DNA of 64,000 nucleotides from NCBI RefSeq assembly GCF_014400405.1, contig NZ_CP060496.1, forward strand, positions 1,798,001-1,862,000, written 5' to 3'. The notes beneath the pieces were generated by a model, which worked only from the letters and a program-made list of their open reading frames with translations, ran no database searches and was not told the DNA's origin. A program made the position numbers and the translations under genes. Source of the stretch: Brachybacterium sp. Z12. GTDB taxonomy: Bacteria > Actinomycetota > Actinomycetes > Actinomycetales > Dermabacteraceae. This document shows positions 1-64,000 of this stretch, piece after piece (the first letter of the stretch is position 1; each line of letters opens with the position of its first letter).

Positions 1-1
1 C

Positions 2-1073
2 TCCTGGCACGGTGTGGATCGGCTCGAGATCGAGCTCGAGGACGAGGCAGGCACGATCACCGCGATCGCGTACCGCGAGCTGACCGGACAGCCCCGGGTC
101 GGTGAGCGGGTGCTGCTGAACACCAACGCCCTGCGCCGCGAGCTGGGCACCGGCGGGGACGCCATGGTGGTGGCCCGCCTCGACGTGCTGCCCGAGCCCG
201 AGGAGATCGGCGGGCACATGGTCAAGGCCCGCTACACGCCCATGCAGACCATGGTCAACGCGCTGGATGATCCCGAAAGCGAGCACTACGAGACCATCCG
301 CACCGCCAAGGGGATCGACGGGATGCCGGTGGTGGTCGCGGACCTCCATTCCTCGCTGCCGGCCATCATCGCGGGAATCCGGGCCGAGCGACGCTCGGCA
401 AAGATCGCCTACGTGCACACCGACGCCGCCGCCCTGCCGGCCGCCTATTCGCGCAGCGCCGCCCGACTCCGCTCCGCGGATCTGCTCTCCGCAGTGATCA
501 GCGCCGGTCAGTCCTTCGGGGGTGACTTCGAAGCGGTCACCGTCCACTCCGCACTGCTCGGGGCGAAGCACGTGGTGGGCGCTGATGTCGCGATCGTGAT
601 CCAGGGCCCGGGCAACCTCGGCACGGGGACCGGCTGGGGCTTCTCCGGAGTGCAGGCCGCGGAAGCGATCCATGCCGCCGCAGTGCTGGGCGGCCGGCCG
701 GTCGCGACGCTCAGGGTCTCCGGGGCCGACGAGCGCAAGCGCCACCGAGGCCTCTCGCACCACTCCTCGACCGCCTACGGCCGCGCGCTCCTGGCACCCG
801 TGCACCTCCCCGTGCTCCCCGGAACGACAGCCGTTACAACCCTTTTCATGAGTCCGTGCGGAAACAGGTGAAAACCACGATCCTCAAGCCGGCGAAGAAG
901 CGGGGGTGCTGCACCACCTCATTGAGGTCGACGCCAAGGGACTGCGCGATGCGCTCGAGGAGATGCCCGTGCGGATGACCACGATGGGCCGCACCCTGGC
1001 GGAGGATCCCGCGGCGTTCCAGTACGCGGCCCTCGCCGGTCGCTGCGCCGCGACCCTCGCCGCGCGTGACTGA
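2..1073 (+). CDS. DUF3866 family protein, 5' end cut by window
   Basis: Conserved actinobacterial protein of unknown function. The reading frame is open from base 2, so the true start lies before the window. Visible family features are the segment VGERVLLNTNALRRELGTGG near the start, and later a GAKHVVGADVAIVIQGPGNLGTGT stretch (shown here only as landmarks) followed by RHRGLSHHSSTAYGR. The frame breaks twice, near 815-830 and 855-870, and resumes as HHLIEVDAKGLRDALEEM to a stop at 1071-1073; two missing bases restore one frame. It converges on the PH-domain gene, with only four bases between the stops. Family assignment is from memory of the family pattern; function is not known. Confidence 0.75.
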
Positions 1074-1077
1074 GACG

Positions 1078-1544
1078 TCAGTCCCCGCGACTGGCCTCTC
1101 CTCGTTCGCGTACGAGGCGGCGCAGAAGATGGGCCGCAGCGATCGCCCGCTGCCCGTCGTAGCGCTGCACCGCATGCAGGGCGAGGGTCGTGCCGTCCGC
1201 GAGATCGAGGTGCGCCCACGGGTCACCCATCGGGAAGCTGATCCCGATCACCTCCGGCCATTCCAGGGTGCGGGTGCGCATCAGATTGCGGACCACGAGC
1301 TCCTGGGGTCGCGCAGTGACCATCACCGAGGCCTCCAGGTGGCAGAAGACGGCCACGAGCACGCCCATGAGGAGCAGCCCGATGCGGCCGCCGAGCTGGA
1401 AGCTCGTGATCATCACTGCGCCGGCGATCATGCCGGCCATGACGATCGCGGCGCTGAGATAGGCGGCCACGCGCACTGCGCGGGGACGCAGCACGATCGT
1501 GGCATTCCCGTCCCCGTGCCCGTCCAGCGCTCCGGGGTGCTCAT
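1078..1544 (-). CDS. PH-domain membrane protein
   Basis: Small membrane protein of about 155 residues. Two hydrophobic segments come early (around AAYLSAAIVMAGMIAGAVM and IGLLLMGVLVAVFCHLE), followed by a bacterial PH-like domain with MVTARPQELVVRNLMRTR and LEWPEVIGISFPMGDPWAHL. This pattern is typical of actinobacterial proteins encoded just after hisG. The N-terminus MSTPERWTGTGTG is in a different frame from the rest; one missing base near 1505-1512 joins them. ATG codons at 1544 and 1550 are both possible, only 7 or 1 bases from the hisG stop, so it is probably co-transcribed with hisG. The function is unknown. Confidence 0.7.
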
Positions 1545-1551
1545 CGGCATC

Positions 1552-2408
1552 TCAGATGCGGCAGGCCTGGATCGCGGTGACCAGGATGGCGCGGGCGCCG
1601 GCGTCGTAGAGCTCGTCCATCATGCGGTGGGCGGAGCGGGTGTCCACCATCGCGCGCACCGCAGACCACTCGCCGCCGTGCAGCGGGGACACCGTCGGCG
1701 ACTGCAGGCCGGGGTGATCTCGACGGCACGCTCGAGGAGCGCGGAGGGGATGTCGTAGTCGAGCATCACGTACTCACGGGCGACCAGCACACCGCGGATG
1801 CGGCGCGCGAGGACATCGAGCACGTGCGCGCCCTTCTCGTCGAGCTCCAGCCCGGGGCGCGAGAAGAGCACGGCCTGGCTGGTCATGATCGGCTCGCCGA
1901 ACGGCTCCAGACCGGCCTGGCGCAGCGTCGTGCCGGTCTCGACCACATCGGCGATGACATCTGCGACGCCCAGCCGGATCGAGGACTCGACCGCGCCGTC
2001 GAGGTGCACGACCTCTGCGGTGATACCGCGCTCGGCGAGATAATCCTCGACGAGGTTCTCGTAGCTGGTCGCGATGCGTGCGCCCTGCAGCTCGGAGACG
2101 TCGGTGCGGGTCCCGGCTGGCGCGGCGAAGCGGAAGGTGGAGCGGGCGAAGCCCAGCGGCAGGATCTCATCGGCCGGGGTGCGCGAATCCAGCAGCATGT
2201 CCTGCCCGGTGATGCCGACGTCCACGGTGCCGGAGCCTACGTAGACCGCGATGTCCCGGGGGCGCAGGTGGAACAGCTCGACGTCGTTCTCCTCGTCGAC
2301 CACGACGAGCTCCTTGGCCGTGCCGCGGCGGCGGTACCCGGCCTCGTGCAGCAGGTCGGCGGCGGGGTCGGACAGGGCGCCTTTGTTGGGCACGGCGATG
2401 CGGAGCAC
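1552..2408 (-). CDS. hisG: ATP phosphoribosyltransferase, long form
   Basis: First enzyme of histidine synthesis: it joins ATP and PRPP to give phosphoribosyl-ATP in the cytoplasm. The protein starts [20 protein letters not shown] and keeps the family segments [11 protein letters not shown] and [16 protein letters not shown]. The length of about 285 residues and the extra C-terminal domain mark it as the long, histidine-regulated type. The C-terminal part (from [19 protein letters not shown] on) lies in another frame; one missing C near 1708-1712 repairs it and takes the gene to the TGA at 1552. It lies 85 bases downstream of hisE on the same strand, so the two are probably one operon. Feedback inhibition by histidine is family knowledge. 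Confidence 0.93.
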
Positions 2409-2493
2409 AGATCCTCCTCGGCCGGCGCAGCGGCCACGAGATGGGTGGACAGGGAGGGACGACAGAGGGGGCGGCGCGGAACGACCGCCGGGG

Positions 2494-2757
2494 TCAGAGC
2501 TGGCGGTAGACGTCGTCGAGGGAGATGCCCTTGGCGATCATCATCACCTGCAGGTGATAGAGCAACTGGCTGATCTCCATCGCCGCATCGTCCTTGGACT
2601 CGTACTCGCAGGCCATCCACACCTCGGCGGCCTCCTCGACGATCTTCTTGCCGATCTGATGCACGCCGGAATCGAGTTCGCGGACGGTGCCCGACCCCTC
2701 GGGTCGGGTGCGGGCCTTCTCGGTGAGCTCGGCGAACAGTGCCTCGAAATCCTTCAC
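2494..2757 (-). CDS. hisE: Phosphoribosyl-ATP pyrophosphohydrolase
   Basis: Second enzyme of histidine synthesis; it removes pyrophosphate from phosphoribosyl-ATP. The 87-residue protein is intact and of normal family length. The all-alpha MazG-like fold signature is visible: [16 protein letters not shown], whose acidic residues bind magnesium, then [18 protein letters not shown]. In this group HisE is a separate protein, not fused to HisI. It precedes hisG on the same strand. A strong hairpin just upstream (2775-2811) separates it from the transporter gene. Confidence 0.95.
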
Positions 2758-2774
2758 GCGCCCAGAGTACGCGC

Positions 2775-2811
2775 CCCGGCAGGTGGTCCGCTCATCGGAC
2801 CGCCTGCCGGG
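2775..2811 (-). terminator. Hairpin between transporter gene and hisE
   Basis: Inverted repeat of 16 bases per arm with one G-U-type mismatch and a five-base loop (arms 2775-2790 and 2796-2811). It lies between the stop of the PnuC-type gene and the start of hisE. There is no clear U-run after it, so it may be an imperfect intrinsic terminator of the upstream transcript. Confidence 0.6.
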
Positions 2812-2818
2812 AGGAGTC

Positions 2819-3526
2819 TCACTCCCGGCGCACCGTGGGATCCAGGTGGGCGGTCTCCACCGTCACCCGGGATTCATCGACATCGTGGCGTCGGCGCACG
2901 CCCCACCAGACGAAGAAGCCGACCAGGGTGAAGGCTCCGTAGAACAGGTACATGAAGGCGCTGGCGTAGTAGCCGGCGCTGAGCAGCAGGGGCACGCCGA
3001 CGATGTCGACCGCCACCCAGATCAGCCAGAACTCGACCCAGCCCTTGGCCATCCCGAAGGTGGCCAGCAGGCTGCCCATGAAGATCCAGGCATCGGCCCA
3101 GACCGGCTCGTAGGAGCCGAGCATCCGGAACAGCGGGGTCAGTGCGGCGGTGCCGCCGACGAGTGCGACCAGCAGCAGGGCGCGGGTACCCCAGGAGGCC
3201 CACTGGGGCTCCACTGCGATGCCGCCCTCGTGCTTGGCCTGCTGCCAGCGCACCCAGCCGTAGACGCTGGTCGCGATGAACATGACCTGTCGTCCGGCCT
3301 GGCCGAGCAGGTCCACGGTGTTCGCGCTGCCGAACACCGAGCCCATGAAGACCGTGAGCAGCAGCAGATTGCCGACGATCCCGATGGGCCAGGCCCAGAC
3401 CTTTCGTCGCATGCCGCCCAGGGCGCTGAGGAGTCCGAAGACATTGCCCAGCACCTCTCTGAGGAGGAGGAACTGTCCGCCCGCGAAATCGATTCGCGCG
3501 TCGAAGAGCCACTGCAGGAGATCCAT
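2819..3526 (-). CDS. ribM: PnuC-family vitamin transporter, probably riboflavin (RibM type)
   Basis: Membrane transporter of 235 residues with seven or so hydrophobic segments. PnuC-family landmarks are [15 protein letters not shown] near residue 45, SVYGWVRWQ near 90, and [18 protein letters not shown] in the second half. PnuC proteins carry nicotinamide riboside, but the RibM/PnuX branch carries riboflavin. The gene is preceded by an FMN riboswitch, so riboflavin is the likely substrate. The start ATG at 3524-3526 has an AAAGGA ribosome site. The transcript probably ends at the 2775-2811 hairpin. Substrate is inferred from the riboswitch, not from residues. Confidence 0.82.
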
Positions 3527-3619
3527 GTCGGTCCTTTCGCCGTCGGATGCAGTGGCTCCGGGGGAAAAGGGTTCCGGCAGGGCATCACGGCGCGCGCAGA
3601 GCGCCCCGAGGACCTGCAG

Positions 3620-3737
3620 GACGTGCGCCTCTCATCCAGGCTGTACTGTCGGTGCCGGAATTTCACCGGCTCCACCGCCGAAGCGGGTCGCGGACTATCA
3701 CCGCCGGCTCGGAATTTCACCGACCCCGGAGCACGTC
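3620..3737 (-). promoter_or_regulatory. FMN riboswitch (RFN element)
   Basis: On the minus strand the leader holds the hallmark blocks of the FMN aptamer: GGTGAAATTCC, GAGCCGGCGGTGATAGTCC, a second GCCGGTGAAATTCCGGC arm, and GGATGAGAG near the 3' side. The closing stem P1 is a perfect seven-base pairing of GACGTGC and GCACGTC (3731-3737 with 3620-3626). Just after the aptamer, GGTCCT (3609-3614) can pair with AGGACC (3530-3535), which covers the ribosome site of the transporter gene. This suggests control of translation start: FMN bound, site hidden. The aptamer is seen directly; the switching mechanism is inference. Confidence 0.93.
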
Positions 3738-3768
3738 ACTGGTTGTGACCAGGTCATCTTAGACCGAT

Positions 3769-3811
3769 GGCCCCGTCACCGGGTGTGGGGGTGAACACCT
3801 GTGACGGGGCC
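3769..3811 (-). terminator. Hairpin downstream of rpe
   Basis: Perfect 11-base inverted repeat (3769-3779 and 3801-3811) with a 21-base loop, located after the rpe stop and before the riboswitch. It probably ends the fmt-rsmB-rpe transcript. No U-run follows. Confidence 0.55.
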
Positions 3812-3840
3812 GTGAACGGTGGGGCGCTGGGCCGCGTCGC

Positions 3841-4527
3841 TCAGTGGGCGGCGTGACCCCGGGCGAGCTCGCGCAGGGCGGAGATCTCCTCGGCCGCATC
3901 CTGCGCGCGGTAGATCGCAGAACCAGCGACGAAGACGTTCGCCCCGGCCTCCGCGCAACGCTCGATGGTCTCGCGGCTGACCCCGCCATCGACCTGGATC
4001 GACACCTCGAGGTTCGACTCGCTGATCGCCGAGCGGGCCCGGCGGATCTTCGGGAGCATCGTCTCCAGGAAGCTCTGACCGCCGAAGCCGGGCTCGACCG
4101 TCATGATCAGCAGCATGTCGAACTCGCCGATGATGTCGAGGATCGGCTCGACCGCGGTGGCGGGCCGCAGGGCGATGCCCGCCTGCGCGTTCTTGCGGCG
4201 CAGGTCCCGGGCCAGCTTCACCGGGGCGCGGGCGGCCTCGAGGTGGAAGGTGACCGAGGAGGCGCCGGCCTCGGCGAAGACGGGTGCCTGGACATCCGCA
4301 TCGTCGATCATCAGATGGGCGTCGATCGGGATGCTGCTGCGCTCGACGATCTGCTCGACCATGGACGGGCCGAAGGTCAGGTTCGGGACGAAATGGTTGT
4401 CCATCACGTCGACGTGGACGCTGTCGGCGGTGGAGATCTTGTCCAGCTCGGTGCCGATCGTCATGAAATCGGCGTTCAGGATGCTGGGGTGGATGTAGTG
4501 ACCGTCGGTCGAGTACGGGGTGTTCAT
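3841..4527 (-). CDS. rpe: Ribulose-phosphate 3-epimerase
   Basis: Pentose-phosphate pathway enzyme interconverting ribulose 5-phosphate and xylulose 5-phosphate. TIM-barrel landmarks: [29 protein letters not shown] (metal-binding His and Asp), [20 protein letters not shown], and [11 protein letters not shown] with the catalytic aspartate. Length about 228 residues is normal. The ATG at 4525-4527 is chosen because it overlaps the rsmB stop as ATGA and gives the usual N-terminus, although the frame is open further upstream. It is the last gene of the fmt-rsmB-rpe run. Confidence 0.95.
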
Positions 4528-6139
4528 GCCGTCGGGAGTCCTTCCTCGGTGGGTGCGTGCTGCTTGCGGAGCAGGGAGATGTACATGGCGTCGGTGCCGT
4601 GGACGTGGGGCCACAGCTGGACTGCAGGGCCCTCGCCGAGCTCGATGTCCTGCTGTGCGGCGGGCAGGACCCCAGCGCGCACGGCCTCGCGCGCGTCGAG
4701 CTGCTCGACGTCATCGCGCCGCTTGAGCACATCGGCGACGATCAGCCGCGTCTCGGCCAGATGCGGGGAGCAGGTCACGTAGGCCACCACTCCCCCGGGC
4801 GCGGCCGCGTCGAGGGCGGAGGCGAGCAGGGCGCGCTGCACCCCGCCGAGCTGGCCGACATCCGCGGGGGTGCGGCGCCAGCGGGCCTCGGGGCGGCGGC
4901 GCAGCGCGCCGAGGCCGGAGCAGGGGACGTCGACGAGGACCCGGGAGAAGCGTCCAGGTTGCTCGGTGCCGAGGGTGGTTCCGTCGGCGGTGCGGGTGGT
5001 GATCTCGCAACCGGCCTCGCGCAGCGTGGCCACGGCGCGGTCCACCAGTTCGGTGCGGTGCTCCTGGAGCTCGACCGCGAGCAGATCCGCGTCGTGGCCG
5101 ACGGACAGGCCGCCCAGCAGCGCGGCCTTGCCGCCGGGGCCCGCGCACAGATCCAGCCAGTGCTCGTCCTCGGCGAGGACCAGATCGTCGGCGCCGAGGG
5201 CGAGGGCGAGGGCCGCGAGCTGGCTGCCCTCGTCCTGGACCGCGACCCGGCCCTCCTTGACCGGGTCCATGCCGCCGGGGTCGCCGGAGGGCCAGGAGGC
5301 CGCGAAGATGCTCAGCCGTCCCTGGCTCGCACCGTGATCGATCAGCTCGTCGAGGTCGGTGAGGCCGGGACGCATCACCAGCGACACGGCCGGAGCCGCG
5401 TTCTGGGCGGCGAGCAGCTCGTCGATCTCCTCGCGCGAGCGTCCGTGACCGGCCAGCGCGTCAGTCAGGGCGCGCACCACCCAGCGCGGGTGGGAGTGCA
5501 CCACGGCGAGATGCCCGGTGAGGTCCTTCTCGCGGTCGGGGGCGACCTCGGTGATCCACTGCTCGAGATCCTGCTGTCCCACCTTGCGCAGCACCGCATT
5601 GGCGAAGCTCGCCGCACCTGCGCCGACCTCGGCGCGGGCCAGGGCCACGGTCTCGGAGGTCGCGGCGTGCGGTGCGACGGTCATGTCCAGCAGCTGGTAG
5701 GCGCCGAGCCGCAGCACGTCCAGCAGCGCCGGATCGACCTCCTTCAGCGGGCGGTCCACGCAGGCGGCGAGGATCGCGTCGAGCCGTCCCTGTGCGCGCA
5801 GCGAGCCGTAGAACAGCTCGGTGGTGAAGGCGGCGTCACGCCCCGAGACGCGGTGGCTGCGCAGCAGGCGCGGCAGCACCAGGTTGGCGTAGGAGTCCTC
5901 CTCGCGCACCAGGCGCAGCCCTTCGAAGGCGACCTGGCGGGAGGGGGTCGAGCTGCGGGAGCGCTCGGAGGGGCGGGAGGTGGAGTAGCCACGGCGCGGG
6001 CCGCCCTGGCCGCGGGAGCCGGAGCGTTCACGGCCCTGGGCGTCGCGGGAGCGGTCCCCGTCGCGTCCTCGGCCGCGGCTGCTCCCCTGGCCTCGTCGCG
6101 GCGGCCGCGGTCCTGACCTCCCCGTCGCTCCTCGCTCAT
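4524..6139 (-). CDS. rsmB: 16S rRNA m5C967 methyltransferase (RsmB/Sun type)
   Basis: Methylates a cytosine in 16S rRNA using SAM. An N-terminal NusB-like RNA-binding domain ([20 protein letters not shown] onward) is followed by a Rossmann methyltransferase domain with [16 protein letters not shown] (SAM site), [20 protein letters not shown] (PC motif) and [15 protein letters not shown] (TCS motif with the catalytic Cys). A basic, glycine/arginine/serine-rich tail of about 60 residues precedes the NusB part. The start [19 protein letters not shown] (ATG 6137-6139, overlapping the fmt stop as ATGA) is in another frame; one missing G near 6075-6085 joins it. The end overlaps the rpe start by ATGA. 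Confidence 0.92.
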
Positions 6140-7089
6140 GCGCTCTCTCCGTCCTGCAGCTCGTCGGTGAATCGGGCTTCGGCGTCCAGCGCCGCGCCGC
6201 GGGCCCAGTCCGCCGCCCGCATCGGCCGCTTCCCGGCCGGTGCGAGGGTGGACAGGGCGATGGCATCGGTGCCGGTGCCCACGAGCACCTGGCGTTTGGT
6301 GGCCTCGATCCGACCGGGTGGGAGCGGTGCGTGCTCCGGGGCCTGTTCGACGCCGAGGATCTTTGCACGGGCGCCGTCCAGCAGCGTCCAGGCGCCGGGC
6401 TGCGGGCTCATGCCACGGATGTGGGCGCTGACCTCGTCGGCGCTGCGGGTCCAGTCGATCCGCGCCTCTGCAGTGGTGAGCTTCGCAGCGTGGGTCGCGG
6501 CGTCGTGGTCCTGCGGGGTGAGCTCGGCGGTGCCGTCCTCGAGGGCGTCCAGCGCCTGGAGCAGCACTGCGGCCCCGTCGATGGACATCCTCTCGAGCAG
6601 CTCGCCGGAGGTCTCGAACTCGCCGACGGCCGTCTGCTCGGTGGCGATCACGTCACCGGTGTCCAGGCCCGCCTCGAGCCGGAACACGCTCATGCCGGTG
6701 CTGCGCTGTCCGGCGAGGACGGCGCGCTGGGCGGGGGCTGCACCCCGCCAGGCCGGCAGCAGTGAGAAGTGCAGGTTCACCCAGCCAAGGCGGGGGATCT
6801 CGAGCGCTGCGGCCGGAACCATGTTCCCGTAGGCGACCACGGGCGCGGCGTCGGGGGCGAGCTCGCGGATCTGCTGCTGGACGGCGTCGTCGCGCAGCGT
6901 GCGCGGGGTGAGCACCGGGATCCCCGCCTCGAGGGCGAGGGCCTTGACGGGGGACGGCGCGAGCCTGCGGCCGCGGCCGGAGGGGGCGTCGGGTCGGGTC
7001 AGCACGCCCACCACCTCGTGCGAGGAGTCGAGCAGCGTGCGCAGGGACGGGAGGGCGGCCTCGGGGGTGCCGGCGAAGAGGAGACGCAT
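6136..7089 (-). CDS. fmt: Methionyl-tRNA formyltransferase
   Basis: Formylates the initiator Met-tRNA using 10-formyl-tetrahydrofolate. The 317-residue protein is intact and of normal length. The N-terminus MRLLFAGTPEAALPSL is typical; the catalytic Asn and His are in NLHFSLLPAWRGAAP and the Asp in LDTGDV. The C-terminal tRNA-binding domain includes GMSPQPGAWTLLDG. The gene overlaps rsmB by ATGA, as in many bacteria where fmt and rsmB are coupled. Confidence 0.97.
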   Translation of the reverse strand: MRLLFAGTPEAALPSLRTLLDSSHEVVGVLTRPDAPSGRGRRLAPSPVKALALEAGIPVLTPRTLRDDAVQQQIRELAPDAAPVVAYGNMVPAAALEIPRLGWVNLHFSLLPAWRGAAPAQRAVLAGQRSTGMSVFRLEAGLDTGDVIATEQTAVGEFETSGELLERMSIDGAAVLLQALDALEDGTAELTPQDHDAATHAAKLTTAEARIDWTRSADEVSAHIRGMSPQPGAWTLLDGARAKILGVEQAPEHAPLPPGRIEATKRQVLVGTGTDAIALSTLAPAGKRPMRAADWARGAALDAEARFTDELQDGESA

Positions 7090-7119
7090 GATGCCCCGAG
7101 TCTACGGCGGCGTCACTGG

Positions 7120-8746
7120 TCAGTAGACGAGCTGGAACACCCACACGGCGATGCTCATGGTGGCGGCCGTGATCAGGACGATCCCGATGAGGTTCAGCAC
7201 CACGCCCGCCTTCGCCATCTGCGGGATCTGCACATAGCCGGAGCCGTAGGCGATCGCATTCGGGGGTGTGGCGACCGGGAGCATGAAGGCACAGGTCGCG
7301 GCGATCGCCACCGGGATGGCGAGCAGCATCGGGTCGATGCCGATGCCCACGGCGACCGCGGTGGCCACCGGCAGGAAGGTGGCGGCGGTGGCAGTGTTGG
7401 AGGTCAGCTCGGTGAGGAAGAGGATGCCGGCTGCAGCGATGGCCACGATCAGCACCACCGGCAGGCCGCCGAGCCCGGCGGTGACCTCGCCGATCCAGGT
7501 GGTCAGGCCCGAGGAGCTGAACTGCGAGGACAGCGCGAGGCCGCCGCCGAACAGGAGCAGCACGCCCCAGGGCAGCTTCACCGCCGCATCCCAGTCCAGC
7601 AGGCGCACGCCGCGGGCGGCGCCGGCGGGCATCACGAACAGCACCAGGCCGACGAGCATCGCGATCCCGGCGTCCGAGATCGGCGGGTCCTCGGCACCGA
7701 GGGCATCAGAGATGAGCGGGATGAACACCCAGCAGAGGGCTGCCAGCACGAAGATCACCGCGACACGGATCTCACCGGAGGAGAGCGGGCCCAGCTTGCG
7801 CCGCTCCTCACGGATCAGCTCGGCGCCGCCGGGGATCTCGGCGATCTCGGGCTTGAACAGCACCTTGGTCAGCAGCAGCCAGGCGATGACCATGAAAATC
7901 ACAGCCAGCGGCCCCCACCAGCATCCAGCGGCCGAATCCGAGGGTGATGCCGAACTCCTGGCTCATGTGCGCGGCCAGCAGCGCGTTGGGCGGGGTGCCG
8001 ATGATCGTGGCGAGCGATCCGATCGAGGCGGCGTAGGCGATGCCGAGCATCATGGCGGTGCCGAAGTTCGACCGCACGGCCTCCGAGGAGGGGCCCGGGG
8101 CTCCCTCCTCCGGATGGGGGTCCACGCCCTCGCCGGGCTCCTCGCCCTTGGCCGCGGCGTCCTCCAGGCGGAGCTTGTTCACCAGCATCAGCACCGACAG
8201 CCCGATCGGCAGCATCATCACCGCGGTCGCCGTGTTCGAGACCCACATCGAGATGAAGCCGGTGGCGACCATGAAGCCGAGCACCAGCAGGGAGGGGCTG
8301 GCGCCGATCGAGCCGACGATCGCGAGGGCGATCCGTCGGTGGAGGTTCCAGCGCTGCATCCCCAGCGCGAGCATGAACCCGCCCATGAACAGGAAGATCA
8401 CGTTGTTGCCGTAGGAGGCGCCCACGTCATCGACCGCGACCTCGGAGTTCAGCACGGGGAAGACCACCAGCGGCACGAGTGCGGTCGCGGGGATCGGCAG
8501 TGCCTCCGTCATCCACCAGACGGCCATGAGGATCGCGATGGCCGCGGTGAGCTTGGCCCCGTGGGGCACATCGGCCGGCATGAGCAGGTAGATCGCGACC
8601 GCTAAGAGCGGCCCGAGCGCCAGGCCCAGTCGACGCACGAGCAGGGTGCGGCCGGATTCCGCCGGTGCGCGCTCCCCCTCGGAGAGATCGGGACGGTCTT
8701 CCGTCGAGGACTCCTGCGGCGTGCTCCCGGTGTGGGGCGTCATCAT
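7120..8746 (-). CDS. DASS (SLC13) family sodium/dicarboxylate symporter
   Basis: Inner-membrane symporter of about 540 residues, likely moving dicarboxylates or related anions with sodium. Both halves carry the family SNT motif: MWVSNTATAVMMLPIG in the first repeat and LTELTSNTATAATFLPV in the second. Many hydrophobic helices are visible; a charged loop rich in Glu/Asp/Pro lies near residues 220-240. The start is a pair of ATG codons (8744-8746) after an AGGAG site. The frame changes near 7905-7915 at a G/C run; adding two bases gives GAPLAVIFMVIAWLL. It lies between fmt and priA with its own start signal. The substrate is not determined. Confidence 0.88.
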
Positions 8747-8828
8747 GTCTCCTGCATCGCATCGTCGCGGTGTGGCACGTGTGACACCGCACACTACGGG
8801 AGCAGGAGGGAACCGGCGCAGATTCCGC

Positions 8829-10825
8829 TCAGAACACGTCGGGCGGGTCCAGCCGCACACGCAGCGATCCGCGTGCCTTACGGGCGCTGCGCGCGGCGAC
8901 TCCGGCGCGCAGCGCGACGGCGAGTTCTCGCGAGCGGGCCGGTTCGATGCGCACCACGGCCCGGGCCCGGCCTGCGGCATCGGGCCCCTCGAGATCGACC
9001 GGGCCGAACACGTCGGTGCCGTCCGGCAGCTCGACGGCCTCCAGGAAGGCGCGGCAGGCCTCGCGGTCTCCCACGATCTCCGCGACGCGGCGGAACGGCG
9101 GCAGGTCCAGCTCACGGCGGTCCTCGAGCACCCGGTCGAGGAAGAACGTGGAGCGGTGCGCCACCAGGTCCCGGATCGCGGGCAGCGTGGAGGTGCCCAC
9201 CACCAGCACCTCCCCGCCCTCGTCGGCGCTGCGCACCAGGGCGATCGCGCCGCGCCAGCGTCTCACCGCCTCGATGTCCGCGTCGAAGGCGGCGCGTCCC
9301 AGCAGCGCGTCCGCGTCCAGCAGCAGGCAGGCGGCGTAGCGGCCCGGGGGTGCGGGTTCGGCGCCCGGGGTGGCGACGATGATCGCCTGGTCCGGCACGG
9401 CGTCGTCCTCGACGGCGCCGTGCGCCCCGCCCGCGACCTTGAGCGTGGTACCGGGGAAGGCGCGGTGCAGCTCCTCGGCGGTGCGGGTGGATCCGATGAC
9501 CATGGCCCGCACCTGGGTGCGGTCGCATTCGGGGCAGCGGTACCCGTCCTCGCGGCGGCCGCAGACCCGGCAGTGGAGGGGTCCGTTGCGGCCGCTCTGC
9601 GAGAGGGGGGCGGAGCAGTGCGGGCACTGGGCCCGGGTGCGGCAGAAGGTGCAGGCGATCGCGGGCGCGTAGCCGGAGCGAGGCACCTGGACGAGCACCG
9701 GCCCCTTCTCGAGCCCGCGGCGGATCACCCGCATCGCCTCCTGCGGCAGCCGTGAGCGTCCCGAGGCTCCTTCGCGCTCACGCAGGTATTCGTCCATCGC
9801 CACGATCCGTGGTCGCACCGCGGTGACGGGGCCGGGCAGCGGCTCCAGGCGCGCGAGGTAGCCCAGATCGCCGAGGGCCCGCAGCGTCACGGAGTCGCTC
9901 GCGCTGAGGAACAGCAGCGCGCAGCGCTCCTCGGCGGAGCGGCACTGCAGCACGGTGCGGGTGTGCGGGTAGGGAGAACGAGGCTCCTCGAGCAGATCGT
10001 CCGCCTCGTCCCAGCAGATGACCAGCGCCAGCCCCTGGACCGGGGCGAAGGCGGCGGAGCGGTTGCCGAGCACCACGCGGGTCGCGCCGCGAAGGATCCG
10101 GCGGAAGGTCCGGTAGCGCTTCTCGGGGCCCTCGGTGCCGGCGAGGATCTCGTGCGCGATGCCGCGTTCGTCGAGCACCCGGCTCAGCCGGGCGACGTCC
10201 CGCTGATCGGGGGCGATGACGAGCGCTCCCTGCTCGGTATCGAGGTCTCCGATCGCATCGGCGGCGATCTCGGTCCAGGTGTCGTTCGCGTCCAGGGTGA
10301 GGCTGGCGCGGGGCACCGGTCCCTCCTGGCTGCCGGCGCGCGCGAGCAGGGCGGCGAGTCCCGGGTAACGGTCCCCGGGGCGGGCGGGGGCGGGCTGTGC
10401 GTCCGCGTCAGGCGTCGCGGCCGACGGGGTTCAGCAGGTTCGCCCGCCTCGGGTTCCTTCTCGGCGGCGGCCCGATCGGCCTTCTCGGCGCGGGCGTGGC
10501 GCGGCGGCAGGGCCAGGCGCAGCACGTCCCCGACAGTCCCGGCGCAGCGTTCGGCGACCTCCTCGCACACGCGCATCATCGCGGGCGGGACCACGACGTC
10601 CTCGGAGACCAGGCGGTGCAGCGGGGCGAGGGCGCGATCGGTGGTCGGCGCGGCGTGGCGCCCGAGCACGATCCCTTCGGTGTCCTTGCCGGAGAAGCGC
10701 ACCCGTACCCGCATCCCGGGCCCTGCGGCCTGCGTGGCGGGGGTGACGGCGTACTCGAAGGGACGGTCCAGGTGAGGCAGCACTCCCACCAGGCGCACGC
10801 TCGCCACCGGGAGCTCCTCGACCAC
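8829..10825 (-). CDS. priA: PriA-like primosomal protein N' lacking helicase motifs
   Basis: Actinobacterial PriA homologue expected to act in replication restart. The N-terminal DNA-binding domain shows LPHLDRPFEYAV and GMRVRVRFSGKDTEGIVLGR. The zinc domain is complete, with four Cys pairs (CTFC, CPHC, CRVC, CPEC). The Walker A and DEAH helicase motifs are not seen; VICWDEADDLLEEPRS stands in their place, as in other actinobacterial PriA proteins described as probably non-helicase. One missing C near 10425-10432 joins the two halves. The GTG at 10823-10825 is the first start codon in frame, but the frame stays open upstream to about 10985 and includes GGQEPLFAAP, a common PriA N-terminal feature, so the real start may lie further up. 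Confidence 0.87.
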
Positions 10826-10992
10826 GTCGAAGCCGGCGGTGGTGCGCAGGCCGGAGGCCCGGGCCGCGGCAGGGCGGCCCGGGTCGCTCGGCGCGGCGGC
10901 CGGCGGGGAGGCGGGAACAGGAACGGCGGGGGCCGCGAAGAGGGGCTCCTGCCCTCCTGCGTGCTCCCCCGCCGCTCCCTCGGCGGTGCTGC

Positions 10993-11376
10993 TCAGCGCT
11001 TGTGCACCGCCACCAGGTCGCAGACGAAGATCAGGGACTCGCCCGGAGCGATGACGGGCGGGGCGCCCTGGTCGCCGTAGCCGAGGGCTGCGGGGATGTC
11101 GAGACGGCGCCGGCCGCCGACCTTCATGCCCTGCACGCCCTGGTCCCAGCCGGAGATGACCTGGCCCACGCCGAGCTGGAAGCGCAGCGGCTCGCCGCGA
11201 TCCCAGGAGGCATCGAACTGCTCGCCGGTGGAGTGGGAGATGCCCACGTAATGCACGTCGACGACGTCGCCGCGGCCGGCCTCCTCGCCGTCACCGACGA
11301 TCTCGTCGGTGCTGACCAGCTCGGTGGGCGCAGGGCCCTCGGGGAAGTCGACCTCGGGCTTGGTGCGATCAGTCAT
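10993..11376 (-). CDS. FKBP-type peptidyl-prolyl isomerase, cytoplasmic
   Basis: Single FKBP domain of 127 residues without a signal peptide. It speeds proline isomerisation in folding proteins. Family motifs: DVVDVHYVGISHSTGEQFD, SWDRGEPLRFQLG, VISGWDQGVQGMKVGGRRRL and the final SLIFVCDLVAVHK. The start ATG (11374-11376) has a good AGGAGG-like site. It is the second of two FKBP genes in tandem downstream of pafA, the usual actinobacterial arrangement. Confidence 0.94.
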   Translation of the reverse strand: MTDRTKPEVDFPEGPAPTELVSTDEIVGDGEEAGRGDVVDVHYVGISHSTGEQFDASWDRGEPLRFQLGVGQVISGWDQGVQGMKVGGRRRLDIPAALGYGDQGAPPVIAPGESLIFVCDLVAVHKR

Positions 11377-11411
11377 GCGGTCCTCCTGTGGTGGGTGAAT
11401 CTGTTCCGGGG

Positions 11412-12355
11412 TCAGTCTGCCCTGTGCGCGGCATCGAGGATGTCGACGACGAAGATGAGGGTCTCGCCCGCGAGATCGCCCTGGTCGCCGTAGGCCTCCG
11501 CGGCCGGGACCACCAGCATGACCTGGCTGCCCACGGGGAGGTCCAGCAGGTTCTCCTCCCAGCCCTGGATCACCTGGCTCTCTCCCTGGGCGAAGGAGAA
11601 GGGGGCCCCACGATCCCAGGAGGAGTCGAACGGCTCGCCGTCGGACCACTTCCAGCCCGAGTACTGCATGGTGAGGTAATCGCCGGCGCGAGTGGTGTCG
11701 CCCGTGCCGAGGATCAGCTCCTCGCGGACGGTCGCAGCGGGCGCCTCACCCTCGGGCGGGGCGTCGAGTGTGGGTGCACCGTTCTCGGCGAGCGTCACGG
11801 TGGGGAAGGTGCCGGACGGCTCCGCGGGCTCCCCTCGGCGCGCAGCTGGGAGACGACGCGGTCCACGTCGCCCACCTGGAGCAGGGAGTAGGCCTGGCCG
11901 TTGCTGCTCTGCTGCCAGCCGGCCATCACGAAGCGGGAGCCGACGGCCATGGCGGTGAACACGTCGAAGGCGGCCTGACCGATGCCGTCGGCGGTGACCT
12001 GGACGCCGCCGGCCGGTCCTCCCTGCCACCAGGACTGCAACGTCTCGCCCGTGGAGGCGTCCACGTACATGTGACGCCAGATGATGGTGTCGCCCTCGGC
12101 GACCAGGTCGCCGTCGCCCTCGACGATGATCTGCGCGCCGGCGGAGGTGATCTCGAGCGGGGTGGTGAACTCGACCGTCGGCTCCGTGCCGAGATCGTCG
12201 CTCACGGTGACGCCGGAGAGCACCTCGCCGTCGCCGCCCCCGTCGGAGGGACCACCGCTGGCCTCCGGATCGGTGCCCTCATCGGTACAGGCGGCGAGGC
12301 CTATGGCGGCGGTCGCGGTGAGGGCGGTGGTCAGCAGGGTGCGGCGGCGGATCAA
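11412..12355 (-). CDS. FKBP-type peptidyl-prolyl isomerase, lipoprotein
   Basis: Surface-anchored FKBP protein of about 314 residues. The start is TTG at 12353-12355, preceded by an AAAGG site; it gives a twin-Arg-like stretch IRRRTLLTTALTATAAIG and a lipobox LAAC. Two FKBP-like regions follow: a divergent first one (WRHMYVDASTGETLQSWWQG) and a typical second one (YLTMQYSGWKWSDGEPFDSS, VIQGWEENLLDLPVGSQVML). One missing base near 11828-11832 joins the halves. It follows pafA on the same strand and probably helps fold exported proteins. Confidence 0.88.
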
Positions 12356-12448
12356 GTCAGGACCTTTCGGATCGGCGGCCCCGTGAGCCGGGGCAGGCAC
12401 CAGGGTACGGGCAGGCAGGTGGCAGGACGCTGAGGTGTGCGCGAGTGC

Positions 12449-13860
12449 TCAGGCGAAGGGCGCCGGATCGGCTCCCGGGCCGCTGCCCAGATCGCGGATC
12501 TCCTCGAGCAGGGCGTCGACCGCTGGCAGCTCGGTGGCGAAGGGGTCGAGGACCTGCACAGGCCTGGAGCCCGGGCGGGTCAGCCGCATCGTGGTCCAGT
12601 CCACGACGTGGTCCACGCCGTGCTCCTGCGCCGCGGTGACCACCTGTCCGCGCAGATGCGCGCGAGTGGTGGTCGGCGCGGTGGACCTGGCCGCCTCGAT
12701 CCGCTCCTCGGGCAGGGACGCAGGCGCGAGGCCCCGGCGCTGCAGGGCGTAGAACACGCCCTGCCCTGGATCGATGTCGTGATAGGCGAGATCCAGCCGT
12801 TCGATCGCCGGATCGCCGAGATCGATCCCGCGACGGGCGGTGACCTGCTCGAACAGCCGTTCCTTGATCGCCCAGTCCAGATGCGTGGCAGCCCAGGAAC
12901 GGTCTCCTGTGCGGACGGCGTCGATCCCTTTCTGCCAGGACTCGAGCACCTCCTGCTCGGAGTCGTCGGCGAAGTCCGTGACGTGATCGAGCCAGCGCTG
13001 CTGCACCTCGATCGCCGTGGTGGTGCCCCCGCCGGCGGTGGGGATCGGCGCCGTACCGCTGAGGTCGCGGGCGACGGCCCGGATCGCGGCGATGTCGTCG
13101 TGGAGGGTCAGCTCAGGCAGGGCGCGCCCGCCCTCGATCGCGCGCAGCACCAGGTCGGTGGTCGCGAACCGGAGGTGGGTGGAGACCTCGCTCATGGTGG
13201 AGTCACCCACGATGACGTGCAGGCGCCGGTACCGGCTGGGGTCTCCGTGGGGCTCATCGCGGGTGTTGATGATCGGCCGGGTGCGGGTGGTGGCCGAGGA
13301 GACCGCCTCCCACATGTGGTCGCTGCGGCGGGAGAAGACGAACTGCGCCTCTGCGGGATCCGCACCGTCGCTGCTCTGCGGGCGCACCACTCCCCGGCGC
13401 CCGTCACGATCTGACGGGTGACCAGGAAGGGCAGCAGGTAGCGCGGCAGCCGGGTGAACTCGCCGCGGCGGTCCACCAGGAAGTTCTCGTGCGAGCCGAA
13501 GGCGTTGCCCGCGGAGTCGACGTTGTTCTTCAGCAGGTGGATGCGCGCATCCTGACCCTCCGCGGCCAGGCGCTCATTGGCCTGGACGGTGAGATCGGCG
13601 AAGATCCGTTCCCCGGCACGGTCCTGGGCGACCAGCTCCCACCAGTCGTCGCACTCGGCGGTCGCGTACTCCGGGTGGGAGCCGACATCCAGGTAGAGCC
13701 GTGCGGCGTTGCGGAGGAACACGTTCGATGAGCGGCCCATCGCCACGACCGGTCGGAACAGCTCTCGCGCGGCCGCCTCCGGTTCCAGGGCCCGCGAGCC
13801 GTCGGCCCGCACGCACACCAGGCCGAACTCGGTCTCCAGTCCTCCGACTCGACGCTTCAT
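12449..13860 (-). CDS. pafA: Pup--protein ligase
   Basis: Forms an isopeptide bond between deamidated Pup and lysines of target proteins, using ATP. It has the glutamine-synthetase-like fold shared with Dop. Key segments: [13 protein letters not shown] (metal-binding Glu), [20 protein letters not shown] with the catalytic Asp, [19 protein letters not shown], and [20 protein letters not shown]. It matches the PafA branch, not Dop, at [15 protein letters not shown]. One missing base near 13400 joins the two parts. The start lies just 4 bases after the pup stop, so ligase and tag are coupled. No prcBA genes lie between pup and pafA. Confidence 0.94.
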
Positions 13861-13864
13861 CGGC

Positions 13865-14053
13865 TCACTGGCCGCCCTTCTGCACGAAGGAACGCACGAA
13901 GGTCTCGGCGTTGGTCTCCAGGACGGAGTCGATCTCGTCGAGCAGATCGTCCGCCGCCTGCGCGGAGGCGAAGGTCTGACCGCCGGTCACGATCTCGGGG
14001 CTCTGCTCGTCCTCGCCTCCGCCGCCGGGGGCGTTCAGGGACTGCTGGGACAT
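13865..14053 (-). CDS. pup: Prokaryotic ubiquitin-like protein Pup
   Basis: Small protein modifier of 62 residues. The N-terminal half is glycine- and acid-rich; the C-terminal half is the helical region that binds the Arc/Mpa coiled coil ([20 protein letters not shown]) and ends [11 protein letters not shown]. The C-terminal GGQ means the last Gln must be deamidated to Glu by Dop before ligation. It sits between dop and pafA on the same strand with gaps of 11 and 4 bases. Confidence 0.97.
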
Positions 14054-14066
14054 GGGGTCCTCCTTC

Positions 14067-15751
14067 TCAGTCGGTGACGGCTCGGCGCAGGGCGTCGAGG
14101 ATCGTCGTGGGGTCGTCGGCCGGGTCGATCCCGTGCTGCGCGCACCAGAGCGCGGAGCCCAGGCGGGGATCCGCCAGCCGCAGCCGGTGCCCGCCCTCGG
14201 GGCCCGCCAGGGTGATCGCGTCCCATCCGGCGGAGGGGACGTTCGCGCGGTGCGCGGCGATGAGGCCGCCCCGCAGATGGGCTCGGGTGCTGGAGGGGGC
14301 GGTGTGCACCGCTTCCTCGACCTCGTCCTGGCCCACGATGCGGGGCACCGCGCCGGCGGTGCGGAGCTTGTCGAACAGGCCCCGTCCGGGCCGCAGATCG
14401 GAGTACTGCAGGTCGATCATGTACATCCGCGGATCATTCCAGTCCAGGCCGTGCCGGCCCGGTAGCGCTCCAGCAGCTGGAGCTTGGCGACCCACTCGAC
14501 GCGCTCGGCGGCGAGCATCGGGTCCTGCTCGAGCAGATCGAGGATCTCACCCCACGAATCCAGCACCGTCGCGGTCTCCTCGTCGGCGGTGTCGGCGACC
14601 GCGGCGAGGGCTTCGAGGTGGGCGCGCTGGATCTGGAGGGCGGTGAGCTCGCGGCCGTCGGCCAGCGGCACGGTGGTGCGCAGCGACGGGTCGTGGCTGA
14701 TGGCGCGCACCGCGGCGACCGGGTCCGCGAGGCGCAGATCGGGCAGGATCGCGGCGCCGGTGCGGTGCTCGGCCTCGAGCGCGGCCAGCACCAGCGAGGT
14801 GGTGCCGAGCTTGAGGAAGGTGGACTCCTCGAGCAGGTTCGCATCGCCGATGATGACGTGCAGGCGCCGGAAGCGGGTCGGGTCCGAGTGCGGTTCGTCG
14901 CGGGTGTTGACGATGGGCCGGTTCAGGGTGGTCTCGAGCCCCACCTCGGCCTCCATGAAGTCGGCGCGGGAGGAGAGCTGGTAGCCGGGCTCCTGGCCGC
15001 GGGTGCCGCGCCCCACCCGGCCGGAGCCGACCAGCACCTGGCGGGTGGCCAGGAACGGGAGCATCGCGGAGACCACGCGCTCGAAGGGGACGGCGCGGTC
15101 CACCAGGTAGTTCTCGTGGGTGCCGTAGGAGGCGCCCTTGCCGTCGGTGTTGTTCTTGTACAGCGCGACCTCGGGGATGCCGTCGGCGGCGGCGAGGATC
15201 TCCATCGCGCGGCGCGCGATCTCCTCCCCGGCACGGTCCGCGACGACAGCTTCGCGGGCGCGGAGCACCTCGGGGGCGGAGTACTCGGGATGCGCGTGGT
15301 CGACGTACCAGCGGGCGCCGTTGCGGAGCACCGCGTTGCCGATCGAGCGCTGGGAGGCCCAGGCGAGCACCTCGGCGTCGTCCCCGTCGGGAGCGATCTC
15401 GGGGCCGGCCAGGGGGATGTCCATCTCGACGCTGGGCACGTGGGCGTCCCGGACCTCGTCGGTCAGCTGGGAGGGGTGGGCGGCGGCGCGCTGCAGCTCG
15501 AAGCCGCGGGCGTCGCGCAGCGGGGTCTCGTCCCCGTAGTCCCAGCGCACGCGCACGCCTCGCTCACCCTCCTGGGGGTCGAGCAGCGCGTAGGCCCCGA
15601 TCACCAGATGCGACAGCAGGATCGAGCTGCCGGCGCCGGAGCGGGCGCGATCCTCGAGGTCGGCATGGGCCACCCCGAACTCGGTCTCGATGCCCATCAC
15701 CCGCTCGGTGGTGAGCGCGGTGGCGGGGGTCTGCTCGGCGGCGTCGTTCAT
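14067..15751 (-). CDS. dop: Pup deamidase/depupylase
   Basis: Converts the C-terminal Gln of Pup to Glu and removes Pup from tagged proteins. It is a PafA paralogue. Key segments: [38 protein letters not shown] with the catalytic Asp, [20 protein letters not shown], and [20 protein letters not shown]. The stretch of about 30 residues after AHADLEDR is the Dop-specific loop region. One missing base near 14440-14450 joins the C-terminal part beginning [16 protein letters not shown]. The start overlaps the arc stop by ATGA. Confidence 0.94.
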
Positions 15752-17345
15752 GAGGGGACCTCCTCGGTGGCCTCGTCGTGGGCGGCGGAGCCCTGGGTGC
15801 GTCCCTGCAGCGGGACCACCGCATCGACGCGGCGCCGGCCGCTGCCTGGCAGTCCCGTGGTCCGGGCCCAGTCCTCGGGGTGGGCGGCCGAGGGCATGTC
15901 CTCGTTCTCCACGAACTCGGCGGTGATGGCGTCCTGCAGGTGCTGGGCGCCCACGCCGACGATCCCGGTGGCGATCTGATCCTTGACCGCGAGCTTCTTC
16001 GCGCGGTCCACGATGTTGCGCAGGGTCGCGCCGGAGACGAAGTCCCGGAAGTGGAGCGTGTCGTGGCCCCCGTCGGAGTACTCGACGCGCACGAAGGCCG
16101 AGGCCGGGCTGCCGTCGTAGATCTCGCGCGTCGCGAGGTCCAGCAGCTGCTCGCGGTCCTCGCGCACGGGCACCGACTCATCGAGGTAGAGGCCCAGGAT
16201 CTCCCGACCTGCCCGCGCGTTGGGGCGGCGCACCCGGATCTTCACGTCGAGCCGGCCGGGGCGCAGGATCGCCGGATCGATCATGTCCTCACGGTTGGAG
16301 GCACCGATCACGATCACGTTGTCGAGCCCCTCGACGCCGTCGATCTCGGCCAGCAGCTGCGGCACGATCGTGGTCTCCACATCGCTGGACAGGCCTGTCC
16401 CGCGGGTACGGAACAGCGCCTCCATCTCGTCGAAGAAGATCACCACGGGATGGTCGGCGGCGGCCTTCTCGCGGGCGCGCTCGAAGACGAGGCGGATGGA
16501 GCGCTCGGTCTCGCCGACGTACTTGTTCAGCAGCTCCGGGCCCTTGACGTTGAGGAAGGCGGAGTTCTCGAGCGCCTCGGCGACGCTCACCCCGCGCACC
16601 TCGGCGCTGCGCAGCACCAGTTCGTGAGCAACCGCCTTGGCGATCATCGTCTTGCCGCAGCCGGGAGGCCCGTAGAGCAGCACGCCCTGCTGCGGGGGCC
16701 GCAGACCGTAGGTGCGGTAGAGATCCTGCTGGAGGAACGGCAGCTCGACGGCGTCGCGGATCGCCTCGATCTGCTCGCCCAGCCCGCCGATCTGCTCGAA
16801 GGACACCTCCGGGACCTGCTCGAGCACGAGATCGGTGATCTCGGCGCGGTCGATCCTCTCGAGCACCAGCTGCGACTTGAGGTCCACCAGCACGTGATCA
16901 CCGGGGTGGAGCTGCTCCGAGGTGAGCGCGCCGGCGCGGCCCAGCACCCGGGTGTCGTCGGGGGCGACGGCCACCAGGATGCGGGAGTCGGCGAGGGCCT
17001 CGACCACCGGCACCACATTGCCGGCGTCGCCCTGCGCGACCGCCTCGACGGCGGCGAGGGCCTCGTTCAGCCGCAGCTCGGTCCCCGGGACCAGCGCCTC
17101 GAGGTCGAGGCTCGCGGCGGTCGCGACGCGGAGGCGGCGGCCGTGATGGAGCACGTCGATGGTGCTGCCCTCACAGCGGCGCAGGAAGGTGGCGTAGGAG
17201 TTCGGCGGATCGCCCACCCGCTCCAGATCCTTCTTGAGATCGACGATCTGCTCACGGGCGGCGCGGAGCCCCCGACCAGTCGTTCGTTGTGCGCTGCGAG
17301 CTTGTCGAGCTCGGCGGTCATCTCGGCATACGTCTTCATCGTCAT
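15748..17345 (-). CDS. arc: AAA ATPase forming ring-shaped complexes (ARC/Mpa), no proteasome-docking tail
   Basis: Hexameric ATPase that recognises pupylated proteins. The N-terminus ([20 protein letters not shown]...) is a coiled coil that binds Pup; OB domains follow; the AAA domain has Walker A GPPGCGKT and Walker [12 protein letters not shown] plus the [19 protein letters not shown] sensor region. One missing C near 17270-17276 joins the coiled coil to the rest. The protein ends [10 protein letters not shown]. The C-terminal GQYL (HbYX-like) tail that docks Mpa on the 20S proteasome is absent, in all three frames. With no prcBA genes nearby, this is an ARC of the proteasome-less type. 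Confidence 0.92.
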
Positions 17346-17368
17346 CACGTTCCCCTTCCCGGGCTCGA

Positions 17369-18435
17369 TCAGCGATCGCGGCCCTGTCGGATGTCGCGCA
17401 GCGCCCGCTTGAGCTTGCGCGGTGCGACGCCGCGCTCCCCGAGGTCCTGCGGCTCCCAGTCCCCGCCCGAGCCGCCGAAGCCCTCGTTGTCGGGGTGGTT
17501 CAGCTCCTCCTCGAGTCGCGAACCGGGTGCCGGCCGGGTCACCCGGGTCAGGGCCGGGGTGCCGTGCGCGGTGCGTCGTGCGGTGAGCAGGAAGCCGGTG
17601 TGGGCGTTCATCCGGTGCTCGGGTCGCACCGCGAGGCCCTCCAGGTGCCAGGGCCGCACGAACGATTCCCAGGCATAGGGCTCGGTGAACTCGCCGTGGT
17701 CGCGCAGGGCCTCCGCGGTGCGGGAGAGCTGCGTGACGGTCGCGACGTAGGCGAGGAACACCCCGCCGGAGACGAGCACCTCAGCGGCCGAGTCCACGCA
17801 CTCCCAGGGCGCGAGCATGTCCAGCACCACCCTGTCCACGGAGGGCTCCTCGGGCGAGAGCGTCGGGGCGACGTCCTGGAAGTCGCCGATCGACAGCTGC
17901 CAGGAGGGGTGGGGCTCGCCGAAGAACGTCTCGACGTTCTCCCGAGCCACCTCAGCGAAGTCCTCGCGCCGTTCGATCGAGTGGACCCGGCCCTCGGGGC
18001 CGACGGCGCGCAGCAGCGCGGTGGTCAGGCCACCGGAGCCGACCCCGGCCTCGAGCACCCGGGCACCGGGGAAGATGTCGCCCCACATCAGGATCTGGGC
18101 GGAATCCTTGGGATAGATGATCGCGGCGCCGCGCGGCATGGAGAGCATGTAGTCGGCGTACAGCGGACGCAGCGCCTGGTAGCGGGTGCCGTGGCTGTCC
18201 TCGACCACCACGCCGTCCTCGGCGCCGATCAGCAGGTCGTGGCGGAGCACTCCGCGGTGGGAGTGGAACTCTCCGCCGGGCTTCAGGGTGATGGTGTGCA
18301 GCCGGTTCTTGGAATCTGCGAGCTGCACCTTGTCCCCGAGATCGAAGGGACCGGTGCGGTCGAGTCCGCGCTTCGGTGCCCGGGGGCGGGCTCCTGCGCC
18401 CCGGGGTGGGCGGCGGGCTGCGGCTGATCAGTCAT
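17369..18435 (-). CDS. trmI: tRNA (adenine-58-N1)-methyltransferase
   Basis: Makes m1A58 in the T loop of tRNAs using SAM. The N-terminal domain ([19 protein letters not shown]) precedes a Rossmann domain with [20 protein letters not shown] (SAM loop), then [16 protein letters not shown] with the catalytic-site Asp. The start [15 protein letters not shown] (ATG 18433-18435) is in another frame; one missing C near 18388-18400 joins it to [17 protein letters not shown]. It lies directly upstream of arc, a standard actinobacterial order. Confidence 0.92.
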
Positions 18436-18478
18436 GGGTTCCAGCATATGGCGTGCACCGAGGCACGGGTCGTGATGT

Positions 18479-19596
18479 TCACCGCCGGCGCAGGAGCGCA
18501 TTGACATCGGCGCTCAGGATCACACCGCGCACCGTGCCGTCCTCCGCGAGCACCAGGTATGCAGGCGCAGGACGGGCGAGCATCGCCTCGATCAGCGCGT
18601 CACCCTGCAGTGCGGCGGGGAGCACGGCGACGTCTCCGACGGATCCGGCGACGGCGTGCGCCGGGGTGGCGGCACGGTGCTCCGGCGGGACGGAGCCTGC
18701 GGCCGTGAGGTCGATCCGGTAGGCCCGGCCGATCCGGTCCGGTGCGGCGGCGGCACGATCGAGGAGCAGGACCTGCTCGAGCTCCTCGTCGGTCCCGAGC
18801 TGCGCCAGCGGCGCATGCGGCGGGACGATCCGCATCGGGACGGCGAGGCCGACGGCGTCGAGGGTGCGGATGCGGGCCTGCATCGAGGCGCCCTCGAGCG
18901 CCCGGGTGGCGCCCTGCCACAGCAGCCCGGCGATCAGCATCGCCCAGACCAGGGTGAGCAGGGAGAGGCTGCCGGCCCCGCCCGTGCGCATGATCTGCAG
19001 CAGCGGGTAGGCCACGACGGCGACGGCGATGGCACGCCCGGCCCAGGCCGTGATCCGGGTGGCCAGCACCGGGTTCCGCAGCACCGCGCCCAGCAGCGAC
19101 TCGAGCGCCCTGCCGCCGTCCATCGGTAGGCCGGGCAGCAGGTTGAACAGTGCCAGGACGAGGTTCAGCCAGGCGCTGACCGAGAAGACACCGCGAGGGA
19201 GGAGCCCGGCTCCGCCAGCTGCGTCGCACCGGCGGCCAGCGCGGCCAGCACGCCGTTCGCAAAAGGCCCGGAGAGGGAGACCAGCACCGATCCCAGCGCT
19301 GGCATCTGGCGGGCGCGGTATTGCGTGTGACCACCCCACAGGGTGAGCGCGATGTGGTCGACCGTGGCGCCGAAGGCGCGCGCGGTCACTGCATGCGCGG
19401 CCTCGTGCACCAGCACGGAGACGATCATGAACAGGCCGATCGCGATGGAGAGCAGCACCACCACGCCCTGCTCCGCGCCGCCGCGGCTGAGTGCCGGGTA
19501 CATCAGCACCGCCAGCAGCAGCACCGTGACGAGGGTGCCCGGGCTGACACGGATCGGAGGCAGCGCTCCGAGGCGCAGCGTGGGGCTTCTCATCAT
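18479..19596 (-). CDS. M50-family site-2-type metalloprotease with CBS-like tail
   Basis: Intramembrane zinc protease of about 372 residues. HEAAHAVTARAFGA gives the HExxH site and LPGLPMDGGRALESL the distal zinc-binding Asp. Hydrophobic helices fill the first two thirds. The C-terminal part (AYLVLAEDGTVRGVILSADV) resembles a CBS domain, as in Rv2625c-type proteases. The start is ATG 19594-19596 (MMRSPTLRL). One missing base near 19195-19200 joins the two halves. It lies upstream of trmI and divergent from the PAC2 gene. The substrate is not known. Confidence 0.86.
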
Positions 19597-19698
19597 CCGT
19601 CTCCATCCGTGTCCCCGGCGGCGGCTCCCAGGGCAGGCCGAGGATAGCCGCTCCCCCTGCGCACCGGCTCGATGCCGCACGGACCCTATGATGGAGGG

Positions 19699-20505
19699 AT
19701 GAGTCGAATCGCCATCACGGCTTTCAGCGGATGGAACGATGCCGGCGAAGCCGCCACCGGGGTGATCGAGCATCTGCTCGAGGTCTGGCCCTCGCGGCCG
19801 GTCGGTGCGGTGGACGCCGAGGAGTTCATCGACTTCCAGGTCAACCGCCCCGAGATCCGCACTGCGGAGGACGGCACGCGGATCATCGACTGGCCGGACA
19901 CCCAGCTGCACCTGATCACGCCGCCGCAGGGCCCGGAGATCATCGCCGTCATCGGTCCGGAGCCGTCGCTGCACTGGAAGCGCTTCTGCGACGAGGTGCT
20001 CGAGCAGCTGCAGATCCTGGGCGCCGCATCGGTGCTCTCCCTGGGCGCGCTGCTCGCGGATTCGCCGCACAGCCGGCCCCTGCCGGTCTCCACCCAGCCC
20101 GAATCGGTGCCTGCCCACCCCGGTGGGGAGGAGCAGTACTCGGGGCCGATCGGAGTCCCCACGATCCTCGCCCGTCGCACCGCGAGCGCAGGCCTGCCCA
20201 CCACGAGCATCTGGGTCCAGGTCCCGCACTACGTCTCGCAGAACTCCTCCCCCAAGGCGGTGCTCGGCCTGATGCGGGAGGTGCAGGAGGTCATCAGCGC
20301 CCCGATCCCGCTCGATGAGCTGGTCGAGGACGCGGAGGCCTGGGAGCGAGGGGTCGACGAGCTCGCCCGCACCGACGAGGACGTCGCCGACTACGTGCGC
20401 CATCTCGAGCAGGCGCAGGATGCAGCCGGGCTCCCGGAGGCCAGCGGTGACGCGATCGCCAAGGAGTTCGAGCAGTTCCTGCGCCGACGCCGGGGCCAGG
20501 AGTGA
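19699..20505 (+). CDS. PAC2 family protein
   Basis: Actinobacterial protein of 268 residues from the family named after the proteasome assembly chaperone PAC2. Landmarks: ITAFSGWNDAGEAATGVI at the N-terminus, EEFIDFQVNRPEI, and VPHYVSQNSSPKAVLGLM. ATG 19699 is used because it gives the conserved N-terminus; the frame is open a little further upstream. It converges on mshC, with 15 bases between the stops. The role in bacteria is not established. Its presence close to a Pup cluster without proteasome genes is noted but not evidence of a link. Confidence 0.85.
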   Translation: MSRIAITAFSGWNDAGEAATGVIEHLLEVWPSRPVGAVDAEEFIDFQVNRPEIRTAEDGTRIIDWPDTQLHLITPPQGPEIIAVIGPEPSLHWKRFCDEVLEQLQILGAASVLSLGALLADSPHSRPLPVSTQPESVPAHPGGEEQYSGPIGVPTILARRTASAGLPTTSIWVQVPHYVSQNSSPKAVLGLMREVQEVISAPIPLDELVEDAEAWERGVDELARTDEDVADYVRHLEQAQDAAGLPEASGDAIAKEFEQFLRRRRGQE

Positions 20506-20520
20506 GCTGACCCCTCGGGA

Positions 20521-21766
20521 TCAGACCAGGGCGATGCCGAAGAGGGCGTCGACGGCCGCGCCCACGTCGCCGGGGGCCTCGGCCAGGTCGTCGGAGCGGG
20601 CGGTGCTGCCGCCCGCGGCCCAGCTGTCCAGGGCCTCGAGCGCGGTCGCGGTGTCGAGGTCATCGCGCAGAGCCGCGCGCAGGGCCTGCACCGTCGCGGG
20701 GTGGTGCCCGCCGCGGCGGGCGGCCAGGCGGTAGCTCTCCAGCCGCGAGAGGGCGAGCTCGAGCTCCTCCTCCGACCACTCCCAGTCCGAGCGGTAATGG
20801 TGCGCCATCAGCACCAGCCGGATCGCCATCGGGTCCACGCCGTCGCGCACCAGGCGGTGCACGAAGACCAGGTTGCCGAGCGACTTGCTCATCTTCTCGC
20901 CCTCGTAGGCGACCATGCCGCTGTGGGCATAGCTGGTCGCGAAGGGGCGGCCCAGGGCCACGGAGTGGGCGGCGCTGAGATCGTGATGGGGGAAGATCAG
21001 ATCGCTGCCGCCAGCCTGGATGTCGAAGGGGAGGCCGAGCGCCTCTTCGGCGATGCAGACGCATTCGACATGCCATCCCGGCCGACCGCGGCCCAGCTCC
21101 CCGGCCTCCCAGGCCGGCTCGCCCGGTCGCTCGGCATGCCACAGCAGCGGGTCCAGACGCCCGCGCTTGCCCTCCCTGTCGGGGTCTCCCCGCGCTCGGC
21201 GAAGACCTCGAGCATCTGCTCCTCGGTCCACCCGGAGACGTCGCCCAGGGCGCCGTCGATCGACAGGTCCAGGTACCAGTCCGGCCCGTCGGCATCAGCC
21301 GCCTCCACGGGATAGGCGCGGCCGCGCTGATGCAGGGTGAGCACCACGGCGATGATCTGGTCCATCGCCTCGCTCACGGAGCGGTAGGTCTCGGGGGCCA
21401 GGATCCGCAGCGCCGCCATGTCGGAGGTGAACAGCTCGACCTGGGAGGCAGCGAGATCGCGCCAGTCCAGGCCGTCGCGCTCGGCGCGCTCGAACAGCGG
21501 ATCATCGACGTCGGTGATGTTCTGCGCCATCTCGACCTCGACGCCGGTGTCGTGCAGAGCTCGCCGCATCAGATCCGCCGCATGATAGGTCGCGGCGTGA
21601 CCGAGATGAGTGGAGTCGTAGGGGTGATCCCGCAGACGTACAGCCGTGCGCGTCCTGGGGTGAGGGGGATGATCGGCGCGATGCGCCCGGTCCGAGTGTC
21701 GTACAGCCTCAGCGGTACGTCGGAGGCGGGCAGGGGGCGAAGCGCGGGAGAGGTCCAGGAGAGCAC
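20521..21766 (-). CDS. mshC: Cysteine--glucosaminyl-inositol ligase of mycothiol synthesis
   Basis: ATP-dependent ligase adding cysteine to GlcN-inositol. It is a cysteinyl-tRNA synthetase paralogue of about 415 residues. Landmarks: LYVCGITP followed after frame repair by YDSTHLGHAATYHAAD (HIGH-like), NITDVDDPLFERA, GWHVECVCIAEEALG, FPHHDLSAAHS and EGEKMSKSLGN (KMSKS loop). Two single missing bases, near 21605-21612 and near 21190-21197, join three segments. The GTG at 21764-21766 gives VLSWTSPALRPLP, a fitting MshC start. Mycothiol genes mark the host as an actinomycete. Confidence 0.92.
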
Positions 21767-21800
21767 CAGATGATCATACGATCCGCGGGCCGTGCGAGGG

Positions 21801-22673
21801 TCAGGCGCCTCCCAGCGGATCCACCACACCGAATCCGAGCAATGCCAGCAGCACCAGGCCCGCGCCGACGCGGTAGATGACGAACATCAGGTACGAACGG
21901 GTCTCGATCACGCGCATGAACCAGACGATCACCGCGTAGCCGAGGACGAAGGCCACCACGGTCGCGACCACCATCGCCAGGAGCGAGGGCTCCCCCGCGG
22001 CCGCCGCCGCGGCCCGCCCGTCGGCCGTCAGGAGCACCGGCACCTCCTGGGCGGCCTTGTACAGCCCGGAGGCGAACACTGCCGGCACCGCGAGCAGGAA
22101 GGCGTAGCGGGCGGCCGCCTGCCGGGTGTACCCCATGAGCAGTCCTGCGGTGATCGTGCCGCCGGACCGGGAGACGCCCGGGATGAGGGCGAGGGCCTGG
22201 GCCAGGCCGAAGATGATGCCGTCGCGGACGGTGAGCTCCTTGAGCTCCTTGCGCTGCGGGGCGATGCGGTCCGCCATGCCCAGGAGGAGCCCGAAGACGA
22301 TCAGCATGATCGCGGTGATGTAGAGGTTCCGCAGGGTGTGATCGATCTGATCTTCGAAGAGGAGACCCAGCACACCGATCGGGATCGAGCCGATGATCAC
22401 CAGCCAGCCCATCCGGACATCGGGGTCGGAGTGCGGGACCTTCCCCGCGAGCGCCTTGAACCATCTGCCGATGATGCGGGTGATGTCCGACCAGAAGTAG
22501 ATCAGCACCGCCGCTTCGGTGCCGAGCTGGATGATCGCGGTGAACGCGGCGCCCGGATCCTGCCCGGGGTTCATCAGCTCTCCGGCCACGCGCACGTGCG
22601 CGCTCGAGGAGATCGGGAGGAACTCGGTCAACGCCTGGACCAGGCCCAGGATCACCGCCTCGATGAACGACAT
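21801..22673 (-). CDS. uppP: Undecaprenyl-diphosphatase
   Basis: Membrane enzyme recycling the C55 lipid carrier for cell-wall synthesis; it also confers bacitracin resistance. Intact, 290 residues. The catalytic motifs are visible: [13 protein letters not shown] near residue 18 and [19 protein letters not shown] near 165. Eight or so hydrophobic segments. The ATG at 22671-22673 is preferred to the upstream GTG because a GAGGAG site lies five bases before it. Confidence 0.95.
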
Positions 22674-22743
22674 GAACACTCCTCGATGGCTTCAGGGGGC
22701 TGTCCGCGCCGCGCAGGGACGGTGCCGGACCCCGGACAGAGTA

Positions 22744-22774
22744 CGCGGCGCCGGGCAGTGGGCCCGGCGCCGCG
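22744..22774 (-). terminator. GC hairpin after the Asp-rich gene
   Basis: Perfect 13-base inverted repeat (22744-22756 and 22762-22774) with a five-base loop, between the stop of the Asp-rich ORF and the start of uppP. Probably a transcription terminator; there is no U-run. Confidence 0.6.
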
Positions 22775-22836
22775 CAGCGGAGCAGTGGTGAAGACTACGT
22801 GGAGGTGCGGAGACGTACGGAGGAGGGCCTCAGCGC

Positions 22837-23169
22837 TCAGCGCGCGGAGTCCTCGTCGCCATCGTCCTCGTAGTCCTCATCGTCGTAGTCGTCATCGTCA
22901 TCGTCATCGTCCTCGTCGAAGTCGTCGAGATCGTCGAAGTCGTCATCATCATCGTCATCATCGTCGTCGTCGTCGAAGACGATCAGCGGGGTGGCGACGT
23001 CGTAGGCGTCGAAGAGGGCGTCGTCGTAGGTGTCGAAGGCGGTGGCGAGGCGCTCGGTGGCGGAGTCCAGGGCGGGATCGTCGTCACCCCGCGAGGCGGC
23101 GGCGGCCTCGTAGTGACGTTCGAGGGCAGCGATCAGCGCAGCAAGAGCGGAGCGAGGATCCGTGTTCAT
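22837..23169 (-). CDS. Asp-rich acidic protein, function unknown
   Basis: 110-residue protein not recognised as a known family. Residues 1-65 look like an alpha-helical domain (LAALIAALERHYEAAAAS). After PLIVF the rest is almost only Asp with some Glu, Tyr and Phe, in two blocks of consecutive Asp near residues 66-77 and 88-95. The coding DNA there is a GAC/GAT run. The charge would be strongly negative, suggesting metal or basic-protein binding, but no function is claimed. It lies between uppP and the divergent DUF5703 gene. Confidence 0.6.
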   Translation of the reverse strand: MNTDPRSALAALIAALERHYEAAAASRGDDDPALDSATERLATAFDTYDDALFDAYDVATPLIVFDDDDDDDDDDDDFDDLDDFDEDDDDDDDDYDDEDYEDDGDEDSAR

Positions 23170-23301
23170 GGTTGGACGGTACCCCGTCTGGCGGCAGAAT
23201 GGACAGTGGAGCCGTGCTCGTCATGATCACGAATCCGCCGCAGTCGCAGCAGCCCCGCGGGCCATTGCTGTCGCTGGTCACCGAGCACAGGAGGAAATCT
23301 G

Positions 23302-23580
23302 TTGATCCGACCGCGCACCCCTCTCGTCGCCGGGGTCCAGCACGTGAGCGATCCCCGCGGGTGGCGGGACCTGCCCGTCGAGCGCGGTCGGCGCGCGGCG
23401 GACTACGAGTTCCAGATCTTCACGGTGCCGCGCGGCATCTCCTTCGGGCAGGTGCGCGCCGAGCTGGCCGAGCAGGCCGAGTATGGCAGGTGGGAGCATG
23501 CCCGCACCCGTCTGTACATCGGCGGTGGGAAGAAGGTCTGGATGCGCCGCCGCATCATCCGGGTGCAGTCCACGCTCTAG
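23302..23580 (+). CDS. DUF5703 family protein
   Basis: 92-residue conserved actinobacterial protein of unknown function. The family core is visible: DYEFQIFTVPRGISFGQVRA, then YGRWEHARTRLYIGGGKKVW and the terminal MRRRIIRVQSTL. The start is TTG at 23302, chosen because a full AGGAGG ribosome site lies seven bases before it. No membrane segments. It is divergent from the Asp-rich gene. Confidence 0.85.
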   Translation: MIRPRTPLVAGVQHVSDPRGWRDLPVERGRRAADYEFQIFTVPRGISFGQVRAELAEQAEYGRWEHARTRLYIGGGKKVWMRRRIIRVQSTL

Positions 23581-23677
23581 CAGCCCCCAGGCCAGTCCGG
23601 CCGGAGCCGGGAGGGCGGTTGTCCACAGTGCACCGCGGAAACCTGCCGCGCCCGCCCGTGTCTGGTCCAATGGCCTG

Positions 23678-24181
23678 GTGCCCGAGAGCTCCCCGCTGCT
23701 GATCGCTGTGCTGCTGGTGGTGTACCTGCCGCCCGCGGTGGTGCTGTCATGGGTCGATGGCCGGGAGCGTCGGTTGCCGAACCGCTGGGTCGCCGGCCTC
23801 ACCGCGGGGGTGGGCCTCTCGCTGCTGCTGCTCGCCCTGATGGTTCCCGAGCTCAGGCCGGGCCTGCGCACCGCCGCGGTGCTCGCGCTGGTGCTCGGGA
23901 TCGGGGCGATCCTGGTGAGCCTGCTCGCTCCCCCGCTGCTGGGCATGGGAGATGCGAAGACGGTGCCGGTGGTGGTGGGGATGTCCGCCGCGCTGGGCGG
24001 AGAGGTGCTGATCGCCGGTCTGCTGGGAGTCGCCCTGGTGGGCGGTGCTGTCGGGACGGCGGTGATCGCGGTGACCCGTCGCGCGGGGGTGCGTTTCGCT
24101 CTGGGGCCGGTGCTCCTTGCCTGCCCGTTCCTGGGGCTGCTGGGCGCTCCCCTGGTGGGTGCCGCACTCGGCACCGGCTGA
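23678..24181 (+). CDS. A24-type prepilin peptidase-like membrane protein
   Basis: About 167 residues with several membrane helices. Type-4 prepilin peptidase features are an Asp in the first loop (SWVDGRERRLPNRWVAG) and LGMGDAKTVPVVVGM, matching the GxGD active-site motif. It lacks the N-terminal methyltransferase part of full-length PilD. GTG 23678 is the likely start. No pilin genes are nearby, so its substrate is unknown. It converges on the SpoU methyltransferase gene, five bases away. Confidence 0.75.
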   Translation: MPESSPLLIAVLLVVYLPPAVVLSWVDGRERRLPNRWVAGLTAGVGLSLLLLALMVPELRPGLRTAAVLALVLGIGAILVSLLAPPLLGMGDAKTVPVVVGMSAALGGEVLIAGLLGVALVGGAVGTAVIAVTRRAGVRFALGPVLLACPFLGLLGAPLVGAALGTG

Positions 24182-24186
24182 GCCGC

Positions 24187-25063
24187 TCAGCTGGCCGTGA
24201 CCCCTGCGCGGCGCTGACGCCGGGTCTCGTACAGCGCGATCGAGCCTGCCACGGAGGCGTTCAGCGAGGAGGCGCTTCCGGTCATCGGGATCTCCGCGAC
24301 CACGTCGCAGGCCTCCCTCCAACCGGCGCTCATCCCGGTCGTCTCGTTGCCCAGCACCAGCAGCGTGGGGCCGGTCAGGTCGGTATCCGCGAGCTCGTTC
24401 CCGCCGGCCTCGTCGAGGCCGACCACGGTCCACGGCTCACCGAGGTCGCGTCGACCATCGATCCAGCTCATCACCTCGCGGTGGGAGGGCAGGCGCAGCA
24501 CCGGCATCGCGAAGAGGGAGCCGGTGCTCGCGCGGATCGCTGCGGGATCCCAGGCGTCCGCGGAGCGCCCGGTGATCAGCAGCCCGTCGGCGCCGAGGGC
24601 GTCGACCGAGCGTGCCAGCGAGCCGATGTTGCCCGGGCTGGAGGGGCGGTCGAAGGCGACCAGCACGGTGGAGGCCGTCAGGGTGAGGCGCTGCGGATCA
24701 TCGGAGGGCACGGCCGCGAGCGCCAGGAGCTCCGGTGAGCCGTCGTCGCGCTCGCCCAGCTCCGCCATCAGCTCGGGGGCGAGCACCACCACCGGTGCAG
24801 GAGGGTTCTCCAGCAGCTGCTGCGCCCAGCGTGAGGGCTGGTCCCGGCCGTCGGAGAGCAGCGCCCGGATCTCGACGCCGTGGGCGATGGCCTGGGAGAT
24901 CGGGCGCACCCCTGGATGAGCATCTCGCCGGTGCGGGTGCGTTTGGTGCGGTTGGTCAGCAGTGCCTGCCACTGCTGGAACAGAGCGTTGCGTCGCGCGA
25001 TGTGTGCCGGCAGCGCCGGGGTGCCCCGGGGCCGCTGCGCGAAGAGGACTGCTTCTCGTTCAT
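24187..25063 (-). CDS. SpoU/TrmH-family RNA 2'-O-methyltransferase
   Basis: RNA ribose methyltransferase of about 292 residues. The SPOUT domain shows VAFDRPSSPGNIGSLARSVD (motif 1), LLVLGNETTGMSAGWREAC (motif 2) and PMTGSASSLNASVAGSIALYE (motif 3, knot). An N-terminal RNA-binding domain comes first. The start ATG (25061-25063) overlaps the trmL stop as ATGA. Two missing bases, one near 25035-25055 and one near 24910-24914, join MNEKQ to the segments RRNALFQQWQALLTNRT and GVRPISQAIAHG. The exact RNA target is not known. Confidence 0.87.
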
Positions 25064-25527
25064 GCTCCGGCTCCGTCGTAGCTGAGCTGCCGCCAGGCCT
25101 CGTACACCGCGATCGAGACCGCGTTGGCGAGGTTCAGCGAGCGCCGGGCGGGAAGCATCGGGATCCGGACCCTCGAGGTGATACGCGGGTGAGCCATGAC
25201 CTCCTCGGGCAGGCCTGTCGGCTCCGTCCCGAACAGAAGCACGTCCTCGCGGCGGTATTCGATGCTCTCGAAGGACACGTCCGTGCCTGAGCTGAAGGCG
25301 AACACCCGTGCCTCGGGCACCGCGGCGAAGGCCTGCTCGATGCCCGGATGGATGCTGACATCAGCGAGATCGTGATAGTCGAGCCCGGCACGGCGCAGCT
25401 TGGCGTCCTCCAGGTCGAAGCCGAGCGGCTCGATCAGGTGCAGGCGGGCGCCGGTGACGGCCGAGAGCCGGATCGCGTTGCCGGTGTTGCCGGCGATCGC
25501 GGGCTCGTGGAGGAAGACGTGGACCAT
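25060..25527 (-). CDS. trmL: tRNA (cytidine/uridine-34-2'-O)-methyltransferase
   Basis: Single-domain SPOUT methyltransferase of 155 residues acting on the wobble base of certain tRNAs-Leu in well-studied bacteria. Intact. Motifs: VFLHEPAIAGNTGNAIRLSA, LLFGTEPTGLPEEVM, and MLPARRSLNLANAVSIAVYE (knot). It overlaps the next gene, another SPOUT methyltransferase, by ATGA, so the two are made together. Confidence 0.93.
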   Translation of the reverse strand: MVHVFLHEPAIAGNTGNAIRLSAVTGARLHLIEPLGFDLEDAKLRRAGLDYHDLADVSIHPGIEQAFAAVPEARVFAFSSGTDVSFESIEYRREDVLLFGTEPTGLPEEVMAHPRITSRVRIPMLPARRSLNLANAVSIAVYEAWRQLSYDGAGA

Positions 25528-25552
25528 GCCGGAGATTCTTCCACGCCGGTGC

Positions 25553-26783
25553 TCACGGAGAGATCGCGAGCAGTTCGCCGCCGGGGGTCTCGAGCCGGAA
25601 GGGGCCCTGGCCGGTGGCCGGGATCACCACGCGCTGCCCGTGCAGGAGCCGGGCCCGTCCCTCGAGGTCGCGCAGCACGGTGCCGTCGGCGCCGATGGCG
25701 ATCAGCTCGTCCTCGCGCCTCACGAGCGCCGGAGCGTCCGGGGTGGGCAGCGTGGTCAGGGCTGTGCGGCCCGCGCGTGCGGCGTCGAGGATCGCCTCCG
25801 GACTGCGGTCCTCCGCAGCGACCCAGGTGGTCGGCGTTCCCGGGAGGTAGCCGTGGCGGGGGTGGTGGTAGTCGCTGCCGCCTAGCAGGATCGTCCCGCG
25901 CGGCCACCGCGAAAGCAGCGCCCACGGTGCGGTGGCGGTGCGCTCGAGGAACCAGCTGACATGCCACAGCTCGAGGGCGGGCGGCAGGACAGCGAGCGGA
26001 TGCTGCCAGGCGTTGTCATCGGCGAGGGGTGGTTGACGCTGAGCAGGCCGCCCTCACGTTCCACCTGTGTGCGCCAGTGGGAGGGGTCGCGGCGGAAGTC
26101 GACCCAGGAGATATCCCCCAGCGCGTTGGCGTGGCCGCGCGGGGTGGTGACCTCCTGGCCCGGAAGCAGCGTGATCCCGTGCCGCGCCCCGACGCTGCTG
26201 AGATGCGGCAGGTGGGAGACCGTGTTGTGCTCGGTGACGGCGAGGAAGTCCAGCCCGTGCCCGGCGGCGAGGGCGGCGAGCTCATCGAGGGACTGCTCGC
26301 CGTCGGAATGGGTGGAATGGCTGTGGAAATCGCCGGCCAGCCAGGTCAGGCCCGGGGCTGCGGGCAGAGCCCGTGCACTGGCCCGGGGCGTCTCGGCGCG
26401 AGCGCGGGCGAGCGGCTCCGGAGGGATCGGTGAGAGAGCCGGCAGGTGGATCTCGACCGTGACCGGCAGCGGCGCTGCCGGCATGCGGTACAGGCCCAGC
26501 TGGACATCCCAGCGGCCGGGCTCGAGCCCCCGGGGAGGTAGCCGGGGGTGGCGGCGTCGTGCCGGATGACGAAGCGGTCGCGTGCAGCTCCGGACCATCC
26601 GCGCCAGCCGCCCGGGCCTTCGAGCCCGAGGTCGATCGTGGCCGCCTCGCGGTCATGGATCAGATGCACCTCGAGGCTCGGGGTCCCTGCGGGCACATCG
26701 AACGCCACCGTGTGCACGGGATGCTCCAGCTGCTGCTCGAGACCCAGCTCGAGCCGATGCACGATCGGGGTTGTGCTCACCAC
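25553..26783 (-). CDS. CehA/McbA-type PHP-domain metallohydrolase
   Basis: About 410 residues. An N-terminal beta-rich region (VAFDVPAGTPSLEVHLIHD...) precedes a PHP domain with the metal-binding GDFHSHSTHSDGEQSLDEL, FLAVTEHNTVSHLPHL and later LLSVNHP and GGSDYHHPRHGYL. The PHP fold hydrolyses phosphoesters. CehA/McbA members act on varied substrates, so the substrate is open. Two missing bases, near 26535 and 26030, join three segments. The start overlaps the end of the ChbG-like gene by 7 bases, forming part of a three-gene run with it and the MFS gene. Confidence 0.8.
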
Positions 26784-27595
26784 TCCTCCACCAGTTCGAT
26801 CTTCTCCGTGTCCAGCGCTCGCCGCCAGTGCGGATCCTGGAGCAGGCGTGCTTCCCAGGTCCTCACCTCCGGGATCCCGGGCCCGGGGCCCGAAGGATGC
26901 AGGAACAGTTCGCTGGTGCCCTCCGGGAGTCGGCGCAGCCCGTCGATCAGCTCGGCCCGCAGGGCCTGGTATCCGCCATGATCAGCGGTGGTGCGGCGGC
27001 TGGTCAGGAGCGCGTCGGGCAGCCGTACCCCATGGGCATCGGCCAGCTCCACCGCTTCACGGTGTCGTACCCCTACCCAGGGCTCGAGACCGGATCCCGG
27101 GTGATGAACGGGCTCCCGCGGGAAGCGGAAACTGAGCCGATGTTCTGCGCACCAGGCGAGCACCATCGGCAGCAGCTGCTCACCACCGCGCAGTCCGTAG
27201 AGGACGCCGGCGTGGGAGTCGGCCGTACGGGGTTCCAACCCTGCACGGTGCATCCAATCCAGCTGGGCATCCAACTCGGCCCGCACCTGCTCGGGATCAG
27301 CGGTGAGCTCGACCCGGCGGGCGTCGGCGGGCAGATCGCCCTGTTCGTCACGCAGCGTCGCCCCGGCGGTCAGCGGTCGCCAGGGGCCGGGCCCTGCATC
27401 ACTGGTCAGCGTGAGGTGGAGCTGCGGATCGACACCGCTGGAACGGAACGTCTCCACGGCCTGCGCTGCATGCGGTGAGACCGGGATCAGCGTGGCCCGG
27501 GTGATCGCTCCGGCGAGGTGCAGAGCGTGGATGGCCGCGGTCCCGGCATGGTCGCGTCCCAGGTCATCGGCGGTGATGACGAGGCGCCGGGTCAC
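26777..27595 (-). CDS. ChbG/YdjC-type carbohydrate deacetylase
   Basis: About 272 residues. The N-terminus VTRRLVITADDLGRDHAG holds the Asp pair of the YdjC metal site, and DSHAGVLYGL supplies a metal-binding His. Family members remove acetyl groups from N-acetylated oligosaccharides such as diacetylchitobiose. The GTG at 27593-27595 is chosen because it overlaps the MFS stop as GTGA; the frame itself extends further up. Its position between an MFS_2 sugar-type transporter and a PHP hydrolase suggests a carbohydrate uptake and breakdown unit. Confidence 0.83.
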   Translation of the reverse strand: MTRRLVITADDLGRDHAGTAAIHALHLAGAITRATLIPVSPHAAQAVETFRSSGVDPQLHLTLTSDAGPGPWRPLTAGATLRDEQGDLPADARRVELTADPEQVRAELDAQLDWMHRAGLEPRTADSHAGVLYGLRGGEQLLPMVLAWCAEHRLSFRFPREPVHHPGSGLEPWVGVRHREAVELADAHGVRLPDALLTSRRTTADHGGYQALRAELIDGLRRLPEGTSELFLHPSGPGPGIPEVRTWEARLLQDPHWRRALDTEKIELVEEW

Positions 27596-28997
27596 GGTCC
27601 GCTCCGGGAGTTCGCGAGCTGCGACGACTCCGACGGAGGCGGTGGGACCCGGATGAACCGGGAGGCGATCGCACCGATGCTGCAGAGGATGAACGGATAG
27701 ACGCACAGGTAGACCCGGAACGCCTGTCCGGGGTCCGTGCCCGGATCATCTCCGGAGTAGTAGCCGTACAGCAGCCCGAGGGAGGCCAGCGCTACTCCGG
27801 TGACCGCGCCGTTGAGCCGGCCGAACACGCCGAAGGCGGAGAGGAACAGCCCCTCGCGGTGCACCCCGTTGCGCGCGGCGTCGAGATCGAGGACCCGCGC
27901 GACGACCAGATCGTTGGTCGCCATCATCCCAGCCCACCCGAGCCCCAGCACCGCCCCAGCACCGAGCGCGGCCGGCAGAGATCCCGCGAAGTACATCAGG
28001 CCGAACGAGGCCCCGAGCACGAGGAACGCGATCCGCCAGGTGCGCAGCGCCCCGATCCGGGTGATCAGGCGCAGCCATCCGAACAGCGCCCCCGCGGCGA
28101 CCAGGATCACGACCCCCTGCAGCCCGAAGGCGTAGGCGACGGGCAGCTCGAGGGTGTAGCGGACGTACAGCTGCACCCCGGACAGCACGATCGCCAGGGC
28201 GATGCCGTAGCAGGCGCTGGTCAGGCCCACTGCCCAGAACAGGGGGTTCTTCAGGATCTGCATCACCGCCGGGAGCAGGCGCGGGCGATGCTCCTGGGCA
28301 TGCCGGGGTTCTCCCGCACCCCGAGCGCCATCACCGTGATCACCGCGACGGCGAGCAGCGCGTACAGGATCGCGGTGAGGGTGAAGCCCTCGGTGGTCTC
28401 CTCTGTCCCCAGCAGGGAGGTGGTCAGCACCGGTGTCAGTGCGAGGGAGATGATCATCGCGACCAGCTGGAAGGCCTGTCGGAGCACGTTGGCGAGCCCT
28501 CGGCGCCGTTCGGTCGGGAACAGCTCGGGCAGCAGCGCTCCGTAGTTGGCGTTCAGCATCGAGTCGAACAGCTCGGAGAGGATCGCGAAAACGGCGAACC
28601 AAAGCACCAGCGCGAGGCCGTCGAGGGCCGACGGCGGGCTGAACAGGGCGATCATCGATGCGGCGAGCAGGGGTGCACCGATCAGCAGCCAGGGTCGTCG
28701 GCGCCCGAAACGGGTGCGGGTGCGGTCGGAGAGGTAGCCCAGCAGCGGGTTGTCGATCGCATCGATGACCGCGTAGAGCACCATCACCACGGCGTAGGCG
28801 CGAACATCGAGGCCCAGGATGTCCACGTAGAACAGCACGATCGAGCTCTTGATCATGGTGATCGGGATGGAGGTGCCGAACATCCCCAGGGCGTAGCGCC
28901 ACGGCGGAGTACGCTCGAGCGTCGCCGCGGCGGGAAGGGGCGCTGCGTCCGGCGATGCTGCCACGGCGGTTCCTTGCCTCGGAGGTGTCGCTCGCAT
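27592..28997 (-). CDS. GPH/MFS_2-type sugar transporter
   Basis: Twelve-helix symporter of about 468 residues. Family features are GYLSDRTRTRFGRRRPWLL in the first half (GPH-type DRTR loop) and FGLQGVVILVAAGALFGWL in the second. MelB-like proteins move sugars with cations. One missing base near 28283 joins the halves. The stop overlaps the ChbG-like start as GTGA, so transporter and enzyme are coupled. The sugar is unknown; deacetylase partnership hints at an N-acetylated sugar. Confidence 0.87.
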
Positions 28998-29043
28998 CGT
29001 AGCGGTGGGCGTGCGGGCGCATGGCCGAACTCCGGGGATGCGA

Positions 29044-29076
29044 AGAACCCCGATCCACTGAGTGGATCGGGGTTCT
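29044..29076 (-). terminator. Hairpin downstream of tRNA-Leu
   Basis: Almost perfect palindrome with 16-base arms around one central base (29044-29059 and 29061-29076), 8 bases after the tRNA 3' end. On the minus strand the stem is followed by a short TTC run. It is a probable terminator of the tRNA transcript. Confidence 0.75.
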
Positions 29077-29083
29077 CATCGCG

Positions 29084-29169
29084 TGTCCGGAGGGGGACTT
29101 GAACCCCCACGCCCGATAAAGGGCACTAGCACCTCAAGCTAGCGCGTCTACCAATTCCGCCACCCGGAC
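29084..29169 (-). tRNA. tRNA-Leu, anticodon GAG
   Basis: 86-nt class II tRNA on the minus strand. The acceptor stem pairs GTCCGGG with CTCCGGAC and the discriminator is A. The anticodon arm CTAGC-TTGAGGT-GCTAG gives anticodon GAG, reading CUC/CUU. The long variable arm and the T arm GGTTCAAGTCC are present. No CCA is encoded. It is alone between a transporter and a hypothetical gene; no integrase lies next to it. Confidence 0.95.
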
Positions 29170-29262
29170 AGGTGGCCGCTCGTAGCGACTAGAGAAGATT
29201 AGCACGCACGCGAGGGTGGTTCGCACCCGAAAGCGGCCCTGCCAGGGGGAACGTGAAGACAA

Positions 29263-29688
29263 TCACGCCGACGCCACGACGCGGCCGTCCTCCATCACGC
29301 CATGGAGCAGCGCCAGCACGGCGCCGACGCGTGCGGACAGCTCGGCGCCCGGGTCCGGCAGGCGCTCGGCGAGATCCTGGAGCGCTGCGGCGCAAAGAAC
29401 GGTCATCGTGGGGTCCGGGGCATCGAGCAGCTCCGGCTCCCACCCGCCCATGGTGTCGAGGAGAGCGGAGAGCTCGTCCGCCGCGGCATGGCGGTTCTCG
29501 GACAGCAGCTCCACCCGGGCCCGCGCGGCCAGCGCCGTGCACAGGCGCAGCATCGGCGTGGACACGGAGGCGTCGAGACGGGAGGGATGGGATATCTCGG
29601 CACGGTGAGGCCCGATCACGGCGGGCTTCCCGGAGGCAGCCGTCGTCATGGCGGCGATCCGCTCGTCCACTGCTCGCTCCAGCTCCAT
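29263..29688 (-). CDS. Hypothetical alpha-helical protein
   Basis: 141 residues, not recognised. The sequence is alanine- and leucine-rich and looks all-helical (LRLCTALAARARVELLSEN, TVLCAAALQDLAERLP), without signal peptide or membrane helices. The ATG 29686-29688 has a GAGGAA site nine bases upstream. It lies between aroE and tRNA-Leu on the same strand. Codon use matches its neighbours. Confidence 0.6.
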   Translation of the reverse strand: MELERAVDERIAAMTTAASGKPAVIGPHRAEISHPSRLDASVSTPMLRLCTALAARARVELLSENRHAAADELSALLDTMGGWEPELLDAPDPTMTVLCAAALQDLAERLPDPGAELSARVGAVLALLHGVMEDGRVVASA

Positions 29689-29781
29689 GAGTGAGTTCCT
29701 CGTGCTCGTTCCCGGGCCCGGCAAGGGCCGTGCGACACCGGTCACTTTACCCTTGCTTTACCCGGTGGGACAAGCGCGGGT

Positions 29782-30638
29782 TCACATCCCGGTGCTGCGG
29801 TGCCGGCGCTCCAGCTCCGTGCGTGCCGCGGCGAGCATCCGCTCCACCGGCGCCGCGGGGACGCCGAGCATCGAGCGGAGCTGCATATCGGCCTGATGGG
29901 CGAGCATCTCGAGTCCGTCGGCGACCTCTCCCCGGCACGCTGGACCACTGCCGCGATCGGCGCCGGCCAGGGGTCGTAGAGCACGTCGAGCAGCACTCCC
30001 GGTGCGGGGAGGGAGGCACGCGCCTGCCACTGCTCGGCGACGGAGCGTGCGCCGTCGATCGCCAGCGCGCTCACGACGGCGTCCGCCGACAGCACCTCGT
30101 GGTGCCGTTCCCACGGGATCTGGGTCACGACTACGTCGTGGGAGCGTGCGAACTGCTCGAGCGGGGCGAGCTTGTGGGGGCTGCGCGCGGTCAGCAGCAC
30201 CGTATGCGCACCGAGCTGGATGAGCGCGGCGAGGGCGCTCAGCGCGGTCGCTCCGGAGCCGAGCACGCCGCCCGTTCCCGGTGCCTCCGCGCCATGGTCG
30301 CGCAGCGCCGCGACGATGCCGTGGACGTCGTGGTTCTCGGCACGCCAGCCTCCGTCCACACGGATCAGGGTGTTCGAGATGCCCAGGCGGCGGGAGGTCG
30401 CGTCGGTCGCCGCCGCCAGCGCGAACGCCTCCGGCTTCCCGGGCATGGTCACGCTGAGTCCACGCAGCTCGCGCCCCGGTCCGCGTGCGAGGAAGTCCGC
30501 GAGCTCGCCGGAGCGCACCTCATGCCGTTCGTAGGCGGCGTCCTCGATGCCGAGCAGCTCGTAGGCGGTGCGGTGCAGGACGGGCGAGAGGGAGTGCTGG
30601 ACCGGTGAGCCGACGACCGCGAAACGTAGCGAGCTCAT
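29782..30638 (-). CDS. aroE: Shikimate dehydrogenase family protein
   Basis: NADP-dependent reduction of 3-dehydroshikimate in aromatic amino-acid synthesis. Landmarks: GSPVQHSLSPVLHRTAYELLG, LSVTMPGKPEAFALA with the catalytic Lys, AENHDVHGIVAAL with the catalytic Asp (His replaces the usual Thr before it), and GVLGSGATALSALAALIQLG as the nucleotide loop. The loop reads GSGATA, a slight change from GAGGAA. One missing base near 29935-29945 joins the C-terminal part. The start overlaps the mltG stop by ATGA. Confidence 0.9.
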
Positions 30639-31808
30639 CCCTTCGACGCCGCCCACGCCTGCCATTCCGCGACGTTCTCCTCGTGCTCCGCCCAGGTGGC
30701 GGCGAACTTGGTCTCGCCCGTGTCCGTGTTCACGCTGACGAAGTACAGCCAGTCACCCTCTGGCGGTGCATCGACCGCGTCGAGCGCGTTCGCACCGGGC
30801 GCGGCGATCGGGCCGGGCGGCAGACCGCCATAGCGGTAGGTGTTGTAGGGGCTGTCCGTGGCGCGCTCGGCGTCCGTGGTGCCCACGCTCGCGGACTTCC
30901 CCGTCACGTAGTGCACGGTGGAGTCGAACTGGAGCTTCATCGGGGATCCGTCGGCCTCGCCGGCTCCCTCGAGTCGGTTGCGGATGGTGCGCACGACCTT
31001 GCCGTAGTCCTCCGGGTTGCGCACCTCCATCTCGGCGAGGGAAGCGATGGTCAGCGACTCGTGCCAGTCCGCCTCGGCGATGCCGCGACCGGTGAGCTCC
31101 TTCTCCATGCGCTCCCACATCATCGTGATGACGTCCTCGGCGGTGGCGTCCTCGTAGATGTCGTACCGGCCCGGTGCGAGGTAGCCCTCGAGCGACTTCG
31201 CCGAGTTCTCGGGGATGCCGTAGCTGGTGTAGTCCTGCGCGGCTGCCTCGAAGTCCTCGACGGGGATGTCGGTCTCCGCGGCCAGCTGCTCCCAGATCTG
31301 GGCGACCCGCCTGCCCTCGGGGATGATCACGCGATGGCCGGCCAGGTTCTGCGGATCCAAGAGCGCATCGAGTGCGTCCGACGAGGTCATCTCGAGCTTC
31401 AGCTGGTAGATGCCCGGCTCGATGCGGGAGGCGTCGGGCGTGTTGGAGAAGATGTTCACGAAGGGGCCGGGGGTCTTGATCACGCCCTGCTCGACCAGCG
31501 TGCCGGCGATGTCGGTGCCGGTATCCCCCTCCGCGACCTCCACGATCGCCTCGCCGCTGCCGGGGCCGGGATAGTCCGCCGCCTCCTGCTCGACGTTGAC
31601 GTTGGAGGTGACCCAGCGATAGCCCTGGACTCCGCCGACCGCGATGCCGCCGACGACCAGGAGCACCAGGAGCACCGGCAGCACCACGGAAGAAACCGCC
31701 TCGCTTCGGTGCGCGACGTCTCCCCCGACCCGAGGGCCTCCCCTGCGGGGGCGAGCCCGGGCCCTGTGATTCTGCGAGCTCGTCGAAGGAGAGGTCCTCA
31801 TCGTTCAT
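30635..31808 (-). CDS. mltG: Endolytic murein transglycosylase
   Basis: Single-pass membrane enzyme that cuts new glycan strands and sets their length. A short cytoplasmic part is followed by one helix (VVLPVLLVLLVVGGIAVGG), a LysM-like region (IVEVAEGDTGTDIAGTLVEQ) and the YceG domain with LEGYLAPGRYDI, IASLAEMEVRNPEDYG containing the catalytic Glu, and YNTYRYGGLPPGPI. The N-terminus MNDEDLSFDELAE is in another frame; two missing bases between about 31735 and 31775 join it. It overlaps both ruvX and aroE by ATGA-type junctions, the standard alaS-ruvX-mltG-aroE order. Confidence 0.94.
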
Positions 31809-32344
31809 CGGGTCTCCTCCTGGGCCGGGTCGTGGACGCCGGGCGCTTCGACCCTCTCTCCGGTGCGGGCCCCGGTGGACCTCTCCGTGTCCAGCGCCTG
31901 CTGGAGGATCATCACCGCAGCGACCTGATCGACGACCTGGCGGTGCTTGCGGCCCTTCCGGCCCGAGCTGTGCAGCGCCTTGTGCGCCGAGACGGTCGTC
32001 AACCGCTCGTCGATCAGCCTGACCTCGATGTCCGGGGCGTCGGTGGACAGCGAGACCATGAGCTCGGCGGTGAAAGTACGCGCCTTCTGTGCCGCGACAC
32101 CCTCGGTGCCGTTCATGGAGCGCGGGAGCCCGACCATGATGACATGGGCATCGAGCTCCTGAGCCTCTTCGACGACACGCCGCACCGCCGTGCCCCGCTC
32201 GAGGGTCTCGATCGGGGTGGCGATCATCCCGTCGAGGTCGCTGCGTGCGAGCCCGACTCGCACGTCTCCGACGTCGACTCCGAGACGGACCCCGCGCGGC
32301 AGGCCCTCGGGCTGCTGCATCTCCTCGCCTGCCACAGGGGTCAT
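31805..32344 (-). CDS. ruvX: Holliday junction resolvase-like protein (YqgF)
   Basis: RNase H-fold nuclease, linked in other bacteria to pre-16S rRNA end processing. About 179 residues, intact. Motifs: RLGVDVGDVRVGLARSD with the first active-site Asp, IMVGLPRSMNGTEG, IEVRLIDERLTTVSAHKAL, and KHRQVVDQVAAVMILQ with the last acidic residue. The ATG 32342-32344 overlaps the alaS stop by ATGA. A tail of about 25 residues after the domain is not conserved in my memory of the family. Confidence 0.93.
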   Translation of the reverse strand: MTPVAGEEMQQPEGLPRGVRLGVDVGDVRVGLARSDLDGMIATPIETLERGTAVRRVVEEAQELDAHVIMVGLPRSMNGTEGVAAQKARTFTAELMVSLSTDAPDIEVRLIDERLTTVSAHKALHSSGRKGRKHRQVVDQVAAVMILQQALDTERSTGARTGERVEAPGVHDPAQEETR

Positions 32345-35047
32345 CCGGCTCGGACCGTCTCGATCGACTCGCGCACCGCGGTCAGCGCCGCGGGCACCTG
32401 CGACGGCTCGCCGCCGCCGCCCTGTGCCATGTCCGGCTTGCCGCCGCCGCGGCCGCCCATCGCCTCGGCAGCGGTGCGCAGCAGCGTGCCGGCGGCCAGT
32501 CCGAGCTCGCGGGCAGAGGCGTTGGTGGCGATCACCAGCGCCGCACGGCCGTTCTCGTGCCCGGCGACCGCGACCGTTGCGGGCGAGTCGTCGCCGAGGC
32601 GTGCGCGCAGATCGAGAGCGAGGGTGCGCAGATCGCCCGCGGCGACCCCCTCGCCGGCGTCGTGCGCGAGCAGGCGCACACCGGCGACGTCGGTCGCGGT
32701 CTCCACCAGCTTCCCGGCTTCGGCCTGAAGCTGCTGTCCGCGCAGAGCGGCGAGCTGCTTCTCCATGTCCTTCATGCGCTGGGTGAGCGAGCGGACCCGC
32801 TCGGGCAGCTCCTCGGCTGCTCCGACCTTGAGCATCTCGGAGAGCTGGGAGACCAGGGCGTGCTCCTTGGCCTGGTGGCGGTAGGCGGAGAGGCCCACCA
32901 GCGCGTCGACGCGGCGCACGCCGCTTCCGATGGACGCCTCTCCCATCAGCTGGACGGTGCCGATGGCGCCGGTGCTGGCGACGTGGGTGCCGCCGCACAG
33001 CTCCCGGGACCAGTCCCCGCCGATCGACACGACACGCACGACGTCGCCGTACTTCTCGCCGAACAGCGCCTGGGCGCCGAGCGCCTTCGCCTCGTCGAGG
33101 GACATCTGCTGATCGGTGACGGTCAGCTCGTCCTGGAGCAGCGTGTTCACCCGTCCCTCGATCTGCTCGAGCACGGACTTCGGGAGGGCCTGGCCGTAGC
33201 GGAAGTCGAAACGCATGCGTCCCGGGGAGTTCTCGGAACCGGCCTGGGTGGCGCTGCCACCGAGCTCCTCGCGGAGAGATTCATGCACCATGTGGGTCGC
33301 CGTGTGAGCGCGCGCGATCGCACCACGACGCTCGAGGTCGATCGTGGCGATGGCGGAGGCGCCCTGTGCCACAGCGCCCTCGACCAGCCGCCCGCGGTGG
33401 ACGATGAGCCCGCGCACCGGCTTCTGCACATCGTCGACCTCGATCAGGCCGCCCCCGGCGAGGGTGATGCGGCCCTGGTCGGCGAGCTGGCCCCCGACTC
33501 CGCATAGAGGGGGTGGTGGACAGCACGATCTCGACCTGGGCGGGCGCCTCGAGGGAGCTGACCAGCTGGCCGTCCACCAGCACCGACTCGACGGTGGTGG
33601 AGACGGTGTCGTCGGTGTAGCCCACGAACGGGACCTCACCGCCGCGCTGGGTGAGCAGACGGTTGTAGATCGCGGTGTCGGTGTGGCCGGCCTTCTTCGC
33701 CGCGGCGTCGGCTCGCGCCCGCTCGCGCTGCTCCTGCATCGCTCCACGGAAGGCATCGGCATCGACCTGCAGGCCGACCTCCTGCGCCATCTCCATCGTG
33801 AGGTCGATCGGGAATCCGTAGGTGTCGTGCAGGCGGAAGGCGTCGTCACCGGGGACGACGCCGCCGCCGTCCTGCTTCACGCGGCCCACGAGCTGGTCGA
33901 AGATCGTGGTGCCGGTCTCCAGGGTGCGGCGGAACGCCTCCTCCTCCGCGTAGACGATCTCGCTGATCCGGCCGAAATCAGCGTCGAGCTCGGGGTAGGA
34001 CTCGACCATCAGGGACTTCGAGATCGGCAGCAGCTCCGGCATGGACGGCTGCGAGTGGCCGAGCAGGCGCATGGACCGCACCGCACGGCGGATCAGACGG
34101 CGCAGCACGTAGCCGCGGCCCTCGTTGCCGGGGCGCACGCCGTCGGCCACCAGCATCAGCGCGCTGCGCACGTGGTCGCCGATGATCCGCAGGTGCACAT
34201 CGTCCTCGCCGTCCGCGCCGTAGGCACGGCCGGAGAGCTCCTGGGCCTTCTCGATGACCGGGAAGATCTGGTCGATCTCGTACATGTTCTGCTTGCCCTG
34301 CAGCAAGTAGGCGACGCGCTCGACGCCCAGGCCGGTGTCGATCGACTTCTGCTCGAGCTCGCCGAGCAGCGGGTAGTCCTTGCCCTTGCCCTCGCCGCGC
34401 AGGAACTGGTCGAAGACGAGGTTCCAGATCTCGATGTAGCGATCCTCGCCCTTCTCATCCCCGGGCCATTCCGGGACGGTACCGGTGACGGCATCCGGGC
34501 CGTGCTCGGGGCCGCGGTCGTAGTGCCACTCGCCGCACGGACCGGCGGGGCCGGGCTGGCCGGTGTCCCAGAAGATCTCCTCGCGCGGGAGGCGCACGAC
34601 GCGCTTCGGATCCAGGCCGATGACCTCGGTGACGTGCTGGTAGGACTCCTCGTCCTGCTCCCACACGGTGAACCACAGCCGCTCGGGGTCGAACCCGAGG
34701 CCGCCCTCCTCCTGGGAGCTGGTCAGGAACTCCCACGAGTAGTCGATCGCGCCCTGCTTGAAGTAGTCCCCGAAGGAGAAGTTCCCGGCCATCTGGAAGA
34801 AGGTGCCGTGCCGCGTGGTGCGGCCGACGTTCTCGATGTCATTGGTGCGGATGCACTTCTGGACGCTCGCGGCGCGCGCGTAGGGCGCCTTCTCCGTGCC
34901 GACGATGTACGGGATGAAGGGGACCATCCCGGCGATCGTGAACAGGATCGACGGGTCGGAGGACACCAGCGAGGTGCTGGGCACGATCTCGTGGTCCTTC
35001 TTCGCGAAGAAGTCGAGCCAGCGTCGATGGATCTCGGAGGTGCGCAT
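32341..35047 (-). CDS. alaS: Alanyl-tRNA synthetase
   Basis: Charges tRNA-Ala; about 902 residues. Class II motifs include HGTFFQMAGNFSFGDYFKQG and RRLIRRAVRSMRLLG. The editing domain shows HTATHMVHESLREELGG and CGGTHVASTGAIG, the zinc ligands. A C-terminal oligomerisation domain ends AMGGRGGGKPDMAQGGG, the usual AlaS tail. Two missing bases near 33490-33515 (one C, one G) join the halves into LYAESGGQLADQG. The start ATG 35045-35047 follows a GAGGTG-like site. As an essential gene broken only at homopolymers, it is strong evidence for base-calling errors. Confidence 0.96.
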
Positions 35048-35119
35048 GGTCGAGAGGTGTCCTTCCAGGAACAGCCGGGGTGGGCCCGCTGAGCGGGCGG
35101 CGGGCATCTTCAGACACGA

Positions 35120-35159
35120 AGGCCCCGGTCAGGGTACCGGAGTACACCCGCCAGGGCCT
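35120..35159 (-). terminator. Possible hairpin between rpsD and alaS
   Basis: AGGCCC and GGGCCT arms (35120-35125 and 35154-35159) enclose a 28-base loop. It lies after the rpsD stop. The stem is short; this is a weak terminator candidate. Confidence 0.35.
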
Positions 35160-35180
35160 GTCGTGCCGCGGTGAGAAAGG

Positions 35181-35807
35181 TCAGCGCGCGTAGTACTCGA
35201 CGACCATCTGGACCTCACAGGTCACAGGAACCTCGGCACGCTTCGGGCGCGCGACGAGCTGGGCCTTCAGCTCGGGCAGCTCGACCGAGAGGTACGAGGG
35301 GGTGCTGGCGAGGACGTCGGAGTTGCCGCCCTCAGCTGCGATCTGGAACGACTCCATCGCCTGCGACTTGGGCTTGACCTGGATGGTCTGGCCCGGGGAG
35401 ACGCGGTAGGAGGGGCGGTCCACCAGCTTGCCGTCGACCAGGATGTGGCGGTGCACGACGGCCTGGCGGGCCTGGAGGGTGGTGCGGGCGAAGCCGGAGC
35501 GCAGGACGAGCGCGTCCAGGCGCATCTCGAGCAGCTCGACCATGCTCTCACCGGTCAGACCCGGCTCCTTCTTGGCGTCCAGGTACGACTGGTGCATCTG
35601 CTTCTCGCGGATGCCGTACTGGGCGCGCAGGCGCTGCTTCTCCTTGAGTCGCACCGCGTAGTCCGACTCGGTGCGGCGGCGAGCACGGCCGTGCTCGCCG
35701 GGGGGGTACGGGCGCTTCTCGAAGTACTTGACAGACTTCGGGGTGAGCGGGAGCCCGAGAGCTCGGGACAGGCGCGCCTGACGGCGCGCGCGGGTGACGT
35801 TGGTCAC
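35181..35807 (-). CDS. rpsD: 30S ribosomal protein S4
   Basis: Primary 16S rRNA-binding protein of the small subunit, 208 residues, intact. Landmarks: [33 protein letters not shown], and the S4 RNA-binding domain [20 protein letters not shown] then [17 protein letters not shown]. Zinc-type Cys residues are absent from the N-terminus. The stand-alone location next to alaS and rarA, outside the alpha operon, is typical of actinomycetes. Confidence 0.97.
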
Positions 35808-35939
35808 GAGGTATACCTCTTGTTCGCGTGTGGTGAATCCAGTCTTGCAGCCGCGGATTCAACGACCCACCTTACCGCAGCCGGAGCCCGTGGTCCACGG
35901 TCGACGGCGCTGGTCACGCCTTGCTTCCTGTGGAGTGCC

Positions 35940-37323
35940 TCACGCCTGCGGTTCGCGCGGGGGTCGTGAGCGCAGGATCCGTCGCAGAGCCTCGAGCCTG
36001 CGGCCGGTCCGTTCCTCGTTCCCATGCCCCTTGGGGTGGTAGTAATCCACCCCCACCAGATCGTCGGGCGCGTACTGCTGCGCCACCACACCGTGCGGGG
36101 CGTCGTGGGCGTACAGGTACTCCGTGCCGTGGCCGAGCTTCTTCGCCCCCGCGTAGTGCGCATCGCGCAGATGGGCGGGGATGCCTGACCCTTGCCGGCG
36201 CGCACATCGGCGATCGCCGCATCCAGCGCCTGGTACGAGGCGTTGGACTTCGGGGCGGTCGCGATGTGGACCACGGCCTGGGCCAACGGGATCCTGCCCT
36301 CGGGCATGCCGAGCAGCTGGACCGCCTGCATCGCGGCGACCGCGACCTGGAGGGCGGTCGGATCGGCCATCCCGACCTCCTCGCCAGCGGCGATCACGAC
36401 CCGTCGGGCGATGAACCGCGGGTCCTCCCCCGCCTCGATCATGCGTGCCAGGTAATGCAGGGCTGCATCGACATCGCTCCCGCGCATCGACTTGATGAAG
36501 GCGCTGGTGACGTCGTAGTGCTGATCCCCGGCCCGGTCGTAGCGCACCGCAGCGCGATTGACGGCCTGGGCGAGGGTCGCGGCATCGATCTGCGCAGAGT
36601 CCTTCATCAGCGCCGCGGCCGCGGCCGCCTCGAGCGAGGTGAGGATCTTGCGGGCGTCCCCTCCGCCCAGGCGCAGCAGAGCCTCACGAGCATCCTCGGC
36701 GAGGGTCACGGAACCGGCCAATCCGCGCTCGTCCTCGAGGGCGCGGTCGACGAGCGCGTCGAGGTCCTCGCGCCCCAGGGAATCCAGGGTGAGCACGATC
36801 GAGCGCGACAGCAGGGGGAGATCACCGAGAAGTAGGGGTTCTCCGTGGTCGCGGCGATCAGGGTGACCCAGCGGTTCTCGACGCTCGGCAGCAGGGCGTC
36901 CTGCTGGGATTTCGAGAAGCGGTGCACCTCGTCGACGAACAGCACGGTCTCGCGGCCGACGGTGCGCAGCCGCGAGCGGGCCTGGTCGACCACCTCGCGG
37001 ATGTCCTTGACCCCGGCGAGCACTGCGGAGACCTCGACGAACTCGCGGTCCCCGGATTGCGCCACCACATAGGCAAGAGTGGTCTTCCCTGTGCCCGGAG
37101 GCCCCCACAGGATCACCGAGCTGGGCGCCGTCCGGGAGTCGTCGGCGCCGACGAGCCGGCGCAGCGGGCTGCCGGGCTCGAGCGCGGACTGCTGCCCGAC
37201 CACCTCCTCGAGGGTGCGCGGGCGCATCCGCACCGCGAGCGGGGCGCGATGGTCCCGGTTGCGGTCCGACAGCGTGCGCGGCGCGGGCGCGTCACCGCCC
37301 AGCGAGAAGAGGTCCTCGTCCAT
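35940..37323 (-). CDS. rarA: Replication-associated recombination ATPase RarA (MgsA)
   Basis: Clamp-loader-like AAA ATPase acting at stalled forks. Segments: [17 protein letters not shown], Walker [18 protein letters not shown], Walker [21 protein letters not shown], sensor 1 [14 protein letters not shown], and the C-terminal tetramerisation part [20 protein letters not shown] and [18 protein letters not shown]. Two missing bases, near 36808-36812 and near 36183-36188, join three segments; the stop is then TGA at 35940-35942. Length about 461 residues fits the family. Confidence 0.94.
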
Positions 37324-37384
37324 CCCCCAGCCTAGGCCGGACAGACGACGCGCGAGCGCAGGCCCTCAGGCGAGGGGACCGAGT

Positions 37385-38497
<1,113 letters not shown>

Positions 38498-38530
38498 GAG
38501 GGATACCGTACGCGGTCGCGAGGCCTGTTC

Positions 38531-38958
38531 TCAGCCCGAACGTCCCGTTCGGCCGGCGCGTGCGATGTAGACCAGCGCGATCACGGGCAGCAGCAGCGGC
38601 ACGAAGCCGTAATCCTGCCCGTACACACCCCAGACCGTGCCATCGGGGAAGAGCGCGGGCAGCAGCAGCGACAGGGTCCCCACGATCACCACACCGGCCA
38701 GCTCCGCGATGCAGAGCGTGCGTGCGAGCGTCGAGCGTCGACCGCGGCGGATGAGGGCGATGGTCACCGCGATGTAGGTCACCGCCGCCAGCAGGGACAG
38801 GCTGTACGCCACCGGCGCGAAGGAGAAGTCGCGCGTCACCTGGACCAGGCTGCGCGCCGTCGCGGAGAGCGCGAAGATGCCGTAGACCGCGATCAGGACG
38901 ATCTCGAAGCCACGGCCGCTGCGCTCACCGGCCTGCGGTGCGGAGCGGGGGCGCTCAT
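38531..38958 (-). CDS. Small integral membrane protein
   Basis: About 142 residues with four hydrophobic segments: FEIVLIAVYGIFALSATARS, FAPVAYSLSLLAAVTYIAVT, AELAGVVIVGTLSLLLPALF and FVPLLLPVIALVYIARAG. No family is recognised with certainty. The N-terminus MSAPAP is in another frame; one missing base near 38935-38945 joins it to QAGERSGRGFEIV. The start overlaps the stop of the upstream membrane gene by ATGA, so the two are probably one unit. Confidence 0.65.
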
Positions 38959-39317
38959 GCGAAGCCTCCCGGCCAGACCTGGTGGAGCCTCATCAGCAGC
39001 ACGGCGGAGACGATCGCGCACACGGCGATGACCAGGCTCCCCCAGCGGCTGCGCTCGAACAGCCCGACCCAGCCGCCGCCCACGGCCATCAGCACCGCGG
39101 TGAGCAGGTAGCCGTAGAGAGTGACCCGCTCGGGCGGGGTCGAGCCGCCGAGATCCCGCAGCCCCAGCGCCGCTCCCAGCACCGCCCAGGCGAGGGCCAG
39201 CAGGACGCCGGCGCCCAGGAGCACGAGATCGGCGCTCAGGTCGCGCGCGGTGTAGTAGAGGCCCAACAAGGCGACCATCCCGCACATCGCCGCGACCACG
39301 ATGCTCAGCACCGTCAT
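38955..39317 (-). CDS. Small integral membrane protein
   Basis: 120 residues with four predicted helices (VLSIVVAAMCGMVALLGLYY, LVLLGAGVLLALAWAVLGAA, TLYGYLLTAVLMAVGGGWVG, SLVIAVCAIVSAVLLMRL). Function unknown. ATG 39315-39317 is the first start that excludes non-hydrophobic upstream sequence. It is divergent from pepA and overlaps the next membrane gene by ATGA. Confidence 0.68.
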   Translation of the reverse strand: MTVLSIVVAAMCGMVALLGLYYTARDLSADLVLLGAGVLLALAWAVLGAALGLRDLGGSTPPERVTLYGYLLTAVLMAVGGGWVGLFERSRWGSLVIAVCAIVSAVLLMRLHQVWPGGFA

Positions 39318-39380
39318 GAGACCTCCGCCTTCGTCCACAGGTCCGCGACACCGTGTCCGACCCGCCCCTACGATAGAGGC

Positions 39381-40861
39381 ATGCCCACCATCACCATCAC
39401 CGATGCATCCCTGCGCGACGTCGCCGCCGACGTCCTCGTCCTCCCTCTGCTCCCCGGAGCCGACGGAACCCCTCCACCGTGCCCGGCGCACCAGAGATCT
39501 CCGAGGCCATCGCAGGTCTCGACGCCTCCGCCGGTCGCGGTGACCTCCACCGGATCCCCTCCTACGGACTCGCCTCAGCGGGCTCCCTGCTGCTGGTCGG
39601 CCTCGGTGACGAGGCTCTCTCCGCAGTCTCCGATGAGGACCTCCGGCTGGCCTTCGGTGCCGCCACCCGCTCGCTGAGCGGATCGCGAACGCCGCGATCG
39701 CACTGCCCACCGGCACGACGGAGCAGCGCGCCGCAGCGCTCGAGGGTGCCTCACTCGGCGCCTACGCCTTCACCGGCTTCAAGACCGGAACCGGTGCCTC
39801 GGCCCCGAAGGGTGCGCTCGGCGCGATCACCCTCGTCGCCGACGGGGACGCCGAAGCGGCCCAGACCGCAGTCGACCGCTCCGGCGTGCTCGCCGAGGTC
39901 GTCACCATCGTGCGCGACCTCGTCAACACTCCCCCGAACCTGCTCTACCCCGCTGAGTTCGCCCGCCGTGCGGAGGAGCTCGTGGGCGACCTCCCCATCA
40001 CCGTCACCGTCCTGGACGAGAAGCAGCTCGCAGAGGGCGGCTACGGCGGCATCGTCGGCGTGGGCCAGGGCTCGACCCGTCCGCCCCGCCTGGTGCGCCT
40101 CGAGTACACCCCCGCCTCCGCCACAAGCTCTGTCGCCCTGGTCGGCAAGGGAATCACCTTCGACACCGGCGGCATCTCGCTCAAGCCCGCCGCCGGCATG
40201 GACGACATGACCTCCGATATGACCGGTGCCGCCACCGTGCTCGCCGCCGCGATCGGCGCCGCCCGCCTCGGCCTCGAAGTGAAGGTCACGACCTACCTCG
40301 CCCTGGCGGAGAACATGCCCGGCGGCGGAGCCCAGCGCCCCGGCGACGTGGTCACGATGCGCAACGGGAAGACCGTCGAGGTCCTCAACACCGACGCGGA
40401 GGGCCGGATGGTGATGGGCGATGCAATGGTCGACGCCGTCGCCGAGAACCCCGATCTGGTGGTCGACGTCGCCACGCTGACCGGTGCGGCCGTGGTGGCC
40501 CTCGGCAAGCGCACAGCCGGCGTGATGGGCACCCAGGAGGGCCGCGATCTGGTGATGGCCGCCGCCGAGAGCACCGGCGAGCCGTTCTGGCCGCTGCCGT
40601 TCCCCAGCGAGCTGCGCGCCGACCTCAACGGCCGCGTCGCCGATCTGCGCAACATCGGCGACCGACCGGGCGGCGGTGCGCTCTCCGGCCGGGATCTTCC
40701 TGGCCGAGTTCGTGGGCGACACGGAGTGGGCGCACCTGGACATCGCGGGTCCGGGCTACGCCTCATCGCCGCTGGGCTACATGGGCAAGGGCGCCACCGG
40801 GATGAGCACCCGCACCGTCCTCCAGCTCCTCGCGGACGTCGCCTCTCGCCCTGCGGCGTGA
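39381..40861 (+). CDS. pepA: Leucyl aminopeptidase (M17)
   Basis: Zinc or manganese aminopeptidase of about 493 residues. The catalytic C-terminal domain shows VALVGKGITFDTGGISLK with the metal-binding Lys and Asp, ENMPGGGAQRPGDVV, VLNTDAEGRMVMGDAM with catalytic Arg, and VATLTGAAVVALG. The N-terminal macro-like domain starts MPTITITDASLRDVAADVLV. Three frame changes are needed: missing bases near 39470 and 39678, and a change near 40683 best explained by one extra G, giving IFLAEFVGDTEWAHLDIAG. Start ATG 39381, with a weak AGAGG site. Confidence 0.92.
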
Positions 40862-41009
40862 CGCTCACCGCAACTCCGCGCTGAGGGATCGCGCGAAGCA
40901 GTCGGCCCGGCGCCGCCTGGTGCCCTAGCATGGGACACGCAGGCGGCGCCGTCGGCCATCCAGGTCCGAGCGGGTCGCGGAGTACACGTACACACCGAGG
41001 AGCACACAG

Positions 41010-42414
<1,405 letters not shown>

Positions 42415-42437
42415 GCCTTCCCAGGAGGAGAAACCCC

Positions 42438-44267
42438 ATGTCTGAAACCGTGAAGATGCCGGCTCTCGGTGAGTCCGTCACCGAGGGCACCGTCACCCGC
42501 TGGCTGAAGTCCGTCGGCGACACCGTCGAGGTCGACGAGCCGCTGCTCGAGGTCTCGACCGACAAGGTCGACACCGAGATCCCCTCCCCGTCGCGGGGAC
42601 GATCGAGAAGATCCTGGTCGACGAGGACGACGACGCCGAGGTCGGCGCCGATCTCGTCGTCATCGGCGACGGATCCGGCTCCGAGGACTCCGGCTCCGAC
42701 GACTCCGGTGCTGCGGCTGAAGCTGAGGCTGGGTCCGCATCCGAGGAGGAGGCTCCCGCCGAGGGCGAGGACCTCGCCTCCGACGAGACCGTCGCGCCCT
42801 CCACCGACGAGGAAGCTCCCTCCGGCGAGTCCGAGAAGCCCGCTGACGCCTCGGACGACGCCGATTCCGGCGCGTCCGGTGGTGCCGCCTCTGGCGAGGA
42901 GGTGACGATGCCCGCGCTCGGCGAGTCCGTCACCGAGGGCACCGTCACCCGCTGGCTCAAGGAGGTCGGTGAGACCGTCGAGGTCGACGAGCCGCTGCTC
43001 GAGGTCTCGACCGACAAGGTCGACACCGAGATCCCCTCCCCGTCGCGGGCACCCTGCTCGAGATCAAGGTCCAGGAGGACGAGGACGCCGAGGTCGGCGC
43101 GGTGCTCGCCGTGGTCGGTTCGGCCGATGCGGCCTCCGCTCCCGCCGAGGAGCCCTCCGCACCGGCTCCGGAAGCCGAAAAGGCACCGGAGCAGGAATCC
43201 GCTCCGGAGGAGAAGCCCGAGGCTGAGAAGCCCAAGGCGGAGGAGAAGAAGCCCGAGGCCCCCAAGGCTCCCGAGAAGAAGTCCGAGGCTCCGGCCGCGG
43301 CCCCCGCGCCCAAGGCTGCCGATTCAGTCACCGGCGCCGAGGCTTCCGGCTACGTCACCCCCTGGTGCGGAAGATGGCGGCTGAGGCCGGCGTCGACCTG
43401 TCGAACGTCAAGGGCTCCGGTCTGGGCGGTCGCATCCGTAAGCAGGACGTCCAGCAGGCGATCGACGCGCAGAAGTCCCAGGAGGCTGCTCCGGAGGCCG
43501 CTGCGGCTCCTGCCGCGGCACCGTCCGCGCCCAAGGTCGAGGTCTCCTCGCTGCGCGGCACCGAGGAGAAGATGCCGCGCATCCGCAAGGTCATCGGCCA
43601 GCGGATGATGGAGTCCCTGCACGGGATGGCGCAGCTGACCACCGCGGTCGAGGTCGACCTCACCCGGATCGCGAAGCTGCGTGCACGTGCGAAGGACGAC
43701 TTCGCCGCCCGCGAGGGTGCGAAGCTCACCTACCTGCCGTTCCTGATGATGGCGGCCATCGAGGGTCTGAAGACCTACCCGCAGCTGAACTCCACCATCG
43801 ACGGCGACAAGATCGTCTACCACGGTTCCGAGAACATCGGCATGGCGGCGGACACCGAGCGTGGCCTGGTGGTCCCGGTCATCAAGAACGCTGGCGACCT
43901 GAACCTGGCGGGCCTCGCGCGCCAGATCGGTGACCTCGGCGGTCGGGCCAAGAGCAGCAAGCTCGTCCCGGACGATCTGGCCGGTGCCACGTTCACGATC
44001 ACCAACACCGGTTCGGGCGGGGCCCTCTGGGACACCCCGATCGTCCCGGCCCCGCAGGTGGGCATCCTGGGCACGGGCACGATCACCAAGCGTCCCGCGG
44101 TGATCCAGAACGCCGAGGGCGACGACACCATCGCGATCCGCTCGATGATGTACCTGTTCCTCTCCTACGACCACCGCATGGTCGACGGCGGCGACGCCGC
44201 CCGCTTCCTCACCTCCATGAAGAAGCGGCTCGAAGAGGGCGCGTTCGAGGCCGAGCTGGGTCTGTGA
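42438..44267 (+). CDS. sucB: Dihydrolipoamide acyltransferase (E2) with two lipoyl domains
   Basis: E2 core of a 2-oxo-acid dehydrogenase, annotated in actinomycetes as the 2-oxoglutarate dehydrogenase E2. About 610 residues after three missing bases are restored (near 42590, 43040 and 43365). Order: lipoyl domain 1 ([16 protein letters not shown], lipoyl Lys in [14 protein letters not shown]), Glu/Ser/Asp-rich linker, lipoyl domain 2 with the same core, Ala/Pro/Lys/Glu-rich linker, peripheral-subunit-binding domain ([20 protein letters not shown]), catalytic domain with [37 protein letters not shown] and the active-site [15 protein letters not shown]. It is the last gene before a strong bidirectional terminator. 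Confidence 0.94.
42522..42597 (+). repeat. 76-bp identical repeat, copy 1 (lipoyl domain 1 of sucB)
   Basis: Identical base for base to 42974-43049. It covers the lipoyl-lysine hairpin. Both copies end in the same CCCCGTCGCGGG stretch with the same apparent missing C. Confidence 0.9.
42974..43049 (+). repeat. 76-bp identical repeat, copy 2 (lipoyl domain 2 of sucB)
   Basis: Partner of 42522-42597. The surrounding lipoyl-domain DNA is also nearly identical, pointing to recent duplication or gene conversion within the gene. Confidence 0.9.
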
Positions 44268-44290
44268 TCCGGTGACCTCCTGAACGAGGC

Positions 44291-44332
44291 CGGAGGGCCC
44301 CGGCACCATCACGATGGTGCCGGGGCCCTCCG
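44291..44332. terminator. Strong bidirectional terminator
   Basis: Perfect inverted repeat with 19-base arms (44291-44309 and 44314-44332) and a four-base loop. It lies between the convergent sucB and the membrane protein gene at 44370, so it can stop transcripts from both sides. Confidence 0.85.
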
Positions 44333-44369
44333 CTGTCCGGGGCCGAGTCGGCGACGTGCCGTACCGCGG

Positions 44370-45803
44370 TCAGTCCGATGCGCCACCGGCGCTCCCGTGC
44401 TGTTCCTCCGCGGCCTCGATCAGCCAGCGCGCGCCGTCCCAGCGCAGGGAGAGGCGGACCTCGATCGGCTCCGTCGCAGGGACCGTGGTGCTCCGGCCCT
44501 GCGCGTCCTCCAGCTCGTGCTCCGCCGTCGAGGTCACGACGCGCAGCACTGCCGTGCCCTCCGCGCCGGGGCCCTCGAGTAATTCGGCCTCGTGGATCAC
44601 CGGTCCGCCACCGCGCACCTCGTAGTCGCGGTAGGCCTGGCGTGTCGCCTCATCCTCGGTGCGGGCGGCGCTGCCCGGTGAGGCCACCGGCTCCTCGGAT
44701 GTACCGGTCACGTAAGCGTGCCGCGCCCCGGCCAGCTCCGCCACGAGCTCCCAGGGATCCTCGATCCCCGGCACCACGGCGCTCTCCGTGGTGGCGGCGA
44801 CAGGCTCTGCGACTCGCTGCTCCGGGGTCTCCGTGTGGCGCCCGCTGACCCACCAGGCACCGAGCACGGTGGTGCCTCCGAGGAGGAGAGCCACCAGGGC
44901 GCTCATCGCGGCGATCCGCCGCAGCGGGGGCTGGCTCAGCACGTCCCGGATCGCGTTCAGCGACCGTCGGGAGAGAGATGTTGGAAGGAGCTCCTGGGCT
45001 GGGCCGCTCTGCCTGCGTCGAAGATTCTTCCGCGGCCCAGGGAGCGGGGCTGCCACAGGGAGCGGGGCTGCAGGGCCGTTCGTGCTGCGCACGGTAGTCG
45101 GAGCGTCGTCCTGCGCTGCCACGGGGACCGCGGAAGGGGTCGTGCTGAGGGCCTGATCCGGCAGATCCCACGAGGAGCCTGTTCGATTCACCCTGCGGCG
45201 CAGGGTCCGCTCCTGGTCCTGGAGCACTGAATCCACCCAGCGACGATCCGCCTGTCGTTCCGCAAAACCCTCGTGCCGCCGCAGCCCGCCCAGCTCGAGC
45301 ACCACGATGCTGCCGTCGGAGCGCACCCCGAGCCCGTGCGCCGTCGGAGCACCGAGCACCCAGCCGCGTCGGTGGAGATCGTCGATCAGCTCATCGAGAT
45401 CATCTCGGGCACGGGTGAGTGCGAGACGCTCAGCGGTGGGCGGCACGCCGTCGTCGGCAGCGCGCCTGCCCGTGCGGCGCTGCAGCTGCGGCGCTGACTC
45501 CCGTGTGTAGCCGTCGTCCTGGATCTCCAGGACCGCCGGTGCCGCCCCGACGCCGGCCACCTCGAGCGCTGCAAGCAGCTGCAGCTCCTCGTGGATCGCG
45601 CTGCGACCGGCAGGGGTCCTACCCCTCACCTGCACCCGCGGGCGCCCACCCGTAGAGCCGAGCAGGACCTCCTCACGGTCCGGGCCTGACGCCAGGGAAC
45701 TCCGCGGCCCCTCCCCTTCCGCCACGGGCTGCTTCTGGGATCCCAGCCCCATCCCGAGCGGCCGGGGCCCGCGTCGGAAGCGCTCCTCATCGATCTCCTC
45801 CAT
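44370..45803 (-). CDS. Membrane protein with possible pseudokinase-like N-terminus
   Basis: About 477 residues, intact, family not recognised. The N-terminal 220 residues loosely recall a protein-kinase C-lobe: AIHEELQLLAALEVAGVGAA and DELIDDLHRRGWVLGAPTAHG followed by GSIVVLELGG, but catalytic HRD and DFG motifs are not present. A Pro/Arg-rich linker leads to one membrane helix (AAMSALVALLLGGTTVLGAWW), then an outer domain with VIHEAELLEGPGAEGTAVLR and VRLSLRWDGARWLIEAAEE, resembling an NTF2-like or lipoprotein-type domain. Start ATG 45801-45803 (MEEIDEERF) is a guess; ATG codons a little upstream (45851) are possible. Divergent from lipB. Confidence 0.6.
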   Translation of the reverse strand: MEEIDEERFRRGPRPLGMGLGSQKQPVAEGEGPRSSLASGPDREEVLLGSTGGRPRVQVRGRTPAGRSAIHEELQLLAALEVAGVGAAPAVLEIQDDGYTRESAPQLQRRTGRRAADDGVPPTAERLALTRARDDLDELIDDLHRRGWVLGAPTAHGLGVRSDGSIVVLELGGLRRHEGFAERQADRRWVDSVLQDQERTLRRRVNRTGSSWDLPDQALSTTPSAVPVAAQDDAPTTVRSTNGPAAPLPVAAPLPGPRKNLRRRQSGPAQELLPTSLSRRSLNAIRDVLSQPPLRRIAAMSALVALLLGGTTVLGAWWVSGRHTETPEQRVAEPVAATTESAVVPGIEDPWELVAELAGARHAYVTGTSEEPVASPGSAARTEDEATRQAYRDYEVRGGGPVIHEAELLEGPGAEGTAVLRVVTSTAEHELEDAQGRSTTVPATEPIEVRLSLRWDGARWLIEAAEEQHGSAGGASD

Positions 45804-45883
45804 GACCGCAGTCAACAGCACCCTCGGGACCGCTCCGCGATTCATCCACAACGCACAGGTGAGGAGCGGAGTAACCTGGACCG

Positions 45884-46579
<696 letters not shown>

Positions 46580-46641
46580 AACCCCCTCGACCAGGCCGGG
46601 TCGATAGACTCCATGGAACGTCGAGATGAGGAGGCATCAGG

Positions 46642-47664
46642 GTGACAAACGCCCCCGAAGGCCGGCGCTTGCTGCGCATCGAGGCACGCAATGCCGAAGT
46701 CCCGATCGAGCGCAAACCGGAATGGATCAAGACGCGCGCCGTGATGGGCCCGGAGTACACCGCGATGAAGAAGCGTGTGCACAGCCAGGGGCTCCACACC
46801 GTCTGCGAGGAAGCAGGCTGCCCGAACATCTTCGAATGCTGGGAGGATCGCGAGGCGACCTTCCTGATCGGCGGCGACACTTGCACCCGGCGCTGCGACT
46901 TCTGCAACATCGCCACGGGCAAGCCGATGGCCGTCGACCCGATGGAGCCCTTCAAGGTCGCGCAGTCCGTCAAGGAGATGGGCCTGCGCTACTCGACGAT
47001 CACCGGGGTGGCCCGCGATGACCTCGAGGACGGCGCCGCCGGGCTGTTCGCGCGCACCTGCGAGCAGATCCACGCGATGAACCCCGGGACCGGCGTCGAG
47101 CTCCTGATCGATGACATCAAGGGCAACGGCCAGCACCTGGAGAAGGTCTTCGAGGCGAAGCCAGAGGTGTTCGCGCACAACCTCGAGACCGTCCCGCGGA
47201 TCTTCAAGCAGATCCGACCCGCGTTCCGTTACGAGCGTTCGCTGGACGTGATCACGATGGGCAAGGATGCCGGGATGATCACGAAGTCGAACCTCATCCT
47301 GGGCATGGGTGAGACCGATCAGGAGATCATCGACTCGATGCAGCGCCTGCACGACTCGGGCTGCGACATCCTCACGATCACCCAGTACATGCGGCCCTCG
47401 AAGCTGCATCACCCGATCGACCGCTGGGTCAAGCCCCAGCAGTTCGTCGAACTGTCCCAGACCGCGGAGGAGATGGGCTTCCTCGCGGTGATGGCCGGGC
47501 CGATGGTCCGCTCGTCCTACCGCGCCGGGAAGCTCTGGGCGCAGGCGATGCGGAAGCTCGGCCGTGAGATCCCGGAGAACCTCCTGCATCTCGATTCGAA
47601 CCAGCCCGCCCGTCAGGAAGCTGCGAGCGTCGTAGCCCGCACCCAGCAGGCCGCCGCGAGCTGA
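46642..47664 (+). CDS. lipA: Lipoyl synthase
   Basis: Radical SAM enzyme inserting two sulfurs into protein-bound octanoyl groups. Intact, 340 residues. The auxiliary cluster motif [13 protein letters not shown], the radical SAM motif CTRRCDFC and the C-terminal VRSSYRAG serine motif are all present. The start is GTG 46642, preceded by a GAGGCATCAGG site. It lies between lipB and the DUF4191 gene, a conserved actinobacterial order. Confidence 0.97.
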
Positions 47665-47696
47665 CGCCCGCCCGGCCCCGAGAGGACCCATCGCAC

Positions 47697-48437
47697 ATGG
47701 CTCGCAAGTCCGAGACCAAGCCCGAGAAGGGCAAGAAGAACGCCGACGGCACGAAGAAGCCGGGGCGGATCAAGCAGATCATCGAGGTGTTCAAGTACAC
47801 CCAGGAGATCGACCGTTCGACGCTGCCGCTGATGCTGGTGGCGCTGGCCGTCTCCACGGCCGTCGGCGTGCTGCTGACGACGCTGATCTTCTCCAGCCCC
47901 TGGTACGGCATCTTCATGGGGCTCGCGATCGGCGTGCTGATCGCGATGATGATCCTGGCCCGCAAGGCGGAGCGCGCTGCGTTCGGCCGCATCAAGGGGC
48001 AGCCGGGCGCGGCGCTCGCTGCGATGCAGTCCATCCGCCGCGGGTGGCACGTGGACGATGAGCCCGTGCAGATCGATCCCCGCAGCCAGAAGATGCTGTT
48101 CCGTGCCTCGGGCCGGGCCGGCATCGCGGTGGTGGCAGAGGACTCGTCCTCCGTCTCGATGAAGATGCTCGAGAAGGAGCGTCGCAGCATCCGCCGCGTG
48201 CTCCAGCACGACAACGTCCCGGTGCATCAGCTCGTGGTGGGCGATGGCGAGGGCGAGATCCCGCTGCACAAGCTCCCCACCCACATGCAGCGGATGAAGA
48301 AGCAGCTGACCAAGGACGAAGCCGCTCAGGTCACCAAGCGGCTGAACGCGCTGCACCGCTCGCTCCGCCAGTCCATCCCCAAGGGCGTGGACCCGATGCG
48401 CGCGCGACCCAACCGCAAGGCGATGCGCGGCCGCTGA
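47697..48437 (+). CDS. DUF4191 membrane protein
   Basis: 246-residue conserved actinobacterial protein. A Lys-rich N-terminus leads to GRIKQIIEVFKYTQEIDRST, two membrane helices (LMLVALAVSTAVGVLLTTLI and YGIFMGLAIGVLIAMMILA), then a soluble domain with GQPGAALAAMQSIRRGWHVD and LFRASGRAGIAVVAEDSSS. The linkage to lipA is widely kept but the function is unknown. It is followed directly by a strong terminator. Confidence 0.88.
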   Translation: MARKSETKPEKGKKNADGTKKPGRIKQIIEVFKYTQEIDRSTLPLMLVALAVSTAVGVLLTTLIFSSPWYGIFMGLAIGVLIAMMILARKAERAAFGRIKGQPGAALAAMQSIRRGWHVDDEPVQIDPRSQKMLFRASGRAGIAVVAEDSSSVSMKMLEKERRSIRRVLQHDNVPVHQLVVGDGEGEIPLHKLPTHMQRMKKQLTKDEAAQVTKRLNALHRSLRQSIPKGVDPMRARPNRKAMRGR

Positions 48438-48455
48438 GCCCAGCACCCCTTCGCG

Positions 48456-48490
48456 AAGACCCCTCCTGCCCGTTCAGGAGGGGTCTTCTT
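48456..48490 (+). terminator. Intrinsic terminator after lipB-lipA-DUF4191
   Basis: Perfect 13-base inverted repeat (48456-48468 and 48475-48487), six-base loop, followed by CTTGG with a short T-rich end (TCTTCTT). Good intrinsic terminator for the lip operon. Confidence 0.85.
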
Positions 48491-48640
48491 GGTCCCGGGA
48501 GTGGGACGGTGGGTCCGTGCAACAGGCATCCGGACCGGTCGTGATCGTATCGTCACCAAAATCAGAACTGCAGGTCAGCGGCAGGAGCCGTCCCGGAGCG
48601 GGACAACGCCGGCACCGCCGCGAAGGGTGCGACGAGACGC

Positions 48641-49087
48641 TCAGACGGTCACGACCGCGGTGCCCGCGGCAACGTCGTGCAGGGGCTGCGCGTCGCGGTT
48701 CCAGATCACGGCCGGCAGCAGCAGCAGGATCAGTCCGGTCCGCACCACAGCCCGCCCGATCATCGGGGTCCGCCCGCGTACGGGCATCACCCTCAGCCTC
48801 AGGGCGAACTGTCCCGGTGTGGCCCCGAAAAGCGTCAGGAACAGCACGTTCACCGCGACGAAGAGCAGCAGGTTCGCGAGCGGATCACCGTGGAACACGA
48901 GGGCGGAGATGAGCATGCACAGCGCCCAGTCGATCACCAGGGACAGGGGCCGGCGCCAGAACGGCGCGACGGATCCGGGCCCCTCGGCGGGCAGGCCGAC
49001 GGAGGAGCCTTTGATGTAGCCCTCCTCATGGGGAGCGCCGTCCATCCACGAGCCGAGGTCCTTGCGTTCGATCACGAGCATGACCAT
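48641..49087 (-). CDS. RDD family membrane protein
   Basis: About 148 residues. The RDD-type core is visible: [20 protein letters not shown], then [21 protein letters not shown] and [20 protein letters not shown] with [19 protein letters not shown]. Here the usual Arg-Asp-Asp is partly replaced (IDW). Role unknown; some RDD proteins are linked to ion exchange. Start ATG 49085-49087 or 49079-49081. Divergent from glnA, a neighbour pair conserved in actinomycetes. Confidence 0.85.
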
Positions 49088-49250
49088 AGTCCGTCGGTCT
49101 GGGAACGGAACGGCCCGTTGTGCCGGGCGGCACCGCATTAGGATTGGGGTCACCCGAGCTCGGGTCCGCCGCGACCGTCGGAGCTCGCCTGGTGACGCAC
49201 ATCGGGGTCAGACAGCACAACACGCGCCGGAGAGCGCGGATGGAGGACAT

Positions 49251-50679
49251 GTGTTCAACAATCCCAGCGAGGTCGTGAAGTACATCGAGGAGGAGGGTGT
49301 CGAGTTCGTCGACATCCGCTTCTGCGACCTTCTCGGCGTCATGCAGCACTTCAACATCCCGGCGAGCACCTTCGACGAGGAGGCCATCGAGGTCGGCCAG
49401 CTCTTCGACGGCTCCTCGATCCGCGGATTCCAGGCGATCCACGAGTCGGACATGAAGCTCGTGCCCGATCTGGAGACCGCGTACCTGGATCCGTTCCGCG
49501 ACCGCAAGACCCTCATCATCAACTTCTCGATCGTGGATCCGTTCACGGATGAGCCCTACTCCCGTGACCCCCGCACGGTCGCCTCCAAGGCGGAGGAGTA
49601 CCTGAAGACGACCGGCATCGCCGACACCGCGCTGTTCGCGGCCGAGGCCGAGTTCTACATCTTCGACGATGTGCGCTTCAAGACCGGAGTGAACTCCGGC
49701 TTCTACCAGATCGACTCCGACGAGGCCGTCTGGAACACCGACCGCGACGAGTCCGAGTACGGCGGCAACCAGGGCTACAAGACCCGCCTCAAGGGCGGCT
49801 ACTTCCCCGTCCCCCGAACGATCAGATGGCCGACCTGCGTGACGAGATCTGTGCCGTCCTCGAGGAGACCGGCCTCCAGGTCGAGCGTGCCCACCACGAG
49901 GTCGGCACCGCGGGCCAGCAGGAGATCAACTACCGCTTCAACACGCTGCAGCAGGCCGCTGACGACGTCATGAAGTTCAAGTACGTCGTGAAGAACACCG
50001 TGTGGGACGCCGGCAAGACCGCAACGTTCATGCCCAAGCCCCTCTTCGGTGACAACGGCTCGGGCATGCACACCCACCAGTCCCTGTGGAAGGACGGCGA
50101 GCCGCTGTTCTACGACGAGCGCGGCTACGGGGGTCTGTCCGACATCGCCCGCTGGTACATCGGCGGGATCATCGAGCACTCCCCTTCGCTGACGGCTTTC
50201 ACCAACCCGACGGTGAACTCCTTCAAGCGCCTGGTGCCCGGCTTCGAGGCACCGGTGAACATGGTCTACTCGGCCCGCAACCGTTCCGCCGCGATCCGCA
50301 TCCCGGTCACCGGCGCTTCCGCCAAGGCCAAGCGCGTCGAGTTCCGTGCACCGGACCCCTCGGCGAACCCGTACCTGGCCTTCGCCGCGCAGCTGATGGC
50401 GGGCATCGACGGCATCCGCAACCGCATCGAGCCCCGGAGCCGATCGACAAGGACCTCTACGAGCTGCCCCCGGAGGAGCACAAGCAGATCAAGCAGCTGC
50501 CCGAGTCGCTCGGTGCGGCCCTGGACGCCCTCGAGGCCGATCACGACTACCTCACCGAGGGCGACGTGTTCCCCGAGGATCTGATCTCGACCTGGATCGA
50601 GCTCAAGCGCACCACGGAGATCGATCCGTTCCGCTACCGCCCGCACCCGCACGAGTTCGAGCTGTACTACGACATCTGA
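49251..50679 (+). CDS. glnA: Glutamine synthetase type I
   Basis: Makes glutamine from glutamate and ammonia; a cytoplasmic dodecamer. Motifs: [48 protein letters not shown] (metal Glu), [17 protein letters not shown], and [20 protein letters not shown]. The Tyr of [12 protein letters not shown] is the likely adenylylation site of the GSI-beta type. Two missing Cs, at the C-runs near 49811-49815 and 50431-50436, break the frame; repair gives 477 residues. GTG 49251 follows a GGAGGA site. A 163-base gap to the RDD gene holds the promoter. The stop and last codons form the left repeat of the integrated element; the coding end is intact. Confidence 0.96.
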
Positions 50680-50680
50680 G
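50660..50680. repeat. attL core repeat, in the glnA end
   Basis: 21 bases identical to 62225-62245, covering the codons for LYYDI, the TGA stop and one further G of glnA. The flanking bases differ (G and G here, C and T at the other copy), which fixes the length. Confidence 0.9.
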
Positions 50681-50712
50681 GGATATGGCGTCATTTTTGC
50701 CTCCTGACCTGC

Positions 50713-50753
50713 AGTTTCATAGTCCATGAAACTACATCTGTTGCACGCGTGCA
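50713..50753. promoter_or_regulatory. Two palindromes upstream of the integrase gene
   Basis: AGTTTCAT-N5-ATGAAACT (50713-50733) and the perfect 12-base TGCACGCGTGCA (50742-50753) lie between attL and the integrase start. TGCACG recurs twice near attR. These may be integrase arm sites or an operator for the HTH protein; this is inference. Confidence 0.5.
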
Positions 50754-50821
50754 GTAGGCTCAAGTCATACGGAGTACGACCGAGCTATCGCACGGTTGTC
50801 GCATGACTTGGAGGTCAAAGG

Positions 50822-51961
50822 GTGGTAACTACTCGACGTCGCGGACGTCGCTCATTCGGGGCGGTACGGAGGCTTCCCAGCGGCAGGTACCAGGCGAGCT
50901 ACCTGGACCCTGCGGGGACGCGCCGTACCGCCCCGGAGACGTTCACAGCCAAGATGGACGCGGATGCGTGGCTGGCGATGCAGCGAGCCGCCATCGAGAG
51001 CGGGTCGTGGCGTGGCCGCGACGACCGCACGACCGTCGGCGAATTCGCGGACCAGTGGGCCAAGGCGCTCCAGGTGCGCGACCGCACGCGGTACCACTAC
51101 CAGGTGAACCTCGATAAGTGGATCAAGCCCACCTTCGGCACCACTCCCATGAGCGCTGTCACCCCGGCGATGGTGCGCAAGTGGGTTGGCGGGTTCCCCT
51201 CGGATACCCCGGCTGCTCGCGCCAACGCCTACAGGGTCCTGTCCCAGGTGTTTCGTGCAGCCGTGGAAGACGGGATCGTCACCGAGTCGCCGGTGAGGAT
51301 GAAAGGCGCCGGCCAGTACACCCGGAAGCGTGAAGGACATGCTCTGCAGGCCGCCGAGGTCTTCATGCTCTCCGAGAGAGTTCCTGAGGGCCGCCGACTG
51401 GCGATCCTCCTCGGTGCCTTCTGCGCCCTTCGCCCGGGAGAGGTGCTCGGACTCCGCCGGCGCGACGTCGACCCTCGGAGCCACTCGCTCAACATCCGTG
51501 AGACAGCTTCTGCTGTGCACGCCGGCTCTGCGCGTGTAGGTCCCGTCAAGACCGCGAGCAGCGTGAGGACCGTCCACTACCCGTCAGCCCTCCAGGAGGT
51601 CGTCCTAGGGCATCTGAAGACGCACACGGGACCGTCGCCGACCGACCACTTGTTCCCGTCTCCACGAGGCGGCGGTCAGCCGCTCTCCTACGGCGCGTAC
51701 CTCCACATGTTCGCCCGCGCAGCTGAGGCCGCCGAACTGGCAGATCTCAAGCCTCACGACCTCCGGCACACCGGCGCCACGCTGGCAGCCGAGACAGGGG
51801 CGACGACGCGCGAGCTGATGGCACGCCTCGGGCACACGTCCCCCACCGTTGCCATGCGGTACCAGCATGCAGCCAAGGAGCGCGACAAGAGCATTGCCGA
51901 TGCATTGGGCGGAGCCTTCTCCGTTTCATCCCCAGGGGCTGAAGGGACGCCCGATGAATGA
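50822..51961 (+). CDS. int: Tyrosine site-specific recombinase (integrase)
   Basis: Catalyses integration and excision at the glnA end. 379 residues, intact. An N-terminal arm-binding part (RRSFGAVRRLPSGRYQASYL), a SAM-like core-binding domain (TVGEFADQWAKALQVRDRTR) and a catalytic domain. Active-site residues seen: Arg in ALRPGEVLGLRRRD, Lys region in VGPVKTASSVRT, HxxR in LKPHDLRHTGATLA, His in MARLGHTSPTVA and the nucleophile Tyr in AMRYQHAAKE. GTG 50822, preceded by a GGAGGTCAAAGG site. It faces into the element, 140 bases from attL. The stop overlaps the next gene by 8 bases. Confidence 0.95.
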   Translation: MVTTRRRGRRSFGAVRRLPSGRYQASYLDPAGTRRTAPETFTAKMDADAWLAMQRAAIESGSWRGRDDRTTVGEFADQWAKALQVRDRTRYHYQVNLDKWIKPTFGTTPMSAVTPAMVRKWVGGFPSDTPAARANAYRVLSQVFRAAVEDGIVTESPVRMKGAGQYTRKREGHALQAAEVFMLSERVPEGRRLAILLGAFCALRPGEVLGLRRRDVDPRSHSLNIRETASAVHAGSARVGPVKTASSVRTVHYPSALQEVVLGHLKTHTGPSPTDHLFPSPRGGGQPLSYGAYLHMFARAAEAAELADLKPHDLRHTGATLAAETGATTRELMARLGHTSPTVAMRYQHAAKERDKSIADALGGAFSVSSPGAEGTPDE

Positions 51962-52460
51962 CCGCATCCACATTTTCTGCAATGGGCACAGGCCTCATCA
52001 CGAACGATCAGGTCGCCAGGAGATTGAGACTTTCACGCGCGCTCGAACCCGGTGGAAGCCCGATCCGCCTCTACGTTCTCGGCATCGTTCCGGGGATTGG
52101 TCCCAGGGCCGGCACCCGTCAAGCGAGCGGATCATCGATGCTGCGCAACACGTATACCGCGTCGAGCTCCAGCGGATGCCGGCAGGACATTCGATCATGT
52201 CGCTTGGGCCAGGCCGCGCCGACGACCTTTCCGAGGAACGTCTGATCACCGTCTACATCGATACCCGATCAGGACGCGAAGTGGAGCTCGATGACATCAC
52301 CCGCATCGATCAACGGCGGTACGACTTCGAGTGCCCCTGTGGCATCCAGGCGTCCCTCGACGAGGGCGTGCTGAACCGGGCTCTCGACGGCTGGGCAGAG
52401 GACGGTCAGGTGACGATCTCACTGGAGCTCCTGGCGATGTTGCCAACCACGCGGTACTGA
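51954..52460 (+). CDS. Unknown protein coupled to the integrase
   Basis: 168 residues, not recognised. ATG 51954 overlaps the integrase stop, so translation is coupled. The N-terminal half is Arg/His-rich (ICNGHRPHHERSGRQEIETF). The C-terminal half looks folded: IIDAAQHVYRVELQRMPAGH, RLITVYIDTRSGREVELDDI, and a CPCG motif in YDFECPCGIQASLDEGVL. The first half is basic and the second acidic, suggesting a DNA-associated protein. It may be a recombination directionality or accessory factor, but there is no family evidence. Confidence 0.55.
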   Translation: MNDRIHIFCNGHRPHHERSGRQEIETFTRARTRWKPDPPLRSRHRSGDWSQGRHPSSERIIDAAQHVYRVELQRMPAGHSIMSLGPGRADDLSEERLITVYIDTRSGREVELDDITRIDQRRYDFECPCGIQASLDEGVLNRALDGWAEDGQVTISLELLAMLPTTRY

Positions 52461-52582
52461 GTGCTACTGTGCGCAACATGCCGGGTGTAGATCCGGTGTC
52501 GGCGAACACTCTCCGTCTTCCAGGCCAAGCTTCGGTGCGGCCTCTTTAGTGCACCCCATGGTGCGCGTGGAGGACACAACAC

Positions 52583-52804
52583 ATGAGTACGAAGATTCGC
52601 CCATCCACCGAGACCCGCAGGTACGTCTCGATCCAGTACGCAGCTGAATATCTCGGCCTCACCCAGGGCGGGGTACGCAAGTTCATCGCCGAAGGTCGCC
52701 TCAGCGGATACCGGGTCGGCAAACGTGCGATCCGCGTCGATCTGCGTGAGGTCGAGGAACTGCTCCGCCCGATCCCTACCGCGAAGGTGAGGGAGGACCG
52801 TTGA
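52583..52804 (+). CDS. xis: Excisionase-like helix-turn-helix protein
   Basis: 73 residues of the AlpA/Xis winged-HTH type. The motif RYVSIQYAAEYLGLTQGGVR then KFIAEGRLSGYRVGKRAIRV, DLREVEELLRP is the usual excisionase-family pattern (MerR-like DNA binding). It probably controls excision or transcription of the element. ATG 52583 has a GGAGGACACAAC site. The stop overlaps the next small ORF by TTGA. Confidence 0.85.
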   Translation: MSTKIRPSTETRRYVSIQYAAEYLGLTQGGVRKFIAEGRLSGYRVGKRAIRVDLREVEELLRPIPTAKVREDR

Positions 52805-52929
52805 GCGAGACAAAGTCGGGGACCGGCCCGGAGTCGATTCCGGAGCGGTCCAGGAGCGTTGTGGCGACGCCCTTCAAGGATATCCGACTCGTCCCCAGCG
52901 GCTACTTCTTCATGGCGGTATCTGAATGA
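52801..52929 (+). CDS. 42-residue coupled ORF
   Basis: Runs from TTG 52801, which overlaps the excisionase stop (TTGA), to TGA 52927-52929, which overlaps the ATG of the ATPase gene (ATGA). The peptide contains PERSRSVVATPFKDIRLVPS and ends GYFFMAVSE. Overlap at both ends suggests it is translated, mainly to couple its neighbours or as a small partner protein. The family is unknown. Confidence 0.5.
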   Translation: MSETKSGTGPESIPERSRSVVATPFKDIRLVPSGYFFMAVSE

Positions 52930-54227
52930 GCGCCCGAGAATGCGACCGCTGCAACAATTCGCTCAACAAATGCACATGCAAACAGTACAAGTTTCGGAAC
53001 GGAGGTTCTTGGCTGTTCCATCAACCGCAGGAGGTCCCGGCACGTTGGGGCGAAGGGTCAGACATCCTCTGGGCACGAGGCGAGGCGCTTCTGCTGACCG
53101 GCTCGCCGGGCACCGGGAAGACGACGATAGCTGGCCAGCTCGTACGTGCCCTGCTCGGCCTGCAGGACGAGGTGCTCGGCTTCCCCGTAGTGCCCGCCAC
53201 TCGAGTTCTGTACCTCGCTATGGATCGCCCAAGGCAGATCGCGAGAGCACTGGCTCGGCCGTTTCGACCTGAGGAGCAACGAGCCGCCTCCGCGAAGCTG
53301 GACACCTGGGAGGGACCACCACCCGTAGATCTCGCCCAGCACCCGGAAGTGCTTCGCGACATGGCGCAGGCGGCCGGCGCTGACGTCATCATCGTCGACA
53401 GTCTCAAGGACGCCGCGGTCGGCCTCGTCGAGGACGAGGTAGGAGCTGGGTGGAACCGAGCTCGACAGACGGCGATCGCCGCAGGCATCGATGTGCTCGA
53501 GCTGCATCACCTCGTGAAGCGGGGTGCGAACGGTTCAGCGCCGTCCAGTCTCGCGGAGGTGTACGGGTCGACCTGGATCACGAGCGGCGCCGGTTCGGTG
53601 CTCGTGCTGATCGGTGAAGCGGGCGACGCGCTCGTCGAGATGCGGAACCTGAAGCCAGTCATGGAGACTGTGGGACCGCTGAAAATCGAGCATGATCACA
53701 CGGCGGGAGTCTCGCGCGTTGTCGACGGGTCGGATCCTCTGGCTCTGCTGCGGTCGTCCCCGTCGGGGATCACGGCGACCGAGCTTGCCGGTCTGATGAA
53801 TGACACCAAGAACCCGACTGCTAACCAGAAGGAGAGGGCTCGACGGAAGCTCGAGCGGCTCTGCTCGGAGCGCCTCGCGGAGCTGCTCGGAGAGGTGCCG
53901 GCGGCACATGGTGGTCGTCCGCAGAAGCGGTACGGAGCAACCACGCGAGCAACCACGGCCGTGGTCGAGTCGAGAACAACCACGGCCCTCTCTACTGACC
54001 ATGCTCCCGGTATTCCAGCAGGCCACACAACCACGGAAGCAACCACGGCAACCACGCACCGTTCAACCACGCACCCCACCACCCCCGTAAGGGGTGGGGT
54101 GCGAAGGCCAAGCAGATCAAGGCATCGCGATCGAGAGGTGTCCGGTCCTGCAGGCGCACGTACAGCGGAAGACGCGCCGACCTCGAGCCGAAGGAAGCGA
54201 ACGCGGAAGAGCCGCAGTGATGGGTGA
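52926..54227 (+). CDS. RepA/KaiC-like AAA ATPase with zinc ribbon
   Basis: 433 residues. The N-terminus holds a CxxC...CxC zinc-type motif (CDRCNNSLNKCTCKQ). The ATPase core follows: Walker A LLTGSPGTGKTTIAGQL, RVLYLAMDRPRQIARALARP, Walker B GADVIIVDSLKDAAVGL, and WITSGAGSVLVLIGEAGD. This matches the RepA-like hexameric ATPases of plasmids and integrative elements. A winged-helix region (SSPSGITATELAGLMND) comes next, then a Thr-rich repetitive tail encoded by CAACCACG repeats, and a basic end. It probably acts in replication of the excised element. The last residues may be altered by a base-calling error near the C-run at 54083. Confidence 0.82.
   Translation: MSARECDRCNNSLNKCTCKQYKFRNGGSWLFHQPQEVPARWGEGSDILWARGEALLLTGSPGTGKTTIAGQLVRALLGLQDEVLGFPVVPATRVLYLAMDRPRQIARALARPFRPEEQRAASAKLDTWEGPPPVDLAQHPEVLRDMAQAAGADVIIVDSLKDAAVGLVEDEVGAGWNRARQTAIAAGIDVLELHHLVKRGANGSAPSSLAEVYGSTWITSGAGSVLVLIGEAGDALVEMRNLKPVMETVGPLKIEHDHTAGVSRVVDGSDPLALLRSSPSGITATELAGLMNDTKNPTANQKERARRKLERLCSERLAELLGEVPAAHGGRPQKRYGATTRATTAVVESRTTTALSTDHAPGIPAGHTTTEATTATTHRSTTHPTTPVRGGVRRPSRSRHRDREVSGPAGARTAEDAPTSSRRKRTRKSRSDG
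53938..54071 (+). repeat. Seven CAACCACG repeats (iteron-like)
   Basis: Exact copies of CAACCACG at 53938, 53950, 53977, 54028, 54040, 54049 and 54064. Two pairs are spaced 12 bases, one 9. They lie inside the ATPase gene's 3' end and encode Thr-Thr. Clustered short repeats in a replication-protein gene suggest iterons of an origin, but low-complexity coding is an alternative. Confidence 0.6.
54070..54103. repeat. Perfect 11-bp hairpin beside the repeats
   Basis: Inverted repeat 54070-54080 and 54093-54103 with a 12-base loop, directly after the last CAACCACG copy and inside the ATPase reading frame. It could be part of an origin or a transcription pause site. Confidence 0.6.
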
Positions 54228-54432
54228 ACGACCTGAGGACCGGCACGGTCTGCGTGTTCTCTCAGAATGCGCTTGGCTCCGCGGATGGCAGGACGTGGCC
54301 GAACAGCGAGACGCAGCACTTCGAGATCTCCTCGATGCCGCCTCGGGCATAGCCGCAACGGACATTGAAGTCGCGTACCTCGAGGGCGCGATCGCGATGC
54401 TACGAAGAATGCTCGCGAGCAGAAGGCTCTGA
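54220..54432 (+). CDS. Small coupled protein, function unknown
   Basis: 70 residues from ATG 54220, overlapping the ATPase stop by 8 bases. Mostly helical: LSECAWLRGWQDVAEQRDAA, LRDLLDAASGIAATDIEVAY, LEGAIAMLRRMLASRRL. No recognised family. A GTG three bases earlier is another possible start. It is the last gene before a terminator hairpin. Confidence 0.5.
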   Translation: MGERPEDRHGLRVLSECAWLRGWQDVAEQRDAALRDLLDAASGIAATDIEVAYLEGAIAMLRRMLASRRL

Positions 54433-54867
54433 CGCTTCTCCACTATGAACGGCCCCCGTGCTGCTGGCTCTGCGCTGCAGTGCTCGGGGCCGTTCTGCTC
54501 TTGCCGCCGCTCGCCGATGGAGAGACTCACCAGAACTTAGACACGGGAAGACCCTCGGAGCAGGCTCACGGGCCTCTCATGCGTACACATAATGGTGGTG
54601 ACGTGTACACCTGGTCGGGTAAGGCTTCACTGATGTCGTGAGCAGGCGCGGTGCCGTGCCCGGCACGAGGTCTCCCGTATCGCCTGGGGCGGCCTCGCGT
54701 CCGTACGTTCAACGCGGTGGGATTGACGAATACAATTGTGAGCTACATCAGCCGTGCGAGCAGCGACCAGACGACGCCTGTCGCGCCCTGATCTCTCTAA
54801 ATAGCAGTACACGGATCCGTAACTCGGCTCCGACACATCCTCCCAACGAGAGCGGACCAGGTAGCGC
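54433..54867. other. Non-coding stretch with terminator and palindrome
   Basis: No convincing gene. It begins with the hairpin at 54447-54495. Further on a GTACAC-N14-GTGTAC palindrome (54583-54608) could be an operator, and the segment from about 54700 is AT-richer and probably holds the promoter of the membrane protein at 54868. Short frames on both strands are Arg-rich and look like noise. Confidence 0.5.
54447..54495 (+). terminator. Hairpin after the integrase-ATPase operon
   Basis: Perfect 10-base arms GAACGGCCCC and GGGGCCGTTC with a 29-base loop that can fold further. It follows the 70-residue ORF by 14 bases and is followed by TGCTCTTG. Confidence 0.65.
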
Positions 54868-56114
54868 ATGAATCCCACTGAACTCTTCGGCATGCCCGTC
54901 GCTACATGGGCCCTGATCGTGTCGATACTCAGCTTCGGCATCGCGCTCGTTGCCCTCGGGTGGCAGGTAGTGAAGCATTTTCTGGACGGAGGCCGCGTCC
55001 GGGTTTACCTCAACGCCGCAGCCTGGGAGCCGGAGCACATGCTGGCCACCAACCGGTCTGGACGTCAGTTGCTGAATGCGGAGAGCCCTGGCAAAGGCGT
55101 AACCCACGGCCGCGCCTTGGAACTCGCCCAACTCGTGGTGGAGAATCCGGGCAAGATACCGGTCACCGTCTATTCGCCCGGCTTGCCTATTACCGGACAC
55201 CAGAAAAAGAACTACACGCTAGTGCCCAGGCTGTTCGCCACCGAGAGGTCTTTCGGCCCTGACCAAGCAGTCACGGACACGGTCGTCCGCCTTGAGCCGT
55301 ATGCCCGGGTGACGTTCCTACTCGACTACTGGAGCGTGATCCCCGACGTCTTAAAGGAGGCACCGAAGAACCGGGTGTTCCTCCGTGGGCACGTCGGGGT
55401 CGCGGGTCGCACCAAGCGGCCGCAAAAATCGAGTCGACGGCTCCAGTGGCGGGTCGAGCAAGGCGACTATACGGCCATCGCTGGATCCCCAGACTTCACG
55501 CCGTTCGCCGTGATCTGGAGGGAGCTGTACGTACGCTTGCCCGAGCGCGAAGACGATCATTCCCAGCGACACTCCCACGCAGGCCCCCGGTCACACGAGG
55601 CATGGCGACGCACATCTTGGACGAGGCGATGTCGCGGTTCGACTCTCGCCCCAAACGCGATGAAATGCAGAACGCCCTAGATGAAGTTGCCAAGAACTAT
55701 GGCGACAGATTCCCCATGATCGGCATCAACGTGTTCGAGGCATACGAAGCGTTGGACCGCATGGATGGTCACCTTACCGACTGGAACGTCGGGCTGTTCC
55801 GAGCCTCCCGAAGAAAGGTCGCTGAGGCGCAGAACGGTGACTCAGAGACCTCAGAGGTAGTTGCCATCCCCGCAGGGGGACGACAAGCCCGATCAACCGG
55901 AGGCCGCTCCAACCACCTGACACGACATTCAGACCGACTGTCTGCGCCGTGTCCGACGTTGTGCCCGCGTCTGATCGGATCCGTACTCGTACTGGCTGGA
56001 CCCACTGGCCGCAGCCGCCATGCGAGTGTGGCGTTCTGCAGGCGAAGGCAGGATAGCGGTCTTGCCTCTGCCCGCCGGCATCCGGTGGCAGGTATCCGGA
56101 ACGACGGTGCATAG
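54868..56114 (+). CDS. Membrane-anchored protein of unknown function, frame broken once
   Basis: One N-terminal helix (WALIVSILSFGIALVALGWQVV) is followed by a soluble beta-rich domain: GRVRVYLNAAAWEPEHML, ELAQLVVENPGKIPVTVYSP, VRLEPYARVTFLLDYWSVIP. At the C-run near 55590 one missing C carries the frame into MATHILDEAMSRFDSRPKRD and EALDRMDGHLTDWNVGLFRA. Alternatively the second part is a separate gene from ATG 55602. The final 60 residues before 56114 are Arg-rich and may not be real. It is not a recognised family. The domain resembles sensor-like anchored proteins of accessory regions only in layout. Confidence 0.5.
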
Positions 56115-56313
56115 GAGCTGTGGGGCCTTGAGCGAGTGTGGCTGCGAGGCTGAGGTCCTGGTGCTGAACGGCTACAGATGTCGGTGGCCAGTCCGCACGC
56201 CGGTCGCCTGATGACTGCAGCACAGCCGGATTACGGTTCGGCCACTGGGCCCTGGAGTGTCTGGCCTGTATGGGAATCTTCAACTAGAAGCCCCGTGTCA
56301 AGAAAGGCATCCC

Positions 56314-57018
56314 ATGAACCGCACGCTCCGTTCCCTCGCTCTCCCCGCACTAGCTGCTCTTGTCCTCGCCGGGTGCGGAAACTCCGATCCTGAGAGCGAC
56401 TCAAGTACGGAGGAGACCGCAAGCGTCGAACAGACCGATGTGCCTTCCGACGGCGATGAGTCCTCTGCTTGGCCCGACGTCGACGACGCTGAGGAACAGG
56501 GGTACTACGCGCAGGGTGAGTATCTTGCGATGAACATGACCGGCGCGGGGTTCATCATGACGATCCCTGCCTCAGGGCCGGACGACATCGAGGCGTACAG
56601 GGAAGCCACCGGACAGGAGCCCGTCGGGTACATCAAGGTCGAGATCGACAACTCGAACGGTTACGAGGACGCCCAACCGAACGGCATCACCATTGTGGAC
56701 TCCGAGGGCCAGGAGTACGAGTACGAGTCTGCCTTCATCGTCATCGATGAGTGGGGCCCGACGATGCGTGACGACGGCCCCGAGGACGTGAACGATGGGT
56801 ACTGGTACTCCATGCCGGACGGAACGGAGATCTCAGAAGACGAGTACGGGCCACTGAACTCCCAGGGGATCGACGTCTACAACGCATACCTCGATACCTC
56901 CGCCAGCCCTACCGCGAAGAAGACTGTATGGCTCCTCGGCCCTGAAGTGCCTCAAGAGATGACGTACATCGAACTCACCGAACCCGCAGGGTCGTACCAG
57001 GCCAGTCCTCTTAAGTGA
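56314..57018 (+). CDS. Secreted lipoprotein, function unknown
   Basis: 234 residues. The signal peptide MNRTLRSLALPALAALVLAG ends at a lipobox LAGC, so it is lipid-anchored outside the membrane. An acidic linker (SDSSTEETASVEQTDVPSDG) precedes a beta-rich domain with VGYIKVEIDNSNGYEDAQPN and ITIVDSEGQEYEYESAFIVI. The ATG 56314 follows an AAGAAAGGCATCCC site. The overall plan recalls DUF4352-type or telomeric-repeat-binding-factor-like lipoproteins, but that is unsure. Confidence 0.65.
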   Translation: MNRTLRSLALPALAALVLAGCGNSDPESDSSTEETASVEQTDVPSDGDESSAWPDVDDAEEQGYYAQGEYLAMNMTGAGFIMTIPASGPDDIEAYREATGQEPVGYIKVEIDNSNGYEDAQPNGITIVDSEGQEYEYESAFIVIDEWGPTMRDDGPEDVNDGYWYSMPDGTEISEDEYGPLNSQGIDVYNAYLDTSASPTAKKTVWLLGPEVPQEMTYIELTEPAGSYQASPLK

Positions 57019-57076
57019 GCGTCAAGATCGCGCGGCGACGCCCGGGCGAGGTCCTCGGCGGCCCGCACTTTGAGCG

Positions 57077-57535
57077 ATGTACATTCCTGGCATGGGAGAC
57101 ATCCGCTTCATGCACGACGGTGGGGATCAAGAGCAAGGCGTCTACAGGACGCTTGATGACGCCGTACAGGCCGCCCAGCGATCCGTTGAGGCGTCCAAGG
57201 GAGTCGTGTTCTGGTCGCCGGCCTCGCGTTCGTCTGATGGTCGACAGACGCGTGCCGTGGTGGCGCTGAGGGTGCCCGGCGAAGGTGTCTACCGCTTCGA
57301 AGACATGCACGAGGTCCTCACGTGGTGGCAGAACCTCCCCTCCGGCATTCGTGCGGCACTCGAAGTAGACCCGGCGAAGGTGCTCACCTCCGATGAGCTC
57401 GTCGCGGTGACCAACACCTGGCCCTACGGAGCCCGCGCAGCCTCTGTCGTGTGGGTCGATACTGGAGACTCAGAGGAAGGACGGTACCGCCTCTTCACGG
57501 ACCTGCAGCACTTCATCGCTGCCATGAGGCCCTGA
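57077..57535 (+). CDS. Hypothetical protein
   Basis: About 152 residues from ATG 57077, or 147 from ATG 57092 (MGDIRFMHDGGDQEQG). Codon use looks real and the composition is that of a folded soluble protein: GVYRTLDDAVQAAQRSVEAS, GVYRFEDMHEVLTWWQNLPS, TWPYGARAASVVWVDTGDSE. No signal peptide, no membrane segment, no known family. It stands alone between the lipoprotein and a non-coding gap. Confidence 0.55.
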   Translation: MYIPGMGDIRFMHDGGDQEQGVYRTLDDAVQAAQRSVEASKGVVFWSPASRSSDGRQTRAVVALRVPGEGVYRFEDMHEVLTWWQNLPSGIRAALEVDPAKVLTSDELVAVTNTWPYGARAASVVWVDTGDSEEGRYRLFTDLQHFIAAMRP

Positions 57536-58080
57536 AGCCTCCGCTCGTGCGTCTAACTGTCGGCGGGGTGACGAGGGGTTCGTGGCCCGCGAATGAATCC
57601 TGTCGCTCCCCGGTCGGTGGCGGCGATAAACGCGGCCTGATCTGCGAAGCTCACTGGACCCTGACCATGTCGGCTCGTGATCATCTTGAACGCTCCGACG
57701 AAGGGCTCGTGGTCGACCGCCTTGAAGCTGCTCCAATAGCGCGCAATAAATGTGCAGTACAAGCATCTTTCAGCGCTTCCTCTAGGCTCCAGTCAGGCAT
57801 TGTCTGCACGCGTGACCGGGTGCAGCGGCGCGCGGCCAGCGGACTGTGACCTGCCGAGTCAGCAGCCCTCGCCGACTCGCTCCTCCCAAGCGAAACCGTG
57901 TACTTGGGCACAGCCCGGGTGCACCTTCGGTGGTCTTGCTTACCTACCGATGAATCCCGCGGACGATCCCTGGGCACTGCCGAGGAACCCAAACTTGCCT
58001 GCGATGAGACCCGGAACCGTGCAACCCGTCCTGCCCGCTTTTCGTGCAACGCACGAACTCATCTCAGCGATACTGGGTCC
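57536..58080. other. Gap with at most a doubtful minus-strand ORF
   Basis: No clear gene in 545 bases. A minus-strand frame 57553-57762 (69 residues, containing FKAVDHEPFVGAFKMITSRH and FADQAAFIAATDRGATGFIR) has protein-like composition but no start signal and no family; it may be a remnant. The last 100 bases must contain the promoter of the restriction operon at 58081. Confidence 0.4.
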
Positions 58081-59515
58081 ATGTCGACTCCCACCGCTAC
58101 CTCCCCGATGAAGCTCCTGGACGACCTGTACAACCGGGCCACGTCGACGTCGGACCAAGGGACGCAGTTCGAGAGGTTCACGGCATCCTTCCTCCAGGTC
58201 GATCCGCTGTGGTCGGAGCAGTTCGCGAAGGTGTGGATGTGGGATCAGTGGCCGGATAAGTGGGGTCATGACTCCGGGATCGACCTGGTGGCGGAGCGCC
58301 GCGATGGCGGGCTCACGGCGATCCAATGCAAGTTCTACGCGCCGTCTCACAGGGTCTCGAAGGCGGATCTGGACAAGTTCCTCGCTGCCTCGGGGCGTGG
58401 GGGCTTCACGGAGCGCCTGGTGGTGTCCACGACGACGCATTGGGGTGCAACGGCGGAGGAGACGATCCGGGAGCAGTCCGTGCCAGTGCGGCGCCTGGGG
58501 CTTGCGGATTTCGAGCAGTCCCGTATTGACTGGGCCACCTTTGATCCCGCGACGCCCACCGTGCTCTCACTCTCGGGCGCACTTTACCGCCCGTTTTACG
58601 TTCAACACCTGAACGTCAGCGCTGGCCTTGTTGACAGGCCCGCTATCTCTCGACGTTACTTTCCCACCCCTCGCCACCCTAATTTCGGGTTCTATGTGAC
58701 TGGTGCCGGCTCTGACAAAGAGTTCTCTGTTCTGGGGTCGCGCTTAATCCCAGACCTTGCGTTATGGGGATCGTCAAGCGGCCAGTTTCTCGCCCGCTTC
58801 AGTTGGGCCCCTCTCCCGGACGGAGAACTTGACCTTGGCCTCAACGACGACATAGTCGAGGGCTACCGCCGCGTCGACAACATCACCGACGAGTTCCAGC
58901 GGCTCATTAGCAAGCGCTACGGCGCCGAGGTCACCAAGGACGACATCTTCTTCTTCCTTTACGGCCTACTCCACTCCCCGAGTACCGAGAGCGCTACACC
59001 GCAGAGCTGAAGCAGATGCTCCCCGAATCCCGAACGTCCCTGCTGAGTCATTCGGGGTGTTCACGTCGGCCGGCCGGGAGCTATTCGCCCTGCATGCCGA
59101 CTACGAGGATGCCGAGCCCTACCCGCTGACGGTCAAGGATGGCGAGCAGCCGCCGATGGGCGGCGAAGAGGAGTACTACCGCGTCGAGAAGATCCGCTTC
59201 CCCGCCGGGAAGCGAGCCGCCGACGCCCCCGACACACTCATCTTGAACCCCAACCTCACCGTCACAGGTATCCCGGAAAAGGCCTACCGCTACCAGCTCG
59301 GCTCCCGCAGCGCGATCGAGTGGATCATCCGGCAGTACCAGGTCACCACCGACAAGGCCTCCGGGATCGTCAATGACCCGAACCGGTGGGGCCTGGAGCA
59401 TGGCAATCCCCGCTACATCCTCGACCTGATCCAGAAGGTCGTCACGGTGTCAGTGCGGACGGTGGAGATCACGGAGGGCCTGCCTGCGCTCGGCAGCGAG
59501 GGAACAGCATCATGA
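58081..59515 (+). CDS. ISP-type restriction enzyme reduced to nuclease plus target-recognition region
   Basis: About 478 residues. Residues 1-160 match the N-terminal Mrr-like nuclease domain of single-polypeptide type ISP enzymes: VWMWDQWPDKWGHDSGIDLV, then LTAIQCKFYAPSHRVSKADL (PD-(D/E)XK Asp and QCK), and RRLGLADFEQSRIDWATFDP. In ISP enzymes this linker leads into a RecA-type helicase and an N6-adenine methyltransferase of some 800-1000 residues. Here both are missing and the chain goes straight to the C-terminal target-recognition part: ALYRPFYVQHLNVS, YFPTPRHPNFGFYVTGAGSD, LIPDLALWGSSSGQFLARFS, DIFFFLYGLLHSPEYRERYT, MLPRIPNVPAESFGVF. Two missing Cs (near 58976 and 59022) are needed. The stop overlaps the next gene by ATGA. 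It is either a deletion remnant or a new two-domain nuclease. Confidence 0.8.
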
Positions 59516-60876
59516 CGGACTGGCTCATCGCCTCGGATGGGGCGAAGTTCGATGTCAACCGCGCGTTCTCTGAGCGCACTGTCGTGGACTGGAGCGAGAC
59601 GTCCAGCGCTCACATCCACGACGGGGATCGTGTGTTCCTGTATCAGGTGAAGCCGGTCCAAACGATCACCCACGTCTGCGAAGTCGTCCAGACGGGCATC
59701 GAAAGCGACGACATGCTCGACGACCGCGAGTTCTGGATCGACGCTGCAGCGTTCGAGGAGCGTCTAAAGCGGACGTGGATGAGGCTCTCGCTTCTGCACA
59801 CTGTGCCGCCAGCCCTCCGAGGAGAGCTCTCGCTCGAGCGCCTACTAGACGCAGGGCTCAACGGGGCGCCGCAGGGACGGAGGCGAGCGCCTGTGGGCGT
59901 GACCGAGCTAGTCACCGAGGTCCTCGACGCGGCTCAGCCGGACTCCTCGGAGCTGATCCGCCGCGAGAGGGATCTGATTGCGGACCTCGGCATCGAGCGG
60001 TCGCCGTGGAGGTTCAAGAGAGGCAGGCGCGGCGGTACACGGTCGCTCGAGTCGTTCTCCTACGCGCTGTCGATGCCTGACGCTCCGACAGCCCTTGCCA
60101 TGCTGCGTGCGTACCTCACTGCCGCGGGTCTTGATCGGTCGGAGGGCTGGGGCGTCTCCGCGATGCCAAGCTGGGCCGGTCCGACAGATCATCAGCGCTT
60201 CGCCACGATCTCCGGTGGTGGCATTGAGCTCTTCTACGTGTGGTTCGAGTCGGCCAGCGGACTGGTCACAGAGTGGGGAGCTCGCTTCCCCGCCGACCTC
60301 GCCACACAGCTGCCTGAGTCGGAGCACATGTGGCTCAGTACCGCGGACAATGGCGACACAGGCGTGCACGGTGCGACTCTAGATGACCTGATCGCGGCAC
60401 TGGATGATCCGGAGTTCCTGGACGCTCTCACAGCCACGAGCGAGGCAAGGGCGACCTCCCGGCGAGCTGACTGGCACAACCCCTACCTGGGGTCCCTCCT
60501 CGGCACCAGCGGCGCTCCCGTGGAGGAAGAGTCAGAACCCGTCAAGGACGAGGACGTCGAGTTCGAGCGTCGCTATATCGAGCGTGTCACCAAGCACCGG
60601 CTGCATCAAGCTCCCCTCCGCGAGGCAGCGCTGCGCCGCTACGGCGCCAGGTGCATGTATTGCGGGCTGGACGTCGAGCAGGTCCTCGAGGCAGCCCATG
60701 TCATCCCGGACAGCAAGGGTGGTGCAGCGAGCACCGACAACATCCGCATCCTCTGCGCCAACCACCACACTGCGCTCGATGCAGGGCTGCTCAGAGTGAC
60801 GGCCGAGGGGGACGTGGTGCCCGCCCCAGGAGCACCGTCAGTACCGCCATCCCCCGATCAGGGCGGAGCCCCGTGA
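59512..60876 (+). CDS. EVE-like domain and HNH nuclease fusion (type IV restriction-like)
   Basis: 454 residues, intact. Residues 1-125 resemble an EVE/PUA-type modified-base reader: WLIASDGAKFDVNRAFSERT, VDWSETSSAHIHDGDRVFLY, THVCEVVQTGI, and the end LLDAGLNGAPQGRRRAP. A middle domain of about 220 residues (GWGVSAMPSWAGPTDHQRFA, IELFYVWFESASGLVTEWGA) is not recognised with certainty and loosely recalls MrcB-type N-terminal domains. The C-terminus is a complete HNH nuclease: CMYCGLDVEQVLEAAHVIPD and NIRILCANHHTALDAGLL. Reader plus nuclease suggests cutting of modified DNA. It overlaps both neighbours (ATGA, GTGA), so the three genes form one coupled unit. Confidence 0.82.
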   Translation: MTDWLIASDGAKFDVNRAFSERTVVDWSETSSAHIHDGDRVFLYQVKPVQTITHVCEVVQTGIESDDMLDDREFWIDAAAFEERLKRTWMRLSLLHTVPPALRGELSLERLLDAGLNGAPQGRRRAPVGVTELVTEVLDAAQPDSSELIRRERDLIADLGIERSPWRFKRGRRGGTRSLESFSYALSMPDAPTALAMLRAYLTAAGLDRSEGWGVSAMPSWAGPTDHQRFATISGGGIELFYVWFESASGLVTEWGARFPADLATQLPESEHMWLSTADNGDTGVHGATLDDLIAALDDPEFLDALTATSEARATSRRADWHNPYLGSLLGTSGAPVEEESEPVKDEDVEFERRYIERVTKHRLHQAPLREAALRRYGARCMYCGLDVEQVLEAAHVIPDSKGGAASTDNIRILCANHHTALDAGLLRVTAEGDVVPAPGAPSVPPSPDQGGAP

Positions 60877-61334
60877 GCGAGGTGACTTGGGTCGACATCG
60901 CTGGTCTGATCATCTCGGCGTTGACGATGCTGTCGATCGTCTTCGCCGCGACGCAGATCGTGGCTCAGACGCGGCAGATGCATCGTGACTTTGAGGCGCT
61001 CTACGTGGAGCGGTACTGGGCGCTCATGGATCGCCGCTCCGGCGAGTTCGAGCGTGGTGGGAAGCCTCGCAAGGAGGACCGTCTGGTGATCCACCAGTAC
61101 CTACAGCTCTGTGAAGACGAGATCGACCTGCGAGGCGAGGAACGGGTCACCAACGACACCTGGGGCTTCTAGGAGAGGTCGATCCGAGCGCAGGCTACTG
61201 ACCCCCGCTACTTGGCGGCTCTACGCAGCTCTGCAGCGCACGAGTACCCGAGCCTCAAGGCGTTGCTGCGCACGAAGGAGGCCTACGACCCCCTTCATTG
61301 GAAGGCCTCTCGGAGGTGGTGGAAGGGCCTCTGA
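60873..61334 (+). CDS. Small membrane protein interrupted by an in-frame TAG
   Basis: Starts at GTG 60873, overlapping the HNH stop. One N-terminal helix (VDIAGLIISALTMLSIVFAA) is followed by a helical domain: QTRQMHRDFEALYVERYWAL, VIHQYLQLCEDEIDLRGEER. A TAG at 61170-61172 stops the frame after NDTWGF, but the same frame continues as ERSIRAQATDPRYLAALRSS to HWKASRRWWKGL and a TGA at 61332-61334. The pattern fits a Trp codon changed to TAG. It resembles DUF4760-like small membrane proteins; the function is unknown. It may be a membrane partner of the restriction pair. Confidence 0.6.
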
Positions 61335-61349
61335 GGGTGCCTGCGGAGC

Positions 61350-62069
61350 CTAGGGATGGTGCGCAGAGGACATCACCTTGGCGAGCTCCTCTGGACGTAG
61401 CCAGGGCCGCGCCCGATGGATCATCCGGTGGCAGTTGGAGCAGAGCAGCGCCAGGTCCTCCAGCCGGGTCTTGACGGGCCCCGACGCATGGAGCGGAAGA
61501 CGATGATGTACCTCGATGTACCCCTCGCCCAGTGCGCCGTAGGTGGCCGCGAAGTCGAACCCGCAGACCTCGCACGCGATGGGGCGCCCCTCTGCGCGCA
61601 CAGCTGAGAGTTTCGACGCCCTCAGCGCACGGTCCCGCTCGCGTCGCAAGTGCTGCACGAAGAGTTCCCGGCCCTCATCGGCTTCGAGCACCGCATGATC
61701 GACGTCGAGCTCGATCGGAAGCAACCTGCCACCACGGATGAGTCCCTCTCGGATGCGCGCAGCCTCAGCCTGCATCTGCGAAGTGTTGGCGATGAACTCC
61801 AGGAGCACCGGCTTGTCGTGGGATCCACCGCGAGTCGGCTTCCCGGTGTACGACGGGTGCTGGGAAGCGATGTCTGCGACCTTCCTGCGCACGCTGCCCA
61901 AAGACCGGAAGTTGTCCGGTCTCCCTGCCCTGGGGTGGATGTCCGCGGCCCTCAACAGGTCCGACATTTCTTCGAGCGCCGGTGACTTCCGGTTGAGCTC
62001 ACGCCACTCGTTCCGGCTCACGAGATCACAAGCGAGGATCACTTCATCGCGCGTCCAGTCCCAAGCCAT
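61350..62069 (-). CDS. McrA-like HNH endonuclease
   Basis: 239 residues. The C-terminal HNH domain is complete: ACEVCGFDFAATYGALGEGY, IEVHHRLPLHASGPVKTRLE, DLALLCSNCHRMIHRARPW, with zinc-type Cys pairs around the His catalytic core. This is the layout of McrA-type 5-methylcytosine-dependent nucleases. The N-terminal part (LACDLVSRNEWRELNRKSPA, NFRSLGSVRRKVADIASQHP) is the recognition half and resembles the region seen in other HNH proteins of this kind. It converges on the membrane protein gene and ends 15 bases from it. It lies at the right end of the element, 155 bases from attR. Confidence 0.82.
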   Translation of the reverse strand: MAWDWTRDEVILACDLVSRNEWRELNRKSPALEEMSDLLRAADIHPRAGRPDNFRSLGSVRRKVADIASQHPSYTGKPTRGGSHDKPVLLEFIANTSQMQAEAARIREGLIRGGRLLPIELDVDHAVLEADEGRELFVQHLRRERDRALRASKLSAVRAEGRPIACEVCGFDFAATYGALGEGYIEVHHRLPLHASGPVKTRLEDLALLCSNCHRMIHRARPWLRPEELAKVMSSAHHP

Positions 62070-62107
62070 GCTCGGAGTCTACGTGAGCGCCGATAGACTC
62101 ACAGACG

Positions 62108-62185
62108 ATGAAAGCACCAGCGGCAGAGGGAGTTCGTGCGCTGCTCGAGCCGCTCTCGCTCACCCAAGACGCTATTGCACGGTAG
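62108..62185 (+). CDS. 25-residue ORF, probable truncated gene start
   Basis: ATG 62108 to TAG 62183-62185, encoding MKAPAAEGVRALLEPLSLTQ and five further residues. It looks like the first residues of a longer protein whose remainder was lost at the element end. The stop overlaps a TGCACG repeat. Confidence 0.3.
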   Translation: MKAPAAEGVRALLEPLSLTQDAIAR

Positions 62186-62192
62186 ATGCACG
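62176..62192. repeat. Two TGCACG repeats near attR
   Basis: TGCACG at 62176-62181 and 62187-62192, one helical turn apart (11 bases). The same hexamer forms the palindrome at 50742-50753 near attL. Possible integrase arm-type sites. Confidence 0.4.
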
Positions 62193-62224
62193 AATACACA
62201 TAACCGCAGGTCACAGGCTCTATC

Positions 62225-62245
62225 AGCTGTACTACGACATCTGAG
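62225..62245. repeat. attR core repeat
   Basis: Second copy of the 21-bp repeat. Here it is not part of a gene. It marks the right end of the element. Confidence 0.9.
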
Positions 62246-62298
62246 TCGTACGCCCTGGTGACCTGCTAGTTCACCGACCGCGTGTCCTCAGAATGTCC

Positions 62299-62443
62299 TC
62301 ACATCGCCGTGCGGTCCGCCAGAACCTTCTGGATGGCGGACCGCACGGCGTCTTCCATGTCCGGCCAGAGGTGCGCGTGAACGTCCAGCGTGGTCATCGC
62401 TGAGCCGTGCCGTAGAAGCGCCCGGTCCCCCTTCACAGGCAGC
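62299..62443 (-). pseudogene. Tail of a second tyrosine integrase, catalytic Tyr lost
   Basis: Minus-strand fragment ending at TGA 62299-62301. It reads ALLRHGSAMTTLDVHAHLWP then DMEDAVRSAIQKVLADRTAM, the standard C-terminus of actinobacterial phage-type integrases. The catalytic His (LRH) is kept, but the nucleophile position, normally Tyr in TLDVYxHL, reads His, one base from a Tyr codon. The N-terminal 300 residues are missing, replaced by the chromosomal SgcJ-type gene. Two TGTCCTCA repeats (62283-62290, 62294-62301) at its 3' end look like arm sites. It is unrelated in sequence to the integrase at 50822. Confidence 0.8.
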
Positions 62444-62448
62444 GACCC

Positions 62449-63191
62449 TCAGCCGTCGGTGCGCTCTGCCGCGGGCCGGGTGCCGGGCATCCAGAGGTAC
62501 TGGATCTGCTCCATGACCGGTTGGCGCTGGGTGTTCTGGAAGGAGGCGACCTTCCACTGCTCGCCCTCGCGCACGAGGCTATAGGTCTGCACCTTGGTCA
62601 GCTCGCCCGGGTCCTCACCTTCGTAGTTGTCGCCCCTGGTGGTCAGGACGGCCACCTCGGAGGTGAGCATCCGCAGCTCAAGGAAGCGGTCGGCGAGCTG
62701 CGTGTCGGCCAGCACGTCGTCGAACAGGGCGGCGTGGGAGCCCACGATGTCCTCGCGTCCGCTGTAATAAGTGCCCGCAAAGGTGGTGTAGGTAGCGTCC
62801 TCGGTGAACTCGGCCCCATAGGCTTCTGCATCCTGCCCGGCCCAGGCCGTGGACAGAGCATCGAGGGTGCCGCAGATCGACTCCCTGGCGGCCGACTCCT
62901 CGCCGGCGGAGAGCTGACTGCTGGTGGGCACCTGCAGGCAGTTCTCGACCCCGGTGGCCTGCACAGTGCTCGACGTCGAGAGCCAGGCGTACCCACCGGC
63001 TCCCACCAGGGCGAGGAGCCCGACGACAGCGCCGGCGGCGGTCAGCAGTCGGCGTCGCCCGCGGAGGGCCCCGCGCGGTCCTGCTGCGGACCCGAGCTCC
63101 TCCGTGCGGGCCCCGGCACCACCGTCGGCCGCCGGGTCGGGATGTATGGGGTCTTCGTCGCGTACACGCTGGGGGCCTCGAGATTCGTCAT
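62449..63191 (-). CDS. Membrane-anchored SgcJ/EcaC-type NTF2-fold protein
   Basis: About 247 residues. An N-terminal cytoplasmic part is followed by one helix (LLTAAGAVVGLLALVGAGGY) and an outer NTF2-like domain: ICGTLDALSTAWAGQDAEAY, FTEDATYTTFAGTYYSGRED, QTYSLVREGEQWKVASFQNT, as in the SgcJ/EcaC family. Enzymatic activity is unproven. The start ATG 63189-63191 (MTNLEAPSVYATKTPYIP) is in another frame; one missing C near 63137-63142 joins it. It is divergent from the MarR gene, with a palindrome between, so MarR control is likely. Confidence 0.7.
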
Positions 63192-63223
63192 GGTGTCTCC
63201 GTTCGGTGAGCGCCTCATGGACT

Positions 63224-63245
63224 ATGATTGCCGCCATGCAATCAT
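63224..63245. promoter_or_regulatory. Probable MarR operator
   Basis: Perfect 7-base inverted repeat ATGATTG-N8-CAATCAT between the divergent SgcJ-type and MarR genes. A related GCAAT...ATTGC pair overlaps it to about 63265. Position and symmetry fit a MarR-family site that controls both genes. Confidence 0.55.
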
Positions 63246-63308
63246 TGCTGGCATGCAACTATTGCGCAAGAGGTACCCTTTGAGGGCCACCGAGACCCCG
63301 GAGGGACC

Positions 63309-63751
63309 ATGAACCCCGACCCCGCCCAGCGCGGCCACAACCTCGATCGCGAGTACCGGTACTACCTCTCGGCGGTCACCCAGTTCCATCTCGCCGCGGC
63401 GGAGGCCGGCGGTCTCCACCCCACGGACTATCAGGCCAGCAGCATCCTGGACCTCGACGGTCCGCTCACCTCCGGTCAGCTCTCACAGCGGCTCGGGCTC
63501 TCCCCAGTGCCACCACCCGGGTCATCGACCGTCTGATCACCGCAGGCATCGCCGAGCGCAACCCGGACGAGGCAGATCGGCGCCGCGTGATGGTGGCCCA
63601 CACCGGCCACCTGCCTGCTGCGGTCATGGACCGTCTGGCGCAGGTCCGCGATCCCATCGCGCAGGTGGTCACCGATCTGAGCGAGGAGCAGCGCCAGGGG
63701 CTCATGGAGTACTTCCAGGCAGCGGCGAAGGCCTATCGTGACGGGTCCTGA
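63309..63751 (+). CDS. MarR-family transcriptional regulator
   Basis: About 147 residues. Winged-HTH signature: PTDYQASSILDLDGPLTSGQ, LSQRLGLSPSATTRVIDRLI, AERNPDEADRRRVMVAHTGH. One missing C near 63506 joins the two halves. The start ATG 63309 follows a GGAGGG site. It probably represses itself and the divergent gene through the palindrome at 63224. Confidence 0.85.
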
Positions 63752-63868
63752 ACACCCCTGACCGGTGCCATCGCTGCGCGCCCGGTTCATCGGGCCTGTT
63801 CCACCCGGAATGGCGGCCCTGGGCGGACGCGATTGGCCCCAACGGCTCGGAGGGTATGGAATAGGGGT

Positions 63869-64000
63869 ATGAGCAGCATCGAGATCACAGTCATCGACCG
63901 CGAAGGCGTCAAGACCCCGGGCGTGGAGTGGGAGGACGGCGAGTCCCTCATGGAGTGCCTCGTCCGCAACAGCTTCCCGATCCTCGCGATCTGCGGCGGC
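63869..64000 (+). CDS. [2Fe-2S] ferredoxin, 3' end cut by window
   Basis: The first 44 residues are visible: MSSIEITVIDREGVKTPGVE, then DGESLMECLVRNSFPILAIC and GG. The final Cys-Gly-Gly is the start of the cluster loop of plant-type or vertebrate-type ferredoxins. The rest lies beyond the window. Electron partner unknown. Confidence 0.75.
   Translation, partial: MSSIEITVIDREGVKTPGVEWEDGESLMECLVRNSFPILAICGG

What the first reader, a model, noticed from the sequence alone, without database searches (positions are those of the whole stretch)
62283..62443. Dead second integrase just outside attR: repeated use of one hotspot
An unrelated integrase tail lies 54 bases beyond attR with its own TGTCCTCA arm-like repeats. 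Its catalytic Tyr reads His. An older element probably entered the same glnA site, decayed, and the present element inserted between it and glnA.
Basis: partly seen in the sequence, partly recalled or inferred. Interest (0 to 1): 0.55.

Follow-up and report, generated by a model that had tools for sequence, protein, structure and literature searches.

The report
Integrase fossil kept at glnA end
Just past a mobile element lies the last scrap of an older element's integrase from the same insertion site, the end of the glutamine synthetase gene; the scrap still forms a strong hairpin that may have replaced the gene's lost transcription stop signal.

Summary
Minus-strand 62299-62436 is the last ~46 codons of a tyrosine integrase, truncated, catalytic Tyr read as His, 54 bp past attR (21-bp core, 62225-62245) with two TGTCCTCA repeats. 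It belongs to an integrase clade specific for the 3' end of glnA: of 80 relatives kept from a scan of named genomes, 74 run convergently towards glnA, and 10 of 13 carriers tested show a second glnA end downstream. The present element's integrase is unrelated, so two lineages use one site; fossils occur at glnA in other genomes too.

New beyond the finding: elements here push glnA's own hairpin away (strong hairpins outside attR in 13 of 13 measured elements; one is itself a fossil's), and this clade carries one of its own beside or inside the integrase's last codons (72 of 74 junctions above the shuffled 95% level; 78 compensatory cells against 19.8 shuffled). Fossils shrink to roughly that hairpin (17-bp perfect stem here). 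I propose that the host keeps it as glnA's replacement terminator; that step is untested.

The parts
49230..50679 (+). glnA (glutamine synthetase), the insertion target; split over three frames by assembly indels; start approximate
50660..50680 (+). attL core, 21 bp, last codons and stop of glnA
50822..51961 (+). integrase of the present element (379 aa), parallel to glnA, unrelated to the fossil
62206..62214 (+). GCAGGTCAC just inside attR (present element); inverted match to 62258-62266
   Evidence: sequence
62225..62245 (+). attR core, exact copy of the glnA 3' end
   Evidence: the short core pattern occurs twice in this genome
62258..62266 (+). GTGACCTGC beside the core, on the older element's side
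   Evidence: sequence
62283..62290 (+). TGTCCTCA, first arm-like repeat of the older element
62294..62301 (+). TGTCCTCA, second arm-like repeat, period 11, overlaps the stop codon of the tail
62299..62436 (-). integrase fossil: last ~46 codons incl. stop; carries the LRH signature of the glnA-specific clade
62305..62350 (.). 17-bp perfect inverted repeat with 12-nt loop inside the fossil (hairpin)
62377..62379 (-). CAC (His) where the clade has the catalytic Tyr
62449..63258 (-). DUF4440/SnoaL-like gene between the fossil and ferredoxin; possibly cargo of the older element
63869..64000 (+). ferredoxin-like gene, directly behind glnA in six same-genus genomes

Best explanation
The tail is the remnant of an older integrative element of a glnA-specific integrase clade that inserted at the last codons of glnA, with its integrase gene pointing back at glnA. 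A later, unrelated element recombined at the same core, so the remnant now lies beyond attR (shown: site, clade, layout; inferred: order). Elements of this clade restore the glnA stop codon from their own core and push glnA's native hairpin kilobases away; they bring a hairpin of their own between the two convergent stop codons or within the integrase's last codons (shown: a strong hairpin outside attR and another at the glnA side, and covariation; inferred: that they terminate transcription). When the element dies, deletions remove nearly everything except this hairpin end, because glnA still benefits from it (inferred). The first part (older element at the same hotspot) I hold at 0.93; the terminator-retention part at about 0.5.
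For: Full-length relatives convergent with glnA: 13 of 14 and 74 of 80, 65 of the 74 within 200 bp of glnA's stop, the furthest 2.2 kb. Tree: all 74 plus the 6 others in one clade, support 100/100, with the 16 non-glnA integrases and the window's present integrase outside. The fossil has LRH where other integrases have LGH; 13 of the 14 full-length rows have RH there too, L098 has GH. Second copy of the glnA 3' end downstream on the same strand in 10 of 13 tested full-length genomes; in G160 it is on another contig; in G121 and G078 the pattern matches nothing, glnA included. Cores 20-29 bp for the 11 clade elements compared, some cut short by the stretch compared. Tandem layout in G408. Hairpin: 72 of 74 junctions above the shuffled 95% level, median 45 against 20; 29 glnA ends of the genus without these elements, median 44. 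Outside attR the best hairpin scores 35-59 in 13 of 13 elements (11 of this clade, two of the present type), just inside it 18-24 (G408's outer one is the fossil's). Covariation in 44 sequences: 94.7% of 789 cells paired against 83.0 shuffled; 78 double-change cells against 19.8. Control with the integrase's middle: no glnA relic that keeps the middle but lost the tail, against eight tail-only relics at glnA or a glnA-end copy plus a weaker ninth, G030. Window hairpin folds at -43.9 against a shuffled mean of -26.6 kcal/mol, 1 of 200 shuffles folding as well.
Against: Order of insertion rests on decay only. The tail-only relics were found with a tail query, and the tail is the glnA-proximal piece, so retention is partly expected without selection. 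Strong hairpins are expected at convergent gene ends in general. The window's stem has no U tract. Three of 16 integrase ends away from glnA also have a hairpin above 27, and 2 of 74 glnA junctions (L165, L166) do not. Present-type elements (G000, G004, G010, G021) have only background hairpins at attL, so a strong hairpin is not needed at that site in every carrier. In five clade members no glnA was found in the 3 kb behind the integrase nor a core-like sequence in the 700 bases searched.
Confidence: 0.8

Rival explanations
1. The tail is a plain fossil: deletions from the far flank into the element always leave the glnA-proximal end, and that happens to be the integrase tail. The hairpin has no present role.
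For: The tail is the glnA-proximal piece; the query was the tail. Two longer decayed relics exist (G274, G348).
Against: In eight tail-only relics (window, G014, G016, G030, G199, G404, G264, G408) the stem is 15-21 bp with 0-1 mismatch although the rest of the gene is gone; the ninth, G181, has a different stem next to glnA. In G264, G408, G199 and G404 integrase similarity stops a few tens of bases past the stem (by eye).
Confidence: 0.3
2. The inverted repeat is a DNA site: a third, inverted copy of the integrase arm-type repeat, kept for recombination, and a hot spot for deletions, which is why relics end near it.
For: In many members the arms contain the 8-bp repeat AGTCCGCA and its inverse; palindromes favour deletion (general knowledge).
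Against: Double changes also occur in pairs beyond the 8-bp repeat (columns 12-15 and 18). In Pseudarthrobacter/Arthrobacter and Microbacterium members the hairpin has another sequence and lies elsewhere. In the window the stem does not contain the TGTCCTCA repeats. A.C cells are rarer than G.T cells on the glnA strand (13 against 37, shuffled 23.5 and 45.9), weak support for RNA.
Confidence: 0.2
3. Reverse order: the present element entered first and the fossil's element then used the attR copy of the core.
For: Either core copy can serve as attB; the layout alone does not decide.
Against: The fossil is truncated while the present integrase is intact; G408 also has the intact element next to glnA and the fossil outside.
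Confidence: 0.15

Closest known systems
Tyrosine-recombinase integrative elements at 3' ends of genes (tRNA, tmRNA and protein-gene targets; recalled)
   Same: int next to the core, core restores the end of the target gene, direct-repeat arm sites, tandem stacking at one site
   Different: target is glnA; the element also carries a covarying hairpin at the convergent int/target junction
Phage_integrase family PF00589
   Same: the present integrase matches; the fossil aligns to full-length clade integrases
   Different: the fossil keeps only ~13% and lacks the catalytic Tyr
Related integrases beside RNase P RNA (L023/L113, L024, L027, L112)
   Same: integrase next to an essential gene's end; RNase P RNA found beside them
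   Different: outside the glnA clade in the tree where included (L112, L113)
Capsid-carrying phage satellites (recalled)
   Same: ~10-kb clade elements G145 and G391 carry an HK97-type capsid gene, and G145 a small terminase gene
   Different: no helper known; only a sample of their genes was scanned

Membership tests
glnA-specific integrase clade (defined here) | integrase convergent with a glnA 3' end or its core copy | tested here: met
   fossil points at the attR copy of the glnA end, 54 bp away
glnA-specific integrase clade (defined here) | C-terminal sequence similarity incl. LRH in place of LGH | tested here: met
   tail HMM hit E 6.8e-24, with the caveat that the fossil itself is a row of the model
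glnA-specific integrase clade (defined here) | paired arm repeats of period 11 and a strong hairpin at the junction | tested here: met
Active tyrosine recombinase (PF00589) | full catalytic set ending in Tyr (motif recalled) | tested here: not met
   only the C-terminal part remains and Tyr reads His
Integrated element with both att sites | direct repeat of the target end at both borders of the older element | tested here: not met
   the exact core pattern occurs only twice in the genome, both at borders of the present element; a decayed third copy was not sought
Intrinsic terminator | stable GC-rich stem-loop | tested here: met
   z -5.1
Intrinsic terminator | U tract after the stem | tested here: not met
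   window stem is followed by TCTTCCATGT
Intrinsic terminator | stops transcription in vivo or in vitro | not testable with these tools
   no transcript data

The most novel reading that the evidence does not exclude
A pan-actinobacterial lineage of mobile elements inserts behind the essential gene glnA and pays for displacing its terminator by carrying a replacement hairpin, often written into the last codons of its own integrase. When an element dies, the host keeps just that hairpin, so scraps of dead integrases serve as the terminator of glnA (terminator domestication).
Probability: 0.42. Interest if true: 0.72.

Novelty: new variant of a known kind. Interest (0 to 1): 0.55.

Why it matters
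It identifies the 3' end of glnA as a recurrent insertion site across Actinomycetota, used by two unrelated integrase lineages, and offers a testable reason why integrase tails persist after the element is gone: they may have become the terminator of an essential gene. If so, mobile elements supply regulatory parts to the genes they exploit, and fossil tails mark old insertions.

Tried and rejected
Pfam on the 55-aa tail gave nothing useful. DNA similarity of the outer flank (21 of 58 genomes with a match, own genome included) was mostly short, weak matches; the two strong ones (G043, G015) concern the DUF4440 gene. Phages and plasmids: the tail gives 11 phage records, all under 60% identity; a full clade integrase gives four phage records (two Corynebacterium phages, each listed twice) at 33% and no plasmid, so no isolated phage with a close relative was found there. 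Literature: the searches listed no paper that by its title or the start of its abstract describes glnA as an attachment site (one search listed 20 of 30 papers, 12 of 19); I opened no paper, so I only say these searches did not show one. The six clade members without glnA: one (L218, Nocardia) sits at a core copy; in the other five no core-like sequence was seen in the 700 bases searched behind the integrase. Rows left out of the covariation count: one search gathered 69 sequences (18 more skipped or duplicate; 14 keys dropped beforehand as repeats); I gave only 44, those with the 18-14-18 layout, G014, G016 and L184 with coordinates corrected by hand. Members with another hairpin and the window itself, whose stem is shifted by an insertion, were left out, which favours pairing. 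Of the 53 genomes with a tail match I fetched 12 further stretches; not every remaining match was checked for glnA. Two tail fragments (G398, G181 contig 34) are not next to glnA. I take the genus to be Brachybacterium from gene content; that is recall and no call names it.

Full report
What is there. The 21-bp sequence that ends glnA (50660-50680) is repeated exactly at 62225-62245; between them lies an ~11.5-kb element whose 379-aa integrase (50822-51961, plus strand) matches PF00589. Beyond the second copy, the minus strand encodes VKGDRALLRHGSAMTTLDVHAHLWPDMEDAVRSAIQKVLADRTAM and stops at 62299-62301. Upstream in the same frame there is a stop at the end of a DUF4440/SnoaL-like gene (62449-63258), so about 46 codons are all that is left. 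Two TGTCCTCA repeats 11 bp apart precede it; the spaced pair is expected 0.04 times in the window and occurs once.

What it is. The tail first led to other genomes: nine of 98 genomes matched, the window's own included, among them G014 and G016 of the same genus, where the match lies just behind glnA and convergent with it. A full-length version was found behind glnA of G078, a member of another family. With that protein as query, 62 of 396 genomes of the order matched at E <= 1e-30; the 14 best have at least 45% identity. For 13 of these 14 glnA lies convergently, 6-172 bp away stop to stop; of the other 16 loci fetched, none has glnA. The fourteenth (G193) has no glnA in the 967 bases before its contig ends, but a copy of the glnA end about 0.3 kb from the integrase. 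A scan of named genomes kept the best 80 of 276 relatives; 74 of 80 have convergent glnA, 65 of them within 200 bp and all within 2.2 kb of the integrase match. They come from Micrococcales, Geodermatophilaceae, Micromonospora, Rhodococcus, Mycolicibacterium, Nocardioidaceae and others. In a maximum-likelihood tree of 97 rows all 80 form one group with support 100/100, and the 16 controls and the window's present integrase lie outside; the six rows without glnA are scattered inside the group, and the label needs 6 changes in all. The fossil aligns with the clade's C-terminus and shares LRH where other integrases have LGH (13 of 14 full-length rows have RH, L098 has GH), with His only here at the catalytic Tyr.

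The site. A short core pattern was found in 18 of 20 genomes. Of 13 full-length carriers tested, 10 have a second copy downstream on the same strand (9.0 to 88.9 kb), G160 has it on another contig, and G121 and G078 do not match the pattern at all. G014, G016 and G030 (fossils) and G021 (where only the first 195 residues of a present-type integrase matched) have one copy; G000, G004 and G010 have two. In 31 further genomes of the genus 29 match; G012 has a second nearby copy that I did not follow. Compared ends give cores of 18-29 bp for 13 elements, 20-29 for the 11 clade elements. The best hairpin within 150 bases outside attR scores 35-59 in all 13 (11 of the clade, two of the present type), and 18-24 just inside attR, as expected if glnA's own terminator was pushed away. 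In G408 the outer hairpin belongs to another integrase tail with its repeats: the layout of the window.

Same genus. glnA ends were found in 37 of 38 genomes, and 36 stretches behind glnA were fetched (one of 500 bp is uninformative). Six have the ferredoxin gene directly behind glnA and four more further on. The present-type integrase follows glnA in G004 and G010 (74% and 76%) and in part in G021 (86%). Fossil tails follow glnA in G014 and G016, and a weaker one in G030 (E 0.014, with repeats and hairpin). So in the window the stretch from 62246 to the ferredoxin gene also separates glnA from the neighbour seen in those six.

The hairpin. Within 150 nt behind glnA the best stem-loop score has median 45 in 74 named junctions, against 20 in shuffled copies; 72 of 74 exceed the shuffled 95% level of 27 (L165 and L166 do not). 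Twenty-nine glnA ends of the genus without such elements have median 44. Sixteen integrase ends elsewhere have median 21, three above 27. Four present-type junctions score 19-24 (all). A common layout is an 18-bp stem with a 14-nt loop inside the last integrase codons. In 44 sequences of that layout 94.7% of 789 cells are paired (shuffled 83.0), 78 cells have changes on both sides (shuffled 19.8), 8 of 18 pairs show them, and sliding the partner lowers the covariation score from 0.319 to at most 0.103. These 44 were chosen for the layout. In Pseudarthrobacter/Arthrobacter relatives (L160, L169, L170, L173, L174) and Microbacterium (for example L200, L209, L211) the coding palindrome is missing and a stem of different sequence, some with flanking A and T runs, lies nearer to glnA. 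The window's stem is 17 bp and perfect (62305-62350); its left arm contains about 10 bases that other members lack, which also shift the integrase frame; they complement the right arm, as a templated insertion would (by eye, inference). It folds at -43.9 kcal/mol, z -5.1, with 1 of 200 shuffles folding as well.

Fossils. A tail profile matched 53 of 396 genomes. Beyond the genus, tail-only fossils lie at glnA in G181, G199, G264 and G404, and at the attR of G408; longer, broken ones in G274 and G348 (for G264 and G408 the evidence is the profile match, since tblastn showed no integrase there). Stems: window 17 bp, G014 21 with one mismatch, G016 18, G030 15, G199 20, G404 19, G264 17, G408 20; G181's strongest stem is a different one, next to glnA. 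As a control the middle of the integrase (171 positions) was sought in the same genomes: it finds the 14 full-length members, G274, G348 and 13 more distant places in 12 further genomes and G408. glnA is on 15 of the 29 loci: 13 full-length ones, G274 and G348; on none of the 13 distant ones. So no glnA fossil was seen that keeps the middle and lost the tail. This asymmetry fits retention of the hairpin, but a deletion from the far side also leaves the glnA-proximal end, so it is not proof.

How it most likely works. Shown: insertion at the end of glnA by a dedicated integrase clade, restoration of the stop codon by the core, a strong hairpin outside attR, a covarying hairpin on the element side, reuse by an unrelated integrase. 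Inferred: that the hairpins end transcription; that selection for the element's hairpin explains the shape of the fossils; that the fossil's element came first. The present element runs parallel to glnA and brings no strong hairpin.

Signs of life in the clade. In Nocardia australiensis the junction of both element ends around the core is found on two contigs, beside attL-like and attR-like copies: either an excised circle or a tandem array.

Noticed in passing
window 49230-50679: glnA, an essential gene, is spread over three reading frames and the genome's completeness is 85.7%; the assembly probably has many indel errors.
   Followed up: partly
L340, L341 (G145, G391): Elements of ~10 kb with the glnA-specific integrase carry an HK97-type capsid gene; G145 also a small terminase subunit and a DUF3987 helicase: satellite-like.
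   Followed up: partly
L023, L024, L027, L112, L113: Related integrases lie beside the RNase P RNA gene, another essential-gene end.
   Followed up: partly
L300 and L133 (G199, G186): Short repeats that contain the end of glnA (ACATCTGA) follow glnA in G199 and the attR copy in G186.
   Followed up: no
L218, L219 and G409 contigs C13, C16, C17: Nocardia australiensis holds attP-like, attL-like and attR-like junctions of one element on several contigs.
   Followed up: partly
L109 about position 678 (G193): A copy of the glnA end without glnA lies 0.3 kb behind a clade integrase: attR of a neighbour, or an excised form.
   Followed up: no
window 50780-50806 and 62168-62194: The present element has its own paired repeats (about NTNGCACG, period 11, the second left copy imperfect) near both ends; similar repeats without an integrase follow glnA in G013 (L083).
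   Followed up: partly
window 57898-62069: Cargo of the present element includes an Mrr-type nuclease with a Type ISP C-terminal domain and two HNH proteins.
   Followed up: partly
window 62449-63751: DUF4440/SnoaL-like gene and a frame-broken MarR-like gene (named by eye; Pfam gave no match for its pieces) between fossil and ferredoxin; DNA relatives of the former in G015 and G043.
   Followed up: partly
G012:C2:243337-243351: A second copy of the glnA 3' end 9 kb downstream although ferredoxin follows glnA directly.
   Followed up: no
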